Notes under the pieces: generated by a model
Seen by the model: the letters and a program-made list of their open reading frames with translations, nothing else
Database searches by the model: none
Told to the model about the DNA's origin: nothing
From: Mariprofundus sp.
GTDB lineage: Bacteria; Pseudomonadota; Zetaproteobacteria; Mariprofundales; Mariprofundaceae
Assembly: GCA_021772775.1 (NCBI GenBank)
Contig: JAJFLH010000039.1
Span: 1-64,000 of the forward strand
Reading direction: 5' to 3'
Length of the DNA stretch: 64,000 bases
Part shown: positions 1 through 64,000 of the stretch, piece by piece
Layout of the letters: each line of letters begins with the position of its first letter
How positions within the stretch are numbered: the first letter of the stretch is position 1
Position numbers and translations under genes: made by a program

Positions 1-68
1 TCCAAATTGCTCTGAATCGTAGCAAGAAACCCCTCTCAAACCAGCTGCCTGTCTTGCGAGGGCGGCGA

Positions 69-96
69 ACATTATCGTCTCGATTACGTTCGTCAA
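69..96 (-). promoter_or_regulatory. Stable-RNA-type promoter, copy 1
   Basis: On the minus strand -35 is TTGACG (91-96) and -10 is TAATGT (69-74), with a 16-base spacer, followed by a GC-rich discriminator (CGCCGCCC). The same layout precedes the tRNA genes in this window. It fires leftwards out of the window. The target is inferred to be an rRNA or tRNA operon. Confidence 0.6.
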
Positions 97-181
97 CTGC
101 TTTCTTTCTACTCTCCAAATTGCTCTGAATCGTAGTAAGAAACCCCTCTCAAACCAGTTGCCTGAGTTGCGAGGGCGGCGA

Positions 182-209
182 ACATTATCGTCTCGATTAC
201 GTTCGTCAA
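182..209 (-). promoter_or_regulatory. Stable-RNA-type promoter, copy 2
   Basis: Second tandem copy: -35 TTGACG at 204-209, -10 TAATGT at 182-187, 16-base spacer, same discriminator, 113 bp upstream of copy 1. Confidence 0.6.
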
Positions 210-294
210 CTGCTTTCTTTCCACTCTCCAAATTACCCTGAATCGTAGTAAGAACCCCCTCTCAAACCAGTTGCCTGTCTTGCGAGGGCGGCGA

Positions 295-322
295 ACAATA
301 GCGGCGAGCGACGTTGCGTCAA
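295..322 (-). promoter_or_regulatory. Stable-RNA-type promoter, copy 3
   Basis: Third copy: -35 TTGACG at 317-322, -10 TATTGT at 295-300, 16-base spacer. The spacer sequence differs from copies 1 and 2 but both hexamers and the discriminator are kept, which supports real selection on the promoter elements. Confidence 0.6.
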
Positions 323-481
323 CACATATCATTCAGATTTATCCAAGCAATGCCTTTAACCCTGTCATAGCAACAATATATTCAGAATATGCTCAGATAC
401 TCTCCCCGCATATCCCCCGAGAACTGCGGCACAAGCACCATTTCAATAAGGAAAAGGAGTAATTTCGCGGCATATCTTATA

Positions 482-2347
482 TCAGTTTATGCTTTTAACT
501 GCACAATGCTTGAACATAGCCACCAATTTAGCATCAAACTGAGTACCCGATGCCTCTTCCAAGCGTGACATTGCCTGCTCGACTGTAAGACCTTTACGAT
601 AAGGTCGATCCGCAGTCATCGCATCGAATGCATCTGCCACAGCCATGATTCGAGCGCCGAGTGGTATTTCGTTGTTACACAGCCCATCGGGATACCCTGA
701 GCCATTGATCCATTCATGATGGTGACGAATCATCGGAATATGCGGATGCAGCATCTTTATTTTGGAAAGTATTTGCGCACCATCTTCGGGATGGCGTTTG
801 ATGATAGCATATTCTTCTTCTGTGAGGCGTCCCTGTTTATTAAGAATAGACCCTGGCACCCCAATTTTCCCCAAATCGTGCAACAACCCCGCAATACGCA
901 ACTCTTCCAATCGTTCACCAGACCAACCCAGGGCTTCTGCCAGTATCACCGCATATCCAGTCACACGTCTGGAATGCCCTGCAGTCCAGGGTGATTTTTT
1001 TTCCACTGATTCAGCCATAGCCAATACTGTTTCCATCATCTGCTCCACTAAACGCTCATAAAGCCTGGCCATCTCAATGGCTACCCCCATCTGACTGACC
1101 ATAGCTCGACATAATTGAATCTTACGCGCATCAATCGGATCACGCTCACTGGAACGAAATTCGCTCAACACAACCATGCCAAACACCTTGCCCTTGTTCG
1201 AAATTGGCATACAAAGAGTAAATTCGGCTTCATCCATGCGCAAAAGCGCCCGCTCTGTCTCGGAGATTTGATCATCATGAGCAATCAACATGTGATCATT
1301 GCGACTGATCGTTTGCCATATATTTGGACAGCTATCTTTGCTTCCTGATGGCGGGGTCTGCAGAGAAAGAGGCCGAATAGGATGTTCAGCATTCATATCC
1401 AACAGATCATTGTCATCCAACATTAATATACGACAAAATGTAACTCTGAGCATATCCACCAGCGATCTGGAAAATTGATCAAGCACCTCAGGCAGCGACT
1501 GTGCAGAGCCTATATGTTGACTGGCCGCCATCAAATGAGTCAATTCCATCGTCTGCTCTTCGATCACCATCTCCTGATCACCCAGCAAAACACGAATTTT
1601 GTCAGCCATATCATTAAATGACTTCACCACAGTCCCTAGCTCTGTATTGGCTTCACCCTCAACATCACGACTCAAATCCCCTTGAGACATACGCTTCGCA
1701 CCCGCACCAAGTAGAGCCAGCGGCTTAAACACCAATCTATTGAGCATCCACAACAGCAGTGACAACAGCAGTAATATTTGTATCACACTAATCTGTAACA
1801 GCTCAAACTTTTCTTCTTCTACTTTTTCTTTCAGGCCACTGCTATTCATACGCAAAGAGAGGATACCAAGTGATTCACCAACTTCAGCCTGATGACAAGC
1901 AAGACATGCCTGCTCAGCAAATAGAGGATAGATAAATTCAGTGATATGCTGCTCACCATCTTCTGATTGCTCTATCAAAGCTTGATTGCTTTTCAAGCCC
2001 TCCTTCTCCAATTGAGTTTCCGCCATCTCATTCTCATGTATACCAAACTGGCGATTGAGTGCTTCACCATGCAACACCCGCAATGCCAGCACTTCAGGCT
2101 GCTTATCGATTATACGCTGATAAGCTTTCTCCAATGCCTTATCATCAGCACCTGCGTTCATCATTTCGACTACCGTAATTTTCAAGGTCTCACCCAAAAC
2201 ACTGAGCTCTTTATATGATAGGTCATGCATTTCCGCTTCAAAATATTGACGGGTCAGCCAATAACCACTGGTGAGGATCCCCGCCACCGACAGCGCCACG
2301 ATAAGAATAACACGCAGGCGAATAGAAAAAGGATAACGTTCAGTCAT
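482..2347 (-). CDS. Heme-c-binding membrane sensor with HAMP, GAF and HD-GYP phosphodiesterase domains
   Basis: Predicted c-di-GMP phosphodiesterase. Numbering from the chosen ATG (621 aa): TM1 about 10-30; a periplasmic Tll0287/DUF3365-like region with one c-type heme motif CLACH at about 148-152; TM2 about 186-205; HAMP; GAF about 285-425; HD-GYP in the last 180 residues with HDLGKIG and HHEWINGSGYPDG. An upstream in-frame TTG at 2398 would add 17 residues, but it has no ribosome-binding site and the ATG sits just before the membrane segment, so I prefer ATG at 2347. Monocistronic. The heme would let the enzyme report redox state or a gas ligand; the ligand is inference. Confidence 0.9.
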   Translation of the reverse strand: MTERYPFSIRLRVILIVALSVAGILTSGYWLTRQYFEAEMHDLSYKELSVLGETLKITVVEMMNAGADDKALEKAYQRIIDKQPEVLALRVLHGEALNRQFGIHENEMAETQLEKEGLKSNQALIEQSEDGEQHITEFIYPLFAEQACLACHQAEVGESLGILSLRMNSSGLKEKVEEEKFELLQISVIQILLLLSLLLWMLNRLVFKPLALLGAGAKRMSQGDLSRDVEGEANTELGTVVKSFNDMADKIRVLLGDQEMVIEEQTMELTHLMAASQHIGSAQSLPEVLDQFSRSLVDMLRVTFCRILMLDDNDLLDMNAEHPIRPLSLQTPPSGSKDSCPNIWQTISRNDHMLIAHDDQISETERALLRMDEAEFTLCMPISNKGKVFGMVVLSEFRSSERDPIDARKIQLCRAMVSQMGVAIEMARLYERLVEQMMETVLAMAESVEKKSPWTAGHSRRVTGYAVILAEALGWSGERLEELRIAGLLHDLGKIGVPGSILNKQGRLTEEEYAIIKRHPEDGAQILSKIKMLHPHIPMIRHHHEWINGSGYPDGLCNNEIPLGARIMAVADAFDAMTADRPYRKGLTVEQAMSRLEEASGTQFDAKLVAMFKHCAVKSIN

Positions 2348-2616
2348 AGAGGCACAGCTTTCGCGAGTAAGTCGTAAGGTCGAATGTGTCAAAGTCAAAG
2401 TGAACCATACTCAATGCTAGCAAAGCGCAGGCCACCTTAGCCCCAACCTGAATCACAGCGCACAAAAAAATACAATCACCACTCACAGGATTAAATCGAT
2501 CTGCCACGCTTTTCTTTCAACGGATACTTCAATGGTGGTCGACTATGTGCAACGCAGATCATGCATACCGGCTTCTTACTATATTATATATAAGAGCAGT
2601 GAGATACGATTCATGC

Positions 2617-3666
2617 ATGGATCCAATCACGCATGCTATTTCTGGGGCCGCACTTGCGCGCGCCATTCCCAAACATCATCTGCCAGCACGACAGTTGCTG
2701 TTTATCATTCTTCTTACCATGGTGCCTGATGCCGATATTATTTTGCGTCTGTTCTCTGATACACTCTATCTACAACATCACCGTGGCATCACCCACTCCA
2801 TTCTGTTAATTCCATTGTGGGCTTGGCTTATCTATAGCCTTAGCTCCAACAGCATTAAACATAATCCGATCATGCCGTGGTTAATCGGTGCTGCACTGTT
2901 GTTACATATATCTCTCGATATCATCACCACCTTCGGCACCATGATCCTAGCCCCCTTCTCCGATTGGCGAGCCAGCCTTGATCTACTTTTCATCATCGAC
3001 CCTTTTTTTACTGCCAGCATGCTGATTCCCTTATTGCTGGGAGTAATATGGAAACAACAGAAACGAAAAATGGGAGTCCTCAGCCTATTTCTAATGTGCA
3101 GCTATTTAGGGCTGACCTACAGCAATCAGCAAGAGGCCATTGATCTGGCTCGCCACCAACAGCCCAATGCCAAAGCTTATAACGCCTTACCGATGGCATT
3201 CTCGCCGTACCATTGGCAGCTCATTGCTGAATATCCCGATCACTACGCCAGAGCAGCAATCAATCTGAAACCAGACTTCTCCGGCACCAGCTCACTGTTC
3301 GACAAAACATTCGTGACGAATTTGCTCTCCACACAGATGCATGGCCCCAATACAGTTGTATGGCAAACACTTCCAGCCATGCACACAGCCAACAGTATCA
3401 GAATTTTTCCGGGCACTGTATTTTACGGCTGGTTTGCCCGCTATCCAGTACTGCTTGAACAAAACGATAAACAGATCACATTCGGAGACTTGGCCTTTGG
3501 TGGCGGTGCACCAGGAGTTCGTCCCGCCTTTCAGCTGCAGATCAATTTTAAAGATGGAGCGGTCGACGAAGCTCCAAAGCAACAGCCCCCCCATGCATGG
3601 CTGATTTGGCGCAATGATCACAAGAGCAAACTCGCCCCAACATCGCCCCCCTTCAGCTGGTTTTAA
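2617..3666 (+). CDS. YdjM-like membrane-bound metal-dependent hydrolase
   Basis: About 349 aa. Starts MDPITHAISGA and carries the family signatures VPDADI and HHRGITHS, whose His and Asp residues are expected to bind metal. Several hydrophobic segments follow in the first 180 residues, then a soluble tail of about 160 residues. This matches the YdjM/DUF457 family of inner-membrane proteins. I chose ATG 2617 because the family's N-terminal motif starts there; an in-frame ATG at 2545 would add 24 unrelated residues. Substrate unknown. The gene stands alone, divergent from the HD-GYP sensor. Confidence 0.85.
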   Translation: MDPITHAISGAALARAIPKHHLPARQLLFIILLTMVPDADIILRLFSDTLYLQHHRGITHSILLIPLWAWLIYSLSSNSIKHNPIMPWLIGAALLLHISLDIITTFGTMILAPFSDWRASLDLLFIIDPFFTASMLIPLLLGVIWKQQKRKMGVLSLFLMCSYLGLTYSNQQEAIDLARHQQPNAKAYNALPMAFSPYHWQLIAEYPDHYARAAINLKPDFSGTSSLFDKTFVTNLLSTQMHGPNTVVWQTLPAMHTANSIRIFPGTVFYGWFARYPVLLEQNDKQITFGDLAFGGGAPGVRPAFQLQINFKDGAVDEAPKQQPPHAWLIWRNDHKSKLAPTSPPFSWF

Positions 3667-3748
3667 GCCACTCTCGAGCAAAAACTCATGACTTAATTCT
3701 TCATCTGCGTTTCATACACAGAAGTTCTGATTATGTTATACTATATAT

Positions 3749-4000
3749 ATGATGATGGTGTCTGGAATCTCTTTCCCCGAATATCTACCTGCTGTTGCGG
3801 TTCCTACAGCGATCATGCCTCATATTGATAAAGCTCAAAGCGTCGCGACTAACCTGCAACCGGTACAACCCTATAGCGCGACCACTTTTCGCCAGCACCG
3901 CAACCAATTTGATCGCAGCTTACAAGACTCCTATGACATGCATGGCCGCATGGTTCGCAATCAACAGCCCACAGGCACACAACTCAACACCCTTATTTGA
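3749..4000 (+). CDS. Small hypothetical protein, 83 aa
   Basis: Not recognised. The reading frame has normal-looking codon choice for this genome (CGC, CAG, AAC, GCG) and a charged, Gln/Asn-rich C-terminal half with no membrane segment. A TATACT box lies about 15 bases upstream of the ATG triplet, but there is no clear ribosome-binding site, so it might be leaderless, start at a later Met (about residue 23), or not be coding. It fills the 370-base gap between two convergent genes; I see nothing else in that gap. Confidence 0.45.
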   Translation: MMMVSGISFPEYLPAVAVPTAIMPHIDKAQSVATNLQPVQPYSATTFRQHRNQFDRSLQDSYDMHGRMVRNQQPTGTQLNTLI

Positions 4001-4036
4001 AGAAAGTGCCATTAGCTATGGCTCTGCAATCACCGC

Positions 4037-6040
4037 CTAACGCCTCTTCTCTGCCAGCACCTTTTTCTGTAAAGCCGGAGGCATGATCTCATAATGATCA
4101 AATTCAATGGTATAACTACCTTCGCCGCTGGTCATAGCTTTTAACTGGGCTTGATACGACTGAATTTCAGCCAGTGGAACTTCGCTCATAACAATCGCGG
4201 CACTACCTTTAATATCAGTGGCCAAAATCCGACCTCGGCGGGCGTTGATATCTCCCATGATATCACCAATATGATCTTGAGGTGTAGTAACCTCCATTTT
4301 CACTACTGGCTCTAACAATACTGGTTTACACTCCAGAAATGCCTTTTTAAACACCTGACTTCCAGCCGTATGAAAAGCAATCTCCTTTGAATCTACCGAA
4401 TGGGTTTTACCATCAAGCAACGTTACCCGCACATCAGTAACCGGAAAGCCGGCCAGAATACCTTCCTGCATTTGAGCCTGAGCACCTTTGTCAACGGCTG
4501 GACGAAAACCCTGATCAATCACACCGGCACGGATTTGATCAACAAACTCATAACCTTTACCACGCTCCATCGGCTCCAGATTAATTACCACTCGTCCAAA
4601 CTGACCTGCGCCACCGGATTGTTTTTTATGGGTGTATTCAACCTTGTGAGCCGAGCGGGTAATGGTTTCCATATAAGGAACCTGTGGCTCTGATACCTCA
4701 ACATTGATTTTGTAACGGCGCTCCAATTTCTTTAACACCCGTTTCAAATGCAGGCCAGACATGCCGCTGATAATCAGGTCTTTGGTCTGCGCATCGGTAT
4801 GCACATGGAAAGTGCGATCATCATTTTCCATCTCATGCAGGGCTTCACCGATTTTTTGCTCATCACGATGTGTTTTCGGTTTGATAGCCAACGACACCAT
4901 CGGCATCGGAAAGTTTGTCGTATCCATGCTGATCTCTGTATCTGAATCAGTCAGAACATCACCGGCATGCATATCGAAGATGCGTGGGATAGCAATCAAG
5001 TCTCCGGCAACAGCACTCTTGATATCGCTCATCTTTTTACCAATAACCCGATAGATATGCCCCGCCTTCTCACTCTTACCAGAACGCCGATTAATAAATG
5101 CACCATGTGCCGAAATCGACCCGGAAAGAATACGGGCATAAGAGATGCGACTGACAAACTCATCTGATGCGGTGCGATAGACATAAGCACTGAAACCTTT
5201 GATATCAGCGACTGAAACCAGCTCTTCATTCTGATAAACCATGCGTTCAATATCATCACAGGCTGGAGTCAGTTCGGCCAACAGATCAAGCAGCTCTTGT
5301 GTGCCTATCTCCTGTTGTGCTGCCGTTGGAATGACTGGAAACAGACCACCATGCAGCAGCGCATGCTTAAGTGCCTTCAACAGATCCAGTTCAGCAATGC
5401 TTTCGCCTTCCAGGTAACGCTCCATCAAAGTATCATCTGTTTCAATAATGGCTTCAACAATCTGATTATAAATCGCATCACCACCGTCGATAGCATCGGT
5501 ATCATGCAATACAGAAAGCAGGCCTGTAATCTTGCCCGATGAGAGGTCTGGCACATATAACGGAATACAACGGTTGCCATATTCAGCTTTGATCATTTCA
5601 AGTACTGCTGCAAAACTGGCGTTATCCGCATCCAAACGTGTAATCGCAATAATACGTGGAATATGCCGTTGAGAGGCCAAGCGCCACATGCGGCGGGTAT
5701 TCACTTTAATCGCATCCACAGCATCAATACAAACCAGGGCACACTCCACCGCATGCAATCCAGTCATGGCTTCACCGATGGTATCGGGTGAACCCGGCAC
5801 ATCCAGACAATTGAAATGAAGACCTTTATAAGGAAAAGAGACAGTGGAACAGTAAAATGACTTCTCAAATTCGATTTCGTCCGGATCAAAATCACTGACT
5901 GTATTATGCTCAGGAATATGCCCCATGCGTCCTGTTGCACCGGAAACATGTAGCATTGATTCCAGTAACGTGGTTTCACCGGCGCCCTCATGGTCGAGCA
6001 GTGCAATATTCCTGATCATTGAGCCGTTAAGCTTGGTCAT
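4037..6040 (-). CDS. Elongation factor G-like protein with degenerate GTPase motifs
   Basis: 667 aa, matching EF-G in domain order: N-terminal G domain, domain II about 275-360, domains III-V to the end with well-kept domain IV. It belongs to the EF-G-like (FusA paralogue/EF-G2) group. Odd features: the P-loop reads DHEGAGETT, with Glu (GAA) in place of the invariant Lys; the NKxD guanine motif reads TRLD; the G3 motif is DVPGSPD. Family knowledge says these residues bind GTP, so GTPase activity is doubtful. Start ATG 6040 is set by a strong AGGAGGGG 5 bases upstream. Alone, not next to tufA or rpsGL. Confidence 0.9.
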   Translation of the reverse strand: MTKLNGSMIRNIALLDHEGAGETTLLESMLHVSGATGRMGHIPEHNTVSDFDPDEIEFEKSFYCSTVSFPYKGLHFNCLDVPGSPDTIGEAMTGLHAVECALVCIDAVDAIKVNTRRMWRLASQRHIPRIIAITRLDADNASFAAVLEMIKAEYGNRCIPLYVPDLSSGKITGLLSVLHDTDAIDGGDAIYNQIVEAIIETDDTLMERYLEGESIAELDLLKALKHALLHGGLFPVIPTAAQQEIGTQELLDLLAELTPACDDIERMVYQNEELVSVADIKGFSAYVYRTASDEFVSRISYARILSGSISAHGAFINRRSGKSEKAGHIYRVIGKKMSDIKSAVAGDLIAIPRIFDMHAGDVLTDSDTEISMDTTNFPMPMVSLAIKPKTHRDEQKIGEALHEMENDDRTFHVHTDAQTKDLIISGMSGLHLKRVLKKLERRYKINVEVSEPQVPYMETITRSAHKVEYTHKKQSGGAGQFGRVVINLEPMERGKGYEFVDQIRAGVIDQGFRPAVDKGAQAQMQEGILAGFPVTDVRVTLLDGKTHSVDSKEIAFHTAGSQVFKKAFLECKPVLLEPVVKMEVTTPQDHIGDIMGDINARRGRILATDIKGSAAIVMSEVPLAEIQSYQAQLKAMTSGEGSYTIEFDHYEIMPPALQKKVLAEKRR

Positions 6041-6227
6041 ATTCCCCTCCTGAAAGATATGCGATCAGGTTAATACGCTGAGCGCAAAACAAACGAAATG
6101 AAGTATAAATCATACTGGAGAGCCTGCGGGCATTCAATGGCTCGCTTGCTGGCATGAAGCATTAAATGAGTCTCTACCGCCCTAAAAGAGATAGAGATTT
6201 TACAATCAGGCTGCTATCTTCCTCTGC

Positions 6228-6635
6228 ATGGACTCTATATCTAAACAAGACATTGAACTGCTCACTAACATTGCCTGCCGCTTACCGGGCAAGCAGGGCA
6301 ATGCGTTATTGGGACTGATTGATTCATGGGCTAAAAATGCGCGAAAATCCCCTCGCAGCCAGTACAATGAACATATTCGTTTCTCTTCTGATGATAAGTC
6401 ACATGCGGGACACGCCAAAGACCTGAGTACAGCCGGCATTTTCATTGAAGGCAAAGACAACTTCAGCATTGGAGACCAGGTCAAAATTATGCTCGATAGC
6501 AGCACTTCCCCTCTCCCCGTTGAAATCAATGGCACAGTAGTGCGCCATACCAGCCACGGTGTAGGCATTCGCTTTAACTATGAAAATAGTGAAGACAGAA
6601 ACCTCATCGATGATCTTATTAAGAACAAAAGCTAA
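6228..6635 (+). CDS. PilZ-domain protein
   Basis: 135 aa. A helical N-terminal segment of about 45 residues is followed by a PilZ beta-barrel: basic RSQYNEHIRF stretch at about 43-52 and the D-x-S-x-x-G motif as DLSTAGIF near residue 65. The classic RxxxR is only partly kept (RKSPRS), so c-di-GMP binding is plausible but not certain. Divergent from the EF-G-like gene and convergent with a histidine kinase. Likely a c-di-GMP receptor alongside the HD-GYP enzyme at the left of the window. Confidence 0.8.
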   Translation: MDSISKQDIELLTNIACRLPGKQGNALLGLIDSWAKNARKSPRSQYNEHIRFSSDDKSHAGHAKDLSTAGIFIEGKDNFSIGDQVKIMLDSSTSPLPVEINGTVVRHTSHGVGIRFNYENSEDRNLIDDLIKNKS

Positions 6636-6774
6636 AATTAACAACTAAGGTTTCACTTTATTGATCAACTGAAACCATCTATTGTAAATTAGCCCATTAA
6701 TTTCACAGGCATCAGAAACAGTAAACTTTCGAGCATAGACACATACCCTCTGACCCTCCCTATAAACTGCTGCT

Positions 6775-8391
6775 TCACTGAGGCGATAGAGGAATTGTAA
6801 CCCTGACGCACATCCCATTCCCAGGAGAGGTGTCAAATTCACATTTTCCGTTCACCTCCATAATACGCTCATTCATGCCGGTGATGCCTAATCCAACAGC
6901 ATTCGGATCAGATAGATCCGCCCCCTTGCCATTATCATCCACCTCCAATGCAATCACTCCGGGCTCATCATCTACGCTAAGTCTCACCTTTGCATGACTT
7001 GCATCTGCATGCCGGGAAATATTGGTCAGGCACTCTTGCACGACCCGATAAATTGCAATATTGATCGCATCATCCAGATCTTTGAATTCACCGTCACTAC
7101 TGAAGGAGCAACTTATCCCACTGTTTTGCTGCCAACTGTTGGCCAAACCTTGAAGGGAGTCAGATAATCCCAGCGGTTCAAAAAAGGCAGGCCTTATCCT
7201 GACAAGCATGCTGCGGACGTCCTTAAATATATCCGTTACAACATCGCTTATTTTTCCAGCATACTCAGCATTCCCCCTGCTTTCCGGGCACTTTGATATC
7301 AACTTCGCAAGCGTCGCTATATAGGTAAGCGATTGCCCCATAGTATCGTGCAACTCGCTGGCAATCAGACGGCGCTCCTCCTCCTGCAACTTCATAAGTT
7401 TACGTGAAAGCGCGCGACTCTTCTCCGTCATCTCGAGCAGGTTTTTTTCCAGCTCTTTGTGTCTGCTGATATCGCTGAAACAGGTAATCACACAATCAGC
7501 TGCCGAATCTTGCCTAGGAAAAGTGATCGAAAGTAACACCGGTATACGGCGACCATCCAGAGTCCTCGCAACTGTCTCTGTCTCAAAACCTTTTTCACCT
7601 CTGGCATAGGCTTTCACACTTGCGGCAAAAGCCTCAATAGCTTCTGCGGTAAAAGCATGCCCCGTTGAAACAATCATCTGTTCTTTTGAAGCTGCACCAA
7701 ACATCGGCAGTGTTCTGGCATTTACATTTAACACTTTCATGGAGCGAACCAACTTGATGATACGCCGTGGCTGTTCCTCAAAATAGATATTCAGGTCACC
7801 GCCCTCTGCAATCACTTGATCCACAATCAATTTTGGCTGCGTGTAATCCATCTCCCATAGAGAAACTGGAGCGGCCTCAAACACGGCATGGTAGCGCTCA
7901 TCACTTTTGCCTATCTGACGATCAACCTTTTGCTGCTCGGCAATATAGCTCAGATGCATTTCAAGTAGCCCCTTGAAATGCATCAGGAGATTCCGAATCG
8001 TGCTATTAAAAGGGTTCTCCTTTAAATCAAGGATGCAGAGTGTTCCAAACACCGAACCATCAGGCCAACAGAGAGGCAGACCAAGATAGGAGATTAAACC
8101 CAACTCAAGGTCAGGATTGTGATCCCATTGAGGATCCTTAAGAGCATTAGGTACCAGCAACTCTTTTTTCGTCCTGACAACCTCCTCACAATAAAAGCCC
8201 CTCATTTTTTCTCTGTCACCAAGCTTAAATGGGAATCGATCCGATTGATTTGCTTTAGTAACTTCAATGTATGGAGAGTCAGCTCTCATGATCAAAGCAA
8301 CGGGGACTTCCGCAATATCAGCAATGCTATTGAGGATATCCTGCCACTTCTCAAGGTGGCTACCCGGAATAACGCTTTCTATCACACTCAT
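6775..8391 (-). CDS. GAF-PAS sensor histidine kinase, NarX/HisKA_3 type
   Basis: 538 aa, no membrane segment, so cytoplasmic. GAF about 15-150, PAS about 165-315, HisKA_3 with phospho-acceptor His in ASELHDTMGQS (about 350), and HATPase_c with DDNGKGAD and GLGITGMNERI. Such kinases normally pair with a LuxR/NarL-type regulator; none is encoded within this window, so it is an orphan here. Start at ATG 8391 has GGAGGG 10 bases upstream. Signal unknown. Confidence 0.9.
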   Translation of the reverse strand: MSVIESVIPGSHLEKWQDILNSIADIAEVPVALIMRADSPYIEVTKANQSDRFPFKLGDREKMRGFYCEEVVRTKKELLVPNALKDPQWDHNPDLELGLISYLGLPLCWPDGSVFGTLCILDLKENPFNSTIRNLLMHFKGLLEMHLSYIAEQQKVDRQIGKSDERYHAVFEAAPVSLWEMDYTQPKLIVDQVIAEGGDLNIYFEEQPRRIIKLVRSMKVLNVNARTLPMFGAASKEQMIVSTGHAFTAEAIEAFAASVKAYARGEKGFETETVARTLDGRRIPVLLSITFPRQDSAADCVITCFSDISRHKELEKNLLEMTEKSRALSRKLMKLQEEERRLIASELHDTMGQSLTYIATLAKLISKCPESRGNAEYAGKISDVVTDIFKDVRSMLVRIRPAFFEPLGLSDSLQGLANSWQQNSGISCSFSSDGEFKDLDDAINIAIYRVVQECLTNISRHADASHAKVRLSVDDEPGVIALEVDDNGKGADLSDPNAVGLGITGMNERIMEVNGKCEFDTSPGNGMCVRVTIPLSPQ

Positions 8392-8606
8392 AAACTCTCG
8401 ACCCTCCTATACAGATGCAGCATAATATAAAAAATAGTCATCTCAATCTCTGAATATGACGACGATATAACCGCCCCATGCCATTAAACTGCTAATAAGT
8501 GTTATAAACATAGCGAAGCAATACAATATATTTATTAAGGTCATTATGGAACAACTACATCTATTGAAAATAGCTGGCTTAGAATCACCTATATTCGAGC
8601 TACAGG

Positions 8607-9047
8607 TTAAAGGTGAGTTTCTCGTTTATCTTGTACACTGCTCTCACTCCCCCCTATATCAGAAGCTCTATCCCTGGCCGCATGACTTTTCGCAGTTGCT
8701 TTCTTCACAGAGTGATGGGCTTTTTTTCGTACCCGCATGGTTTTCAAAGCCAGCATCACAAGTGCGCAGATCAACAACAGTGCCGCGACATAAGGAGATA
8801 ACGCCTCTACGGTCATAACAAAATCAGTGTAGACAGGAAGCCCCAGCTCAGATTTTGTCGGCGGATAAAATTGAACCGCAATATTAGGCGCAAAATAAGC
8901 AGCATCAGCAAGCACTGCAGGTACCCACCACGGTAGCAGTGCAAGCAGCAGATCAGTTACTGTTTTGTCATCATTTTGAGCCATAACGAGATTTCTCTCG
9001 GAAGTGATTAGCTCCTGCGCTCCGTGCATCCATTGCTCTGCTAGCAT
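8607..9047 (-). CDS. Hypothetical membrane protein
   Basis: Not recognised. Up to 146 aa with a hydrophobic stretch at about 30-50, a polar loop and a clear TM helix about 88-107, ending in a Lys/His/Arg-rich tail. Start is uncertain: ATG 9047 or the internal ATG at 8984 (125 aa, MAQNDDKTV), neither with a strong ribosome-binding site. The two-TM layout with a basic cytoplasmic tail is consistent with a real small inner-membrane protein. Confidence 0.5.
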   Translation of the reverse strand: MLAEQWMHGAQELITSERNLVMAQNDDKTVTDLLLALLPWWVPAVLADAAYFAPNIAVQFYPPTKSELGLPVYTDFVMTVEALSPYVAALLLICALVMLALKTMRVRKKAHHSVKKATAKSHAARDRASDIGGSESSVQDKRETHL

Positions 9048-9203
9048 AGACCCACAAACGAAAAAATAAAATCCACTGTTTTTTTATGGGAAGAAGAAGC
9101 GCTAAGTCCGACAACCCTTTAGAGCTTCTTGTATCTGTAACATTTTAAATCGTACTGTAGTGCAAAACTCTGCCCACTTTTTTACTTACCCAGCGACGAA
9201 ATT

Positions 9204-9698
9204 TCAAGCAGGAGGGACAAGGCCTTGCATAATCTCGGCTGCAGTAAATTGCTGCTGCCCAACAATGCGCATCTGATAACGGTCTCCCTTGAGCCAGTCT
9301 CCGCAAAACGCCTGCTCTGGAAGCTCGCCCTCGCGGCTGTAACGGCCACATAGCTTCATTGCCAACTCATCAAACGCCTCTAATTTACTGCCTGCCACCA
9401 CATAAACCCTAGTGGCAACGGCTTCATCATAGGTGTAAACTCCTACAGCTTGTGGAGATATTTCGATTTGAAATCGTGCATGTTTACGTTCAGCGACAAA
9501 CTCCTGATTTCCAAAAACGGGTAGAATTTGGCGCTCTACTCTAGAGATACTCTCATCATCGGCTCCCTGAGGCCCCCCTGTCTGCAGAGCATGAGAAGAA
9601 TCTGAAACATTCGAAATTTGCTCTGGCCTATTTAGCGTAAGTATGAAAACAACGGCCACCACCAGAAGCAGGGCAATGCCTGCTATCATCATCACCAT
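9204..9698 (-). CDS. Hypothetical single-anchor membrane protein
   Basis: Not recognised. From ATG 9698 (MVMMIAGIALLL) it has an N-terminal TM anchor of about 20 residues and a soluble region of about 140 residues that would be periplasmic, with two Cys residues (MKLCGRY and AFCGDW) that could form a disulfide. An in-frame TTG at 9788 would add 30 residues before the anchor; I prefer the ATG because it puts the anchor at the terminus, but no start has a good ribosome-binding site. The 280 bases upstream hold no gene I can see. Confidence 0.55.
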   Translation of the reverse strand: MVMMIAGIALLLVVAVVFILTLNRPEQISNVSDSSHALQTGGPQGADDESISRVERQILPVFGNQEFVAERKHARFQIEISPQAVGVYTYDEAVATRVYVVAGSKLEAFDELAMKLCGRYSREGELPEQAFCGDWLKGDRYQMRIVGQQQFTAAEIMQGLVPPA

Positions 9699-9977
9699 AA
9701 TTGTTTGATCATAATATTTATCACTTGATACTGATATAAATCTCTCATGACAACATTCAGCATAGTACCGTTTACCACAAACTCCCAAGGCTTCCCTATG
9801 TTTTTTTCAGACGTGATTTCAATCCGAAGAATATCATTCTGAACCGGAGTAACCGAGTACTTTTTTATACGAATGTTACTGAATCAATTGCTACTTAAGT
9901 TTTACCTCATCATCTCTTGAGAAATCATTTCAGAGATGGAGAATTGAATGCATGATAAAAGCGGCAGATGAAATCAG

Positions 9978-10646
9978 ATGACACATTCACCCACCTCCGA
10001 ATGTACTCCTATCAACCAGACATCACTCAAAGATAAGGATCGCATCATATTTTTGGGCGACTCAATCACCCAGGCGGGTGTTTTGCCGTATGGATATATC
10101 ACATTGCTTTCAATGCAGCTCGCCAAGCACTGCCCCGAGCTGGGCATCTCGCTGATTGGTGCAGGCATCAATGGCCATAAAGTTCCACACTGCCAGAAAC
10201 GCCTTGATCGCGATGTGCTCCAGAAAAAACCTTCCATCGTATTCGTCTATATCGGTGTTAATGACGTTTGGCACTGGCAACATAATCGAGGCACCACGGC
10301 AGATGATTTTGAAGCTGGCCTGAGAGATATCATTGGTCGCATCCAAGCAACGGGGGCCCGGCTTATTCTCTGCACCCCTTCCGTGATCGGCGAAAAGAGA
10401 GATGCAAGCAACCGCTATGACGATATGCTGGATGAGTATGCCTGTATAAGCCGAAATATCGCCCGACAGAGCGGCACGCAACTGCTCGATCTAAGAGTTG
10501 CATTCATGGACTACCTCAAACAACACAACCCCCTTAATGCCAAACAAGGCATTTTGACTTCAGACGGCGTTCACTTGAACAAAAACGGCAACCGATTTCT
10601 GTCAGAACTTATCTTTAAAACACTGCTTGTCCCTATGGATGATTAA
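9978..10646 (+). CDS. SGNH/GDSL-type hydrolase
   Basis: 222 aa. All four SGNH blocks are visible: GDSIT (catalytic Ser, about residue 29), the glycine block GAGINGHKV, GVND with the catalytic Asn, and DGVHLN carrying Asp and His of the triad near the C-terminus. No signal peptide, so cytoplasmic. Esterase or lipase-like activity on an unknown ester. Monocistronic; convergent with the Nudix gene. Confidence 0.88.
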   Translation: MTHSPTSECTPINQTSLKDKDRIIFLGDSITQAGVLPYGYITLLSMQLAKHCPELGISLIGAGINGHKVPHCQKRLDRDVLQKKPSIVFVYIGVNDVWHWQHNRGTTADDFEAGLRDIIGRIQATGARLILCTPSVIGEKRDASNRYDDMLDEYACISRNIARQSGTQLLDLRVAFMDYLKQHNPLNAKQGILTSDGVHLNKNGNRFLSELIFKTLLVPMDD

Positions 10647-10682
10647 AGAAGTTTTTATCTCACATTATTTTGATTCGAGTAC

Positions 10683-11531
10683 TTAGAGCGCTTGCAGTCC
10701 GCTGCTAAGCTCTTGGAATTCCGGATGATCAGCAGCGATCAGACCATGACGCAGCAGAAAATCGATCACAACCAGATTGCAGTTGGCTTTAAACGCGTCG
10801 CTCTCACATACCATGCGAGCCACATCTTCTACCGGCCATAGATAAAACTTGGCCACCTCACCATCCGTGCAGACAGGTCTAAATGAGGTGGGCAACATCA
10901 AATCATAACAAAATATGGTATCCGAGCGCAATCCGGCGTCTGTTTCGCGCCTGTAACTGATGAATCCAGTCGATATAGCCTGAGCAACAAGCTCAGGCGA
11001 TAAACCCGCCTCCTCCTCACACTCCTTGGCAAGGTTCTCCGCCTGCGTGATTCCGAAGGGCAGACCACCGGCCACCATCTGATCGAGCTGATCCGGAAAC
11101 GCAAAACGATCAGCTGCGCGCCGGCCAATCCACATGGAGAGCCCGGACTCAGTTTTTACGATCCCATTAAGATGTTGTCCAAAAGCACGAATGCCAAATA
11201 CTGACACCACTGCCCGATCCAGCAAAAATACCGGTTGCTCGCCCCATGCATTCACAACAGGAAAAAGCTCCCCCATCACATGATCGACTACTCCAATATT
11301 GACCAGCTCATCGAGAGCATTCGCCACCGCACTGTTACGCGCCGCAAAATCAGTTAAGTCCCGATGCAAAAGCACAGCACAATCATCAATAATAAATGTG
11401 TCAGGGAAGCGACGTAGCTCATTTGCAAAAGTCGGGCGCATCCGCCCATACTCTGTTTCACCGACCATAAAGGGGATAAAAGCAGACGGATCCCATTGAT
11501 TACACATATGAATATGACGCAAGTAGTTCAT
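10683..11531 (-). CDS. DUF4743-Nudix hydrolase
   Basis: 282 aa. The N-terminal 110 residues resemble DUF4743; the C-terminal half is a Nudix fold with the box GLPFGITQAENLAKECEEE, where Lys replaces the usual Arg before Glu. This arrangement is known from thiamine-pyrophosphokinase-related and Tnr3/YJR142W-type proteins that hydrolyse damaged thiamine diphosphate or similar diphosphates. Start ATG 11531 abuts the stop of the hemerythrin gene (TGA then ATG), so translation is coupled. Last gene of a three-gene operon. Confidence 0.85.
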   Translation of the reverse strand: MNYLRHIHMCNQWDPSAFIPFMVGETEYGRMRPTFANELRRFPDTFIIDDCAVLLHRDLTDFAARNSAVANALDELVNIGVVDHVMGELFPVVNAWGEQPVFLLDRAVVSVFGIRAFGQHLNGIVKTESGLSMWIGRRAADRFAFPDQLDQMVAGGLPFGITQAENLAKECEEEAGLSPELVAQAISTGFISYRRETDAGLRSDTIFCYDLMLPTSFRPVCTDGEVAKFYLWPVEDVARMVCESDAFKANCNLVVIDFLLRHGLIAADHPEFQELSSGLQAL

Positions 11532-11969
11532 TCAGTTTTCAGCCTCAGGGCTGCTTGTTTCACGCATAGCAAAAAAATTAGCCGTCACAAAATCCATCGT
11601 AGCGATATGCTGCTGCATCCAGCCAGGTGTGCTATTCTGCAAAAACTCAATCACAGGTAAAACATCGTCATGCTTGCGCCACTCATCAAGCACGCCATCA
11701 AAGCTGTCCAGATATTCATCATGGGCCTGCTTATGCACCGGATAAGGAGGGAAATGCATCGCCAGCATCTGCTCTTCCTCACGCGCAAAGTGGGCATGGG
11801 TGTGCTCGGCCAACAGCTCAAGTTTGGCAGCCAGTTCAGGCACCTCTTCACCCGCATCTAGCCTCTCAAAGAGCGCGTATAACGCATTGAGCATAGCCAC
11901 CTCTTGCAGGTGAGTCTGCTGCATAAACGGCATGGCAACTTCGGTGATATCGGAGGGATTCAATTTCAT
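11532..11969 (-). CDS. Bacteriohemerythrin-like protein
   Basis: 145 aa helical bundle. Ligand pattern for a di-iron site is present: His near residue 20, HTHAHFAREEE about 56-66, HKQAH about 79-83 and the terminal HxxxxD as HIATMD. Hemerythrins bind O2 reversibly and serve as oxygen stores or sensors. It lies 10 bases after truC and abuts the Nudix gene, so the three form an operon. Confidence 0.88.
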   Translation of the reverse strand: MKLNPSDITEVAMPFMQQTHLQEVAMLNALYALFERLDAGEEVPELAAKLELLAEHTHAHFAREEEQMLAMHFPPYPVHKQAHDEYLDSFDGVLDEWRKHDDVLPVIEFLQNSTPGWMQQHIATMDFVTANFFAMRETSSPEAEN

Positions 11970-11979
11970 GCGCTAAAGC

Positions 11980-12732
11980 CTACTCCGCCCTGAAACTGCC
12001 CGCAGCTTTCATTGCTGCAATCACATCAGAAAAACTATCATGCAAGGGTGCGTTAATCTCTAACCACTCACCATTTTCAGGATGGATAAAGCCAAGTTGA
12101 GCCGCATGCAGCAACAGCCGGTGGCAGTTAAACTGATCACGCATGAACTGATTCTGTTTACCATCACCATGGCTCGTATCGCCTACAATGGGATGGAAGA
12201 TGTGTTTCATATGGCGGCGCAGCTGATGTTTTCGACCTGTCTTCGGTGATAACTGCAGCAGAGAATAACGTGCTGTCTGATAACGACCTACAGGAAAAGG
12301 TAATTCGTATGTTGCTAGCCTGCGATATGCGGTAACCGCCTGCTGCGGCTCTTTGTCCTGATTCACCAAACGATCCGTTTTTCTGTCCAGCTCCTCTTTA
12401 AGTGCATAATCGATCACAGCATGCTCATTGCTATAGCCGCGTACGACAGCCAGATACTCTTTCATGGTCTCTCGGGCTGCGAACAGATCCGTCATTTTTC
12501 GGGCCGTGTTTGAGTTCAACGCAAACAACAATACTCCAGAAGTCGGTTTATCGAGTCGGTGAACAGGATAAACATGCTGGCCTATCTGATCGCGCAACAT
12601 CTGCATGGCAAAACGGGTCTCAAAACGGTCAATCTTCGAACGGTGCACCAACAAACCTTCCCGTTTATTGATAGCCACCAACCACTCATCCTGAAACAAA
12701 ATCTCTAATAATGGCTCATCAGTGTGATTCAT
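11980..12732 (-). CDS. truC: tRNA pseudouridine(65) synthase TruC
   Basis: 250 aa RluA-family enzyme. The catalytic motif HRLDKPTSGV is present at about residue 58 with the essential Asp, and the K-x-G-R-x-HQLR motif appears as TGRKHQLRRH. Length, and the short N-terminus without an S4 domain, fit TruC, which makes pseudouridine at position 65 of tRNA. First gene of the truC-hemerythrin-Nudix operon. Confidence 0.85.
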   Translation of the reverse strand: MNHTDEPLLEILFQDEWLVAINKREGLLVHRSKIDRFETRFAMQMLRDQIGQHVYPVHRLDKPTSGVLLFALNSNTARKMTDLFAARETMKEYLAVVRGYSNEHAVIDYALKEELDRKTDRLVNQDKEPQQAVTAYRRLATYELPFPVGRYQTARYSLLQLSPKTGRKHQLRRHMKHIFHPIVGDTSHGDGKQNQFMRDQFNCHRLLLHAAQLGFIHPENGEWLEINAPLHDSFSDVIAAMKAAGSFRAE

Positions 12733-12841
12733 TCGATTATTTCACCGGCCCTGTTTAGCTGTCATGTACAATTTAAATCCGTCCCGAATCTACGCTCAAA
12801 TTGGGTTATAATCATATAAAGGAGCAGTGAGGAGGTGCGTT

Positions 12842-13083
12842 ATGAGAATTGAACTATTAGGCGAACTGCTATTCTGGTCAGCGATCATCCATATCGGCCT
12901 ACTAGCCTGGTAGGCATGATCTTTATCTTTGCCCACGATATGCTCTACCGCCTACATAGGCGCTGGTTCAAGATAGCTGAAGATCGCTTCGACGCCATTC
13001 ATTATGCAGGCTTGGCATTTTATAAAATATGTATATTGCTGTTTGTTATCGTTCCCTATTTTGCTCTAATCATTGTAGAATAA
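12842..13083 (+). pseudogene. DUF6868-type small membrane protein interrupted by a frameshift
   Basis: ATG 12842 follows an excellent AGGAGGTG site and a TATAAT box at 12807-12812. The frame ends at TAG 12911 after 23 codons (ending HIGLLAW), while a second frame from ATG 12916 to TAA 13083 reads IFIFAHDMLYRLHRRWFKI and FDAIHYAGLAFYKI. Joined, these give the usual DUF6868 layout (TM helix, AHD...YRLH...WFK, TM helix, about 80 aa). One missing base near 12911 explains it. It may be a true pseudogene, a sequencing error or a programmed shift. Confidence 0.7.
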
Positions 13084-13242
13084 TAAGAAACATACCTTGC
13101 ATGATTCGTCCATATTCAGAGAAACCATAACGCGATCAGAGCATTTTTTACGTTTCGTTAAATAAAATGTATTTATAGTTCGAGCATTGCATGGAAGTCT
13201 TCGGCCAAATACTTTCAACTCTCTATTTTAAAGGAACGACAC

Positions 13243-13644
13243 ATGGAATATTCCAGACCAATCGCAACATCCAATGAAGGTTGGGTCATTGAAATCATTG
13301 AAGCATACAAAGATGCAAAAGTAGCTATCCCCATTGCTGCTGCGGCAGGAAAAGAGATACTGGAATCTGATCTATTTCATATGGCACCACTGGTCTGCCT
13401 GAAATTTCGCGATCTCATTAGCTCCTCTGAATGTCAGGAAAAAGCAAAAAACGCTGCAATAGGAAGTTATATCGCCAACAAAGAGGCGGGCAATCGCAAT
13501 ATGGATGATCCTCTCATGGCATTTTCATTCTGTTACATTATTGCTCATTATGGCCTTGGCCTATTAAATGAAGAAGAGTGTCAAAGTATTCTAACCCTTG
13601 TTGAAACACATTTAGCCAAAATGAAAATAGCTGTAGCTGACTGA
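13243..13644 (+). CDS. Hypothetical cytoplasmic protein, 133 aa
   Basis: Not recognised. Mostly helical with four Cys residues (VCLKFRD, SECQEK, SFCYII, EECQSI) and no signal peptide or membrane segment. Good ribosome-binding site AAGGA 8 bases before ATG 13243 and normal codon use make it a confident gene. It stands alone; a short GGGGCC/GGCCCC hairpin just after the stop (about 13650-13670) may help end transcription. Confidence 0.8.
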   Translation: MEYSRPIATSNEGWVIEIIEAYKDAKVAIPIAAAAGKEILESDLFHMAPLVCLKFRDLISSSECQEKAKNAAIGSYIANKEAGNRNMDDPLMAFSFCYIIAHYGLGLLNEEECQSILTLVETHLAKMKIAVAD

Positions 13645-13798
13645 TCAGGGGCCCGAGACTCAAGGCCCCATGAGTAGCGTTCTATAAGTTGAAGAATATT
13701 CCAATCGTGTGGCGGGATCACCGATGTTTGATCCTGCCGATTAGTATTGCGGGCATCAAGTATCCAGCCTCGCATCTATTTTCGTTAAAAGGGAAGAA

Positions 13799-13911
13799 GC
13801 TGAGGGACGTGGATTACTCTGGGCTTCCTGCCCATCACCCCTGTGGTGCCGCACGTTGTGGCCTTTAAATCGGCTCTCCTGCCGATTTATCGCACATGGT
13901 TCGCATCCCTT
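13799..13911 (-). repeat. RtT-like structured repeat carrying a tRNA-Gln 3' end
   Basis: On the minus strand it runs through a hairpin (AAATCGGC/GCCGATTT), a GCCACAACGTG block and a GGGCAGGAAGCCC hairpin, then ends AATCCACGTCCCTCAGC. That last part is the tRNA-Gln T-arm and acceptor 3' end with one change. The same core occurs next to tRNA-Ser at 50526-51060, there with the tRNA-Ser 3' end. It lies downstream of tRNA-Gln, beyond the terminator hairpin. Confidence 0.75.
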
Positions 13912-13922
13912 AGTCCACAGCA

Positions 13923-13963
13923 GACATAAAAAAAGGACCCACAAGGGGTCCTTTTTTTATGTC
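13923..13963 (-). terminator. Terminator of tRNA-Gln
   Basis: A perfect 18-bp inverted repeat from GACATAAAAAAAGGACCC with a 5-base loop, directly after the encoded CCA of tRNA-Gln. The A/T part gives a U-tract on either strand, so it would work in both directions. Confidence 0.85.
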
Positions 13964-14037
13964 TGGCTGGGGGACGTGGATTCGAACCACGATTGACGGT
14001 GTCAGAGACCGCTGTCCTACCATTAGACGATCCCCCA
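13964..14037 (-). tRNA. tRNA-Gln (anticodon CTG)
   Basis: Full cloverleaf, 74 bases with encoded CCA: acceptor TGGGGGA/TCCCCCA, anticodon loop CTCTGAC (CTG at 34-36), T-loop TTCGAAT. Closely matches the usual bacterial tRNA-Gln. Confidence 0.95.
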
Positions 14038-14055
14038 TTTCTCAAGAGGTGCGCA

Positions 14056-14083
14056 ACATAATGTGATTTTTATTGTTCGTCAA
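14056..14083 (-). promoter_or_regulatory. Promoter of tRNA-Gln
   Basis: -35 TTGACG at 14078-14083, 16-base spacer, -10 TTATGT at 14056-14061, then a GC-rich start region. Same TTGACG-AAC start as the promoters at the left edge. The -35 overlaps the last codons of ftsX. Confidence 0.55.
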
Positions 14084-14970
14084 TTACTAGGTATATCACC
14101 TGATGTCACTTTGGCAGTTGCAATCATCGCTCCCACCGTACCAACAAAGGCACCACCTACCAATAGAGGCAAAAACATCACCCAACTGCTTAAATCGATT
14201 TGCATGGTGGAAAGCCAATCATCTGTACCAATCACTACCGGCCATAGCAAAAACCATGCGGCTACACCGGCCCCTGCACCCAACACCATACCTTCCAGAA
14301 TGAAGGGTAGGCGAACAAACCACTCCTGCGCTCCCATCAAACGCATCAAATGAATTTCATCCGAACGCGCCAACAGCGTCATACGCAAAGTATTGGAAAT
14401 AATAAGCGCCATCGCAAAAGCCAAAACCAATGATGCAAAGCCTGCTAAAAACCCGGCTTGCGAAATCCAATGGTGCGCCATTGCCAGGTCGACTTCATCC
14501 TCGTTTACACGGGCGCTATTTTTTGTAGCTATATCACGAATATCAGCGAATAAAAATTCAGCGCGTTCATCCAGAAGCGATATCTCAAAGCTAATCGGCA
14601 AATGGCTGGCCAGTTCATTTTGATTCATACTGGCGTCACTCAACCAGTTTTGCATCAAGGCAGCCGCTTCTTGAGCAGAAAATTGTCGTACAGAGCTTAC
14701 TTGTGCAATAGATTCTAATTCCTGTTTGAGACGAGGCGCTTTTTTCGCATTTGAACTATCAAGATAGACATGGATGCGAATGTCATCCTGCCAACTTCCT
14801 ACCCACTGACCTGCGCCCTGAATCCCTAGCCAGATGACCCCTACAGCCCACAAAGCGATGCAGACAATCATCAACGCCAACACTTGCTGAATACCAAAGG
14901 GAGGCAAATTAAAGCCGCCGGGAAGCCGCGGATTTACTTTATCAGGTACAATCCCACTCTGCTGCTTCAT
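14080..14970 (-). CDS. ftsX: Cell division ABC transporter permease FtsX
   Basis: 296 aa. Four TM helices: one after a 28-residue cytosolic N-terminus, then three in the C-terminal half (about 173-195, 220-245, 265-290), with an extracytoplasmic domain of about 110 residues between the first and second. This is the FtsX topology. FtsEX couples cytoplasmic ATP hydrolysis to peptidoglycan hydrolase activation at the septum. It overlaps ftsE by 4 bases (ATGA). Confidence 0.93.
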   Translation of the reverse strand: MKQQSGIVPDKVNPRLPGGFNLPPFGIQQVLALMIVCIALWAVGVIWLGIQGAGQWVGSWQDDIRIHVYLDSSNAKKAPRLKQELESIAQVSSVRQFSAQEAAALMQNWLSDASMNQNELASHLPISFEISLLDERAEFLFADIRDIATKNSARVNEDEVDLAMAHHWISQAGFLAGFASLVLAFAMALIISNTLRMTLLARSDEIHLMRLMGAQEWFVRLPFILEGMVLGAGAGVAAWFLLWPVVIGTDDWLSTMQIDLSSWVMFLPLLVGGAFVGTVGAMIATAKVTSGDIPSN

Positions 14971-15647
14971 CGCCCACTCCTGGCTAGTGTTCCTGCATGC
15001 AGCTGTATCACACGACCGGGATGCGACTCGAGGAGATGCAAATCATGGGTCGCCATAATCACGGTTGCCCCTTGACGGTTCAGATCCATCAGATAATCCA
15101 GCACCCGCCTGGCAGTATCAACATCCAAATTACCTGTCGGTTCATCTGCCAATATGACAGCAGGTTTTGCAGTCATGGCACGAGCAATCGCCACCCTCTG
15201 CTGTTCACCACCGGAAAGAGCTTCTGGATACGACCACAAACGATCCCCTAAACCCACATAACTCAATACTTTACGCACCCGTGGAATCAGCCGCTCAGTT
15301 TTCCAACCCTGTACACGCAAGGGTAGAGCTACATTTTCAAATACCGTACGAGAAAATAGCAGACGATGATCCTGAAAGATAATGCCCGTGCGCCGTCTTA
15401 GTTCTCGCACTTTTGCTTCAGTTGCCTGACGCATATCGGTTTGCTGCACCATCAAAGTGCCCGAACTGGGCCGAACACCACCATAAAACATGCGCATCAA
15501 TGAGGACTTTCCAGCCCCACTCTCGCCAACCAAATAAACAAACTCACCCTGTCTAATATCCAGAGTCACACCGGACAGTGCTGTTTTACCGGAAGGGTAC
15601 CGAAGCATGAGATGCTGCATCTGGATTTGAGGCGAATTCACTGTCAT
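14967..15647 (-). CDS. ftsE: Cell division ATP-binding protein FtsE
   Basis: 226 aa ABC ATPase with Walker [11 protein letters not shown]-loop FQDHRLL, signature LSGGEQQR, Walker [13 protein letters not shown] and H-loop ATHD. Partner is FtsX, whose gene overlaps by 4 bases downstream. Together they act at the divisome in the inner membrane. Confidence 0.95.
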
Positions 15648-15705
15648 AGATGCAAACGGTAGCTGTGAGAAGGCCCGATGTCATTAGATGAACATCACAA
15701 ACCTC

Positions 15706-15871
15706 TAGGAGCCTATCGTACTTATGAGAATTCTACTGTACGGCAGGGATAACGGCCAAGAATATCCCGGTTTATCGTTACATAGTTACTACTATGCGCC
15801 TCAAAATCGTGCTATTCCTGACTCGTCCCCCTACCTGCTCGCTACAAATTGCATAAGTCCGACAGACTCCT
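15706..15871. mobile_element. MITE-like relic with imperfect terminal inverted repeats
   Basis: Ends TAGGAGCCTATCGTACTTAT and, inverted, CAGGAGTCTGTCGGACTTAT share 17 of 20 bases over the AGGAG...CTTATG core. The 166-bp interior has no reading frame and contains a CATAGT/ACTATG hairpin. The ends resemble those of IS1182-type elements, but I cannot confirm the family. The rest of the 360-base gap 15648-16008 holds no gene I can see. Confidence 0.45.
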
Positions 15872-16008
15872 GGCGCCGCCCCGCTACTGACAAATGCATG
15901 TGAAATATTCAATATGGCCCGCATGTATCTCACTCCTCCAACCGATCAAGCAACCGATCTTTCAATACACACCATGAAGTCACGCGCACCAAGGTTCTGG
16001 AGAATGCA

Positions 16009-16608
16009 GTGAGCAATATGCACTTCGATAATGAGCAAGGCGATAGCCCTGAATCACCAAAAAAACATGTCTCAATTGCTGAAATGCGCTACCAGATACC
16101 TGAACGAAAACCTGTGCGCTTACTGCCCTGGTTCATGCTCTTGCTGGCACTCATCACAGCTGCAGGATTTTTATTACAGCGAGATGCATGGATGGATAAT
16201 CGCTGGCTCCGCAGCACCATCATCAATCTCGGCGTTCACCTTCCACAACGCGATAAAGACTGGCGTATTCTAGCCAATAGCGTGCATCCATCATGGTTCA
16301 CCCGCTCCGATGGCAGTAAAGTATTATTGATCAAAGGAGAAGTAGAAAATATGCTATCATCTCCCATGTTGCCACCCAACATCGAAGTGAGTTTTTTTTC
16401 AAACAAAGCTCCGGGGCAAGCTATTGGCATACAGCGGCTGAACTTCACCTACCCCCCTTCAGAGCTTGTGATGCTGCGCACGCCCTACCAAACGCCCAAC
16501 ATCAACAACGCTCCTATCCCTGCATTGGGAAAGCGTAAATTTGTATTCTTGTTGGATTCCCTACCCCAATCAACTGCTGACTTCACTCTGGTCGTCAAAA
16601 CTCAATAA
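16009..16608 (+). CDS. DUF3426 family membrane-anchored protein
   Basis: 199 aa. Cytosolic N-terminus of about 35 residues, one TM helix about 41-58, then an extracytoplasmic beta-rich domain with the DUF3426 pattern (VLLIKGEVEN, LPPNIEVSFF, LPQSTADFTLVV). Many family members carry an N-terminal MJ0042 zinc ribbon; this one lacks it. GTG start at 16009 is preferred because TGGAG lies 7-8 bases upstream; ATG 16018 would be too far from it. Function unknown. Confidence 0.75.
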   Translation: MSNMHFDNEQGDSPESPKKHVSIAEMRYQIPERKPVRLLPWFMLLLALITAAGFLLQRDAWMDNRWLRSTIINLGVHLPQRDKDWRILANSVHPSWFTRSDGSKVLLIKGEVENMLSSPMLPPNIEVSFFSNKAPGQAIGIQRLNFTYPPSELVMLRTPYQTPNINNAPIPALGKRKFVFLLDSLPQSTADFTLVVKTQ

Positions 16609-16666
16609 ATGCACCTGTTTGACTAAATGGGCACCCTGAATCTATAGGCTAGAAGTCATCGCTGAG

Positions 16667-17161
16667 CTACTCAGCAACCTTTCTCGCCACCAACACTACG
16701 GCATCCGCAGCAATGCCTTCCACGCGGCCAACAAAACCTAAACGCTCCGTTGTCGTTGCTTTAACATTCACTTGATCTTCATCCACCAGCAACAAGGATG
16801 CTAGGCGCTTTTTCATATCTGACACATGTGGCCCAATTTTGGGCTCCTGCGCCATGATCGTGCAGTCGATATTACCAACAGACCACCCCTTATCGTTAAG
16901 TAAAGCAACAGTATGAGACAGAAACAGCGCACTATCTCTATTCTTGTATTGCGCATCAGAGTCAGGGAAATGGTAGCCTATATCATTCAAACCAACAGCC
17001 CCCAGCAAAGCATCACAAAGTGCATGGATCAACACATCGGCATCAGAGTGACCGGCTAATCCCCTTTTGTATGGAATCTCCACACCGCCGAGCATCAACT
17101 TTCGATCATCAGCAAATGCATGCACATCATAACCCTGACCCACTCGAATATTTAGTGTCAT
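16667..17161 (-). CDS. ispF: 2-C-methyl-D-erythritol 2,4-cyclodiphosphate synthase IspF
   Basis: 164 aa, the normal length. Metal-binding Asp and His in GYDVHAF and the His of AGHSDADVLIHAL are present, as is the family C-terminal motif TTTERLGFVGR. It forms MEcPP in the non-mevalonate isoprenoid route. Overlaps ispD by 4 bases (ATGA), so the two are co-translated. Confidence 0.96.
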   Translation of the reverse strand: MTLNIRVGQGYDVHAFADDRKLMLGGVEIPYKRGLAGHSDADVLIHALCDALLGAVGLNDIGYHFPDSDAQYKNRDSALFLSHTVALLNDKGWSVGNIDCTIMAQEPKIGPHVSDMKKRLASLLLVDEDQVNVKATTTERLGFVGRVEGIAADAVVLVARKVAE

Positions 17162-17868
17162 TGTATCTCCTCGCTCTCACCCTGCACTGGCTCATTTAAC
17201 TCAGATATCAGCCAGGCCAAATCATCCATCGTGGTAATTTTGCGATTGCGCTGATCACCTTTGGAGATGTGTACTTCAAAGCCTGCCGCCTCAAGCAGCG
17301 ATGCATCATCGGTATGTTGATGCAAACGTCCTGCCTCTTTCTGCATGGCTAATTCAAACCACTCTCGCCTTGCGACCTGCGGCGTTTGCACTGCTCGCAG
17401 CGTATGGCGCTGCAATGTCTCCAACACTTTTCCGTCAGTATCGACACGCTTGATGGTATCAACTACCGCAACACCGGGCACCGCCGCGCCAAACTCTTCA
17501 GCCACATCAATCACATCGGCCAGAAGCCCCTTCGATGGTAAAGGCCGGGCTGCATCGTGTACGGCGACAAGCTCCACATCCTGAGGCAACGCATGCAAAC
17601 CTCGCTGCATGGAGATAGAGCGCTCTACGCCTCCGGTGACTGCGGGCAATATTTCAAATGGATAATCTTGAGCTTTGATTAATTCGGCAAAATAAACATC
17701 ACCAGCGCCTACAACAGGCTGGACTACGCTAATGCGCGCCTCTGTGGCCAAATGTTCCAATGTATGCAACACAATCGCTTGGCCCGCCACCTCAACATAT
17801 TGTTTGGGAATATCTCCACCAAAACGACTGCCGCTACCTGCGGCCAATAACAAAACAGCTGTTTTCAT
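17158..17868 (-). CDS. ispD: 2-C-methyl-D-erythritol 4-phosphate cytidylyltransferase IspD
   Basis: Nucleotidyltransferase with N-terminal LAAGSGSRFGG and PKQY, VHDAARP, and the C-terminal TDDASLLEA motif. Start ATG 17868 gives MKTAVLLLAAG, matching the family; in-frame upstream starts (17892, 17934) only add unrelated residues. It activates MEP with CTP, two steps before IspF in the same pathway. Confidence 0.93.
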   Translation of the reverse strand: MKTAVLLLAAGSGSRFGGDIPKQYVEVAGQAIVLHTLEHLATEARISVVQPVVGAGDVYFAELIKAQDYPFEILPAVTGGVERSISMQRGLHALPQDVELVAVHDAARPLPSKGLLADVIDVAEEFGAAVPGVAVVDTIKRVDTDGKVLETLQRHTLRAVQTPQVARREWFELAMQKEAGRLHQHTDDASLLEAAGFEVHISKGDQRNRKITTMDDLAWLISELNEPVQGESEEIQ

Positions 17869-18036
17869 TGTGCTGATTGTCTCTGTTTGCATGATGGGGT
17901 CAATGATGCCATTGGTGATCCAAACTGCATCCACTCATCACCACCATTGCACTGGGGCTACACATCGGAAATAATCCAGCCATAATGTTTAAATATGTAA
18001 CCACTCCTCCACTATCCTTGCTAAGGAACTGTTAAA

Positions 18037-18861
18037 ATGATGACCTCATCCATTCTATTTTTTGCTGCCGGACTCTTAACCTCGTTAAGTGCAATCATCA
18101 TTTGGCGCGATGCATTGCAACGCCATGGCAAAACGGGGCCTAGCCCAGCCAATAGAATAGCGACACTGTTATCCATCGCTATCGGCCTCAATATCTGGGC
18201 TATCCACCTGCTTAATTCGGTAACTGCTGAAGGAATCAACTTCAATCTGGCAACCGGTGCTGCCGTATTAACCCTATTGGTTCATGTGATTTATACCATT
18301 GGTATTCTTCGCCATGGCATCCAGGGCCTCGGCTTGTTTCTGTTGCCGGTTACTTCCCTCCCCCTATTTCTTGTACCCATATTACCCGATGCACATGCCG
18401 CCAACTGGGTACATACCTCTTCACTGCTTGAAACCAGTCACCTGTTACTTTCGATGGGGGCATATGCCATCCTCACACTCGCAGCTATCCATGCCGTGAT
18501 GCAAATCATGCTGGATCGTGCTTTGAAGAAAAAACAGCTATCCACCGTTGTTCAAGCGCTACCACCGTTGATGTATATCGAACGCCATATGTTTGCCCAG
18601 GTCAAAGCTGCCACCCTGCTGATTGCCATCAGCATCTTAACAGGTCTTCTTTGGCAATGGGTTGAGCTTAACCATCTTGCCCTTCTCAATCATAAGGTTT
18701 TACTGGCCCTGTTCTCACTTGGCATATTGGTTTTACTGCAATACAAACGTCATCAGGCAAGCTGGCCAACTCGCATTGCCAGCCAGACTGTATTGATGGC
18801 CTATGCCCTTTTGATGTTATCCTATTTCGGTGTCAAACTGATTCATTCACTACTCAGCTGA
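18037..18861 (+). CDS. YpjD-like membrane protein (CcsA/CcmC cytochrome assembly fold)
   Basis: 274 aa with eight predicted TM helices. Family features are conserved His residues in TM segments (LVHVIY, ETSHLLLSMGAY) and a tryptophan-rich segment (GLLWQWVEL). E. coli YpjD is next to a CNNM/CorB gene, as here. Related CcsA/CcmC proteins handle heme; a heme role for YpjD is not established. AAGGA lies about 9 bases before ATG 18037. Confidence 0.85.
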   Translation: MMTSSILFFAAGLLTSLSAIIIWRDALQRHGKTGPSPANRIATLLSIAIGLNIWAIHLLNSVTAEGINFNLATGAAVLTLLVHVIYTIGILRHGIQGLGLFLLPVTSLPLFLVPILPDAHAANWVHTSSLLETSHLLLSMGAYAILTLAAIHAVMQIMLDRALKKKQLSTVVQALPPLMYIERHMFAQVKAATLLIAISILTGLLWQWVELNHLALLNHKVLLALFSLGILVLLQYKRHQASWPTRIASQTVLMAYALLMLSYFGVKLIHSLLS

Positions 18862-18929
18862 GTACGGGAAAGCTGTAACATTTTTATCACTTACATTTCT
18901 ATCCGACTACATATACATGAGAGTTTCAC

Positions 18930-20201
18930 ATGAGTATTGAAGGCTTTCCCTTCTCCTTGGCCATAGGCACGCTATTTTTTCTACTTTTATTGTCGGCCTT
19001 CTTCTCCGGCTCAGAAACAGCTTTAACACGAGCTCGACGCGCCCTCTTACGCGTGCGTCGAGAGCAGGGCAATAAAGGCGCACAAAAGGCTGAAGAGCTG
19101 CTCGATCAACCTGAACGCATGCTCTCAACTATTTTATTGGGCAATAACTTCGTCAACATCGCCGCATCAGCCCTGGCAACAGCGCTGTTCGTCGTTGAAT
19201 TTGGCGAAGCAGGCATTATCTATGCCACCATAGCCATGACCGTGGTTGTGTTGATCTTCGCCGAAATATTGCCCAAGACAATTGCTGTTGCACATGCCGA
19301 AAGTATTGCCTGCAAGGTCGCAGGCCCCATGCGCAGCATCCAGTCTTTGACCGCACCTTTAATCACCGTATTGATGGGTACTATCTCTATACTCAAACAG
19401 ATGTTGCGTATCCCCGAGCAGACAGAAACACCGTTGACCCATAAAGAGCTGGCCAGCATGATTGATATCAGTGTTGAATCCGGCCTATTGGATCAAGCCC
19501 GCGAACAGATGCTCAACAATAGCTTAACATTGCACGAAGTAGCCGTGAAAGCGATCATGACACCGCGCAAACAGATCCGTATGCTGAATGGCTCATTAAC
19601 CGTTGCTGAGTGTTTGAAATTTGCCATTAAAGAGCCTCACTCCCGTTACCCTGTATTTTTGGATGAACCCGACAATATTATTGGCGTTGTACATTTAAGA
19701 GACCTACTGAAACTCAAAATCCCTTACATGCGTCTGGCCGATGCATTAATCTGGAAAAACCTGAGCTATATCCCGACCACTAAGAATGCCTTGGCACAAC
19801 TGTTTGATTTTCAAAGCAACCACCAGCATTTGGCTATGATTGTCGATGAGTTCGGCGACATCGAAGGTCTGATTACATTGGAAGATATCATTGAAGAGAT
19901 TGTCGGTGAAATTCACGATGAATCGGACATACCACCGCAACTGGAGATGTGGCCGCAACCTGATGGCTCGCTCGTCACAGCAGCCACCGTTGCCCTGCAC
20001 GACATCAATCAAGCCATGGATGCAGAGCTACCGGAAGAGAGCGCGGTCACCATTGGTGGCCTGATTGTCGATATTCTGGGCGATATTCCCGAAGGGCGGT
20101 TATGCCTGTCGATTAACAACATCAACGTTGAAGTCCTAAGTGTTCGTGGCGACTGGATTCAACGTGTTCGCCTCACTCCAGTTTCAAAAGATAGTAACTG
20201 A
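18930..20201 (+). CDS. CNNM/CorB-type membrane protein with CBS pair and CorC_HlyC domain
   Basis: 423 aa. N-terminal CNNM domain with SAFFSGSETAL and NNFVNI, three to four TM helices to about 180; two CBS domains about 200-320 (VKAIMTPR, FGDIEGLITLEDIIEEIVG); C-terminal CorC_HlyC transporter-associated domain. Family members act in Mg2+/Co2+ efflux or membrane homeostasis. Directly downstream of the ypjD-like gene, the same order as in E. coli. Confidence 0.93.
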   Translation: MSIEGFPFSLAIGTLFFLLLLSAFFSGSETALTRARRALLRVRREQGNKGAQKAEELLDQPERMLSTILLGNNFVNIAASALATALFVVEFGEAGIIYATIAMTVVVLIFAEILPKTIAVAHAESIACKVAGPMRSIQSLTAPLITVLMGTISILKQMLRIPEQTETPLTHKELASMIDISVESGLLDQAREQMLNNSLTLHEVAVKAIMTPRKQIRMLNGSLTVAECLKFAIKEPHSRYPVFLDEPDNIIGVVHLRDLLKLKIPYMRLADALIWKNLSYIPTTKNALAQLFDFQSNHQHLAMIVDEFGDIEGLITLEDIIEEIVGEIHDESDIPPQLEMWPQPDGSLVTAATVALHDINQAMDAELPEESAVTIGGLIVDILGDIPEGRLCLSINNINVEVLSVRGDWIQRVRLTPVSKDSN

Positions 20202-20463
20202 AGTGAATAAAAAAAGTTCATCGCGGGTTAGCGGGAACCATGGGGTTAGCTCATGCCTTTTGATCTCCCCGTTAGCAGGCTGGTTTAGGGCGGCTTTCTT
20301 TCGTTTTTTCTTTACCTGCTTTAATTAACACCAATCGAATTACACTATAAACATAACTCCAGCTCTATTACCATGGAGCTGAGCTTTTGATCGCCCCTAT
20401 ACATAATCTGAACGGCTGCTTTTGGCGGCGGTCTGTCATTCCCATAAATGCGCGATGAACCAT
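20202..20463. other. Intergenic stretch with no gene seen
   Basis: Between convergent genes. A T-rich run around 20290-20310 (TTTCTTTCGTTTTTTCTTT) may end transcription of the CorB gene, but I see no clear stem. No RNA or protein gene recognised. Confidence 0.5.
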
Positions 20464-20488
20464 AAAAAAGGCTCCCGAAGGAGCCTTT
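20464..20488 (-). terminator. Terminator of the pyruvate dehydrogenase operon
   Basis: AAGGCTCC-CGAA-GGAGCCTT hairpin; on the minus strand the stem is followed by a six-T run, and it lies 40 bases after the lpd stop. Confidence 0.85.
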
Positions 20489-20526
20489 AAGAAGTTGCAA
20501 AAAGCACTGTTTACTACTTAACCAAC

Positions 20527-22350
20527 TTAGATATGGATGGCTTTACCATCGGCATCAAGCACGGATTCATGAATCATTTCCGACAGTGTTGGATGCGGGA
20601 ACATATGATGTGCTAGTTCTGTTTCTGTTGTTTCCAAAGTCTTGGCAACACCCAGTGAAACAATCATTTCAGTAGCTTCAGCTCCAACGATATGCGCACC
20701 TAACAACTCACCTGTTTCAGCATGGAAAATCGTTTTCACCATACCATCTGTTTCTGCCAGGCCCATCGCTTTACCGTTAGTCCCGTAAGCCATACGCCCT
20801 ACTTTGTATGGAATCCCCTCTTCTTTACAGCTCTTCTCAGTCTTACCACATGAACCAACCTGCGGCTGGCAATAGGTGCAACCTGGCACATTACCATAAT
20901 CAACTGCATGCGGCGTTTTACCCGCAATCGCTTCAATACAGACGATACCTTCATGACTGGCTACGTGAGCCAAAGCAGGCGCGCCCACCACATCACCAAT
21001 CGCATAAATGCCAGCATGATCGGTACGGTACCAGTCATCGACTTCAATCGTGTTACGATCTACTTTCATTGCAGTGTTTTCAACACCGATGTTCTCAGTA
21101 TTACCAATCACGCCAACTGCAACCAGACAGACATCACCTTCGATGCTTGTCTGTTTTCCTTTTGCTTCATATTCTACTACAGCTTTGCCATCGACATTCT
21201 TAGCTGATGAGACCATAGCACCCGTAATAATCTTGATTTTCTGTTTCTTGAATGAACGCGCTACTACTTTCGAGATTTCATGATCTTCCAATGGTAAAAT
21301 CTGATCTGCAGCTTCAATAACCGTAACTTCTGAACCCATGGCATTATAAAAGTATGCGAACTCCATACCGATTGCGCCAGAACCAATGACCACCAATTTC
21401 TTCGGTAACGCAGTCGGAGACAATGCCTGTTTGTAGGTGATGATCACTTCGTTATCAACATCCATACCCGGGAATGCGCGTGCACGGGCACCTGTCGCCA
21501 CAACCACATGTTTGGCTGTGACCTGCGTGCTGTTGCCATCGGCATCTTTGACCATCAGTCGGTTATCAGCTTCAAATGATGCAAAACCTTCGATATGTTC
21601 AATCTTGTTTTTCTTGAACAGGAATCCAATACCGCCATTAAGCTTAGCAGAGATCGCACGTGAACGTGCTACAGCCTTAGCCAGATCAGGGTTTGCTTTG
21701 CTCACACCCAAGCCCAACACATCACCACTATGCTCAATGATATTGATTACTTCAGCCGTACGCAGCAACGCTTTAGTAGGGATGCAGCCCCAGTTCAAAC
21801 AGATACCACCCAAATGAGTTGATTCGATACAGGCAACTTTAAGTCCCAATTGTGCTGCACGGATCGCAGCAACATAACCACCTGGGCCTGCACCAATCAC
21901 CACAACATCGTACTCACCATCAGCATTAAACAGGCCCGATGCTTTAAGACTTAAGGCATCAACATCTTCATCAGAGGCATGGTCTGTTCCAGCAATCGCT
22001 TCGGTAACAGTAGCGGCGACCTGTTCCACAGCAGCCTGCTGTTCAGGTTCAACTTCAGGAATAGATGTTTCCGCCAAATTTTCTGGTGTGTAATCGGCAG
22101 GCACCTCTTCATCATCTTCCGCAATCACCGCAATCGCAGAGCCTACGGCCACCACAGAGCCCGCAGGTGCAATGATTTTGTGCAAGACACCTTCATCAAC
22201 GACTTCCATTTCCATGGTCGCTTTGTCGGTCTCTACTTCCGCCATCACTTCACCGGAAACCAGTTCATCGCCCTCCTTCTTCAACCAGCGGGCAATTTTC
22301 CCCTCGGTCATAGTTGGAGAAAGTTGGGACATAAACAGATCAATTGGCAT
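20527..22350 (-). CDS. lpdA: Dihydrolipoamide dehydrogenase (E3) with an N-terminal lipoyl domain
   Basis: 607 aa. Residues 1-80 are a lipoyl domain with the acceptor Lys in VETDKATME; an acidic, Ala-rich linker runs to about 145; the rest is E3 with FAD motif VVIGAGPGGYVAA, redox disulfide GGICLNWGCIPTKAL, NAD motif VVIGSGAIGMEFA and C-terminal HMFPHPTLSE with the catalytic His. E3 reoxidises dihydrolipoamide and makes NADH. I chose ATG 22350 (GAGG 9 bases upstream) over TTG 22356. Last gene of the operon. Lipoyl-E3 fusions occur in several proteobacteria. Confidence 0.95.
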   Translation of the reverse strand: MPIDLFMSQLSPTMTEGKIARWLKKEGDELVSGEVMAEVETDKATMEMEVVDEGVLHKIIAPAGSVVAVGSAIAVIAEDDEEVPADYTPENLAETSIPEVEPEQQAAVEQVAATVTEAIAGTDHASDEDVDALSLKASGLFNADGEYDVVVIGAGPGGYVAAIRAAQLGLKVACIESTHLGGICLNWGCIPTKALLRTAEVINIIEHSGDVLGLGVSKANPDLAKAVARSRAISAKLNGGIGFLFKKNKIEHIEGFASFEADNRLMVKDADGNSTQVTAKHVVVATGARARAFPGMDVDNEVIITYKQALSPTALPKKLVVIGSGAIGMEFAYFYNAMGSEVTVIEAADQILPLEDHEISKVVARSFKKQKIKIITGAMVSSAKNVDGKAVVEYEAKGKQTSIEGDVCLVAVGVIGNTENIGVENTAMKVDRNTIEVDDWYRTDHAGIYAIGDVVGAPALAHVASHEGIVCIEAIAGKTPHAVDYGNVPGCTYCQPQVGSCGKTEKSCKEEGIPYKVGRMAYGTNGKAMGLAETDGMVKTIFHAETGELLGAHIVGAEATEMIVSLGVAKTLETTETELAHHMFPHPTLSEMIHESVLDADGKAIHI

Positions 22351-22374
22351 AATCAAAACCTCGAAAATCGTTTA

Positions 22375-22443
22375 ACCGCAAAGGACTCAGAGGACACAGA
22401 GTTTTTACTATCATCTCTCTGCTCCCTCTGAGTCCTCTACGGT
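22375..22443. repeat. Dispersed palindromic element, copy 1
   Basis: Arms ACCGCAAAGGACTCAGAGG and, inverted, ACCGTAGAGGACTCAGAGG match at 17 of 19 positions around a T-rich centre. It sits between E2 and E3 in the transcribed operon and would fold into a long hairpin. A related element is at 44551-44635. Confidence 0.75.
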
Positions 22444-22457
22444 AAGTAAATAAACAG

Positions 22458-23753
22458 TTAAATTAACAGGCCCGCTGGGCACTCAATATGTTTCTTCAAT
22501 GCAGCCAGGAATTGAGCACCAACTGCACCATCAACAACACGGTGGTCACAGGAAAGGGTTAAGGTCATCATCTTTTTAATGACCACTGCGCCATTTTCAA
22601 CAACAGCGCGCTCATCAGTGCCACCGACAGCTAAAATCGCACCTTCAGGTGGATTAACAATGGCTGAGAACTGCTTCACGCCAAACATGCCAAGATTAGA
22701 TATTGAGAATGTACCACCGGAATATTCATTCGGTTGCAACTCTCCGGCTCTGGCACGACCAGCCAATTCTTTCACTTCAGCAGAGATATCGGTCATAGCT
22801 TTCTGTTCAGCAAAACGAACTACTGGTGTAATCAGGCCACCTTCAATTGCAACAGCAATCGAAATGTGGGCATGTTTGTGCATCAACGTATGGCTATCAG
22901 TCCAGCTCGCATTGGCAGCAGGCACATCAACCAGCCCTTTGGCGACAGCTTTAACAATAAAGTCGTTCACACTCAGCTTAAACGCACCATCTGCCGCTTC
23001 ATTGAGCTGACCACGCAAATCCATCAAACGATCCATGGCCACATCTACACTCAGATAGAAGTGTGGCACAGTTTGTTTGGATTCGGACAGACGACGTGAA
23101 ATGGCTTTGCGCATCATGCTATTTTCAATACGATCATACTCATCAGCGTGATAAGGCAACGGCCCTTGTGGCAATGGACGTGTAGGTAGTGGCGCTACAG
23201 CCGCCGTTGCTCCACCCAATGAGATACCGCGTCTGGATGCATTTTCGACATCGGCTTTAACAATACGGCCCTTTGGACCAGTGCCTTGAATCGCAGCCAG
23301 ATTAATACCTTTCTGTTTGGCCAATCGACGCGCTAACGGACTGGCTTTAATCCGACCACTTCTTGCTACCGGTGCTGCAGCTACAGGAGCTGGTGCAACT
23401 GCTGCCGCTGCTACAGGCGCAGGAGCCACAACTGCTGGAGAGGAAACCGCTTCTGGAGCTTCAACAGGGCTACTTTCACTATTCGCCGGCGCATAATCCG
23501 CTGGCACCTCTTCATCATCTTCGGCAATCACTGCAATAGGCAAACCAACAGCAACTAACGAACCTGCTGGCGCTAATATTTTATGCAAAACACCTTCATC
23601 CACAACTTCAACTTCCATCGTGGCTTTATCGGTTTCCACTTCGGCCAGTACTTCACCGGATTCCAGCATATCACCTTCTTTCTTTAACCAGCGGGCAATT
23701 TTACCCTCGGTCATGGTCGGTGACAGTTGCGTCATAAAAACATCAATCGGCAT
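22458..23753 (-). CDS. Pyruvate dehydrogenase E2, dihydrolipoamide acetyltransferase
   Basis: 431 aa. Lipoyl domain 1-80 (VETDKATMEVEV), Ala/Pro-rich linker about 95-130, peripheral-subunit-binding domain about 137-172 (ASPLARRLAKQKG), and catalytic domain to the end with DHRVVDG. The lipoyl domain is close in sequence to that of the E3, suggesting duplication. Ribosome-binding site GAGGGAAG before ATG 23753. Forms the core of the complex with the E1 and E3 genes beside it. Confidence 0.95.
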   Translation of the reverse strand: MPIDVFMTQLSPTMTEGKIARWLKKEGDMLESGEVLAEVETDKATMEVEVVDEGVLHKILAPAGSLVAVGLPIAVIAEDDEEVPADYAPANSESSPVEAPEAVSSPAVVAPAPVAAAAVAPAPVAAAPVARSGRIKASPLARRLAKQKGINLAAIQGTGPKGRIVKADVENASRRGISLGGATAAVAPLPTRPLPQGPLPYHADEYDRIENSMMRKAISRRLSESKQTVPHFYLSVDVAMDRLMDLRGQLNEAADGAFKLSVNDFIVKAVAKGLVDVPAANASWTDSHTLMHKHAHISIAVAIEGGLITPVVRFAEQKAMTDISAEVKELAGRARAGELQPNEYSGGTFSISNLGMFGVKQFSAIVNPPEGAILAVGGTDERAVVENGAVVIKKMMTLTLSCDHRVVDGAVGAQFLAALKKHIECPAGLLI

Positions 23754-23821
23754 TAGAGTCTTCCCTCATATAATTAAACACAGTTAACACAGGCAAGCCT
23801 GTGTGAGAACAGCTAAACAGA

Positions 23822-24802
23822 TCAAGCGCGGCCACAGGCCACACGTGCAGCTTCAACAATATCTGCCACAGACGGCAGTGCCATCAATTCCAGATTCGCG
23901 GCATAAGGCATCGGTACATCTTTACCGGTCACACGAATCACTGGAGAGTCCAGATCATCAAACGCACGTTCCATGATACGAGCAGAAATCTCTGCACCAA
24001 TACCAGCAAAGCGCCAGCCTTCTTCAACCACAACTGCACAGTTGGTTTTCACCACAGATGCAATGATGGTATCTTCATCGAGCGGACGAATCGTACGCGG
24101 ATCAACTACTTCAGCTTCAATACCCTGCTCAGCCAACACTTTGGCAGCTTCCAATGCAAAACCGGTCATACGGGAGTGCGCTACGATGGTGACATCAGTT
24201 CCGGCACGTTTGATATCAGCTTTACCCAATGGGATAATATAATCACCTTCAGGAACTGGGCCTACATCACCGTAATTGATTTCGTTCTCAATAAAGATCA
24301 CCGTATCATTATCACGGATGGATGCTTTCAATAAACCTTTGGCATCAGCCGGGTTTGATGGCATCACCACTTTCAAGCCAGGCACATTGGCCATCCAATT
24401 TTCCAGACTCTGTGAATGCTGTGCACCAACACGCGCAGCTGAACCACCAGCACCACGAAACACCATCGGACAGCTATACTGGCCACCAGACATGTATTTC
24501 ATTTTAGCAGCAGCATTAACGATCTGATCCAGTGCCAGAATGGCAAAATTCCAGGTCATAAATTCAATCACTGGGCGTAAGCCTGTCATCGAGGCACCCA
24601 CACCAAGACCAGCAAAACCCAGCTCAGTAATTGGTGTATCAATCACACGTTTAGGACCAAACTTCTCCAACAGTCCCTGTGATACTTTATAAGCGCCATT
24701 GTATTCGGCGACTTCTTCACCCATCAGAAAGACACGATCATCACGCGTCATCTCTTCAGCCATCGCCTGATTCAGCGCTTCACGGTAAGTAACTTTATTC
24801 AT
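23822..24802 (-). CDS. pdhB: Pyruvate dehydrogenase E1 component, beta subunit
   Basis: 326 aa, the usual length. Typical E1-beta features: EALNQAMAEEM at the N-terminus, MGEEVAEYNGAYK, the transketolase pyrimidine-binding domain and the C-terminal domain with VEEGWRFAGIG. It binds the pyrimidine ring of ThDP at the E1 interface. Starts 2 bases after the E1-alpha stop, so coupled. Confidence 0.95.
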   Translation of the reverse strand: MNKVTYREALNQAMAEEMTRDDRVFLMGEEVAEYNGAYKVSQGLLEKFGPKRVIDTPITELGFAGLGVGASMTGLRPVIEFMTWNFAILALDQIVNAAAKMKYMSGGQYSCPMVFRGAGGSAARVGAQHSQSLENWMANVPGLKVVMPSNPADAKGLLKASIRDNDTVIFIENEINYGDVGPVPEGDYIIPLGKADIKRAGTDVTIVAHSRMTGFALEAAKVLAEQGIEAEVVDPRTIRPLDEDTIIASVVKTNCAVVVEEGWRFAGIGAEISARIMERAFDDLDSPVIRVTGKDVPMPYAANLELMALPSVADIVEAARVACGRA

Positions 24803-24804
24803 GC

Positions 24805-25848
24805 TTAATACACCTTGCCCGTTTCTGGATATGCGCCTTTGATCGGATCACTATAAATATCGGTCCATAGCTCTTTAGCATCCGGTTCAGGTTGTGCCTC
24901 AGCTGCTTTCGCAATCGCAGCAACTTCCTTTTTGATCTCTTTATCTTTCTGTTTAAAGGCTTCTTCAGTACTCAAACCAGCTGCAATCATCTGATTCTGC
25001 AAGCGGGCAATTGGATCACGACCACTGCGCCATTCATCTACTTCAGCACGCGTACGATAAGTAGCAGGATCAGACATCGAATGACCACGATAACGGTAGG
25101 TATTGGCTTCAATCAGCATAGGGCCTTTACCGGAACGTGCATGCTCAATGGCTTCACGCATCTTCTTATCAAACTCTAATACATCCATGCCATCGATTTT
25201 CATACCTGGAATCTTGAACGAAATACCACGTTTGTAGAGCTGGGTTTCAGCCGATGCACGATCGAGCGAGGTACCCATAGCGTACTGGTTGTTTTCAACC
25301 AAGAATACAATCGGAAGTTTCCATAAAGCAGCCATATTAAATGACTCGTATACAGCGCCTTGGTTGATACCACCATCACCCATGATACAGATGGTCACAC
25401 GGCCATCTTCCTTGTAATAACTGGAAAAACCGAAACCAAGCCCGATCGGAACCTGCTCGCCCACAATACCGTTACCGCCGGCAAAGTTCTTCTCGATATC
25501 AAACATATGCATCGAGCCGCCTTTACCTTTAACTACACCACCAGCGCGGCCAAGCAACTCGGCCATGACAGCTGTCGGATCAGTGCCTCGTGCCAGGATA
25601 TGGCCGTGATCACGGTAACTGGTCATCATGTAATCTTTGGCATCTGATGCAGATGCAAGACCGACACAGACCGCCTCCTGACCATTACACAGATGGCAAA
25701 AACCACCGATTTTTTTCAAACCATAGAGTTGACCAGCCTTCTCTTCAAAACGGCGAATAAACAACATGCTGTCGTGCATCTCATGTAAGGCTTCTTCACT
25801 ATAGAAGTCCCCTTCATGTGTGATGCCGGTTTTCTGCTCTGCAGACAT
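24805..25848 (-). CDS. pdhA: Pyruvate dehydrogenase E1 component, alpha subunit
   Basis: About 347 aa. ThDP motif GDGGINQGAVYESFN...ENN and the phosphorylation-loop-like YRYRGHSMSDPATYR are present. It decarboxylates pyruvate and passes the acetyl group to E2 lipoyl. ATG 25848 (MSAEQKTG) is preferred to an in-frame start at 25908, which would add 20 residues without family match. First gene of the operon E1a-E1b-E2-E3; its promoter should lie in 25849-26085. Confidence 0.95.
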   Translation of the reverse strand: MSAEQKTGITHEGDFYSEEALHEMHDSMLFIRRFEEKAGQLYGLKKIGGFCHLCNGQEAVCVGLASASDAKDYMMTSYRDHGHILARGTDPTAVMAELLGRAGGVVKGKGGSMHMFDIEKNFAGGNGIVGEQVPIGLGFGFSSYYKEDGRVTICIMGDGGINQGAVYESFNMAALWKLPIVFLVENNQYAMGTSLDRASAETQLYKRGISFKIPGMKIDGMDVLEFDKKMREAIEHARSGKGPMLIEANTYRYRGHSMSDPATYRTRAEVDEWRSGRDPIARLQNQMIAAGLSTEEAFKQKDKEIKKEVAAIAKAAEAQPEPDAKELWTDIYSDPIKGAYPETGKVY

Positions 25849-26085
25849 AGCGACCCCAACAAAAAAATTAATGGGGCGAATCATGCCTACCCTTGAAGAC
25901 ACCAGCAACCCTATTTCGAACTCACTTACAAGCTGTATGGTTATTTAAATCACCACTAATTTTATATGGATAAGGTAAAAAAGAGAGCAACTTTACAGTT
26001 CAGGCGAACTGTTACAGCTACCTCTTCAACTTCAGCTCACCGTCTGTTCCAATCATTGGCACAGACCAAAGATACATCTCAGTGG

Positions 26086-26907
26086 CTATAGCAATTTCCA
26101 TAATCGTTTGCCTTTAAAGAGCACCTGCTCCCAGCGCGACACGTTTCCTTCCGGTGTTTCTGTCGCTCCCGACACAAAGTATCCGCCTTTCTGCATACTC
26201 CGTGCGATGCGATCAACTACTTTGGCGCGCTCTTCCGGGGTGAAATAGATCAACACATTGCGACAAAACACCACGTCAAATGGCCCATGCCGACGTACGG
26301 TAGAAACCAATTGATCTTCCACCAGATTAGCATGTGCAAATCGCATCATCTTCTTCAATTCTGGCCTTACATTCCAGCGATTACCATCCTGTTCAAAAAA
26401 ACGTACCAGTTGTTTGATCGGCAAACCACGCTGCACTTCCATCTGGCTGTAAACACCCTTACTCGCCGCAGCCACCGCCTTCACCGAAAAGTCTGTTCCC
26501 AAGATATGTACTCGGCCAGGGCCTGGCACACTCTCACTCGCCGTCATGGCAATCGAACATGCCTCCTGCCCTGTAGAAGATGCCGCTGACCATACATTAA
26601 TCTTGCCATGCGCACCTTTGGCCGCCGTTAATTCAGGAAAAATCAGATCACGCAACGCATCAAAGGGATATTGATCCCGAAAAAACAGTGTTTCATTCGT
26701 TGTCATGGCATCGAGAACCTGCCTGGCCAAATCACCATCAGGTTTCTGGCGAATAGTGCGAGACAATGCATTCACATCATCAAGTCCATGTTCACGCAGC
26801 AAGCGGGTCATGCGCGACTTGATCAAGTATTGTTTATCATTATTCAAAGCCAGTCCAATTTTTCGCAGTAAGAATTCCTGCATAAACTTAAACTCAAGCG
26901 GTTGCAT
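26086..26907 (-). CDS. cheR: Chemotaxis protein methyltransferase CheR
   Basis: 273 aa. N-terminal helical CheR_N domain and C-terminal SAM-dependent domain with NVWSAASSTGQEACSIAM, where the common ACSTGEEPYS motif reads AASSTGQEACS, and FDVVFCRNVLIYF. It methylates Glu residues of MCPs using S-adenosylmethionine. Start ATG 26907 has AAAGGAGG 6 bases upstream. Overlaps cheB by 14 bases; last gene of the chemotaxis operon. Confidence 0.93.
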   Translation of the reverse strand: MQPLEFKFMQEFLLRKIGLALNNDKQYLIKSRMTRLLREHGLDDVNALSRTIRQKPDGDLARQVLDAMTTNETLFFRDQYPFDALRDLIFPELTAAKGAHGKINVWSAASSTGQEACSIAMTASESVPGPGRVHILGTDFSVKAVAAASKGVYSQMEVQRGLPIKQLVRFFEQDGNRWNVRPELKKMMRFAHANLVEDQLVSTVRRHGPFDVVFCRNVLIYFTPEERAKVVDRIARSMQKGGYFVSGATETPEGNVSRWEQVLFKGKRLWKLL

Positions 26908-27973
26908 CTTTGCCTCCTTTCGAAGCCATCTGGCGCAGTGCATCAGCTATTTTATTCAAAGGCAACACATCATGAGCAGCGCCGACTTTAACTGTTGCGC
27001 CGGGCATCCCCCACACGGAACTACTTGCCTTATCCTGCACAATCACATGACCACGCCCTTCATTAATCTGTTTAGCGCCATCAGCGCCATCAACTCCCAT
27101 ACCTGTCAGCACTACAGCGAGTGTTTTCACTGTTGGCGCCAAATCAGCCAAGGAATAGAATGTTCTGTCCACAGCAGGCTTGCAGTGATGCAATTTCGCC
27201 CCATCAATCAACTTCGCAAACAACTTCATATTTTGACGCACCACTTCCATATGAATTTCTCCCGGCGCTAAATATACATGCCCCTGCTGCAGCTCCATGC
27301 CATCTTCAGCCACTTTACATATCAATGCAGACTCTTTATCCAGCCGGGATGCTAGGCTGTATATAAATAACTTGGGCATATGCTGAACAATCACAATCGG
27401 CAACAGCATCCCTGCCGGCAAAGCAGAGATCACCTGACTCAAAGCTGCCGGACCACCGGTACTCGAACCAATAGCAATAATATCGGGCTTAAACGACAGT
27501 GGTCTCTTGAACCGAACCGACTGCGTTTTTGGGCTTCGGTTTTGCCCCCCCACCACCTGGCTTACGCTTTGAGCCATACGCGAACAGCGGGCTAATCGTT
27601 TCGTCAACTCGCCCTGAGCATCGGCACATGAAGCATTGGGCTTTAGAATGAAATCACAGGCGCCTGCTGAGAGTGCTTCAAGGGTGCGTTCAGCATTCGA
27701 TTCTGTTTCGCCTGACACCACAATCACCTTGGTTTGCGGCGCATCTGTTTGCAAAGCATTCAACACATCAAGACCGTGCATCACGGGCATTTCCATATCT
27801 AACACCAGCAGATCAGGTTTTAATTTAACAATCTGCCGCAAAGCCATTTCACCATTACTAGCGGTACCAACCACTTCAACATGATCAATATCGGTCAGGC
27901 AACGGCGCATAAACGAACGAAACACAACCGAATCATCTACAATCAGGGTGCGCAGCACCGGATTGGATCTCAT
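26894..27973 (-). CDS. cheB: Chemotaxis response regulator/methylesterase CheB
   Basis: 359 aa. Receiver domain 1-125 (IVDDS, VLDMEMPVMHG, ending ILKPN) and methylesterase domain from about 165 with catalytic Ser in GSSTGG, His in VQHM and Asp in GMGVDGADG. Removes methyl groups from MCPs when phosphorylated by CheA. Overlaps cheY upstream (ATGA) and cheR downstream. Confidence 0.95.
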   Translation of the reverse strand: MRSNPVLRTLIVDDSVVFRSFMRRCLTDIDHVEVVGTASNGEMALRQIVKLKPDLLVLDMEMPVMHGLDVLNALQTDAPQTKVIVVSGETESNAERTLEALSAGACDFILKPNASCADAQGELTKRLARCSRMAQSVSQVVGGQNRSPKTQSVRFKRPLSFKPDIIAIGSSTGGPAALSQVISALPAGMLLPIVIVQHMPKLFIYSLASRLDKESALICKVAEDGMELQQGHVYLAPGEIHMEVVRQNMKLFAKLIDGAKLHHCKPAVDRTFYSLADLAPTVKTLAVVLTGMGVDGADGAKQINEGRGHVIVQDKASSSVWGMPGATVKVGAAHDVLPLNKIADALRQMASKGGKDATA

Positions 27974-28347
27974 GCACTACACTCCAGGCCAACAATATTT
28001 AACTTACCGGCGATCATATCTTTATCAAAAGGCTTCATTACATATTCATCGGCACCCGCCGCCAGCGCTTTCAGCATCGATGGCATACTCGTTTCCGTTG
28101 TCACCATCACCACTTTTGGAGAGCTGGAGAACTGGCTCATGCCTCGCATCGTGATTAAAAAATCGTAGCCATTCATCACCGGCATATTCCAATCCAACAT
28201 CACCACATCCACATCGGGATGCTCTTCCAATTGCTCTATTGCCTGCAACCCATCGGCAGCTTCGATAGACTCAAAACCCAATTGATTCATAATTCTACCG
28301 AGTGCAACACGTACAACTTTGGCATCATCCACGATCAAAGCTTTCAT
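27970..28347 (-). CDS. cheY: Single-domain response regulator CheY
   Basis: 125 aa receiver: IVDDAKVVR, phospho-acceptor Asp in VVMLDWNMPVMNG, switch Thr in VTTET and Lys in VMKPFDKD. Likely one of two CheY outputs of this operon (the other is at 32031). Overlaps cheB by 4 bases. Confidence 0.92.
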   Translation of the reverse strand: MKALIVDDAKVVRVALGRIMNQLGFESIEAADGLQAIEQLEEHPDVDVVMLDWNMPVMNGYDFLITMRGMSQFSSSPKVVMVTTETSMPSMLKALAAGADEYVMKPFDKDMIAGKLNIVGLECSA

Positions 28348-28487
28348 AATTCTCTCCTAACTAAATAAAACTACTTTTCCTCTACAAGCACACGCCGACA
28401 CAAAAACAATCATGATCCGTTTTATCTGCCTCACGCCCCATCACTTTCCTGTGTACAGCTCTCTTTTCGTACACATACGTTTATGTG

Positions 28488-28988
28488 TTAATGCAGTACT
28501 CTCAATTCATCCATATCTTCAGGCTGTGGAATAGTCATGGCGATAAAACGCTCCACATTGACCAGCACAACCACGCGTTCTTCCTGTTTGAGTACACCTT
28601 CACTAACGTCTTGCCAAACACGATCCAACGTTTTGGGGGTTTTCTCAAATGAGTCAGGGTCAAGATCGATTACCTCACCCACTTCATCCATCACCAAACC
28701 AAAATCTTCACCAGACATGGTCTCAACAATCGCCACCCGATACACATCCGTTTCCCGATCAGCTAGGCCAATCACTTTGCGCACATCTAACTGGGTAATC
28801 ACCCGGCCTCGCAAATTGATCAAGCCCATCACAGCATCGGCAGACAATGGCATCTTCGTACATGTTTGTGGCATCACAACTTCCCGCACCTGCCTGACTT
28901 GCAGACCCAACCATTGCTCGCCTACCCTACAGGTTAACAGCTCCTGACTTTGCTGAGGCTGCACTGCTATTAACGCATTTTCACCCAT
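28488..28988 (-). CDS. cheW: Chemotaxis adaptor CheW
   Basis: 166 aa from ATG 28988, with GAGGAGGG 6 bases upstream; an upstream in-frame start would add only 8 residues. CheW fold: LLTCRVGEQWLGLQV, INLRGRVITQLDVRK, DFGLVMDEVGEVI. Bridges MCPs and CheA. Begins 10 bases after the cheA stop. Confidence 0.93.
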   Translation of the reverse strand: MGENALIAVQPQQSQELLTCRVGEQWLGLQVRQVREVVMPQTCTKMPLSADAVMGLINLRGRVITQLDVRKVIGLADRETDVYRVAIVETMSGEDFGLVMDEVGEVIDLDPDSFEKTPKTLDRVWQDVSEGVLKQEERVVVLVNVERFIAMTIPQPEDMDELRVLH

Positions 28989-28998
28989 ATTTCCCTCC

Positions 28999-31941
28999 TC
29001 AGACCTGACCACTGGAGATGCCTTCTACACCTCCGCCAGCTGTTTTTTTCGTTGCATATGAATTCATCATAGATTGCAATGTAGAGGTCATTGTTTGCCT
29101 ATCAAACTTCACCAGCACATCATCAAACAACCCACGTCGTTCATCACCCTGCTCTCCTGGAGGTGTGGCCGTTAGCGCCACCACGGGCACTCCCTTCAAA
29201 CGCTCTTGCGTAGCAATCCAGCGAGCCAGCTCATAACCATCCATATTCGGCATCTCAATATCGGTCAATATCAAATCCGGTACTTTATCAGCTAGAATTT
29301 TACAGGCCTGTACACCATCTTCTGCAGTCCATATCTCACAATCCATCGCTTGTAATACAGGCACCACCAAATTTCGGAAGAAAGGTGCATCCTCGACAAA
29401 CAGAATACTCTGACGCACATGATTAGATTTCTTTTCTGGTGTGCTAGTAAACCAGTCCGGCACAGCGCGTTTGATCACATCAAACACATCCACCACATCC
29501 GTGACCTGGTCCAATATAACAGTGCTACCCAAGAAAAACTCTTTTTGAACCGGCTTCTTAATTTCCAGAGGAACTTCCAAAATATCAACAATCTCATCAA
29601 CTTGCAGACACATTCTATGCTCGCCATCAGATAGAATTAGACCATACACCTCATCACAGTCTGGACTTGGCTGGCCAATCATTTCACCCCAGCGTAACAC
29701 TGTAATCACTTCACCATTACGATACTGCATCACCTCAGAACCGCTGGATGATTCAATTTTATCCGCCGCAAATCGTTCCAAACGCTCAACCAGAGCCATC
29801 GGAATGGCAAAACGACTAGCCTCATGTTTAAACACCAACACATGTTGCATTTCATTCACTGCCACCAACTCTTCATCATGACTTGTCATAACCGCCTGAT
29901 TGGCTTCATCAGAAAGCTCCATCATTTGGGCCAAACCATTACAGTCAAGAATCGGAATCACACTTCCATCACCCAAAATACTACAGCCACCGTACTGATT
30001 GAGTTGCTGAAAATGAACACCAAGTGGTTTGACCACAATCTCCTCAGCACCATAAATTTCATCGATCAGGATACCAAAAGTACGATCTCCCATATCCATC
30101 ACCACAATCGAACCATCATGTGGCACGTCTTCAGCTAATTTCAGAGTTTCAGCCAATTTAAGAATAGGCAATAGACGACCACGCAAGCGAAAGAAGGGCT
30201 GCCCCCCAATACTACGCCAGTCATCCGATGAAGCTCTTGCACTTAACAGTTCATGCACACTGATCTGGGGAATAGCAAAGTGCTTATCACAACAACGCAC
30301 AATCATGGCTGAAATAATCGCCAGAGTTAGCGGAATTCGGATACGGAGCTGAGTACCTTTGCCCATCTCTGAGCTAATATCGACACTACCACCCACTTTT
30401 TCAATGGATGTTTTCACCACATCCATGCCCACACCACGACCTGAGAGGTTACTCACCTTCTCCACGGTCGACAGGCCTGCATTGAAAATTAACTGCAGTG
30501 CGGCCTGATCATTCATTGATGCTGCCACATACTCATCAATCACACCCATCGTTACCGCTTTGGCTTTTACTTTTTCAGCATTAATTCCACCACCATCATC
30601 GGCAACCACAATCACAATAAAACCGGATTCCTGTGCAGCGCTGAGCCGCAACGTACCAGCTTCGGGTTTACCCGCAGCTCGTCGAACATCCGGCATCTCC
30701 ACACCATGATCACAACTATTGCGAATAATGTGCGTCAAAGGGTCTTTCAGTGCAGTCAGAATACTGCGATCGAGTTCAGTCTCTTCACCCTCCATGAGTA
30801 CATTGATGCGTTTATCCAATGATTTACTCATATCGCGCACCACACGCGGCACACTGTTCCATATGGTTTTGATCGGCTGCATGCGAGTTCGTAACAACTG
30901 CGACTGCAAACGCTCTGTCACCTGATCAACTTCACGCCCCACCCGCATAAATTCCATAGAACCTGATTCCTGCACCATGGCCAGCAAACGGTTACGTGTC
31001 AGCACCAGTTCACCGACCTGATTCATCAATGAATCAAGTAGCTCCACATCCACACGGATGCTGCCTGCATTTTTGGGCGTAACTGCAGCTTGCACCATCT
31101 CTTGTGGCTGAGCTTGCGGTTGTGCCTGAACAGCAGGAAGGTTTTTCTCTTCGGGTTCTTTTCTTTCCGGCTCAAGCGTCGCTTCCACAGCAACGGCTTC
31201 AGACTCCACTGCGGCCTTTTCAACCACGACCTCTTTTTCTTCAGTGTTTTTTTTGCTCGCACCACCTTGCGATACTACTTTTTTGGCCAAACCTAATATT
31301 TTCAACGCATCAGATGGCTCTACAGCATCGAGATCACGCAGCGGCGCGAATCCTGCCGCGATGACTTGTTCAGGTGTATGCCAGCCTTGCTCACTCAAGG
31401 CTGCGCGCACATCGGCAGAAAAATCACCTGCCCAATCGTCCACTGTAATGTCACCAGCTACGCTCTCTTTGGCCACTGGAGCTTTTGTTTGTTTTACTGG
31501 CTCTGGGGCGGCTACTGCTTCTTTTGCCACTGACGTAATACCAGCCCCTGCCATCATATCCACCAAACGCTCTGCTGCCTGTAAGCGTGAAATGACCGAA
31601 CTGTGATCCAACACAGGCTCTACCCCATTGGACTCCAAGCCGTGTAAGTAGTCATTGATGCCATCAGCACAATCGAGCAATAAAGAGACAATATCATCAT
31701 TAACTGCAAACTTTAGTGAACGAATTTTACTCAGCAAGTTCTCACCTGCATGCGCCAACTTTTCCAGTCCGCTCAAACCTAAAAATCCACAGCTACCCTT
31801 GACCGTATGGATGACCCGGAAAATCGCATTGACCAAGTCTTCATCTTGAGGATTAGATTCCAAGGCCATCAACTGCTCTTCAATAGAAGCCATATTCTCA
31901 CTGCTTTCAGTTAGAAACTCCGCCAATAATTCCTGATCCAT
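28999..31941 (-). CDS. cheA: Hybrid chemotaxis kinase CheA with two CheW domains and a C-terminal receiver
   Basis: 980 aa. Order: Hpt 1-105 with phospho-His in IHTVKGSCGFLG; an extra small helical domain about 165-230 (TPEQVIAAGFAPLRDLDA); acidic Ala/Glu/Gln linker to about 290; dimerisation helices; HATPase_c (HIIRNSCDHG, ADDGGGI, GRGVGMDVV); CheW-like domain 1 about 535-670; CheW-like domain 2 about 690-825; receiver about 845-960 with LILTDIEMPNMDG. GAGGAG lies 8 bases before ATG 31941. A fused receiver may act as a phosphate sink or feedback domain (inference). Confidence 0.95.
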   Translation of the reverse strand: MDQELLAEFLTESSENMASIEEQLMALESNPQDEDLVNAIFRVIHTVKGSCGFLGLSGLEKLAHAGENLLSKIRSLKFAVNDDIVSLLLDCADGINDYLHGLESNGVEPVLDHSSVISRLQAAERLVDMMAGAGITSVAKEAVAAPEPVKQTKAPVAKESVAGDITVDDWAGDFSADVRAALSEQGWHTPEQVIAAGFAPLRDLDAVEPSDALKILGLAKKVVSQGGASKKNTEEKEVVVEKAAVESEAVAVEATLEPERKEPEEKNLPAVQAQPQAQPQEMVQAAVTPKNAGSIRVDVELLDSLMNQVGELVLTRNRLLAMVQESGSMEFMRVGREVDQVTERLQSQLLRTRMQPIKTIWNSVPRVVRDMSKSLDKRINVLMEGEETELDRSILTALKDPLTHIIRNSCDHGVEMPDVRRAAGKPEAGTLRLSAAQESGFIVIVVADDGGGINAEKVKAKAVTMGVIDEYVAASMNDQAALQLIFNAGLSTVEKVSNLSGRGVGMDVVKTSIEKVGGSVDISSEMGKGTQLRIRIPLTLAIISAMIVRCCDKHFAIPQISVHELLSARASSDDWRSIGGQPFFRLRGRLLPILKLAETLKLAEDVPHDGSIVVMDMGDRTFGILIDEIYGAEEIVVKPLGVHFQQLNQYGGCSILGDGSVIPILDCNGLAQMMELSDEANQAVMTSHDEELVAVNEMQHVLVFKHEASRFAIPMALVERLERFAADKIESSSGSEVMQYRNGEVITVLRWGEMIGQPSPDCDEVYGLILSDGEHRMCLQVDEIVDILEVPLEIKKPVQKEFFLGSTVILDQVTDVVDVFDVIKRAVPDWFTSTPEKKSNHVRQSILFVEDAPFFRNLVVPVLQAMDCEIWTAEDGVQACKILADKVPDLILTDIEMPNMDGYELARWIATQERLKGVPVVALTATPPGEQGDERRGLFDDVLVKFDRQTMTSTLQSMMNSYATKKTAGGGVEGISSGQV

Positions 31942-32030
31942 TGCTATACTCCTCTATCCATACGCCAAACAGGCACAAAACAATTCAGATATAATCCTTA
32001 ATTGATTATATCGCACCTCTGAGCTAAACG

Positions 32031-32408
32031 TTAAAACAACATACTGCCAACAGTCTCAATCAAAGCATCCGGCTCAAAAGGTTTGACTAACCAGGCTGAA
32101 ATACCTGAGTCATGACCTACGGACTTTTTCTCTTCACCTGACTCTGTGGTCAACATCACGATGGGGGTGTCAGCATATGCAGGCGTTTGACGCAGAGCTT
32201 TAATCATGCTCAAACCATCGAGATTAGGCATATTCAAATCAGTGAGAATCAGATCGAAGGGGTTATCTGCACTGGCCATCGCCATATCAAGGCCTGCCTG
32301 TCCATCTCTTGCTTCACTCACAACAAAGTCAACGCCCATTAAAGTACGTTTTACGGTAATCCGTACCATGGTGGAATCTTCTACCACCAGAATTCGTGGA
32401 GCACTCAT
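32031..32408 (-). CDS. Second CheY-like response regulator
   Basis: 125 aa receiver with VVEDSTMVR, phospho-acceptor Asp in LILTDLNMPNLDG, Thr in MLTTESG and Lys in LVKPFEP. It overlaps the giant channel-like gene by 4 bases (ATGA), so it is translated with it. Its placement beside CheZ-like domains makes it a candidate target for dephosphorylation (inference). Confidence 0.92.
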   Translation of the reverse strand: MSAPRILVVEDSTMVRITVKRTLMGVDFVVSEARDGQAGLDMAMASADNPFDLILTDLNMPNLDGLSMIKALRQTPAYADTPIVMLTTESGEEKKSVGHDSGISAWLVKPFEPDALIETVGSMLF

Positions 32409-35400
32409 AACTCCTCCTTCAAGACCATACGCTCTTCTTCCATCACATAACGTTTTTCAACTTCTTCTTTCCATATTGCCGTGGCCGGAGCATCAGCTGT
32501 TGTTTTACCCCAATCATGCAAGCATGTTTTCACATTATTCATACGCTGTGATACCCGGTCGATATTCTGTAAGTCAGTCAATGCTGCCATAATACGATCT
32601 TCGATCTCGGGGCTTACCCCCATATCAAGAATCTCAGTCAGCTTGATCAGCCCATCCTCGGCACTCTCTTCAAGCAGTTGGACAGACCCCTCCACCTGCT
32701 TCTCCATCACCTTGAGTAATCGCTTATCGGCAACTTTCGGCCATACTGAATCAGCCATAATTTCGCCCTCCAATACATCTTCAATAGCGGTAACTCCGCT
32801 TTCTTTCACTTCTTCTTTCACTTCTTCAGCCACTTCTTCAGCCACTTCTTCAGCCACTTCTTCAGCCACTTCTTCGGCCACTTCTTCAACCACTTCTTCA
32901 ACCACTTCTTCGGCCACTTCTTCGGCCACTTCTTCGGCCACTTCTTCGGCCACTTCTTCGGCCACTTCTTCGGCCACTTCTTCAACCACTTCTTCAACCA
33001 CTTCTTCGGCCACTTCTTCGGCCACTTCTTCGGCCACTTCTTCGGCCACTTCTTCGGCCACTTCTTCAGCTACTTCTTCAGCTACTTCTTCAGCTACTTC
33101 TTCAGCTACTTCTTCAGCTACTTCTTCAACCACTTCTTCAGCTACTTCTTCAGCCACTTCTTCAGCTGATGCAGCAGTTAACACATCATCCAGGGCCAAG
33201 CGCTCTTCCCGCATCACAAAACGACCCTTCATCTCATCCAACCAGGTAAGCGGCCTATTTTCATTTGGCAAAGTAGCTAGCCAATCTTGCATCGTGTATC
33301 TGACATTGTTCAGCCGCTGATTTACCCGATCTATATTTTGCAAATCAGTCAATGCCGCCATAATCAAAGCTTCAACCTCTTCGCTGACACCCATATCGAG
33401 AATTTCCATCAGCTTCATCAATGCATCTTCAGAGCTCTGTTCCAACATCTCTACTGAACCTGTTACCTGCCTCTGCATTACATCAAGCAGTCGTCTATCT
33501 GCATGCGCAGGCCAACATGACTCTTCTATCAACTCTCCTTCCAGTGCCACGGTACTCGGTGGTATATCCTCTTGCACCACATTAAGCTCTGCAGCGACTT
33601 GCTCTTGCTCCACCACTGCAGCTGTTGCTCTCTCAACCGCCACATTTTCAGACAACACTTTATCAACCTTTGTAACAGCAACCGGAGCATCCTCTTTCAC
33701 ATCTGCCACGGTTACGGCTGGTTTTTCAGGCCTTGGCTCCTTTTCAACCGCCTTAACACGCTTATCTGTTGCCTGATCCGTCTGAGCCAATACACCCCTA
33801 CGACAAAACAACAGCTCTTCACTTTCCAATGGCAGGTCCATTTCCCTCACCTGCACACCACCAAGCAGATGCATAGCATGCATATGATCATTTTGAGGTG
33901 ATGGAAATGTACCATCCAAAGCCTCAAACACATTCCAGCCATCACGCTCATGCTCCGGCATCAGATAGCCCATCAACAACCAACCACGCCGCAATGATTC
34001 ACGATAAACATCGAGCCAATTGATATTGGACTGGTTACGAGCGTCATCAAGCAATCGTGTCACAGCGACACTCTCTACCAGCACCGTGTCACCCAACATC
34101 GCATCGACAAAACGGAACACCTTATCATTATGGCAACTCCCTTCATCATTCACATGTCTATATGCCTCATTGAGCAAGCGCCTTGCCATAAAGACATCGT
34201 GAAACGCATCGGGAGAGCCAACATGTGTCTCAAGCAAGGGATAATCATGCGATGCCTGCACAAAACCAGCCACATTCGTGCCCTCTCTAGGCAGCACCAT
34301 TAACTTCGGTGGCGTCCACCATTTCGCTTTGGCTTTGCGCGCCGACAACATCCGGGAGAGCTCGTGATACCACAGCTCTAACAGAGAGTCTTCGCCACCG
34401 GCTTCAGCACACTGCTCAGGATAGAGCATGATAACTTTGCAACCACGCAGATGAGTGACCAACGCTTCAGCATCAAAGCCATCCCAGACATGCACCGAAG
34501 CCTTTAATTCACAAGCTTGCCCCATCCTTGTAACTACATCCTGCAACTGCCGATTCGCCCTTGTGAGTCCATCTTCGTCACTGGTACTGAACACATGCAC
34601 AGTTAATTTATGATGTTTAAGCGCCATCTCTTCAACCATGGCAGGCAGGCCCTGATGCCAACCCAGAAAGATCATTGTTAAATCCCATGTTTCCGGCCAG
34701 GTGAACGTTTTCAGTCTATTTTGATGCAGGCTATTATCGTATAAACCAGCCTCATCACTCATCGCCCGCGTCATCATACCAGACCACAAACTGGGCGTAT
34801 TTCCTATTGCAACCACATCGCTAAAGCTCTGTTCACCATCAAGCCGCATCAGATCACTGAACAAAACGGGGTCACCCTCTTCATTCATTGCCGCCAAGAC
34901 ATTGACACCCTGCTCAAAACATTGTGTCAACCAGACTTCCAATTCAACCTGAAGCTCATCACCCGGCCGGCTTAGCATTGCAGCACCATCACTGCGCTGC
35001 ACCTTCATACTCCAGGGCAATGAAAAAAGTCCCGTTTCACCCGCCACCACATCCAACAAACGAATACCTAGCTCGGGCATATAGGCACAGTGATGCATCT
35101 GATAGAGCATACGTGCCGTGACCGAAGCCGAATCGAGCACCCCCATATGCAATGATTCACTGTAGAGCGTATGCAAACGCTCCGGCAAAGCCGCATCGGT
35201 CACGACAACACCATTAGCCTTCACGTCACGTTTCAGGTGATGCATATCAACCACATCCTGCTGTTTCTCTTTGCCTTCAGCCGGATGGAAAAAGAACAAT
35301 TGGCGAATCCCGGATAGTTGAAAACGTTCAATCAAAGCGCGCTCACCATTCTCCACCTGACGCACGGTCATCCAGGCACCAATCCTGCGCGCATCAGGCA

Positions 35401-36709
35401 ATGGCTCATCAAAGAAGATCCATACCGAAGCAAAGTTTCGACGCATTCGCCCGAACAGGCGATTGAGTTGTTTTAGAATCGCTACAGACTGCTCATTACC
35501 GCCAACAAAAAGCAGATGTTCTCGCGCCGATAAGGAGCCGTTGGAGAGCTCACGCAGCAGGTAATGCATCACATTCGCCCCCAACCCAACCAACAAGGCA
35601 AAGAAAAACACGCCAGACATCACCAACAGAACAGTCAGACCCATCAACCAAGGGGAGAAAGCCTCAGGAGGCGCGGTACCCGGATCCATAATAATCCTAA
35701 ATACAAACAGCACAATCTGAAACGGCGCATAATCAGCCATATTCACCACATCATCTTCATTGATATCCATTTCTGGATAGAGATAAACCACTGACATTGA
35801 GCCGATCACCAGCAGCGCTATCAACATACCTGTGAGCATACTAAATTCACTGCGTACTGCTGGCATCTTCGCCACTTTACCGGCCGCGATCACAACATTC
35901 TTCAAAGGATTGAGCATTATCAGGAAACGCCCCAAACGTAACAGCACCCAATAGATTGAGAGCTCCGGAATTAAGCCCATCACAGCCACCGCAGCAAAAG
36001 CATCAATGGGTAAAAAGGTCATTTCAGCGGTGCGTCGATTACCTTTCGGTAATATTTTGTACATCGAAAAACCGCGACAACATACTTCCAACAACAACAC
36101 TATGCCTGCATAGAGCCCCACACTTGGCACGGCCAGGCCGATGCCTGCCAGTGCCACCACCAACATCGCAAAGGGCAATGAATAGACAAAGGTATCGTGG
36201 CTTAGAAAACGAAAAATGCGCAGCATACGAAGCAGATACATACCTCGAAAGAGTCGCGCCAGACGCAAATAGAAACCTTCGGACAGTATACTGGAAGGCA
36301 CCAGCATGGCGCTAAACAGGCAGATGGTGGCAATGCCATCAAGAGCCAGAAACAACAACTCCGTTTTGTTTCTCCAGCCATTCTCCATCTGAAGCCACAA
36401 GCGCAAACTCCATTCCAGTGTAAAAAACAGTGCCAGAGGAATCATCACCCATAAATAACGCTCAAAAGCACACAAGCCCAGAGCCACCACAATCAACAGA
36501 GCGTAACGGGGATGTGAAAACACCCGTTCACCCAATAACAACCAGGAGCGCCTACTATGACCACCAAACAACTGATATTTTAAGCCCGTTGTTTGCAGAT
36601 CTTCTGACTCCGACCCACTCACTACCGCATCAGCGGCTTTGCACGGAACCTCAGCCACAGGCTGTGACTGAGGTTGTTGTTCAATATGGATCGACTTCTC
36701 TTCTGTCAT
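32405..36709 (-). CDS. Giant channel-like membrane protein with two CheZ-like domains
   Basis: 1434 aa, not a known named protein. Hydrophilic N-terminus to about 62; TM helices about 68-168 ending in an S4-like helix with Arg at 149, 152, 155, 161, 164 and 167; a second TM group 175-268; pore-like pair 290-385; then a Rossmann/RCK-like cytosolic part starting HLLFVGGNEQSVAIL (about 398), recalling CASTOR/POLLUX-type channels. The C-terminus has two copies (about 1060-1180 and 1310-1434) of a helical domain with LQNIDRVNQ/LQNIDRVSQ, separated by AEEV repeats. No ribosome-binding site precedes ATG 36709; see the heptamer at 36853. Between MCP and cheY, so a role in chemotaxis is inferred. Confidence 0.85.
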   Translation of the reverse strand: MTEEKSIHIEQQPQSQPVAEVPCKAADAVVSGSESEDLQTTGLKYQLFGGHSRRSWLLLGERVFSHPRYALLIVVALGLCAFERYLWVMIPLALFFTLEWSLRLWLQMENGWRNKTELLFLALDGIATICLFSAMLVPSSILSEGFYLRLARLFRGMYLLRMLRIFRFLSHDTFVYSLPFAMLVVALAGIGLAVPSVGLYAGIVLLLEVCCRGFSMYKILPKGNRRTAEMTFLPIDAFAAVAVMGLIPELSIYWVLLRLGRFLIMLNPLKNVVIAAGKVAKMPAVRSEFSMLTGMLIALLVIGSMSVVYLYPEMDINEDDVVNMADYAPFQIVLFVFRIIMDPGTAPPEAFSPWLMGLTVLLVMSGVFFFALLVGLGANVMHYLLRELSNGSLSAREHLLFVGGNEQSVAILKQLNRLFGRMRRNFASVWIFFDEPLPDARRIGAWMTVRQVENGERALIERFQLSGIRQLFFFHPAEGKEKQQDVVDMHHLKRDVKANGVVVTDAALPERLHTLYSESLHMGVLDSASVTARMLYQMHHCAYMPELGIRLLDVVAGETGLFSLPWSMKVQRSDGAAMLSRPGDELQVELEVWLTQCFEQGVNVLAAMNEEGDPVLFSDLMRLDGEQSFSDVVAIGNTPSLWSGMMTRAMSDEAGLYDNSLHQNRLKTFTWPETWDLTMIFLGWHQGLPAMVEEMALKHHKLTVHVFSTSDEDGLTRANRQLQDVVTRMGQACELKASVHVWDGFDAEALVTHLRGCKVIMLYPEQCAEAGGEDSLLELWYHELSRMLSARKAKAKWWTPPKLMVLPREGTNVAGFVQASHDYPLLETHVGSPDAFHDVFMARRLLNEAYRHVNDEGSCHNDKVFRFVDAMLGDTVLVESVAVTRLLDDARNQSNINWLDVYRESLRRGWLLMGYLMPEHERDGWNVFEALDGTFPSPQNDHMHAMHLLGGVQVREMDLPLESEELLFCRRGVLAQTDQATDKRVKAVEKEPRPEKPAVTVADVKEDAPVAVTKVDKVLSENVAVERATAAVVEQEQVAAELNVVQEDIPPSTVALEGELIEESCWPAHADRRLLDVMQRQVTGSVEMLEQSSEDALMKLMEILDMGVSEEVEALIMAALTDLQNIDRVNQRLNNVRYTMQDWLATLPNENRPLTWLDEMKGRFVMREERLALDDVLTAASAEEVAEEVAEEVVEEVAEEVAEEVAEEVAEEVAEEVAEEVAEEVAEEVAEEVAEEVVEEVVEEVAEEVAEEVAEEVAEEVAEEVAEEVVEEVVEEVAEEVAEEVAEEVAEEVAEEVKEEVKESGVTAIEDVLEGEIMADSVWPKVADKRLLKVMEKQVEGSVQLLEESAEDGLIKLTEILDMGVSPEIEDRIMAALTDLQNIDRVSQRMNNVKTCLHDWGKTTADAPATAIWKEEVEKRYVMEEERMVLKEEL
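32806..33167 (-). repeat. About 30 tandem 12-bp repeats coding for (A/V)EEV
   Basis: Inside the giant gene, residues about 1180-1301. The unit reads GAAGTGGCTGAA with third-base variants grouped in blocks, which points to expansion by slippage or unequal crossing over. The product is a long acidic (A/V/K)EEV tract that probably forms a rigid helix or spacer between the two CheZ-like domains. Confidence 0.95.
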
Positions 36710-36834
36710 CTGTTTTGAGGCTGCTTTTGCAGTCGGTTTACGCGTGGGCGACTCCGCAACAGATTGGAATAAGGAAGCCGAATGATTTGCTCCACCCTTA
36801 AGCGATTCATCACTCTGCGCTTTTCCATCGCTAC

Positions 36835-39087
36835 CTACTTGCGTAATCCGTCCAAAAAATCGGCCACCCGTCGCTGTAGCTCATTGCCCTTTTCACTCAA
36901 GCCTGCCGCTACGTTCAACACACCCACAGCAGCCTGTCCGGTCTGCTCTGCTGACTCGGTCACACCACTAATCTCTTCAGAGGCACGATGGGTAGCATCA
37001 GAAGCATATTGCACACTCTGAGAAATCTCATGAGTCGCTGAATTCTGCTCTTCAGTCGCGGCTGAAATAGACTGATTAATCTCATTCATGCGTGAAATGA
37101 TTTCTGAAATATTGCCAATCGCCTTGGCTGCACCATCGCTTTGACTCTGAATTTCACCAATTTTCTCAGAGATTTGCTCCGTAGCTCGTGCCGTCTGATT
37201 AGCCAGCTCTTTCACCTCACCCGCCACCACAGCAAAACCACGACCGGCATCTCCTGCCCTGGCAGCCTCAATGCTGGCATTCAGAGCCAGCAAATTGGTC
37301 TGCTCAGCAATATCGGTAATCACCCGAATCACCTCACCAATCTGTTGAGAGGCTGTAGAGAGTGTACTTACAGTTTCATTGGTTTTATTCGCCTCATCCA
37401 CTGCCTGAGAGGAGATATCCCCTGCTTCATGCACCTGACGGGTAATTTCCGCAATCGAAGCGGACAACTCTTCAGCTGCCGACGCCACCGTCACCACATT
37501 TTGACTGGCTTCCTGTGAACTACCTGCCACAGACTCTGCCTGTGCGGTTGCCTGTTCTGCCATGGCCGAAAGTGACTCTGAAGACTCCTGCATCTGGTTA
37601 CCGAAATCTAAAATTTCACCAACCACAGAGCCGATATTCTGTTCAAAATCATTGGCTAGTTCCTGGCGTACGGTCACATCATGCCACGACACCAGCACCG
37701 ATAGCCAGTTACCCTGAGCATCATCGATAGGATAAGCGGAGAATTCAATATTGCGTCCGGCGGCCTCAAAGCGTGCTGTCATCGGCAAATTGGACCGACT
37801 GGCCAAAATACTACGTTGATGGGCCGGTTTTGCATGGAATATATCAATACATTTACCCACCAGCTCATCTGCACTGCAGGGCAAAAAGGATTGAATACTT
37901 CGAAACAGAGTCACCGCAGATGGATTCATATAAGTGACCGTCAAATCATCCACATTGGCCAGCATCATCGCTTCAGGACTAGCTTCTACCACTCCCTGCA
38001 ACTGGTAAGCGTGGCGCGTGGTCTCTTTGAGTTTATCATATGAGATCACGACTTTTCCGATAGCTCCGGGCACTTGAATATCCAGATCGACAGAGGTATC
38101 ACCATCATCCAGCGCATCCATCGCGGTGCCAATCTGCTCCAACGGCCTGGTCACAGAGCTGGCAATAAACCACAGCAGTACCAACATGCCTACCATCAGC
38201 AGAATAGCCAGACCCCAGAATGTGAATGAGGCAGCGTTATGAATAGAATCTGCCTCTGCGCCCAGCTTATCAAGAAGCTTGCTTAGCTCCGCATCCAAAG
38301 CATCCACCACTGGAGTCACTTTAGCTTTATAGCCCTCTTCAAATCCAGCATGAGTCTCTCGAACTGTCACATAAGCTTTAGCGTAAGCCTGAAAGTCATC
38401 GTCATATTGCTGCAATAGCCTCAGGAGAAAGCGCTGATCCCCCATACTCATGGCTGAAACAGCAACCAGTTCAGAAAAATGCACTACTTCCTTGGCATGT
38501 TTCTGCAGATATTTTTCACTGCCACGCAGCATAAAGTCCTTCTCATATCTACGCATCAGCAGCATGGATACTACCTTTTTGTCACCGCCCAGCTGTTTCA
38601 GTTTAGCTTCAATCTCATGCGCCGAATTGCGTAACTTGCCGCGCAAACCATCTTTTTCCGTCAAACCAAGGTGGATCTTTTCATCTGCAAAATGGTGTGC
38701 ATCAGTATTAAAAGCAAGCAGTGCAGCCCGGCCATCTCCCGCCAGCTGTCGCAAGCTATCGCTCGGCAGTTTTTCACTCAGCATTTTGAATTTTTCCAGA
38801 TTATTCAACTCTAATCGCCCGTAAGCTTCACTTAGCCCATCCGCAGTTTCGAGCATCTGTAACATTTCGATATACTGATTGGAAAGAGAGGTCGCAAGCA
38901 TATCCACCTTCTCCATATGCGCTGCCGCCACATTTTTACGCTGATCCACCTCATCCAAATTGGCCAGTGTCTTCTCATGCACCACGCCCACCAATAAAAT
39001 TGAAAGCAGTACCAATGCACCAATTGCGATCATGCGCTGTGCTACTGTATATTTCTCATGCCACTGCTGTGCCCGTTGAACTGCCAT
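36835..39087 (-). CDS. Methyl-accepting chemotaxis protein with HBM-type sensor and PAS domain
   Basis: 750 aa. TM1 about 18-36; periplasmic helical bimodular (HBM) domain to about 290 with the signature [19 protein letters not shown]2 about 290-312; HAMP; PAS about 365-475; signalling domain with the hairpin tip [23 protein letters not shown] domains are known to bind small organic acids in other MCPs. First gene of the chemotaxis operon, AAGGAGG before ATG 39087. The terminal codons contain a T TTT TTG heptamer. No C-terminal NWETF-like CheR tether is seen. Confidence 0.95.
36853..36859 (-). other. Candidate -1 frameshift heptamer T TTT TTG near the MCP stop
   Basis: In the MCP frame the codons are GAT TTT TTG, six codons before the TAG stop. 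A -1 slip leads into a frame open for 48 codons up to the giant protein's ATG at 36709, and on through that gene. The pattern is seen; its use is unproven. No downstream stem was checked by computation. Confidence 0.35.
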
Positions 39088-39300
39088 TACCCGCCTCCTT
39101 GCGATTAAAACCGATGATTCACATCCACTTAAGCAAATAGCAGGCCAAGAGATTGTCGTAAAAGCAGATAGAGATCAGAAGAAGCTCATTTGCGGACAGT
39201 TATCACTGTTTGACAAAGCTCAGAGCTGAAAAACATTTTAAACTGGTGAGCACAAATCTAACCACCACCTATGCCAGAACAATCGTATTAAAATGATTGC

Positions 39301-39441
39301 GTCATCGTCGCGAATAGCCTGCTCCCCCCCGCGAAAGCGTGGGGCGAGGATCCTGCACTTCCATGTTAAACGTTGTATTTTAAGGGAGCCTACTGCTCCA
39401 CGTCACGCCTTCGCCGGGGCTTGCACTTCGCGAAGGTGACG
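39301..39441. repeat. Compound palindromic intergenic element
   Basis: Two hairpins: CCCC(C)CGC-GAAA-GCGTGGGG at 39325-39344 and GTCAC(G)CCTTCGC...GCGAAGGTGAC at 39402-39440. The motif CCCGCGAAAGCG recalls REP-like repeats common in proteobacteria. The rest of the 490-base gap upstream of the MCP (39088-39579) holds no gene; the operon promoter should lie in 39088-39300 but I cannot pick it confidently. Confidence 0.6.
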
Positions 39442-39579
39442 AAAAAGTAATTCATTGATAAAGATAAGCGACAAAAATGATACCTATCACTGTGAATAAG
39501 CGTGTAAAAAACTGGATACTAATACTGATCGCCCTGCCAACTACGTAGTTAAATCAAGCGAAAAAAACTTATGGTCGGA

Positions 39580-40539
39580 TTATTTATCTTTATCGCTATC
39601 GACAAGGGGATCCTGCAAGTGTCTGTTTTTCAGGAGATCCCTCCCCCCCATACGCCAGAGAACGATACCACCCGGCAGGGCCGCAATGTGTAGTATAAGC
39701 ACCCAGAGTACGGCCATCGCAGCGGCGGCTTCGGAAGAGCCTCCGAACCAGACGACCAGGCCGACATACCCCGCTTCACGAATACCAAAACCATTAAACG
39801 ACAAGGGCAGAGCTGAGGCCAATGCAACGAGACAGACCATAAAACCATAAACAAACCATGATAGCTCCAAACCAACAGCCATACCTAAAAACACATGGGC
39901 CTGTACTACCAGGAATTGAAATAGCAGAGATACCGGCAGACTCTTCCACCAGGCCATTCGTAAAGCAGGAGTAGTGATCTGCAACGACTTCCAGCCGGAT
40001 ATTTTACCTGATCTTCTGCCGGCCCAACCGGTTGCCAACAGGCGTGGCCACCACCAGGGCGTAGCGCTTATAATTACCAGAAACAGCAGCACCCCCGCAT
40101 TCCATAACAGCACCCACAACAGAGGCAGCTGAAGAAAAAACATGCACAGCGATACAGTTAGCAGTAATCCCAACATGCCATTGAGTCGTTCTAACACAAC
40201 ACTGGCAGCAGCTGGCCAGCCTGCATTTTTACGCCCTCTGGCAAGCAGCCAGCCACGCGCCACATCCCCACCAATAATTGAAGGTAAAAACAGACTTAGA
40301 AACATCCCCAGGAAATAGAGTTGAATTTTTCGTGACAGCTTCACGATTAGACCCAAACCACGTGCCAGCCAGACCCAACGCAATGCCGACAATAACTGCC
40401 CTGCGACCACGCAGAGACAGGCAGCAACAACCAGATCTTTGTCAGCCTCCATTAAAACATCCGCGATACTGCTCAGGTCCAGCGCCCAGAACAGATAGGA
40501 GAGCACTAAGCCTGAAAGGAATATTTTCAACCAGAGCAT
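39580..40539 (-). CDS. LPG_synthase_TM/flippase-like integral membrane protein
   Basis: 319 aa with about eight TM helices. Matches the UPF0104/lysylphosphatidylglycerol synthase TM family: FLGMFLSLFLPSIIGGDVARGWLL, VVLERLNGMLGL and LPLSFNGFGIREAGYV. Family members lie beside glycosyltransferases and are thought to move lipid-linked sugars or aminoacyl lipids. The GT2 gene is 5 bases upstream, so they likely work on one lipid-linked substrate. Confidence 0.85.
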   Translation of the reverse strand: MLWLKIFLSGLVLSYLFWALDLSSIADVLMEADKDLVVAACLCVVAGQLLSALRWVWLARGLGLIVKLSRKIQLYFLGMFLSLFLPSIIGGDVARGWLLARGRKNAGWPAAASVVLERLNGMLGLLLTVSLCMFFLQLPLLWVLLWNAGVLLFLVIISATPWWWPRLLATGWAGRRSGKISGWKSLQITTPALRMAWWKSLPVSLLFQFLVVQAHVFLGMAVGLELSWFVYGFMVCLVALASALPLSFNGFGIREAGYVGLVVWFGGSSEAAAAMAVLWVLILHIAALPGGIVLWRMGGRDLLKNRHLQDPLVDSDKDK

Positions 40540-40544
40540 ATTAT

Positions 40545-41498
40545 TTAAGAATCGCGATCATTATCCTCACGAACATTATAATGTTTACGACCAGTCGCTT
40601 CATAATAGGTGCGCGCCTGCATTTCCAGTATCAGACCGATACCAAACAACAAAATACCCGTCACCACCATCATCGAGCCCAGTAACAACATCGGACGTTC
40701 GGCCAGTTCAGCACCAAACAGCAGTTTATCCATGCTCAACCATAGATCAATAAACAGACCGGACGCCAACGCAATAAGTCCCGCAGGACCAAACAATTGC
40801 AATGGCCGGTCAGTGAAACGCTGGAAAAACACCACCAACATCAAATCAACCAACACACGAATGGTGCGACCAATGCCGTATTTACTTTCACCAAATTGGC
40901 GGGCTCGATGCGAGACAGCCTCTTCCGCCATTCTGGTACCGTACATATCGGCCAAAGCAGGAATAAAACGGTGCTGCTCACCATACAGACGCAGATTTTT
41001 AGCAACTTCGACACGCATCAATTTCATCGGACAACCATAATCATGCATGCGTACTTTGGTGCTGCGACGTATCAAAGCATTGGCAATTTTAGAGGGTAAA
41101 TTACGAGATAAACTGGCATCCTGCCTGTCCTTTCGCCATCCATTGACCATATCGAGATTATCGCGTTTAAGGCGCGCCAGCAACTTGGGAATATCAGCTG
41201 GATCAGTTTGCAAATCACCATCCATATAGACGACAAATTCACCTCGCGCCGCATCGAAACCGGCACTCATGGCAGCCGTCTGTCCAAAGTTACGTCGCAA
41301 TTGCACCAACACGACCCGGTCATCAGCAGCGCGGGATTTTTTAATCGCAGCCACCGTGCCATCTGTCGAGCCATCATCAATCAGGATGAGTTCATAGTCA
41401 TGCTCACTTAACTTATCTGCCACTTCTGCCACCAGCAGCGGAACATTCTCTTCTTCTTCATACAGTGGCACGACAATAGAAATCATTGATTCGATCAT
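40545..41498 (-). CDS. ArnC/DPM1-type glycosyltransferase family 2
   Basis: 317 aa. GT-A domain with VVPLYEEEENV, IDDGSTDGT and the metal-binding MDGDLQTDP, then two C-terminal TM helices as in polyprenyl-phosphate glycosyltransferases (ArnC, GtrB). Start ATG 41498 (MIESMISIV) has GAGGGAG about 9 bases upstream; ATG codons at 41504 and 41525 are too close to, or before, that site. Probably transfers a sugar to undecaprenyl phosphate; the sugar is unknown. Confidence 0.88.
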   Translation of the reverse strand: MIESMISIVVPLYEEEENVPLLVAEVADKLSEHDYELILIDDGSTDGTVAAIKKSRAADDRVVLVQLRRNFGQTAAMSAGFDAARGEFVVYMDGDLQTDPADIPKLLARLKRDNLDMVNGWRKDRQDASLSRNLPSKIANALIRRSTKVRMHDYGCPMKLMRVEVAKNLRLYGEQHRFIPALADMYGTRMAEEAVSHRARQFGESKYGIGRTIRVLVDLMLVVFFQRFTDRPLQLFGPAGLIALASGLFIDLWLSMDKLLFGAELAERPMLLLGSMMVVTGILLFGIGLILEMQARTYYEATGRKHYNVREDNDRDS

Positions 41499-41730
41499 GT
41501 CCATTTTCTCCCTCTTCAACTTCACTGTTCAACCTCGCTCAAAGCCAGACAACTGACCAGCAACAACCATCTGTGGCATACATGATGGCACAATAAGATA
41601 GGCAACAATGGCTTTTAGCAACTCTTCCAAAACCGCCTGCGGAAACAGCAGCGCCTTAGCTGGCAATATGAGTGTAAGCTATGCCAGTACTAGAACTGCT
41701 ACGACAGCTTCAAAACTGTTCAAAAAAGAT

Positions 41731-42036
41731 TTAACCACCCTGAATCATTGGTATAGCAATGCGATTGAGTGTCGCCACCAAAAAATTATCCAGAAACATA
41801 ATAATCAACAACACAATCAAGGGTGAAAAATCGATACCTGAAATATTCGGCACATACTTTCTGACCATAAACAGCAACGGCTCAGACAACTGATTGATAA
41901 TGCGGACGATTGGATTGTATGGATCAGGTGACACCCATGACAACACCGCTCGCGCAATAACAACAATCGTCGCAGTCATAAATATAATATGCAGCACACT
42001 GGACAGTGCTTGCAAAAAATACCCCAATACAAACAC
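41731..42036 (-). CDS. yggT: YggT family membrane protein
   Basis: 101 aa, two hydrophobic blocks, with family motifs ARAVLSWVSPDPYNPIVRII and EPLLFMVRKYVP. GTG start shares its first base with the last base of the proC TAG stop, and AGGAG lies within the proC end, so translation is coupled. YggT proteins have been linked to osmotic tolerance and cell division; the exact role is open. Confidence 0.9.
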   Translation of the reverse strand: MFVLGYFLQALSSVLHIIFMTATIVVIARAVLSWVSPDPYNPIVRIINQLSEPLLFMVRKYVPNISGIDFSPLIVLLIIMFLDNFLVATLNRIAIPMIQGG

Positions 42037-42836
42037 TAACTGAGCTCCTGAGACCGTTTGCTGGCAGCAACAACTGCCTTACGAACAGCTCCAGGCACAC
42101 CCATATCATACATGGTATCAAGCGCAGCCTGAGTTGTACCACCGGGACTGGTCACCTGATGACGCAGCTCCTCAGCGGAACGGCCACTCTCCACCAACAT
42201 CTTGCCTGCCCCAAACACTGTCTGTGCCGCCAATTTAGCCGCCACCTCACTCTCCAGACCTAGCTTTTCACCAGTGGCCTGCATCACTTCAGCCATCAAA
42301 AAGAGATATGCTGGACCACTGCCCGACACCGCTGTTACAGCATGCATCAGCTGCTCTTCATTCACACGCAACGATTCACCACATGAATTCAAGACATATT
42401 CAGTCCGCAGTTTGTGCATTTCATCTGCATTACTGAATAGCACCGACATGCCAGCTCCCAGCAAAGCCGGCGTATTGGGCATCACGCGTACGACATTGGC
42501 ACTTACGCCTAACCATTCATGCAAGGATTTCGTCGTCAAGCCAGCAGCAATACTGATCACACTTGCATCGGCCTTCATATGTTCAGACAGCCCTTCCAAC
42601 GCAGCCTGCATCTGCTGCGGCTTGACGCCTAAGATCAGAACATCTGCATGCTGAACCGCATCAGTATTACTCGCCACGCAGTTCACGCCATACTCACTGC
42701 TGAGATAATCACGCCTTGCCTGCTTTAATTCAGATACCGTAATCTGACTTGCCTGATGACCGGAACCGCGAACACCTGCGATCAAAGCTTCGGCCATATT
42801 GCCGCCACCGATAAATGCTATATTTAGCTCTTGCAT
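42036..42836 (-). CDS. proC: Pyrroline-5-carboxylate reductase
   Basis: 266 aa. N-terminal dinucleotide fold IAFIGGGNMAEALIAG; C-terminal dimerisation motif TAVSGSGPAYLFLMAEVM and QVTSPGGTTQAAL. Final step of proline synthesis using NAD(P)H. Middle of yggS-proC-yggT, an order common in proteobacteria. Confidence 0.96.
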   Translation of the reverse strand: MQELNIAFIGGGNMAEALIAGVRGSGHQASQITVSELKQARRDYLSSEYGVNCVASNTDAVQHADVLILGVKPQQMQAALEGLSEHMKADASVISIAAGLTTKSLHEWLGVSANVVRVMPNTPALLGAGMSVLFSNADEMHKLRTEYVLNSCGESLRVNEEQLMHAVTAVSGSGPAYLFLMAEVMQATGEKLGLESEVAAKLAAQTVFGAGKMLVESGRSAEELRHQVTSPGGTTQAALDTMYDMGVPGAVRKAVVAASKRSQELS

Positions 42837-42863
42837 ATGTTATTTCGCCTCATTTTACTCATT

Positions 42864-43556
42864 TTATGATTCTTGATTTCGAACATCCCAATCGCCAAAT
42901 AGCGTTGAACCCAGTCGAACCATTGTTGAACCCTCTGCCACCGCAATCTGATAATCACCACTCATACCGATGCATAACTCAAGTGGATCAGTGCCAGCCA
43001 GCCTTCCATCCAATAGCCCATCCCGCAAGTCTGACAAATAACGAAATGCTGCTGCGGCATCACGACCTTGCGGGGCCATGCACATCAACCCAATCACTTT
43101 TAGCCCTTCTATTTGAGTCACTGCCGCCACAAACGCTGGCAATGCCTCCGGTTGAATACCCCGCTGATTCGGCACATCGGCAATATTCACCTGAATCAAC
43201 AGAGGCAAGGCTGAATCCTCTGCCGTAACACCTTCAGCAATAGCTTTTTCTCTCACAAAGCGCGCAACAGCTTCAGCCATTTCCAGATTATCACAGCTGT
43301 GCCACATGCTTGCATATCGCCCAATATATTTTGCTTTATTCTTCTGCACCGGGCCAATCATATGCCATTCACATTCAGGCCACTGCCGAGCTCGATCACG
43401 CAAGTGTTGCGCTCGTGATTCACCAAAGCATTTTTGACCGGCATCTATCAATGTTTGCACCGCTTCATCCGGCGCATATTTACTCACAGCCAGCAACTTC
43501 ACATCAGCGCTGCCAAGCTCCTTTTGCAGCGCATGCCAGCGCTCAAGCAACGCCAT
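42864..43556 (-). CDS. yggS: YggS/PLPBP pyridoxal-phosphate homeostasis protein
   Basis: 230 aa. PLP-binding Lys in VKLLAVSKYAP, then WHMIGPVQKNKAKYI, LIQVNIA and MSGDYQIAVAEGSTMVRLGS. Single-domain alanine-racemase fold without racemase activity; keeps free PLP in balance. I use ATG 43556, overlapping the recR stop (TGATG); a GTG one codon earlier is possible. Confidence 0.95.
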   Translation of the reverse strand: MALLERWHALQKELGSADVKLLAVSKYAPDEAVQTLIDAGQKCFGESRAQHLRDRARQWPECEWHMIGPVQKNKAKYIGRYASMWHSCDNLEMAEAVARFVREKAIAEGVTAEDSALPLLIQVNIADVPNQRGIQPEALPAFVAAVTQIEGLKVIGLMCMAPQGRDAAAAFRYLSDLRDGLLDGRLAGTDPLELCIGMSGDYQIAVAEGSTMVRLGSTLFGDWDVRNQES

Positions 43557-44206
43557 CACAGCCCTACTCTATCCCATGAAATACGCTGATCTACGGCTCT
43601 GCTCAATGTATGTTCATCGAGATATTCCAATTCACCACCTTCAGGTACACCACGCGCAATGCGTGAAACCTTCAGCTTATGCTGTTGACCACCTTCAGAG
43701 TGATCACGATCTTCATGATAACGATTCGCGAGATAATGTGCTGTCGCTTCACCATCAACCGTCGCACTGGTCGCCATGATAAGTTCAGCAACACCCTCTA
43801 CAACACGTTGATCCAGCGCCACCAAATTCAATTGTTCCGGACCTATACCATCAATCGGGCTCAAGCGTCCGTGCAACACATGATAAACACCGCGATAGCC
43901 ATGACCGCGCTCCATCATCAACACATCAACCGGCTGCTCCACCAAACAGACAGTAGTCGCATCACGCCGCGTATCATCACAAAACTGACAACGTCCCTGC
44001 TCTGCAAAACAGCCACATACATCACAAAAGCCAACCTGTTCATGCAATACCGTCAAAGCTTCAGCCAGTTGTGTTGCATCGGATGCTGGTCTTGAGAGCA
44101 AATTCAGACTCAACCTCATTGCCGTTTTGGGACCGACACCGGGCAGAGATGACAATATTTCAATCACTCTGCCCAAAGGTGCAGGTACACCCGGCAGATG
44201 AATCAA
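43556..44206 (-). CDS. recR: Recombination mediator RecR
   Basis: 216 aa, somewhat longer than the usual 200. Helix-hairpin LPGVGPKTAMRL, four-Cys zinc finger CDVCGC...CQFCDD, Toprim domain with CLVEQPVDVLMMER and YHVLHGRLSPIDGIGP. Acts with RecF/RecO to load RecA at gaps. In the conserved dnaX-ybaB-recR cluster; overlaps ybaB by 4 bases. Confidence 0.96.
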   Translation of the reverse strand: MIHLPGVPAPLGRVIEILSSLPGVGPKTAMRLSLNLLSRPASDATQLAEALTVLHEQVGFCDVCGCFAEQGRCQFCDDTRRDATTVCLVEQPVDVLMMERGHGYRGVYHVLHGRLSPIDGIGPEQLNLVALDQRVVEGVAELIMATSATVDGEATAHYLANRYHEDRDHSEGGQQHKLKVSRIARGVPEGGELEYLDEHTLSRAVDQRISWDRVGL

Positions 44207-44517
44207 AGAGAGAAACCCGGAGGTAGAGGCATACCCGCCATTAAACCTTTCTGCTTATCCTTTTGCATATCGGCCACTTTCTGAGCCGCCTGATTGACGG
44301 CAGCAGCCATCAAGTCTTCAATCAAACCTTTGTCCTGCTCTTCCCACAACGAAGCATCAATATCAACTTTGCGCACCATCTGATCGCCTGTCATCAATAC
44401 TTTGACCATGCCGCCGCCAGCTTCTCCGTACACTTCCATATTCGCCATTTCAGCCTGCATCTCTTTCATATCTTCCTGCATCTTCTTGGCTTGCTGCATC
44501 ATTTTTCCAATATTCAT
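44203..44517 (-). CDS. ybaB: YbaB/EbfC nucleoid-associated protein
   Basis: 104 aa with the family's N-terminal coiled helix rich in Met/Gln/Lys (MMQQAKKMQEDMKEMQAEMA) and the beta motif VKVLMTGDQMVRKVDI. Binds DNA. AGGAGAGG precedes ATG 44517. Conserved place between dnaX and recR. Confidence 0.95.
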   Translation of the reverse strand: MNIGKMMQQAKKMQEDMKEMQAEMANMEVYGEAGGGMVKVLMTGDQMVRKVDIDASLWEEQDKGLIEDLMAAAVNQAAQKVADMQKDKQKGLMAGMPLPPGFSL

Positions 44518-44550
44518 TTACCTCTCCTGATAAAGCCCTTAATAATCCCT

Positions 44551-44635
44551 CACCGCAGAGTATACAAAGGTACGCAGAGTAAAATATTCAAGTCCCAGTA
44601 TCATTTGGTGACTCGACTCTGCATCCTCTGTGGTG
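44551..44635. repeat. Dispersed palindromic element, copy 2
   Basis: Left arm CACCGCAGAG...GCAGAGT and right arm, inverted, CACCACAGAG...GCAGAGT. Related to the palindrome at 22375-22443 by its ACCGCA-AG/GCAGAG blocks. It sits between ybaB and dnaX in a transcribed cluster. Confidence 0.65.
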
Positions 44636-44653
44636 AAAATGAGTAACGCTCTC

Positions 44654-46348
44654 TTACTCCATTTTATCTGATACGCCTGCCGGCAATGTTTTAATCAATT
44701 TGGCGTCCATTTCCTGCATCAATGCCTGCACATGGGGATCATCTTCAGCCCCCTTACGCAGACGAGCTTCTTCATACTTAACCTGCTTAGCCCGCTCTTC
44801 TGACAGCGATGCACCCTGATGCTGCTGACGTGATTCCCACAACACCTCACGCCCCAGCCACTCGGCAAAGGCCATGCGATCCGATGCAGAGATGACATTC
44901 TCCTCATATTTAGTCAAACCAAGGCGCACTCGTTTCTCGCTAAACTCACCGCAAACCACATTATCCAACCTGGCCGACAAGCCCGGCTTCACTAGCCCAA
45001 AGGCTTCTACCGCCTGTTTCCATGTGGTGAATCTATTAGCATCCGGCGCACCTGTCTGATGCAATGGTAAATTATCACTCAGCTCTATTTCTTCAGCAGC
45101 AATTGTTTTTTCTACAGGTTTTATCTCGGCTGCCGCTTTTTCAACAGGTTGAGCCTCAACAACTGCCTCTCTGTTTTCTTTAATATCTTTGAACTGCGGT
45201 GGGACATGCGGTTCCGAATGAGCATCTTGGACTAAAGCGTCAGCAACTGCCTCCACATTAGAAATGGCATTCAAACCGCACAAACGCATCAACACCATCT
45301 CGGCACCCATACGCTCATCCACCAGTGCCAAATCACGAATACCTTGCAGCAACACCTGATAACGCAAATCCAACCCCTGAGCCGTCAACCGACTGTGCTG
45401 CTGGTCCAACCACTGACGATGCTCCGCATCAATCTCTGCATTCAACAAACCACTATCGGCCTGCAAACAGGCCAACTGATGCCATAAACGACTTAGCTCT
45501 TCGAGCAGACTGCGTGGCCCATAACCACTTCCAACAGCAGCACGAAAACGCTGCACCGCCATCGCCGCATCGGCTGCAAACAGAGCCTCCGACAATGATC
45601 GATTCAGAGCATACCCCACCAAACCCAGAGCAGACATCACATCGCTCGCTTTCAAATGTTCACGCGAAAATGCCAACACCCGCTCAGCCAACGACAACGC
45701 ATCACGTACACTGCCATCAGCAGCCTGTGCAATCGCAGCAAGAGCATCATCATCAGCACGAATCGATTCTGCATTGAATACATGCTTGAGATATCCACTG
45801 ATCTCACCTTGAGCCAAACGACGCAGATCAAAACGCTGGCAACGCGAACGTACGGTCACAGGCAACTTATCTGATTCCGTTGTCGCCAAAATGAACAACA
45901 CGTGTGCAGGTGGCTCTTCGAGTGTTTTTAACAGCGCATTGAAGGCACTCTTCGACAACATATGGGCTTCATCAATAATATAAACTTTGGTTTTTAGCGT
46001 CGTTGGTGGATAACGCACGCCATCAAGAATTTCACGCACATCATCAACACCGGTATGGCTGGCTGCATCCATCTCCTGCACATCCAGGTTAGCACCATCA
46101 GCGATACTCAGGCAGGCCGAACACTCACCACAAGGCTCTCCTGTTGAAGAGTCTTCACAGTTCACCGCCATCGCCATCAAGCGCGCAATGGTTGTTTTAC
46201 CCACCCCGCGAATACCACAAAGTAGGTAGGCATGCGCCAGATTACCGCTAAGCAGAGCATTTTTAAGGGTGCGAACCACCACATCCTGACCCACAAGATC
46301 AGCGAATTTCTGCGGTCGCCAGCGCCGCGCTAGTACCAAATAAGACAT
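44654..46348 (-). CDS. dnaX: DNA polymerase III subunit gamma/tau
   Basis: 564 aa. Walker A GIRGVGKTT, zinc module CEDSSTGEPCGECSAC, DEAHMLSK, sensor ATTESDKLP and SRC arginine finger. Domain III follows and then a Glu/Val-rich linker and tau-like C-terminus, shorter than E. coli tau. I did not establish whether a gamma product is made by frameshift. Clamp-loader ATPase of the replisome. Confidence 0.95.
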   Translation of the reverse strand: MSYLVLARRWRPQKFADLVGQDVVVRTLKNALLSGNLAHAYLLCGIRGVGKTTIARLMAMAVNCEDSSTGEPCGECSACLSIADGANLDVQEMDAASHTGVDDVREILDGVRYPPTTLKTKVYIIDEAHMLSKSAFNALLKTLEEPPAHVLFILATTESDKLPVTVRSRCQRFDLRRLAQGEISGYLKHVFNAESIRADDDALAAIAQAADGSVRDALSLAERVLAFSREHLKASDVMSALGLVGYALNRSLSEALFAADAAMAVQRFRAAVGSGYGPRSLLEELSRLWHQLACLQADSGLLNAEIDAEHRQWLDQQHSRLTAQGLDLRYQVLLQGIRDLALVDERMGAEMVLMRLCGLNAISNVEAVADALVQDAHSEPHVPPQFKDIKENREAVVEAQPVEKAAAEIKPVEKTIAAEEIELSDNLPLHQTGAPDANRFTTWKQAVEAFGLVKPGLSARLDNVVCGEFSEKRVRLGLTKYEENVISASDRMAFAEWLGREVLWESRQQHQGASLSEERAKQVKYEEARLRKGAEDDPHVQALMQEMDAKLIKTLPAGVSDKME

Positions 46349-46517
46349 GCGAGCACTCTACGGCTTGCCTTCTGCCACGCAACGACTGTGACAAGCTTAA
46401 CTGCTAGTATTGCTCAAATGAGTCCTGATCTATTCATATAATGGCATGAGTTAGCTACACTGCGCGCCGTTGAGAAATGCAGTCTCATCTAGCCCGACGA
46501 CCACAAATGAGGAACAC

Positions 46518-48110
46518 ATGAGCTTTTCAGACGAAATCGAAAAACGCCGCACCTTTGGCATTATATCGCATCCGGATGCGGGTAAAACAACGCTGACTGA
46601 AAAGCTGTTGATGTTCGGTGGTGCCATCCAAATGGCGGGAGCTGTGAAAGCCCGTAAAGCCAGTCGCCACGCCACATCCGACTGGATGAAAATTGAGCAG
46701 GAACGTGGTATTTCAGTTGCTTCCTCAGTGATGAAATTTTGCTATCAGAGCAACGGCCGTGATTTTGAAGTCAACCTGCTCGACACACCTGGTCATCAGG
46801 ACTTCTCTGAAGACACCTATCGTGTACTTACTGCTGTCGACTCTGCCATGATGGTCATTGATTCATCCAGCGGCGTTGAAGCGCAAACTGAAAAACTGAT
46901 GGAAGTGTGCCGTATGCGTAACACTCCTATTGTTACATTCATCAACAAACTCGACCGTGAAGGTTTAGAGCCTCTCGACCTACTCACTGATATCGAAGAA
47001 AAACTGCAGATTGAGTGTACACCAATGTCATGGCCCATTGGTATGGGTAAAAATTTCAAAGGCGTATACAATCTGTACAAAAAAGAGCTCAACCTGTTCA
47101 AGGCTGGCGCTAAAACCAACGATTTTGACACCGTTAAAATTAGCAACCTAAGTGACCCTAAACTCGATGATTTACTAGGTTCACAAGCCACAGACCTGCG
47201 CGACGACATCGAACTACTGGAGGGGGCTGCTGACCCATTCAATATGGAGCAGTTCCTGATCGGTTCCCAAACACCTGTTTTTTTCGGCTCAGCGGTCAAC
47301 AACTTCGGCGTTAAAGAGCTGCTCGACGCCTTTGTAGAGCTCTCCCCTGCTCCAGGCCCCCGCGATGCCATTGAACGCACTGTCCATCCCGATGAAAAAG
47401 GCTTTTCTGCTTTCTGTTTCAAGATTCAAGCCAATATGGACCCCGCACATCGTGATCGCATTGCTTTTTTCCGCATCTGTTCCGGCAAGTTCAAGAAGGG
47501 CATGTCAGTGCGTCACCATCGCCTCGGCAAAGATGTGAAGATTCCGAATGCAACGATTTTCATGGCTCAGGATCGTGCCCATGTCGAAGAGGCTTATGCC
47601 GGAGACATCATTGGCATCCACAACCATGGAACCATCAAAATCGGTGACACATTCACGACCAAGGAAGCTTTGAAATTCACCGGCATTCCAAACTTTGCGC
47701 CTGAACTGTTTCGTCGCATTCGCCTAAAAGACCCCATGAAACGTAAACAACTACACAAAGGCTTAGTCCAACTTTCTGAAGAAGGTGCGGTGCAAGTCTT
47801 TAAAACACTGCTTGGTGGTGATTATATCCTTGGAGCTGTCGGGGTATTGCAGTTCGATGTAACCGTCGCACGTTTAAATGCCGAATACAAAGTCGATGCC
47901 GATTATGTTGCAACTGACTTTCAGATCGCTCGCTGGGTTACCAGTGAAAACGACAAAAAAATGTCCGAATTCCGCCGTCTCTTTGAGTCCAGCCTATCTG
48001 AAGATGCGGATGGATTTCTCTCATATCTGGCACCAAGCGCTTGGAAACTCAGCTACACCGAAGAGCAGTGGCCCGATATCACCTTCCACAAGACCAGAGA
48101 ACATATTTAA
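46518..48110 (+). CDS. prfC: Peptide chain release factor 3
   Basis: 530 aa from ATG 46518 ([15 protein letters not shown]) with GAGGAAC 6 bases upstream; an upstream in-frame start at 46470 lacks family match. G1 [11 protein letters not shown]3 DTPGHQDF, G4 NKLD, then RF3-specific domains. The GTPase recycles RF1/RF2 after termination. All GTP motifs are intact, in contrast to the EF-G-like protein at 4037. Confidence 0.96.
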
Positions 48111-48185
48111 TTAATCCTGCATCCAATGCCCATATAGCGAACGTTAATCCACCCATTACAGCAAGGGTGAATGCTCCCTTAAGAG

Positions 48186-48539
48186 CTACGAATCCAGTAC
48201 TTCCAGGGCTTTTATAACTGGATTCAACACTGCAAGCAGATCAAGTAGTAGCGCATCGACCTCATTAGCACGCTTGTTGTCCTGACAAGCATACTCAAGG
48301 GCTCTGGCGGCACGCTCCACGGCCTCAGCACCAACAGTACCAGCCAAGCCTTTCAGGGAATGGGCCGCACGAAATGCAGCGAGCGGATCGTCGATATCTG
48401 CCTGAGCAGCACGAAATTCTGCTTCAAATTCACCATATCGATTACGGAAGCGAATGAGTGTTCTATAATAGATCGCAACCACGCCCAGGTTTTTCAAGGC
48501 CTGCTTGCTGTTAATCCCGACAATGTCAGGTATCTTCAT
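48186..48539 (-). CDS. Stand-alone Hpt domain phosphotransfer protein
   Basis: 117 aa from ATG 48539 with AGGAG 6 bases upstream. Four-helix Hpt with the phospho-His in AAHSLKGLAGTVGA at about residue 60. Passes phosphate between receiver domains, for example from hybrid kinases such as the one at the right edge; the partner is unknown. Monocistronic. Confidence 0.85.
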   Translation of the reverse strand: MKIPDIVGINSKQALKNLGVVAIYYRTLIRFRNRYGEFEAEFRAAQADIDDPLAAFRAAHSLKGLAGTVGAEAVERAARALEYACQDNKRANEVDALLLDLLAVLNPVIKALEVLDS

Positions 48540-48819
48540 ACTCTTCTCCTGCTGAAGTTGCTGCACAGATAACACACGAATCGTAAAGATATCGTGCTAT
48601 TTCATCTGAAAGCTTTCACATTCACTCAGACGAAGATAGTCCATATTAGATATATCGAGCAACTACTGTAAAGCGATGCGCAATCGCTTCGCACGCACAC
48701 TTTCTACTTCCCACAAAGCTGCTTTGTGCAAATCCCACCTCCTTATCGTAACGAAGAATTCAGACCAAGTGAACAGGTTATATAAGACAGAGCCCTAATG
48801 CCTCGCTACACTGCGTCGC

Positions 48820-49338
48820 ATGTATGATACGTATGATGAGGATTATGAAAAATTTGAGCTCGTCGAGCGCCTGAACAAGAGTCAGCAGAAGCGCGAAATT
48901 CAGGCCTTGCTTGATCTTGGTAAAAAACTGGCCCAATTTGATGCCGGCACGTTAGCCAAGTTCGATCTGCCGCCCGAACTTCAGCAAGCACTACTCGATG
49001 TGCAATCCATGAAGCTCGGGGCTGAAAAGCGTCAATTCAAACGCATTTGCAAACTACTCCGTCAAATTAACACCGAATCGCTGCAACAGACATTTGAAGA
49101 GCTGGAAGAGAAAAAAGCCGAGCAGGACAAAAGCTTCCACCGCTGTGAACGCTGGCGTGACCGACTACTTGAAGAAGGTCAAACAGCTATCACTGACTTT
49201 ATGGATAAATTTCCACAGGCTGATGCAGGCCAGCTTCGCCAATTGGTACGCAATGCCAAGAAAGAAATTGAGCACGACAAGCCACGCAAATCATCCCGCG
49301 CCCTATTCCGCTTGTTACGCGAGTGCATTTTAGGCTAA
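48820..49338 (+). CDS. darP: Ribosome-associated protein DarP (YjgA, DUF615)
   Basis: 172 aa, highly charged and helical. Family blocks KSQQKREIQALLDLGKKLA, RRQF-like EKRQFKRICKLLRQI and ERWRDRLLEEG are present. DarP helps late assembly of the 50S subunit in E. coli. Confidence 0.93.
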   Translation: MYDTYDEDYEKFELVERLNKSQQKREIQALLDLGKKLAQFDAGTLAKFDLPPELQQALLDVQSMKLGAEKRQFKRICKLLRQINTESLQQTFEELEEKKAEQDKSFHRCERWRDRLLEEGQTAITDFMDKFPQADAGQLRQLVRNAKKEIEHDKPRKSSRALFRLLRECILG

Positions 49339-49462
49339 CCCTTAGCTTTACCCTGAAAAAAACTAGGGTGGCATTAGCGATGGCATTTGCATACAGTTGC
49401 TAGCCGATTATTTCTGCATAATTCATGCTGCAATATTCACGTAACTACCAAGGAGTTTTTTT

Positions 49463-50110
49463 ATGAGTGTACTGGTTGGCAAACAAGCCCCCGATTTTAC
49501 TGCCGCTGCTGTAATGGCTGATGGCTCCATCAATGAGAGCTTTTCTCTCTCAGATTATAATGATCAATATGTTGTACTTTTCTTTTATCCATTGGACTTC
49601 ACCTTCGTATGTCCATCTGAATTGATCGCCTTTGATCATCGTATCAAAGAGTTTTCTGATCGTGGTGTACAGGTCATTGGTTGCTCCGTTGACTCTCAGT
49701 TCAGTCATGCAGCATGGCGCAACACTGCAGTAAACGACGGCGGCATCGGCCCTGTTGCTTACCCATTGGTTGCTGACTTAACTAAATTGATTGCAGCTGA
49801 TTATGATGTACTGATCGACAATGAATCTGTTGAAGACGAAGATGGTGATGCTGTTCACCTGCTGGGTGGCTCTATTGCGCTACGTGGCTCATTCCTGATT
49901 GATAAAGCTGGCGTTGTTCAGCATCAGGTTGTAAACAATCTACCTTTGGGTCGCAACATTGATGAAATGCTACGCACCATTGATGCGCTACAGTTCCATG
50001 AAGAACATGGTGAAGTATGCCCAGCGGGCTGGAACAAAGGCGACAAAGGCATGGTTGCTGATGCCGATGGCGTAGCATCTTACCTGACATCTGAAGCAGA
50101 TAAGCTGTAA
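49463..50110 (+). CDS. Typical 2-Cys peroxiredoxin (AhpC/TSA)
   Basis: 215 aa. Peroxidatic Cys50 in YPLDFTFVCPSE, and the resolving Cys in HGEVCPAGW near residue 185. Reduces H2O2 and alkyl peroxides. An insertion-like acidic stretch (ESVEDEDGD, about 119-127) follows the VADLTK block. AAGGAG precedes ATG 49463, and a strong terminator follows, so it is monocistronic. Confidence 0.95.
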   Translation: MSVLVGKQAPDFTAAAVMADGSINESFSLSDYNDQYVVLFFYPLDFTFVCPSELIAFDHRIKEFSDRGVQVIGCSVDSQFSHAAWRNTAVNDGGIGPVAYPLVADLTKLIAADYDVLIDNESVEDEDGDAVHLLGGSIALRGSFLIDKAGVVQHQVVNNLPLGRNIDEMLRTIDALQFHEEHGEVCPAGWNKGDKGMVADADGVASYLTSEADKL

Positions 50111-50131
50111 ATCCTTAACTATTTAGGTTTG

Positions 50132-50166
50132 AAAAAGGCGATTCCTGCGGGGATCGCCTTTTTTTT
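50132..50166 (+). terminator. Terminator of the peroxiredoxin gene
   Basis: Stem AAAAAGGCGAT/ATCGCCTTTTT with a 10-base loop, followed by further T residues. Confidence 0.9.
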
Positions 50167-50178
50167 GTGATTAGAGCA

Positions 50179-50206
50179 TTGCCATATCAATACTCCGTGC
50201 TATCTT
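50179..50206 (+). promoter_or_regulatory. Promoter of the tRNA-Ser pair
   Basis: -35 TTGCCA, 16-base spacer, -10 TATCTT, then TCCGGCCTGC as a GC-rich discriminator, about 50 bases before the first tRNA-Ser. Same spacing and discriminator style as the other stable-RNA promoters here. Confidence 0.5.
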
Positions 50207-50266
50207 TCCGGCCTGCAAAAACTGAGCGGATTGAAAGACGAAAATCCTGTTCGGGTCTTAACTAAT

Positions 50267-50354
50267 GGAAGGGTGACAGAGCGGCCGAATGTACCGGTCT
50301 TGAAAACCGGCGTAGGGAAACCTACCGTGGGTTCAAATCCCACCCCTTCCGCCA
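50267..50354 (+). tRNA. tRNA-Ser (anticodon TGA)
   Basis: 88 bases with encoded CCA, long class II variable arm, acceptor GGAAGGG/CCCTTCC, anticodon loop CTTGAAA. Confidence 0.95.
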
Positions 50355-50378
50355 GTTAGTTTACTACAAGCATACTAC

Positions 50379-50468
50379 GGAGAGATGGCTGAGCGGCTGA
50401 AAGCGCGCCCCTGCTAAGGGTGTATAGGCTAAAACCTATCGAGGGTTCGAATCCCTCTCTCTCCGCCA
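50379..50468 (+). tRNA. tRNA-Ser (anticodon GCT)
   Basis: 90 bases with encoded CCA, long variable arm, acceptor GGAGAGA/TCTCTCC, anticodon loop CTGCTAA. Its 3' end AATCCCTCTCTCTCCGCCA is copied exactly in the repeat at 50526-50651. Confidence 0.95.
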
Positions 50469-50525
50469 GTGTATATGCCCCCCTACACTTTTCACAAACT
50501 ACAGAATTATTTAAAACCTCCAATT

Positions 50526-50651
50526 AGAGAGGGTCGAGAACGCTCGACCAGGGTTCGACAAATCAGCAAAACAGCTGATTTGAACGCCACAACGTGGCGA
50601 CCCCGAAGGAGTGAAGGGCAGGAGCCCTGAATAATCCCTCTCTCTCCGCCA
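50526..50651 (+). repeat. RtT-like repeat 1 carrying the tRNA-Ser 3' end
   Basis: 126 bp. Hairpins in order: GGTCGAG/CTCGACC, AAATCAGC/GCTGATTT, CGCCAC/GTGGCG, GGGC/GCCC. It begins with T-arm-like AGGGTTCGA and ends with AATCCCTCTCTCTCCGCCA, identical to the tRNA-Ser(GCT) 3' end. In effect the core sits where the T-loop would be. No coding frame. Likely transcribed with the tRNAs. Confidence 0.8.
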
Positions 50652-50709
50652 GTATGCGCTAACATCTCCTAACTTCACTTTTTCTATCACATAAATAACA
50701 CTCTGTAAT

Positions 50710-50858
50710 AGAGAGGGTTGAGAACACTCGACGAGGGTTCGATAAATCAGGCGGATAGCTGATTCAAACGTCACTTTAGCGACGACCCCGAAGGGGTGAA
50801 GGGCATGGATGCCCGAAATACCCCCTCCGCGTTGCAGAAACTCACCCCCTCTCCGCCA
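50710..50858 (+). repeat. RtT-like repeat 2
   Basis: 149 bp with the same start (AGAGAGGGTTGAGAACACTC) and core (AAATCAG...CTGATT, GACCCCGAAGGGGTGAAGGGC). The tRNA 3' end is degenerate and broken by about 25 bases, but it still ends CCCCCTCTCCGCCA. Confidence 0.75.
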
Positions 50859-50917
50859 GTGCTTCGCTCGACCAACAACACGTCACTAACTCCTACACTA
50901 AGATTAAACTCTCAAAC

Positions 50918-51060
50918 AGAGAGGGTGAAACAAATATGCCGAAGCATATTTGAACGCTACACAGCAGCGATCCCGCTACGCACTAGGAGGTTTCTTCAAA
51001 TCAGACAAACGCCCCTATAGCGACGACCCGAAGGGTGAAGGACTGGAATGAATCCCCCCC
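50918..51060 (+). repeat. RtT-like repeat 3, degraded
   Basis: Starts AGAGAGGGTGAA and keeps AAATATGC/GCATATTT, CGACCCGAAGGGTGAAGGAC and AATCCCCCCC, but has lost the CCGCCA end. Shows decay along the array away from the tRNA gene. Confidence 0.65.
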
Positions 51061-51130
51061 TAGTTATAACTTCCATTTCACAACCACGGCACTAAAGTAC
51101 AGCATCATCTTTACACCCCAAGGAGTCCGA

Positions 51131-51682
51131 ATGAAAATAAGCCTCACATCAAAACCTCATTCGATCACTCTAATCAGCCTGCTTCTCTCCACATCTCTAT
51201 TCATGACAGCCTGCGAACAACAGCAAAGCAAACAAATTGAATGGCAGTTACCGTTAGAAGCCCCAGAAGACCCTCATGGGGCACAATCACGCTCAAACAC
51301 CATTCCTGACTGGGCCGTTGCACGTCAAGGAGAGGCAGAAATCGCCTGGTTACAAAAAAACACGAGCAAAATATTCACTTCAAAGCTCACTTTGGGCGGC
51401 GGAACACGCGTTCAGAACTGGGATATTCAACTGCTAGGACTGGCTTCCGGACTCAGAGTGAAAAACAGTTCTTTCCTTAACGATGAAAATGTGGACAATC
51501 CCGCCGCTCTCGTAGACATCCGCCAAGATGGCAAGCTTATTTATCGTGGTTGGTTATATGAGAAGTTTCCAGAATTGTTCGGCATGGATAATTCGGAATG
51601 GAAAGTATGGCTGAAAGGTATTACTCTTCGGCCCGCTTCAATAGAAACAGATAAAACTGGCTCCCTTAGCTCAGCTGGATAG
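51131..51682 (+). CDS. DUF2155 lipoprotein whose stop lies inside tRNA-Arg
   Basis: 183 aa. Signal peptide with lipobox FMTAC (Cys about 28), then a DUF2155 domain with LGGGTRVQNWDIQLLGLASGL, NPAALVDIRQ and WLYEKFPELFGMD. AAGGAG lies 6 bases before ATG 51131. The last seven codons and the TAG fall in the tRNA-Arg gene (TAG in the D-loop), so message and tRNA overlap by 23 bases. Outer-membrane or periplasmic; function unknown. Confidence 0.88.
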   Translation: MKISLTSKPHSITLISLLLSTSLFMTACEQQQSKQIEWQLPLEAPEDPHGAQSRSNTIPDWAVARQGEAEIAWLQKNTSKIFTSKLTLGGGTRVQNWDIQLLGLASGLRVKNSSFLNDENVDNPAALVDIRQDGKLIYRGWLYEKFPELFGMDNSEWKVWLKGITLRPASIETDKTGSLSSAG

Positions 51683-51736
51683 AGCATCTGACTACGAATC
51701 AGAAGGCCGGGCGTTCGAATCGCTCAGGGAGCGCCA
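51599..51736 (+). repeat. Segmental duplication, copy 1 (CDS end plus tRNA-Arg)
   Basis: About 140 bp starting TGGAAAGTATG, partly matching 51813-51956. The tRNA part is identical; the upstream 60 bases, which code for the DUF2155 C-terminus, have diverged in copy 2. Confidence 0.75.
51660..51736 (+). tRNA. tRNA-Arg (anticodon ACG), copy 1
   Basis: 77 bases with encoded CCA: acceptor GCTCCCT/AGGGAGC, anticodon loop CTACGAA, T-loop TTCGAAT. Overlaps the 3' end of the DUF2155 gene. Confidence 0.95.
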
Positions 51737-51745
51737 TATATCGAG

Positions 51746-51775
51746 GAGCTTAGCAGAGATGCTAAGCTCTTTTTT
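51746..51775 (+). terminator. Terminator after tRNA-Arg copy 1
   Basis: GAGCTTAGCA-GAGA-TGCTAAGCTC stem followed by six T. Confidence 0.9.
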
Positions 51776-51812
51776 ATTGAAATGACCTAGCAACACATGA
51801 TGAAATTAGCCA

Positions 51813-51956
51813 TGGAAAGTATGATTGAAAATCACTACCCTGCGGCCTCTTCTGGAAACAGTAGAGAATTTTAAAACTGGCTCCCTTAGCTCAGCTGGAT
51901 AGAGCATCTGACTACGAATCAGAAGGCCGGGCGTTCGAATCGCTCAGGGAGCGCCA
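51813..51956 (+). repeat. Segmental duplication, copy 2
   Basis: Starts TGGAAAGTATG and follows the layout of 51599-51736, including GAAACAG and AAAACTGG before the tRNA. The former coding part no longer belongs to any gene. Confidence 0.75.
51880..51956 (+). tRNA. tRNA-Arg (anticodon ACG), copy 2
   Basis: Identical in all 77 bases to the copy at 51660-51736. Promoter not evident; it may depend on the duplicated upstream segment or on read-through of the first terminator. Confidence 0.95.
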
Positions 51957-51961
51957 TACAT

Positions 51962-51998
51962 AAAAAGGCACTTACGAAAACGTAAGTGCCATTTTACT
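51962..51998. terminator. Bidirectional terminator
   Basis: GGCACTTACG-AAAA-CGTAAGTGCC with T-rich DNA on the plus side and an A-run on the other side. Serves tRNA-Arg copy 2 and the small gene at 52024 on the minus strand. Confidence 0.85.
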
Positions 51999-52023
51999 TT
52001 CTTTTATACCATTCACCGACAAT

Positions 52024-52194
52024 CTAATCATTATCTCTCCAATCATCGCCATCTTCCCAATGCGCATCATCATATTGATCAAACTCAGGCACAATGGAAC
52101 TCTGCGCTTCTCGCAATGAGGAAGGACAAGCATGACAACTCATCAACTTCATCCAGTGTAATCGCAAACTTGCTTGGGTCCGTATCTCTATCAT
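52024..52194 (-). CDS. Small acidic-tail protein with CxxC
   Basis: 56 aa, not recognised. Start ATG 52194 has AAGGAAG 6 bases upstream, and the gene ends 26 bases before a terminator, which supports it. It has SCHAC in the middle and an Asp/Trp-rich tail (DDAHWEDGDDWRD). Could be metal-binding; this is a guess from composition. Confidence 0.55.
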   Translation of the reverse strand: MIEIRTQASLRLHWMKLMSCHACPSSLREAQSSIVPEFDQYDDAHWEDGDDWRDND

Positions 52195-52415
52195 AAAAAC
52201 TTCCTTCATCTATTTTGATAATGAAAGCATATGAATACTTGCGTCACCCAGATGTCATAGATAAGTCAGCAATATGACAAGAGTGGATATCTGCTGGGAC
52301 AAACTAAAGCTACCCTGTCTCGATGAGACCGAGAGACTCGGGGAAATGCAGATTGCGACCACAACCAAAGAGATCGTGTAGACAGACCCTATAGGGATCA
52401 AACTGAACCCACTGC

Positions 52416-52547
52416 TTACTTCCAGGGATTATAATCGAAAGCCTTCTTCTCCCGTTGACGCGCTCGATACACACGAAGCACTATCATCAAACCAAACCCC
52501 GTTGATAACAGAAGAATCAATAATAAAACTATTTCCTCACCGTTCAT
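52416..52547 (-). CDS. Small membrane protein, 43 aa
   Basis: Starts MNGEEIVLLLILLLSTGFGL: a short polar start, one TM helix of about 20 residues, then a basic segment RVYRARQREKK and FDYNPWK. A TATACT box lies just upstream on the minus strand; no strong ribosome-binding site. The layout is that of a real single-pass small protein with a cytosolic positive tail. Function unknown. The flanking stretches 52195-52415 and 52548-52704 hold no other gene I can see. Confidence 0.5.
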   Translation of the reverse strand: MNGEEIVLLLILLLSTGFGLMIVLRVYRARQREKKAFDYNPWK

Positions 52548-52704
52548 GGATTTCAGTATAGCAGAAAAAAAGAGTCGCATTGCAGCGAGCATAAAAAAAT
52601 AATTTTTCTAAATTTGGAACCAATAACCAGAACAGACCAATTAGCAGTGAGAGCCCCCTTTGTCCGCGATCCCACCGACTAGGGCTCAGCTCTCAAGAAG
52701 AGCG

Positions 52705-53070
52705 TCAACCCTCATCCAGCCACTTCATGGCCTTATCCTTGCCTCTGAATACACTGATATTACCATGCTCAACACTAATATATGCTTGAAACAACTTTGA
52801 CCGCCCAAAGACCAAGGGGTCAGGGGCAATGACTGCCCGCCTGGAACCACTCCCCCAAGGGCTGGACTCCACCAACCTCATCACATTGGGAACTTTATGC
52901 TCAACACTTACCTCACAAGTACAATCCATTAACTCTTTCATTTCAGGGTCAAACTTACGGTCACGATTCAACTCATCCTGATGAGCAATAATCTCAGCAT
53001 TCGTAACATGACCAAAAAACTTGGAATAAACAGTTTGCTTCTTGCTATTGATGGAATATGAAATTGGCAA
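52705..53070 (-). CDS. Hypothetical STAS/SpoIIAA-like protein
   Basis: 121 aa. Pattern of an N-terminal strand pair, a helix (TNAEIIAHQDELNRD), DCTCEV, RRAVIAPDPLVFGRSKLFQAY and a final helix resembles STAS/SEC14-like hypothetical proteins. TTG start at 53070 with GGAGAG 5 bases upstream; no better ATG in frame near the start. Function not known. Confidence 0.7.
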   Translation of the reverse strand: MPISYSINSKKQTVYSKFFGHVTNAEIIAHQDELNRDRKFDPEMKELMDCTCEVSVEHKVPNVMRLVESSPWGSGSRRAVIAPDPLVFGRSKLFQAYISVEHGNISVFRGKDKAMKWLDEG

Positions 53071-53200
53071 TGTTCTCTCCGGATCAAGGACTAATTCGTA
53101 CGAATTCTGCCTTCACAGAAGAATAAAAAAAAGCAAAATGCTAGGGACAATGATGGTGATACGAAAAAAGCACCCACGGTTCCCCGTAAGTGCCTACAAA

Positions 53201-53276
<76 letters not shown>

Positions 53277-53300
53277 ATATAACTATTCAAACAATTAAAC

Positions 53301-53377
53301 TGGGGTGGACGACGGGATTCGAACCCGCGACCACCGGCATCACAAGCCGGGGCTCTACCAACTGAGCTACGTCCACC
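53301..53377 (-). tRNA. tRNA-His (anticodon GTG)
   Basis: 77 bases with the extra G at -1 pairing with discriminator C, anticodon loop TTGTGAT, encoded CCA. Confidence 0.95.
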
Positions 53378-53394
53378 ATATTGCGTCATTCGAA

Positions 53395-53471
<77 letters not shown>

Positions 53472-53531
53472 ATACTAGATCGCGTAATCGCCAAGTTCTT
53501 CACAACATCCTAAACAGAACAAACACTTAAA

Positions 53532-53608
<77 letters not shown>

Positions 53609-53640
53609 ATTATTTAAGCCTTCACTTGCGAAGGCGGCGG

Positions 53641-53669
53641 ACAATAGGCATCTGATAAGCGTTCGTCAA
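53641..53669 (-). promoter_or_regulatory. Promoter of the Pro-Arg-His-Lys tRNA operon
   Basis: -35 TTGACG at 53664-53669, 17-base spacer, -10 TATTGT at 53641-53646, then CCGCCGCCTTCGCAA. The -35, -10 and discriminator match the three tandem promoters at 69-322 almost exactly. Confidence 0.7.
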
Positions 53670-53688
53670 TCCCCAAATTTGTTTTTTA

Positions 53689-54093
53689 TTACGCCAGCTT
53701 CAATAGGCCTTTCATCACCATATCCGTATAGCTAATAATACCAATGACCTTACCATGATCAACCACAGGTGCTCGCGACAAATGTAAACGTGAAAATAAC
53801 AAACTGGCATAACGAATATCCATCTCTGGATGCACACTAACAGCGGGTTTAGTCATCACTTCATAGATGCTAATCCGATCCGGTGACCTGTTTTCGGCCA
53901 ACACAAGACGGGCAATATCACCGATCACGACGATACCATACTCATCATACTCATGTTTCTTATCGACAATAAGACATTTGGTATCCACGTGCTGCATTAA
54001 CGACAACGCCTTGCGCACCGTTGATACCCCATCCACCATATCAAACTGCTTTTTCATGACATCTTTGACCATAATCAATTCATCTGCACTCAT
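53689..54093 (-). CDS. CBS-domain pair protein
   Basis: 134 aa made of two CBS motifs: VKDVMKKQFDMVDG...IVVIGDIARLVL and YEVMTKPAVSVHPEMDIRYAS...VIGIISYTDMV. CBS pairs bind adenine nucleotides and regulate transporters. It overlaps the PII-like gene by 4 bases, so it likely controls the DUF1538 transporter encoded in the same operon. Confidence 0.9.
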   Translation of the reverse strand: MSADELIMVKDVMKKQFDMVDGVSTVRKALSLMQHVDTKCLIVDKKHEYDEYGIVVIGDIARLVLAENRSPDRISIYEVMTKPAVSVHPEMDIRYASLLFSRLHLSRAPVVDHGKVIGIISYTDMVMKGLLKLA

Positions 54094-54440
54094 AGCTTAT
54101 CCCCCACCTCATCCATCAGACACATAATTTGCCCTCCAAGCCCTACCGCATCTTCAACATCGACCTGAAAGGCTACGCCTGAACCGGGGTTCTCCTCAAA
54201 ACCACCCTTTTCCGCAATGCATTCAAGAATATGACGACTTAAATGCTCCTCCACCACAAAGAGCACCATATTGCGCTGCGTCTCCAGGGTTAAACCAAAA
54301 AAAGTTTTTTTCGGATTCAAACCTTCACCGCGAGCATCACCCACCACTGTTGCTCCAGTCGCCCCAGCTTTTCGAGCTGCAACCATGATCTCTTCTGTAT
54401 TGGCTTCATCAACCAGTGCAATCAATAATTTAAAGCGCAT
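54090..54440 (-). CDS. PII-like nitrogen-regulatory family protein
   Basis: 116 aa ferredoxin-like fold typical of PII relatives: [35 protein letters not shown], and LVVEEHLSRHILECI. The T-loop region (LNPKKTFFGLTLETQRNM) lacks the uridylylated Tyr motif of GlnB. AAGGAGAAC precedes ATG 54440, inside the end of the DUF1538 gene. PII-like proteins sense small molecules and bind membrane transporters. Confidence 0.88.
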   Translation of the reverse strand: MRFKLLIALVDEANTEEIMVAARKAGATGATVVGDARGEGLNPKKTFFGLTLETQRNMVLFVVEEHLSRHILECIAEKGGFEENPGSGVAFQVDVEDAVGLGGQIMCLMDEVGDKL

Positions 54441-55248
54441 TGTCGTTCTCCTTCATTGTTTCCTTTTCAGCTCTGCGTTTCTCCATCCAACGGCTCATTT
54501 GGGCATAAGCCATCACACTCATAATCGGGAACACACTGGCAAAAGCGATCAAACCAAAACCATCAATTAAAGCACTCCGCCCCGGAATCGTTGCGGCAAG
54601 CCCCAGACCAAGAGCAGCCAACAGAGGTACGGTGACAGTCGATGTGGTCACACCGCCTGAGTCATAAGCCAAGGGAATTATCATTTTTGGCGCACGCATG
54701 GTCTGAATAATCACGAAGATATAGGCCGCGATGATGTACAACCAAAGATCCGTCCCGGTTACAATACGAAGACAGCCTAACGACACCCCTACCGCCACAC
54801 CTAAAGATACAGCCAGCCTCAATCCCCAAGCCGAGATCGCACCACCTGAGACCTGCTGCGCTTTCATACCCACAGCGATCAGTGATGGTTCAGCCAGCGT
54901 CGTTGCAAGTCCTATTGCAAAGGCAAACACATAAACCCAGGTATAATCCTGCCAACGGATCGTTTCAAGCACTGTTACACCCTCTTGATACAGTTCACCG
55001 TAGAGGAATGCAGGATTGGTTAACTGCGTCGCCATCACCTCACCAAGTGGAAAGATAGCCGCTTGCAACCCCATTAAAAACAGCGTCAGGCCTAGCAACA
55101 CATAGACAAAACCACGAAACACCCGCCATGGATGGGCAACTTTTTGCCGCAAGACCAACAGCTGAAAGCCCAGCAGAACCACCGCAATTGGAATCACATC
55201 GTGCAGCGTTGAGTGCATTGTTTCGAGAAATAGATCCAAATGACTCAT
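54430..55248 (-). CDS. DUF1538 membrane protein B
   Basis: 272 aa with about seven TM helices, signatures [16 protein letters not shown] and [23 protein letters not shown]. Paralogue of the next gene, with which it overlaps by 4 bases (ATGA). Paired DUF1538 proteins have been reported to act as a two-component cation/proton antiporter in Halomonas; here this is inference. Confidence 0.9.
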
Positions 55249-55979
55249 ACTGTAAAAATACCATAGACCATGACAAAGATCATCGGCAGCAAGGAGGCAA
55301 ATGCGATCAAACCGAAACCATCCAGCATCGGATTACGTCCGCGAATGGAAGAAGCAAGGCCAACACCGAGAGCAGTTACCAATGGAACGGTGATTGTCGA
55401 TGTCGTAACACCACCGGAGTCATAAGCGATGCCAATAATTTCAGGCGGCGCAAAATAGGTCATGATAACAACAATGAAATACCCACCGATGATACAGAAG
55501 TGCAACGGCCACCCTTTCAGAATTCGCAACACACCGAGCACAATGGCTGCTCCTACAGAGAGCGCTACGGTCATGCGAAGCCCATCGGCATACTCATCCA
55601 TCGCAGCTTGCGTGGCATCAATCACACCACCCTGCGAAGCTATTTCAGCCGCCTTTCCGGCCACAGCGATCAGAGCAGGTTCGGCAACAGTGGTCCCAAA
55701 ACCGAGCAGGAATGCAAACAACAGCAGCCATGCCACATTACCTTTTTTGGCAAAAGCAAAGGCCATAGATTCACCCAATGGGAACAAACCAATTTCCAGC
55801 CCTCGAACAAACAGAGCCAGGCCGGACAACACCAGCCCCATCCCAACAAGAATGTCACCCATATTAGGGATCGGCTGTTTGAGCACCAACTCCTGAAAAA
55901 AGAGAATCACCAGCACAATAGGAGCCAGATCACGCCCCGCTTCAAAAAGTGGTCGTAGTGCCTTAATTAAGCCCTTCAT
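55245..55979 (-). CDS. DUF1538 membrane protein A
   Basis: 244 aa with about seven TM helices. Shares [20 protein letters not shown] and [23 protein letters not shown] with its partner, a clear duplication. First gene of the four-gene operon DUF1538-DUF1538-PII-CBS; AAGGG lies about 5 bases before ATG 55979. Confidence 0.9.
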
Positions 55980-56103
55980 AAGCCCTTAAGTACCCTGCCT
56001 CAACGTTCCACCCCTCTCATGGTGATCACTGCCAGTCTGCACTAGCTACTTTAGCTTAAATCAAAACAAGCAACAATCTTCAAAAATAGAGTCTTCATTC
56101 AAT

Positions 56104-56764
56104 TTACAGTGACACCGCCAAATTCATTAATATATTAGCGCCACCCATAACCAACGGGCCAACCACCAACTGTAAGAGACCGAATACAAGCAATAGAACG
56201 ACAATCAAAAAACCGAATGGTTCGATACGGGAGAGTTGATAGGCCAAAGGCCCCGGCAACAGGCCTACCGCTACGCGCCCTCCATCCAATGGATGGCAGG
56301 GGCAACAAGTTAAAGATAAACAACACCAGGTTGATGATAATTGATGCCTGACACATCAAAGATAATGGCTCTGATACCCATGCCAATGAAGCAGGCATAT
56401 GAATCGTCAGAGCCAATAACAAGGTCGATAACAAAGCCAACACTAAATTGGTTATCGGCCCGGCCAGAGCCACCCAGATCATGTCGCGCTTGGGATGATT
56501 CAATTTACCAAAGTTCACTGGCACAGGCTTGGCATAACCAAATAGAAATGGTGAACCCGCCACCAATAACACAACAGGAATAAGAATAGTACCAATCGGA
56601 TCGATATGTTTGAGCGGATTAAGTGTAAGTCGGCCCATAAAACGCGCCGTATTATCTCCAAGCCTATCGGCCATCCAGCCATGCGCGACTTCATGCAACA
56701 CAATCGCAAACAGCACAGGCAAGGCCCAAATACTTATGCCCTGAATAATGGCATCTATGTTCAT
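56104..56764 (-). pseudogene. Site-2 protease family (M50) gene broken by a frameshift
   Basis: From ATG 56764 (GGAG upstream) the frame has the zinc motif LHEVAHGW, MGRLTLNPLKHIDPIGT and NLLPLP, all typical of M50 membrane proteases. It then reads SIGWRARSG to a stop at 56135. The +1-shifted frame reads LDGGRVAVGLLPG and continues as a normal C-terminus (SRIEPFGFLIVVLLL) to 56104. One extra base near 56290 explains this; the break is at the Asp motif that supplies the third zinc ligand. Either a real inactivation or a sequencing error. Confidence 0.8.
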
Positions 56765-56799
56765 TACATCACTCCAATCAACCGCATTAAATCAAACAT

Positions 56800-57474
56800 T
56801 CAATACCAACCGTTTTCTTTGAACGAAAGCACTTCCGTACCTGCCAGTAGAAAATGATCGAGTATCTTAATATCCAATGGCGCACATGCTTCGGCCATAC
56901 GACGAGTCAGTGCAATATCTTCAGCACTGGCGCGCGGCGTACCCCCCGGATGATTATGAAATAGAATCAAACCTTTGGCATCAAGCTCCAACGCCCGCTT
57001 CACTAGATTGCGCGGATAAATAGCGGTGCGATCCACCGTACCTTCAAACAATATCTGCGTCGCCATATGGCGATGCTGCTGATCGGTGAATACCGCCCCA
57101 AAACACTCCATGCCACGCCCCTGCATCTGCATGCGCAGATAGGCTTTCACCTTTTCAGGCCGGTCATACACATTTTTGCCGGGCAAGTCAGATGCCAGAT
57201 AACGCACCTCCACATGACGAATAAGCGACAAAAACACCGCTGCCTTTTCTCCCACCCCTTCGGTCTGTGTAAGTTCAATCAGCGGCGCATCAAATACACC
57301 CGCCAGCGTACCAAAAACTTTTAGCAAACGTTTGGCAATAGGTTTTACATCGACACGCGGAATCGCATAGGTAAGCAGCAGCTCCAACACTTCATAGTCA
57401 TGGAAACCGTCAAAACCGTGTGCAGCGAAACGCTGCCGCAGTCGCTTGCGGTGACCTTTAATGCTCTCATCCAT
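56800..57474 (-). CDS. radC: RadC family JAB/MPN-domain protein
   Basis: 224 aa from ATG 57474 (MDESIKGHRKRLRQRF). N-terminal helix-hairpin region and C-terminal JAB domain with metal motif LFHNHPGGTPRASAEDIALTRR. The role of RadC is not settled; it was once linked to repair. A TTG at 57510 would add 12 residues without family match. Confidence 0.92.
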   Translation of the reverse strand: MDESIKGHRKRLRQRFAAHGFDGFHDYEVLELLLTYAIPRVDVKPIAKRLLKVFGTLAGVFDAPLIELTQTEGVGEKAAVFLSLIRHVEVRYLASDLPGKNVYDRPEKVKAYLRMQMQGRGMECFGAVFTDQQHRHMATQILFEGTVDRTAIYPRNLVKRALELDAKGLILFHNHPGGTPRASAEDIALTRRMAEACAPLDIKILDHFLLAGTEVLSFKENGWY

Positions 57475-57562
57475 ACCTGTGATGCAAACGGAGAAACATG
57501 CTTTCGTCAATGCTCAGATCCAAAGTTCGACATACGGCATATAACTTGCTTAAACTACTCCT

Positions 57563-60500
57563 ATGAGAGAACTCCGCCGCCAACTCGTTGATTTACTGGA
57601 TCAAGCACGTAGCCAACACCGTATGGATACGGTGCCCCCGAGACTCATGGCTGCGCTGGTACAGGATTTCCTCGCTTTATTACCCAAAGGCAAAAGTAAA
57701 CGTATCGCCATGCATTGCCGCACCCTGACCCACGGCAATCTGCACCGGCACATCTTCACCATTCGATGCCCCGACCAGGCCTTTTACCTCGATGCTATTA
57801 AGGGCTATATGAGCCGCTGCGGCATTCAGCCAATAGGCCAACAAACCATGGTAGCGCGCATGACCTGCAGCCCTGATGGCTGCGACTTAGCATTGAAAAA
57901 GCCGGAACTGCACAAATCGAACTCAGCCGATGATGGCAACTTCATGTTCATTGCCTTGCATCTTTCAGCCACGCTAAATCCGGATCCAGAATCCATTCGT
58001 CTGGATATTCAAGCTATTCTTCAGGCTGTTGATCTCTCTGTACGCGATTTTAATGGCATGCGTAAAAACGTCGCCAAGTGTGTTGCCCATCTGATGGGCC
58101 AGGCACCCGATAGCGCTGCCCTACTTGATTGGATGAACGATAATCACTACCTCTATTTCGGCCTCCAACAGCCTGATAAAAAAATGGGCTTGATGAAAAA
58201 CAGACGTGTACTCAAACGGGTCGCGCCCGGACTGAGTGATGACATTGCTGCAATTACCCCTGCCACCGAAGCAGGCATCGAGTGGATCAACCTGCGCGGC
58301 AGTCAGCACTACCTATATAGCGCCGCCAGCATCGAAGTGGTACGCATCAGCTGGCTGAAAACTAATAGCGGCCAAGAAAATCAACAGATCGTTTCCGTCA
58401 TCATCATTGGTCACTTCTCACGCAGCGCCCGCTTTGCCAACGCCAGCTATCTGCCCGTACTGGCCAATCGCTGGCGTAGCTTGGGCAATGACACATTAAT
58501 GCGACACTCAGCCTTTTATCGCCGTGAAATTCGTACCCTGTTTGACCGCATGCCCAAGCGCACCCTATTGGGTACCCGCCCTATTGACTGGTTAGAGCCT
58601 CTGAAATCTATCATCGATCTGGCTGATCCCCTGCAACTGGTCGCCAACATGATTCCATCCACACACGGCAATCTCGACTCCTTGCTTGTCGCCATTTCGG
58701 CCAAGCGATTTGGCCCGGTCGTGATGCAGCGCATGTTAAAGGCTCTCAGTAAAGCAGGATTAAAACAGCACGGTTACGAATCCTTCGGCGTTGGCCCGCA
58801 CCGCATCATTCTCATCTCTATTGAGCGCACAGAAGAGATGATCACTGCCACACAATTACACGCATTAATTCGGAAGTGCATCGTTTTCTGGAAAGACAAC
58901 GCTAAAGCTGAAGTGCTGCGTCACTCAGATATTTTCGATATTCCAGCCACTCTGCAGGAGCTTGAATCCACTCCTCCGTTATATCAGGAGCTGTTTCCGC
59001 CCGCTCAATTCAGTCGGGATGTGCAAATGCGGCGGCGCGTATTGGGGAATCACCGCACCTGTGTGCATGTACGACTCAAAAACACTCATCAACATGAGAT
59101 AGAACTGCATATCTATTCACTTATCCAGCCTTCGCTTGGTAAACTGGTTGATATCATCCGTTCTTTTGATCTTGATCCCGTACAAGAGTCGGTTGTGCCC
59201 TTTGGTTCATCGGAGAGCGGTGACTGCATCCATATCAGTGTATTGACCTGCAGAGCAGAGCGCCACTTGAATAACGAGGATACCATTCGACTTCGGCGTG
59301 GTTTGGCTCTGGTGCTCAACGATGAAGCAGACCACGATCTCATCAATGCTCTCATGATACGTGCAAGCCTTGATATTGATGCGGTTGCCCACCTCATTAC
59401 CCTACGCAACCATCTTATTCAACTGATGCCGGAGGCTGCCAAACTACCTCTTTCGGATATGATGCTGCGCCACCCTGATGTCACAGCAACACTGCACCGT
59501 CTTTTTACAGCTCGTCATCTGGCTGCTATGCCAGAGGATTTCCTCACCGAAGCACGTACATCCTTTCACGAGGCTATGCTCAAAGTCGCCAATTTAAGTG
59601 ATGACCGATGGTTCCACGCTTTAGCTGAATTGGTCGAGGCCGGCCTGAGAACCAACGCATTCATCCGCCAACCGAACAGCCCGCTTGCTATCAAAATTGA
59701 CAGCTCCCGCTTGAGTTTTGCCGCACACCCCAAGCCCTACCGTGAAATATTTGTACACGGTGTTCATGTTGAAGGTATACACCTGCGTGCAGGACCAATT
59801 GCCCGTGGAGGCCTGCGTTATTCCGATCGGCCAGCAGATTTTCGTACCGAAGTATTGGAATTAATGAGCACGCAAACAGTAAAAAATGGCCAAATCGTAC
59901 CCACTGGTTCAAAAGGCGGTTTTGTTGTCCGAGATGGGCAAGGCCCCGAGTTTGTACTGGAGCAATATCGCAACTTCATTCGTAGCCTGCTAGCGCTAAC
60001 TGACAATATGAAGCATGGTAAGCTCATTCCCCCAGAGGGTATTAAAGTTGCACAATGTGACCAAAATGATCCCTATCTCGTTGTTGCCGCAGATAAGGGC
60101 ACGGCACGTTTTTCCGATGATGCTAATGCTGAAGCTCAAGCAAGCGGTTTCTGGCTTGATGATGCTTTCGCCAGTGGAGGCAAACACGGTTATGATCATA
60201 AAGTCGTCGGTATCACCGCACGCGGAGCCTGGGTGTGTGCCATTCACCATTTTGCCAAACTGGGCATAAACGCCTCTACTGACCCGATTAGCTGCGTCGC
60301 GATTGGTGACATGGGTGGTGATGTGTTTGGCAATGGCATGTTATTAAATCCTGCCCTAAATCTCATTGCAGCATTTAATCACCAGCATATTTTTATCGAC
60401 CCGACCCCGAACAGTGCAGAATCATTCAACGAACGCAAACGACTATTCGCCAATGTGAGTGGATGGGGAGAGTACAACACAGCACTCATCAGTGCCGGTG

Positions 60501-62185
60501 GCGGTGTCTTTGAACGCAGTGCCAAAAGCATTAAATTATCTGCCCGTGTCCAAAAAACACTCGGCATTGAAAGCAAGGCACTGCCTGGTGAAGCACTGAT
60601 TCAAGCCATCATCACCGCACCGGTAGATCTGCTCTATAACGGCGGCATTGGCACCTATGTCAAAGCACATAATGAGAGCCACGCGGAAGTACGTGATCCG
60701 GCGAACAATCCTGTGCGTGTTGATGCCCAGGATCTACGCTGCAAAATGGTTTGTGAAGGTGGCAATCTTGGGTTCACACAGAAGTCACGTATCGAATTCG
60801 CAGCAGCAGGCGGCATCATCAATACCGACGCAATGGACAATTCTGCCGGCGTGGACATGTCTGACCACGAAGTAAACTTAAAAATATTGCTGGCTTCATT
60901 GCCCGGCAAAGCACTGCAAGAAAAACAACGCAATCAACTGCTGGAAAATTTAACCGATGCTGTAACCGATCAATGCTTGGAAGATAACCTCCTGCAATCA
61001 CGCGTACTGACCTTGGCTGAGCTTGATGCCATTCAACACCCACCTCGCCTTCAACGGCTGCGCGATCAACTCTCTAGTCTTGGCTGGCTTGATCCTGCGG
61101 TGGCACCGTATATAGAAGACAATGATCTGCTGCATCTCAGACCACAGATTTCCATTCTATTGGGGCAGGAGAAGAACCGCATTCATGCTCAACTCTCTGA
61201 TGAATCATTTTTCCAAACCAGTGCCTTCAGCCAAAACTTGTTAGAATACTATTTCCCTCGTCCCCTGCATCAAAAGTATGGCCGCCATTTCAACAAACAC
61301 CCTTTAGCGAGTGAAATCATTCACACTCAGGCCGCTAATCATATCGTCAACCATATGGGGCTTATCGCAGTACATCATCTGGAGACCATGCTTGATGCCA
61401 GTGTCAGTGAGATCGTCGAAGCTCTACTGATTGCCGAAGCTGTACTCGACACCAATGCCTTACAGCAAGAGATATGGCGTAGTCATCATGAGATGGAAGT
61501 CACGCTGAACCTGCAGCGCACGTTACAAGAGCAAGTGATGTTATTTGCCGAATCGCTATTGCGCTTATGCACTATCTCCCAATTGAATAACGACTGGATC
61601 AGAAAACAACGGCAAGGCCTAAGACGCTTTTTGAAGGGTATTTCTGACCCTGGCATGACAGCCTTGGCAGGCAGCCATCATGCCGCACTGCTGGATAGCA
61701 TCACCACCTCCAATCTGAATAAGAGTCATGCCCTTCACATGGCGGCAATGCCACAAATGGCTCGCTCTGCCTGCGCTGTTCATCTGGCATCACAAATGAA
61801 TATACCTCTGCAGCGCTGCCTTTTGGCTAGCCAGGCCTGCCTGAAGGTTTTACCCATTGAAGCGATGGAGATCCCTCTGCGCAGCTCGGATTGGGGCAGT
61901 GAAGATGCCCATAATTTGCGCCGAGAATGGCTACACCGTTTAACCTTGCTGCAAAGCCGCGCCATTGCGCAACTGTTACAGTCGCCCGGCAAACAGTTTG
62001 ATAAAACAGCCATTTCATTGTGGCAACAACACCGTCACTGGCCTGCTATTGAGACCTATCACCAGCAACACCTGCAAGGCAGCACATCCACCCCATTAAC
62101 AGGTGAAGCACGACGCACAGAGTCCAAGCGCATGCGCCTTTTACTCGCACTTACACAATTAGAATCAATTATTGATCAGAATTAA
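57563..62185 (+). CDS. NAD-specific glutamate dehydrogenase, large type
   Basis: 1540 aa, near the 1600 aa of the GDH-180/GdhB class. Long N-terminal ACT-like regulatory part (to about 690), then the catalytic core with ARGGLRYSDRPADFRTEVLELMSTQTVKNG split by family spacing, PTGSKGGFV, GDMGGDVFGNGMLL (NAD domain) and NGGIGTYVK, then a helical C-terminal domain. Makes 2-oxoglutarate and ammonia from glutamate. Single gene, divergent from radC; no strong ribosome-binding site before ATG 57563. Confidence 0.95.
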   Translation: MRELRRQLVDLLDQARSQHRMDTVPPRLMAALVQDFLALLPKGKSKRIAMHCRTLTHGNLHRHIFTIRCPDQAFYLDAIKGYMSRCGIQPIGQQTMVARMTCSPDGCDLALKKPELHKSNSADDGNFMFIALHLSATLNPDPESIRLDIQAILQAVDLSVRDFNGMRKNVAKCVAHLMGQAPDSAALLDWMNDNHYLYFGLQQPDKKMGLMKNRRVLKRVAPGLSDDIAAITPATEAGIEWINLRGSQHYLYSAASIEVVRISWLKTNSGQENQQIVSVIIIGHFSRSARFANASYLPVLANRWRSLGNDTLMRHSAFYRREIRTLFDRMPKRTLLGTRPIDWLEPLKSIIDLADPLQLVANMIPSTHGNLDSLLVAISAKRFGPVVMQRMLKALSKAGLKQHGYESFGVGPHRIILISIERTEEMITATQLHALIRKCIVFWKDNAKAEVLRHSDIFDIPATLQELESTPPLYQELFPPAQFSRDVQMRRRVLGNHRTCVHVRLKNTHQHEIELHIYSLIQPSLGKLVDIIRSFDLDPVQESVVPFGSSESGDCIHISVLTCRAERHLNNEDTIRLRRGLALVLNDEADHDLINALMIRASLDIDAVAHLITLRNHLIQLMPEAAKLPLSDMMLRHPDVTATLHRLFTARHLAAMPEDFLTEARTSFHEAMLKVANLSDDRWFHALAELVEAGLRTNAFIRQPNSPLAIKIDSSRLSFAAHPKPYREIFVHGVHVEGIHLRAGPIARGGLRYSDRPADFRTEVLELMSTQTVKNGQIVPTGSKGGFVVRDGQGPEFVLEQYRNFIRSLLALTDNMKHGKLIPPEGIKVAQCDQNDPYLVVAADKGTARFSDDANAEAQASGFWLDDAFASGGKHGYDHKVVGITARGAWVCAIHHFAKLGINASTDPISCVAIGDMGGDVFGNGMLLNPALNLIAAFNHQHIFIDPTPNSAESFNERKRLFANVSGWGEYNTALISAGGGVFERSAKSIKLSARVQKTLGIESKALPGEALIQAIITAPVDLLYNGGIGTYVKAHNESHAEVRDPANNPVRVDAQDLRCKMVCEGGNLGFTQKSRIEFAAAGGIINTDAMDNSAGVDMSDHEVNLKILLASLPGKALQEKQRNQLLENLTDAVTDQCLEDNLLQSRVLTLAELDAIQHPPRLQRLRDQLSSLGWLDPAVAPYIEDNDLLHLRPQISILLGQEKNRIHAQLSDESFFQTSAFSQNLLEYYFPRPLHQKYGRHFNKHPLASEIIHTQAANHIVNHMGLIAVHHLETMLDASVSEIVEALLIAEAVLDTNALQQEIWRSHHEMEVTLNLQRTLQEQVMLFAESLLRLCTISQLNNDWIRKQRQGLRRFLKGISDPGMTALAGSHHAALLDSITTSNLNKSHALHMAAMPQMARSACAVHLASQMNIPLQRCLLASQACLKVLPIEAMEIPLRSSDWGSEDAHNLRREWLHRLTLLQSRAIAQLLQSPGKQFDKTAISLWQQHRHWPAIETYHQQHLQGSTSTPLTGEARRTESKRMRLLLALTQLESIIDQN

Positions 62186-62202
62186 TAAACCTCGTTACTA
62201 TT

Positions 62203-64000
62203 TCAGGCTTCAGGCAGCAGAATAGCCTGTAGCTTTTCTATCAGCTTGTCCGGCTCATAAGGCTTTTGGATAAAACCAGCCAGACCTTTTCCAACGAATC
62301 GATTGGTCGCATCCTGTTCATTGTAACCTGATGAAAGAATGACTTTCACATCAGGATTAATAAGCTTCAACGCACTAAAACAGGCTTTACCATCCATTTT
62401 GGGCATGGTCATATCCATCAATACAGCTCTAATTTTGTCTTGATGCTGTTGAAATAGTTCAACGCCCTGGAGCCCATCATTGGCGGTAAGCACATCAAAA
62501 CCGCAATCCTCCAACAGCATTGTAGCAAATTCACGTACGCCTTCCTCATCATCGACGATTAGTACGGTACCCGAACCATTGAAAACTGGAGCAATCTTCT
62601 CGGATTCTGGCTCAAGCTCTACGGCATATTGATGGGAAAGGGGGAATGATATCTTAATCGATGTACCCTCACCCGGTTCAGAATAGATACGCAAGCCACC
62701 ATGATGACCTTTAACTATACCAAGCATGGCACTCATGCCCAGCCCACGACCTGCAAATTTTGTAGTGAAAAACGGATCAAACACCTTCTTTTGCGTCTGC
62801 ATATCCATGCCGCAGCCAGTATCGGAAACCTCCAAATAAATATAGCGCCCCGGCTCAAGGTTCTCTGCCCCAATATAACCATTGAGATAATCTTCATCGG
62901 CCTGCATCAAACCGGTGGAGATAGAGATAACACCACTTTTACCCTCAATCGCCTCTGAAGCATTGGTGATTAAGTTCATTACAATTTGTTGCATTTGTGC
63001 AACATCGGCATCAATCGCAGGTAAATGCTCATGCAAATGATATTTGAGCACAACATTCTTCGCCAACGACACTTCGATCAGCTTACCCATTCTCTCCACC
63101 AATTCAGTCAAACAGATCGGTTTAACAACAAAGCGCCCCTTACCTGAATAAGCTAACATCTGTTTACACAAATCAGCCGCACTATGACTGGCATTTTCAA
63201 TGGCCTGAATGTGTTTAAAAATCGGAGACACATCATCCATATGCCGCTGTGCAAGCGAAGCATTGCCAAGTATAGCAGTAAGTAAATTATTGAAATCATG
63301 TGCTATGCCGCCTGCCAGAACCCCCAACGACTCCACGCGATCCGTATGCTGCAATTTATCTTGAACCTTGCGTAGATGTGTCACATCACGTTGTACCGAT
63401 GCAAAACCAGTCACGGCCCCTTTACTATCCATGATCGGCGTAATCGATTGTGATACTTCATATGTATCACCATTTTTAGCCTGATTGGTAAAATCACCAT
63501 GCCAGGTTTTACCAGCTAGAATAGAGTGCCACATGGCTGCATAATATTTCTCAGAGTGGTTGCTGCTTTTGATGACACGCGGTGTTTTACCCACCACCTC
63601 TTCCGCACTATAGCCGCTAATACGCTCAAAAGCCGGATTCACATATTCTATAAGGCCATCAACATCGGTTACGATGATAAGCTCATCCGTCTGATCAATT
63701 ACAGTGGCCAGCTTGGTGATTTTTGCAGAAGAAGCTTTCTGCTCAGTCACGTCTGTTGCAATTCCACAAACGGCATACATCTGTTGATTGGCATCATAGA
63801 GGGGAAATTTCAGTGAATAATATTCTCTTTCTCCACGATCGTCCGGCACACTCTCCTCAATCATCATCGCTTTACCGCTTTCAATCACTTGTGCATCGTG
63901 TTTAGCCAACTCATTCGCTAAATCAGCATCAAAGATATCAGCGTCTGTTTTGCCTTTAATATCGTCCTGAGTAATGTGAAAAAGGTCCTCATAACGACTG
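62203..64000 (-). CDS. PAS-PAS hybrid histidine kinase, cut by the window end
   Basis: The frame runs past 64000, so the N-terminus is missing; 598 codons are visible. First PAS (DIKGKTDADIFDADLANELAKH is its end region, given in parts), second PAS (DQTDELIIVTDVDG), HisKA with GGIAHDFNNLLTAI, HATPase_c with DTGCGMD and GRGLGMSA, and a receiver with VDDEEGVREF and VLMDMTMPKMDG. Such kinases need an Hpt relay; the Hpt protein at 48186 is one candidate. Convergent with the glutamate dehydrogenase gene. Confidence 0.93.
   Translation of the reverse strand, partial: SRYEDLFHITQDDIKGKTDADIFDADLANELAKHDAQVIESGKAMMIEESVPDDRGEREYYSLKFPLYDANQQMYAVCGIATDVTEQKASSAKITKLATVIDQTDELIIVTDVDGLIEYVNPAFERISGYSAEEVVGKTPRVIKSSNHSEKYYAAMWHSILAGKTWHGDFTNQAKNGDTYEVSQSITPIMDSKGAVTGFASVQRDVTHLRKVQDKLQHTDRVESLGVLAGGIAHDFNNLLTAILGNASLAQRHMDDVSPIFKHIQAIENASHSAADLCKQMLAYSGKGRFVVKPICLTELVERMGKLIEVSLAKNVVLKYHLHEHLPAIDADVAQMQQIVMNLITNASEAIEGKSGVISISTGLMQADEDYLNGYIGAENLEPGRYIYLEVSDTGCGMDMQTQKKVFDPFFTTKFAGRGLGMSAMLGIVKGHHGGLRIYSEPGEGTSIKISFPLSHQYAVELEPESEKIAPVFNGSGTVLIVDDEEGVREFATMLLEDCGFDVLTANDGLQGVELFQQHQDKIRAVLMDMTMPKMDGKACFSALKLINPDVKVILSSGYNEQDATNRFVGKGLAGFIQKPYEPDKLIEKLQAILLPEA

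Follow-up and report, generated by a model that had tools for sequence, protein, structure and literature searches.

A 64,000-nucleotide stretch of Mariprofundus DNA (the window) contains, among chemotaxis genes, an open reading frame for a 1434-residue protein that resembles an ion channel, which raises the question of what such a protein does there. To our knowledge, no chemotaxis system has an ion-channel subunit, and none emerged from our searches of the open-access literature. A first-pass annotation, made from sequence alone, had located this reading frame at positions 32405 to 36709 without giving its strand, and had suggested that membrane potential or ion flow could feed into CheY signaling. 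Our analysis supports the architecture and the operon linkage well, with fold, domain order, linkage, and conservation established by sequence or by prediction.

Gene, operon, and distribution

The gene lies on the minus strand, in the frame running from an ATG at 36709 to position 32405; the plus strand of the same interval is full of stops. It encodes a fusion of a channel-like part with CheZ-like tail domains. Its end overlaps by 4 bases the gene for a stand-alone receiver, CheY (32031 to 32408, minus strand; Pfam Response_reg, E = 2.3e-23), and 125 bases separate its start from a directly upstream MCP gene (36835 to 39087, minus strand) with HAMP and PAS domains. The reading frame, the 4-base overlap, and the place between MCP and cheY, all noted by the first-pass annotation, were thus upheld, the strand being minus. 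Also on the minus strand are CheA (28999 to 31941), which Pfam resolved into Hpt, dimerization, and ATPase domains, two CheW-like stretches, and a C-terminal receiver; CheW (28488 to 29012), an open reading frame in a conserved position; a second CheY (27970 to 28347), whose position is conserved in most relatives; and CheB (26894 to 27973) and CheR (26086 to 26943), both open reading frames. Pfam recognized the MCP, CheY, and CheA of the operon; the whole 1434-residue protein gave no meaningful match in Pfam or NCBIfam, only coil noise. PDB sequence searches with the channel protein, as a single sequence and as a profile, returned noise except for weak matches to Kv voltage sensors (E = 0.5–1).

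The survey of relatives covered 78 genomes of the class, with an orthologue defined as a che-type match to the channel part. Such orthologues were found in 44 of the 78 genomes (55 when any match in the match table, paralogues included, was counted), and the channel gene is therefore not a chance product. The carriers are Zetaproteobacteria, iron-oxidizing marine bacteria comprising Mariprofundus (M. erugo P3, M. micogutta ET2, and strains KV and EBB-1), Ghiorsea, and uncultured relatives; M. ferrooxydans PV-1 has paralogues only. Close orthologues of the adjoining CheY (70–90% identity) occur in 42 genomes and the tail domain in 43 genomes of the class, and the channel, CheY, and tail-domain sets coincide, save for a few genomes with contigs ending at the gene and for one, G057, described below. 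The che-type sequences form one clade in the tree, apart from one row that is a paralogue mislabeled as che-type.

An MCP gene lies directly upstream of the channel gene in all 39 loci with readable upstream sequence (its end −1 to 264 bases away), and CheY lies directly downstream in 30/30 loci that could be read on that side, with a spacing of −4 to +11 bases in 27 of them; both counts include a few near-duplicate loci. Orthologues were thus found in a che operon wherever the contig was readable, rather than mainly outside such operons, and a conserved place in the operon, our criterion for a component of the Che system, is met. Flagellin was present in 41/44 channel carriers versus 15/34 other genomes (Fisher p = 2e-6, ignoring shared ancestry); because the genomes are related, we regard this co-occurrence as a trend and not a clean test.

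The window's genome encodes two further channels with tandem voltage-sensor-like units and RCK domains that lack tail domains (L044:7933-10836 and L045:7680-10553, both on G000:C22). Full-length matches to the paralogue profile among 299 sampled Pseudomonadota were confined to the Zetaproteobacteria. Downstream of the L045 channel, which ends in GDDDVELF, come a lone CheY of its own and a CheA-CheW-MCP set. In its clade, a lone CheY follows in five of the five loci read (in one with an extra open reading frame between), this CheY being 43% identical to that of the window operon; CheA, CheW, and MCP come after CheY in some loci, and the C-terminus is GDDDVELF or near to it. Two separate clades of the family thus pair a channel with CheY, which makes coincidence less likely. 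The L046-type paralogues are located outside che operons.

Predicted sensor units, pore, and gating ring

The AlphaFold2 model of the channel protein was built from 39 sequences (pLDDT 81, pTM 0.77). Its chain passes through four helices (residues 67–167), four more (residues 178–266), S5, a pore helix, S6, and two Rossmann-type RCK domains, RCK1 and RCK2. We designate the helix groups voltage-sensor-like unit 1 (S1–S4; 36209 to 36511, minus strand) and unit 2 (S1′–S4′; 35912 to 36178, minus strand). The assignment of unit 1 rests on the modeled helices, on alignments, and on the weak Kv matches given above, and that of unit 2 on the modeled helices and its homology to unit 1, of which it is an internal duplicate (hhalign 96.6%, E = 6.5e-10). 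Parts of unit 1 were modeled with modest confidence (pLDDT 55–80). S4 of unit 1 carries Arg at positions 149, 152, 155, 161, 164, and 167 and Tyr at 158, a pattern conserved in alignments of relatives, and Glu99 of S2 and Asp124 of S3 are invariant. The invariant residues of unit 2 are Glu208, Asp236, Arg258, and Arg261, and both units have retained an acidic side chain in helix 2 and Asp in helix 3, as voltage sensors do. S4′ is charge-poor, with two Arg in the che-type clade versus four in the paralogues. The protein meets the sequence and fold criteria that we used for the voltage-gated ion channel superfamily, namely Arg at every third residue of S4, acidic partners in S2 and S3, and a predicted four-helix sensor followed by S5-P-S6. 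The arrangement is unusual in that no described channel is known to us to have two sensor-like units per pore; a search of the open-access literature for a channel with two sensor units per pore returned nothing relevant.

S5 (residues 283–310; 35780 to 35863) and S6 (residues 353–389; 35543 to 35653) flank a predicted re-entrant pore helix with its filter (residues 329–345; 35675 to 35725), all encoded on the minus strand. The filter reads MDPGT in the window protein; Asp342-Pro343-Gly344 is invariant in orthologues and paralogues, and the next residue is mostly A or T, with N in paralogues. The criterion of a TVGYG-type K+ channel filter thus failed, and because this filter is unlike any K+ filter, both conduction and the ion of the channel are undetermined. 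Before the pore helix, the turret contains an EF-hand/dockerin-like loop, DINEDDVVNMAD (residues 315–326; 35732 to 35767, minus strand), recognized by its sequence pattern. This pattern, DxNxDGxxNxxD, corresponds to an EF-hand/dockerin-like calcium loop and is present in 33/35 orthologues and 26/31 paralogue rows; it is absent in the L045-type clade. In the channel of an iron oxidizer, such a loop could possibly bind Ca2+ or another divalent ion, e.g., Fe2+.

The RCK1-like domain (about residues 399–660; 34730 to 35515, minus strand) and the RCK2-like domain (about residues 676–972; 33794 to 34684, minus strand) are supported by the model and by Foldseek. The best PDB matches were the gating rings of MtDMI1 and LjCASTOR (7vm8, 6o7a, 6o7c, and 6o6j; E about 1e-15 to 1e-12), followed by Slo2.2 and Slo1 over 928–992 columns and then by GsuK and MthK; the soluble part resembles the MtDMI1 and LjCASTOR rings, and the whole chain resembles Slo channels. 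Neither the channel protein nor its paralogues gave a Pfam match indicating membership of the CASTOR/POLLUX/DMI1 family. The paralogue profile matched ordinary bacterial Kv channels (TVGYG or TLGYG) through unit 2 and the pore, in one case reaching RCK1.

Structure prediction, with its voltage-sensor-like bundles, pore fold, and CASTOR/Slo-like gating ring, bore out what the first-pass annotation had described of this region, i.e., transmembrane helices at residues 68–168, an S4-like helix with Arg at nearly every third position (149–167), a pore-like pair at 290–385 (in the model, a helix pair with a re-entrant helix at 283–389), and an RCK/CASTOR-like cytosolic part. That annotation had missed unit 2, the EF-hand-like loop, the CheZ-like nature of the tails, and the two paralogues.

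The C-terminal tail domain and its link to CheZ

The tail domain comprises about 115 residues and occurs after linkers in one to three copies per protein. The window protein has two, copy 1 (residues 1058–1177; 33179 to 33538, minus strand) with Asp1127 and Gln1131 and copy 2 (residues 1315–1434; 32408 to 32767, minus strand) with Asp1384 and Gln1388. Between them lies a Glu-rich linker of EEVAEEV repeats (residues 1178–1314; 32768 to 33178, minus strand), and TRF identified in its DNA a 12-bp unit repeated 30 times at 32807 to 33166. This repeat tract also yields a long spurious antisense open reading frame (32481 to 33320, plus strand). AlphaFold2 predicted a long two-helix hairpin with two short helices (pLDDT 88.8; copy 2). 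Across 46 aligned tail copies, the D and Q of a DxxxQ motif (D70 and Q74) are invariant. DXXXQ is the active motif of CheZ (PMC7750401), and its placement on the second helix of the hairpin, according to the model and the alignment, fulfills one of the CheZ criteria that we applied.

Direct comparisons with CheZ were negative. No protein in the 78 class genomes scored above the cut-off of the CheZ model PF04344, i.e., the class has no canonical CheZ; hhalign comparison of the tail-domain and CheZ profiles gave 0.2%, and Foldseek with the tail domain found no CheZ-like structure. The tail profile did reach the C-terminus of MCP-like proteins (∼400 residues) in other Proteobacteria, and this MCP-tail family matched the tail domain (hhalign 96.2%, E = 2e-9) and, weakly, CheZ itself (47.7%, E = 2e-4), with FQDRVSQ aligned on FQDLTGQ and hence DRVSQ on the catalytic DLTGQ. 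Downstream of the MCP-tail gene, all loci examined (fifteen loci, fourteen distinct genes) have a gene for a lone CheY-type receiver and, after it, CheA. The proteins at these loci (L234, L235, L236, and L238–L249) have an LQFQDRVSQ domain and a DITFF-type tail. Pfam has no model for the MCP-tail domain, and the MCP-like proteins with an LQFQDRVSQ tail are possibly an overlooked CheZ-like family. Because the direct tests fail but the MCP-tail family links the tail to the CheZ motif, we use the label CheZ-like and not CheZ; the relationship depends on a motif and on a family that stands between the two, and phosphatase activity is inferred. The first-pass statement that the C-terminal domains are tied to the Che system held, by homology to CheY-linked proteins and by operon position.

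One genome without the channel, G057, has 11 flagellin matches and a stand-alone tail-domain gene (L177:9817-10302, 161 residues) between MCP and CheA, which suggests that the tail domain belongs to the Che system independently of the channel. In G027 and G059, the domain occupies its own frame downstream of the channel. We rejected the interpretation of several other apparently separate tail-domain genes as fissions; contigs often break in the Glu-rich linker repeat, and some genomes therefore seem to have two half genes. Also rejected was the notion that the class lacks any other CheY phosphatase. CheX was strong in four channel-less genomes (G012, G008, G083, and G044), where it may possibly be a replacement CheY phosphatase, and CheC/CheX-like proteins are encoded elsewhere in some carrier genomes, including the window's own, so the tail domain need not be the sole CheY phosphatase.

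Proposed coupling to CheY, rival readings, and known systems

We propose that the protein is a channel-sensor in which voltage or ions control the dephosphorylation of CheY by the CheZ-like domain. We assign this reading a probability of ∼0.5. Conduction, voltage dependence, phosphatase activity, and the direction of signaling are inferred and not shown, and the first-pass idea of an input of voltage or ion flow into CheY remains an inference. Subunits would probably form a tetramer, an assembly inferred as for CASTOR (PMC6697748), with two voltage-sensor-like units in each subunit. Each pore, lacking TVGYG and guarded by the EF-hand-like loop, would be combined with a CASTOR/Slo-type double-RCK gating ring, and long linkers, the second very Glu-rich, would carry one to three CheZ-like hairpins acting on the CheY encoded immediately downstream. 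In the version that we consider most likely, a change in membrane potential or in a bound ion or ligand would rearrange the channel and its gating ring; this would make the CheZ-like domains more or less accessible, change how they pair, or alter their activity, and CheY-P would be removed faster or slower as a result. In this way, the cell's energetic or ionic state would bias the flagellar motor beside the ordinary MCP-CheA input. A bolder reading, against which we would lean slightly, makes a dedicated channel, gated by voltage and ions, a core part of the chemotaxis pathway. It would sense membrane potential, with the EF-hand-like turret loop perhaps adding a response to periplasmic divalent cations, and would directly control CheY-P via a CheZ-like phosphatase, providing electrical or energy taxis without ligand sensing by MCPs.

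Two rival readings, each less probable than the preferred one, are not excluded. Coupling could run in reverse, the CheZ-like tails being receptors for CheY-P, which would gate the channel so that chemotaxis signaling acts on ion flux or membrane potential. This reading draws on the same parts and the same CheY gene partner, and the sister clade without a CheZ-like domain still precedes a lone CheY, for which its acidic-aromatic GDDDVELF tail could be a docking site. Invariance of DxxxQ and its connection to the CheZ active motif, however, suggest catalysis rather than mere binding, and through linkers this long force would reach the ring less directly. Alternatively, the protein could be a pseudo-channel, i.e., a non-conducting sensor of ligand or voltage, or merely an anchor that tethers a CheY phosphatase to the membrane or the receptor array. 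Consistent with this, the filter is non-canonical, the second S4 has lost most of its charges in the che-type clade, and in other Proteobacteria the bearers of the homologous tail are MCP-like membrane proteins and not channels, for which anchoring may apply. Against it, sequences that span about 45–80% identity all retain the DPG filter and the acidic residues of S2 and S3, and the turret loop is almost as constant; such conservation suggests that the pore region still matters.

We consider it unlikely, although it is not excluded, that the tail is an adaptor, not a phosphatase, that binds CheA or receptors or places the channel at the pole. The negative direct comparisons with CheZ by profile and fold favor this view, as does the localization of Escherichia coli CheZ itself to the poles through CheA binding (PMC7750401); the alignment of catalytic positions between the MCP-tail family and CheZ, and a neighboring gene that is always CheY, argue against it. 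Least probable, and already disfavored, is an ion-homeostasis channel merely co-transcribed with che genes. The L046-type paralogues outside che operons are compatible with such a bystander, but the strict operon linkage and an in-frame tail domain whose relatives are all CheY-linked count against it.

If the preferred reading, a channel-sensor acting on CheY through its CheZ-like domain, is true, a single molecule with a channel output on CheY would link bacterial electrophysiology with motility and would offer a testable way for energy-limited iron oxidizers at redox gradients to steer by membrane potential or ion supply. The finding further delineates a family of prokaryotic channels in which each pore has a pair of voltage-sensor-like units, and it draws attention to CheZ-like domains, carried by membrane sensors next to CheY, as a possibly overlooked family. 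Our search of the literature revealed no channel that is a dedicated che operon member with a CheZ-like output; it covered open-access texts only and is weak evidence of absence.

Among known systems, LjCASTOR and MtDMI1 (POLLUX family) share with the window protein the fold of a double-RCK gating ring in one chain (Foldseek), and the CASTOR pore likewise lacks TVGYG (PMC6697748). CASTOR has 4 predicted transmembrane segments (PMC6697748), whereas the window protein is modeled with about ten transmembrane helices, including two voltage-sensor-like units, and adds CheZ-like tails and an EF-hand-like loop in the turret. In Slo1/BK and Slo2, too, a single chain contains a voltage sensor, a pore, and a double-RCK ring, but the window protein differs in its two sensor-like units, its DPG[A/T] filter, its prokaryotic origin, and its signaling tail. 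Bacterial Kv-RCK channels (e.g., G036 and L188), which the paralogue profile matches through unit 2, the pore, and RCK1, have TVGYG or TLGYG, a single voltage sensor, and a single RCK or none, with no che genes among the flanking open reading frames read. CheZ (PF04344) has the helical hairpin, DxxxQ, and CheY partner in common with the tail domain, which does not match PF04344 and differs in the spacing before the motif (LQNID versus FQD). The MCP-tail proteins have a homologous tail and the same gene order relative to CheY, but their sensor part is an MCP signaling domain rather than a channel, and their tail ends in DITFF. Ci-VSP and TRPM7 couple a voltage sensor or channel with an enzymatic output, a resemblance limited to how they work; both are eukaryotic with substrates other than CheY, and their output domains are not known to be homologous to the tail. 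Every module of the window protein has known relatives, and it is the combination of a channel with a CheZ-like output in a che operon that appears new.

Follow-up and report, generated by a model that had tools for sequence, protein, structure and literature searches.

A predicted cation channel with two D-x3-Q tail domains, candidate CheY-P phosphatases, in a chemotaxis operon of Mariprofundus

A chemotaxis operon of Mariprofundus sp. encodes two CheY proteins and has no cheZ, cheC or cheX among its genes, and the question that it raises is whether a CheY-P phosphatase is built into another of its products. A first-pass annotation of the sequence had proposed that a giant protein of the operon carries tethered CheY phosphatases in the form of two CheZ-like domains. 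The operon lies within a stretch of 64,000 nucleotides, the window, which comprises positions 1 to 64,000 of contig JAJFLH010000039.1 (assembly GCA_021772775.1).

A che operon that includes a predicted channel gene

The operon reads, in the direction of transcription, MCP, channel-tail gene, cheY, cheA, cheW, cheY, cheB and cheR (Table 1). Its gene content, as first described, was borne out, and both CheY proteins were confirmed by Pfam. The sequence ATGA is common to the stop codon of the 1434-aa gene and the start codon of cheY 1, and a 4-nt overlap with cheY was found in 18 of the 22 complete ortholog frames. The CheA protein contains two CheW-type stretches, with its receiver domain at the C-terminus.

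Table 1 Features of the operon and of the channel-tail gene, in window coordinates
Feature	Position	Strand	Basis
Methyl-accepting chemotaxis protein, first gene of conserved cluster	36835..39087	-	Pfam MCPsignal 1.5e-33, PAS, weak HAMP
Channel with two CheZ-like domains, 1434 aa	32405..36709	-	ORF, sequence
Predicted transmembrane part and two-RCK gating-ring channel fold, residues 1-1000 (43-1000 modelled)	33710..36709	-	AlphaFold2 model
EF-hand/dockerin-like loop DINEDDVVNMAD, residues 315-326, just before pore segment	35732..35767	-	Pattern in 19/34 ortholog loci
Pore-loop candidate DPGTAPPEA, residues 342-350	35660..35686	-	DPG pattern in 34/34 ortholog loci
CheZ-like domain copy 1, residues 1052-1172	33194..33556	-	D1127 33329-33331, Q1131 33317-33319
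Acidic low-complexity linker between copies	32795..33193	-	Contains 12-bp tandem array
CheZ-like domain copy 2, C-terminal, residues 1306-1434	32408..32794	-	D1384 32558-32560, Q1388 32546-32548
cheY 1	32031..32408	-	Pfam Response_reg 2.3e-23; D57, T87, K109, Asn at D+2, Glu at T+2
cheA: Hpt, dimer, ATPase, CheW-like, receiver domains	28999..31941	-	Pfam
cheW	28488..29012	-	Pfam
cheY 2	27970..28347	-	Pfam; D52, T83, K105, Asn at D+2, Glu at T+2
cheB	26894..27973	-	Sequence; PF01339 at G000:C33:26936-27478, E 2e-56
cheR (presumed)	26086..26943	-	Read from sequence

Residues 1-1000 of the 1434-aa protein had no Pfam match. Residues 43-1000 were modelled with AlphaFold2 from 30 sequences (pLDDT 78.9, pTM 0.73); the channel alignment, A3, comprised 29 of 32 channel stretches together with the window protein. 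Foldseek matched the model to Slo2.2 (3.7e-15) and to the LjCASTOR gating ring (6.3e-15), and further to human Slo1, MtDMI1, GsuK and MthK, and superposition on the LjCASTOR gating ring with VIA-align gave a Z of 21.0 and an rmsd of 5.2 over 480 residues. On the strength of these fold matches, residues 1-1000 are predicted to be a cation channel of the Slo/CASTOR type that has two RCK units. The predicted ion-channel fold of the first ~1000 residues was absent from the first-pass annotation.

Slo (BK), CASTOR-POLLUX-DMI1 and GsuK likewise have transmembrane helices followed by two RCK units. The window protein differs from them in that it is only ~10% identical, has a DPG pore segment rather than a K+ filter, carries an additional domain of signalling type at its C-terminus and is encoded in a che operon. 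The pore segment reads FRIIMDPGTAPPEAFSPW, with DPG where the K+ signature is expected, and the canonical Slo-type filter TVGYG is absent from it. The loop just before it could, judging from its residues, be a Ca2+ or other metal site.

At E<=0.001, 55 of the 78 class genomes had a match to the channel part. Fragments aside, orthologs were at least 39% identical and paralogs ~20-30%. There were 34 ortholog loci, two of which hold the same gene, and 22 with complete frames; 21 of these complete frames carry one to three copies of the tail domain, and in the remaining one (L070) the domain is in the next frame, behind an N-run.

Anatomy, conservation and spread of the tail domains

Both D-x3-Q motifs were found where they had been placed, at Asp ~1127 and ~1384. 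The first, LQNIDRVNQRLNNV, contains D1127-R-V-N-Q1131 (33317-33331) and the second, LQNIDRVSQRMNNV, contains D1384-R-V-S-Q1388 (32546-32560), both in the minus-strand ORF 32405-36709. The description of two copies of a helical domain of about 120 residues also held, as the copies are 58% identical over 116 aligned columns (E 1.6e-48) and a hairpin is predicted. The linker between them includes 30 tandem copies of a 12-bp unit (32807-33166) that encode EEVA repeats. Among orthologs the repeat differs between species (EEVA, EAVEAV, EAET, PKVE, QQEV), which fits what is expected of a tether, and the length of the linker possibly varies between strains as well. The hypervariable repeats, both at 32807-33166 and at the equivalent positions of orthologs, interrupt the assemblies of several genomes. 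Apparent stand-alone copies of the domain in G053, G076, G047 and G022 were set aside, since they arise where a contig stops or where N-runs interrupt the repeat linker, and are not separate genes.

An AlphaFold2 model of domain 2, built from 38 rows (pLDDT 88, pTM 0.76), is a helical hairpin with helices at 16-49, 54-66 and 69-90 and two short ones. Asp71 and Gln75 of the model come early in the third helix and point 130 and 170 degrees away from its hydrophobic side, a placement which indicates that both are probably exposed. The polar, exposed position that the phosphatase proposal implied is thus the one predicted. Foldseek and VIA searches with the domain returned generic two-helix hairpins, with WXG100 proteins best (Z 8.7); CheZ was not among the best 50 fold matches listed, an absence that does not exclude a CheZ fold.

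The bare D-x3-Q pattern is common, with 28 occurrences in 10,907 aa of window proteins, so the weight of the motif rests on its conservation. A first collection of 27 domains had been gathered by motif and was circular for D and Q, and the count given here comes from profile hits. Both residues were retained in 45 of 45 distinct near-complete copies, which were chosen by profile score with ten partial or weak rows left out. Within Zetaproteobacteria 19 of 119 columns are invariant, so that D and Q are not singled out inside the class. Copy 1 of the window clusters with the first copies in G060 and G063, away from the C-terminal copies, and both groups keep the motif.

At E<=0.1 the domain profile matched 44 of the 78 class genomes, 43 of them strongly and one at 0.049. 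In the phylum sample it matched 46 of 398 genomes, and all matches outside the class were weak. A scan of 84,980 species genomes returned 43 loci, titled Mariprofundus, Mariprofundaceae, Mariprofundales, Ghiorsea or Zetaproteobacteria apart from two labelled only as proteobacteria. Within the collections searched, the domain is confined to Zetaproteobacteria. One weak match, in G382 (L065), was dropped as spurious; it has no chemotaxis neighbours and adjoins a QueE-like gene.

The last copy of the domain is a separate small ORF in G001 and G003, which indicates that the domain is able to stand alone, and in L066 the domain is present without the channel. In G001 (L069, 5366-7370) the channel gene carries three copies, and the fourth is a separate 117-aa ORF before cheY. 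CheB was found in 41 of the 43 class genomes with the domain compared to 17 of the 35 without it (p = 2.6e-6, a statistic that ignores kinship). The domain was also considered as a replacement for CheX; CheX was over the cut-off in 9 of the 43 genomes that have the domain and 5 of the 35 that lack it, and no such claim is made from these counts.

Relation to CheZ and to a bridging D-x3-Q family

The profile comparison with CheZ that the first-pass annotation had suggested gave no support: PF04344 matched neither domain, nor the whole protein, nor any member (0/38) of A2, the alignment left from 45 copies once near-duplicates (93% or more) were dropped. No PF04344 match was found in the genome itself. 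None of the 78 class genomes had one over the cut-off and 77 had none at all; the sole sub-cut-off match, in G024, was dropped as spurious because it falls in a gene that we take from its sequence to be SelO/YdiU-like. Pfam, NCBIfam and PDB sequence searches with the protein and its domains gave no informative match. DUF5623 was treated as a probable chance match: it hit 15 of the 38 members with E 0.0027-0.1, each well short of the cut-off, and in the window protein it covered 38 residues. Direct comparison of the domain with CheZ by hhalign scored 14-16, with a reversed CheZ control reaching 20. CheC, CheX and FliY would do the same job but differ by their motif, E-x2-N, and the window protein had no Pfam CheC or CheX match.

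The phylum search returned two distant relatives, L063 and L064, which are the C-terminal tails of chemoreceptors of ~400 aa and adjoin cheY. A profile built from these two tails (A4) matched 116 of 398 genomes, and its matches comprised the window family, more chemoreceptor tails, stand-alone proteins and CheZ genes called by PF04344. Two CheZ genes, G161:C173 and G104:C1, were found by both profiles, and in G172:C4, G080:C30 and G123:C71 the matches of A4 and PF04344 overlap, the latter below its cut-off. Stand-alone members of 190-230 aa (L132, L136, L143, L146) read FQFYDKLTQRLDHV, then YTMEEER and finally DDIELF. Members of this bridging family adjoin cheY or cheB, and neither Pfam nor NCBIfam recognised the D-x3-Q part of L063, of L064 or of two stand-alone members. 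The unnamed family shares with the window domain Q-x2-D-x3-Q and Y-x-M-x-E-E-R, as well as the cheY neighbour in L063 and L064; it differs in that most members end in D-I-T-F-F or D-D-I-E-L-F type peptides, none is fused to a channel, and they belong to other classes of the phylum. The D-x3-Q family is widespread in the phylum, and the chemoreceptor tails L063, L064 and L122-L130 mostly end in a TFF peptide.

Chemoreceptor-tail (15) and stand-alone (4) sets, cut around the motif by pattern, were used for hhalign. The window family aligned with the bridging family at 97% (E 1.5e-11; score 65, with 15 as the highest value among shuffled and reversed controls), and the link survived masking of the motif (E 7e-7 to 3e-6), so that kinship between the two is firm. 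The bridging family aligned with CheZ at 32-73% (score 29-36; controls at most 18.4), and with the motif columns masked the score fell to 19-20, the control level; the relation to CheZ therefore rests on the FQ-D-x3-Q stretch. These results indicate that the window domain is, by sequence comparison, clearly related to an unnamed family that comprises small proteins and the tails of chemoreceptors, and that this family resembles CheZ mainly through the FQ-D-x3-Q stretch, whether by common descent or by convergence. When 17 rows from the wider family are aligned (A5, 29% identity), the only invariant columns are the Q, D and Q of Q-x2-D-x3-Q, a result biased toward the motif because the rows were hand-picked from profile hits.

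The active site of CheZ lies in the FQ-D-x3-Q stretch, as stated in PMC7750401. The A-x2-FQ segment that precedes the motif in CheZ is not kept in the window copies, which read DLQNI there; in the bridging chemoreceptor tails FQ precedes D, and some of them have A five residues before D. The C-terminal peptide of CheZ, of the DDLLDSLGF type, binds CheY, and the window protein ends in RYVMEEERMVLKEEL, without such a peptide. The window domain is like CheZ in its D-x3-Q pair on a predicted hairpin helix, its chemotaxis operon and its probable CheY-P substrate, and unlike it in lacking a Pfam or direct profile match, A-x2-FQ and the C-terminal peptide, and in belonging to a channel.

Probable tethered phosphatases and alternative readings

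Taken together, these observations favour, with a probability of roughly 0.6, the reading that both domains are response-regulator phosphatases of the D-x3-Q type on a tether to a predicted membrane cation channel. The reading is based on the retention of D and Q in all 45 copies and their invariance in the wider-family alignment, on the bridging family through which the domain is linked with CheZ-like proteins, on the position of D and Q on the polar side of the helix along with the 4-nt overlap with cheY and the co-occurrence with CheB, and on the lack of PF04344 in 77 of 78 class genomes next to an adjacent CheY that keeps its key residues. The original proposal of tethered CheY phosphatases therefore stands in part. 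The invariant D-x3-Q on the polar side of a predicted hairpin helix, the coupling to cheY and the bridging family speak for it, and the lack of PF04344 or direct CheZ profile similarity, of the A-x2-FQ segment and of the C-terminal peptide, the dependence of the bridge on the motif, the many other invariant columns within the class and the generic fold matches speak against it.

By analogy with CheZ, we infer that the tail domains may act as CheY-P phosphatases. Two domains, of one channel subunit or of different ones, would come together as a four-helix bundle; the domain Asp would enter the active site of CheY-P and touch its Lys, and the domain Gln would orient the attacking water, both as in CheZ. 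In CheZ, according to PMC3035606, the inserted Gln147 orients water and an acidic residue contacts the receiver Lys, and PMC3510030 gives D-x3-Q as required in both CheZ and NarX. The substrate would be the CheY encoded directly downstream (cheY 1), and the phosphatase, on its long tether, would stay close to the membrane.

The tail could instead be a CheY docking domain without catalysis that holds CheY or CheY-P at the channel, either as a sink or for control of gating by CheY-P, from chemotaxis to the channel. The overlap of the gene with cheY is consistent with docking, gating rings are natural ligand-binding regulators, and a tandem arrangement on long acidic tethers would favour capture; moreover, the paralogous channels of other che clusters end in D-D-[VI]-E-L-F, a docking-like peptide common to CheZ-like proteins. 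Docking by itself leaves unexplained why an Asp and a Gln at a spacing of four are among only three invariant columns of the wider family, and we regard it as rather unlikely.

Improbable is a structural hairpin of the channel, such as a tetramer clamp or cytoplasmic assembly domain, in which D-x3-Q would serve capping or packing and the linkage to chemotaxis would be incidental. The many further invariant columns of the domain and fold matches to merely generic hairpins, e.g. WXG100 proteins, would suit such a role, but a hypervariable repeat linker parts the domain from the channel, L066 has the domain but no channel, G001 and G003 encode a copy of it as a separate ORF, and 24 complete paralogous channel frames do without it. 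A degenerate DHp domain of a HisKA_3-type histidine kinase, whose HD-x3-Q-x-L resembles the ID-x3-Q-R-L of the domain and whose D-x3-Q, according to PMC3510030, is also a phosphatase motif acting on a response regulator (as in NarX), is very improbable, as the phospho-acceptor His is missing in 45/45 copies (I, V, L or F there), there is neither an ATPase domain nor a HisKA_3 Pfam match, and hhalign against five HisKA_3 sequences only scored 14.5 and aligned elsewhere.

If the tail domains are tethered phosphatases, the state of the channel may control them, which we put forward tentatively. The gating ring could present or hide the phosphatase. With less certainty, binding of a ligand or ion to the RCK gating ring, or voltage, might alter its accessibility, and the channel might then act as a second input lowering CheY-P, beside the receptor-CheA pathway.

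As to a cheZ elsewhere in the genome, which had been named as something that would tell against the proposal, PF04344 found none, yet a 325-aa D-x3-Q protein and two CheC-type genes lie outside the operon. One of the CheC-type genes, at G000:C28, belongs to another che cluster and is joined to a receiver; the other is at G000:C30. The second che cluster, G000:C22, contains, in this order, a paralogous channel, cheY, cheA, cheW, two MCPs, cheR, a 208-aa gene that is presumably CheD-like by its position, cheB and the 325-aa CheZ-like protein (L192, 7439-8413, minus strand), which reads LQFEDISRQSL and matched the profile at E 1e-12. The paralogous channel (L088, 7683-10553, minus strand; 957 aa) lies directly before cheY and has no CheZ-like domain; it ends in DDDVELF, a terminus similar to that of the CheZ-like and of the 208-aa proteins. 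Similar gene sets occur in G062, G047, G034 and G076.

None of the 24 complete paralog channel frames has a tail domain, and nine of them end in D-D-[VI]-E-L-F or DDDIFF; channels with this type of end are L088, L193, L195, L207, L209, L211, L213, L214 and L087. The ending was found in 5 of 5 paralogs with che neighbours compared to 4 of 19 without (p = 0.003, ignoring kinship), and we read it from its sequence as a putative docking peptide. It is conceivable, if somewhat doubtful, that an ionic or electrical input bypasses receptors and CheA by way of a CheY-P phosphatase controlled by the gating ring, and that this channel family has been wired to che clusters at least twice, by fusion to a phosphatase and by a docking peptide beside a D-x3-Q protein.

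The hosts, marine iron oxidisers of the Mariprofundus group, inhabit steep chemical gradients, and if the phosphatase reading is true, a channel would be tied directly to their swimming behaviour. The occurrence of a Slo/CASTOR-like channel and a CheY-phosphatase-like domain in one conserved protein makes a direct link between channel and chemotaxis testable, and the wider D-x3-Q family could provide the missing CheY phosphatase in chemotaxis systems annotated without one. Searches of the open literature, with subscription papers outside their scope, returned nothing joining an RCK domain with chemotaxis and CheY, or a gating ring with bacterial chemotaxis and an ion channel; titles and the starts of abstracts in the open literature gave nothing of the kind for CheZ in Zetaproteobacteria or for a CheZ domain and chemotaxis. 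Elsewhere in the window, an ORF of 1540 aa lies on the plus strand at 57563-62185.
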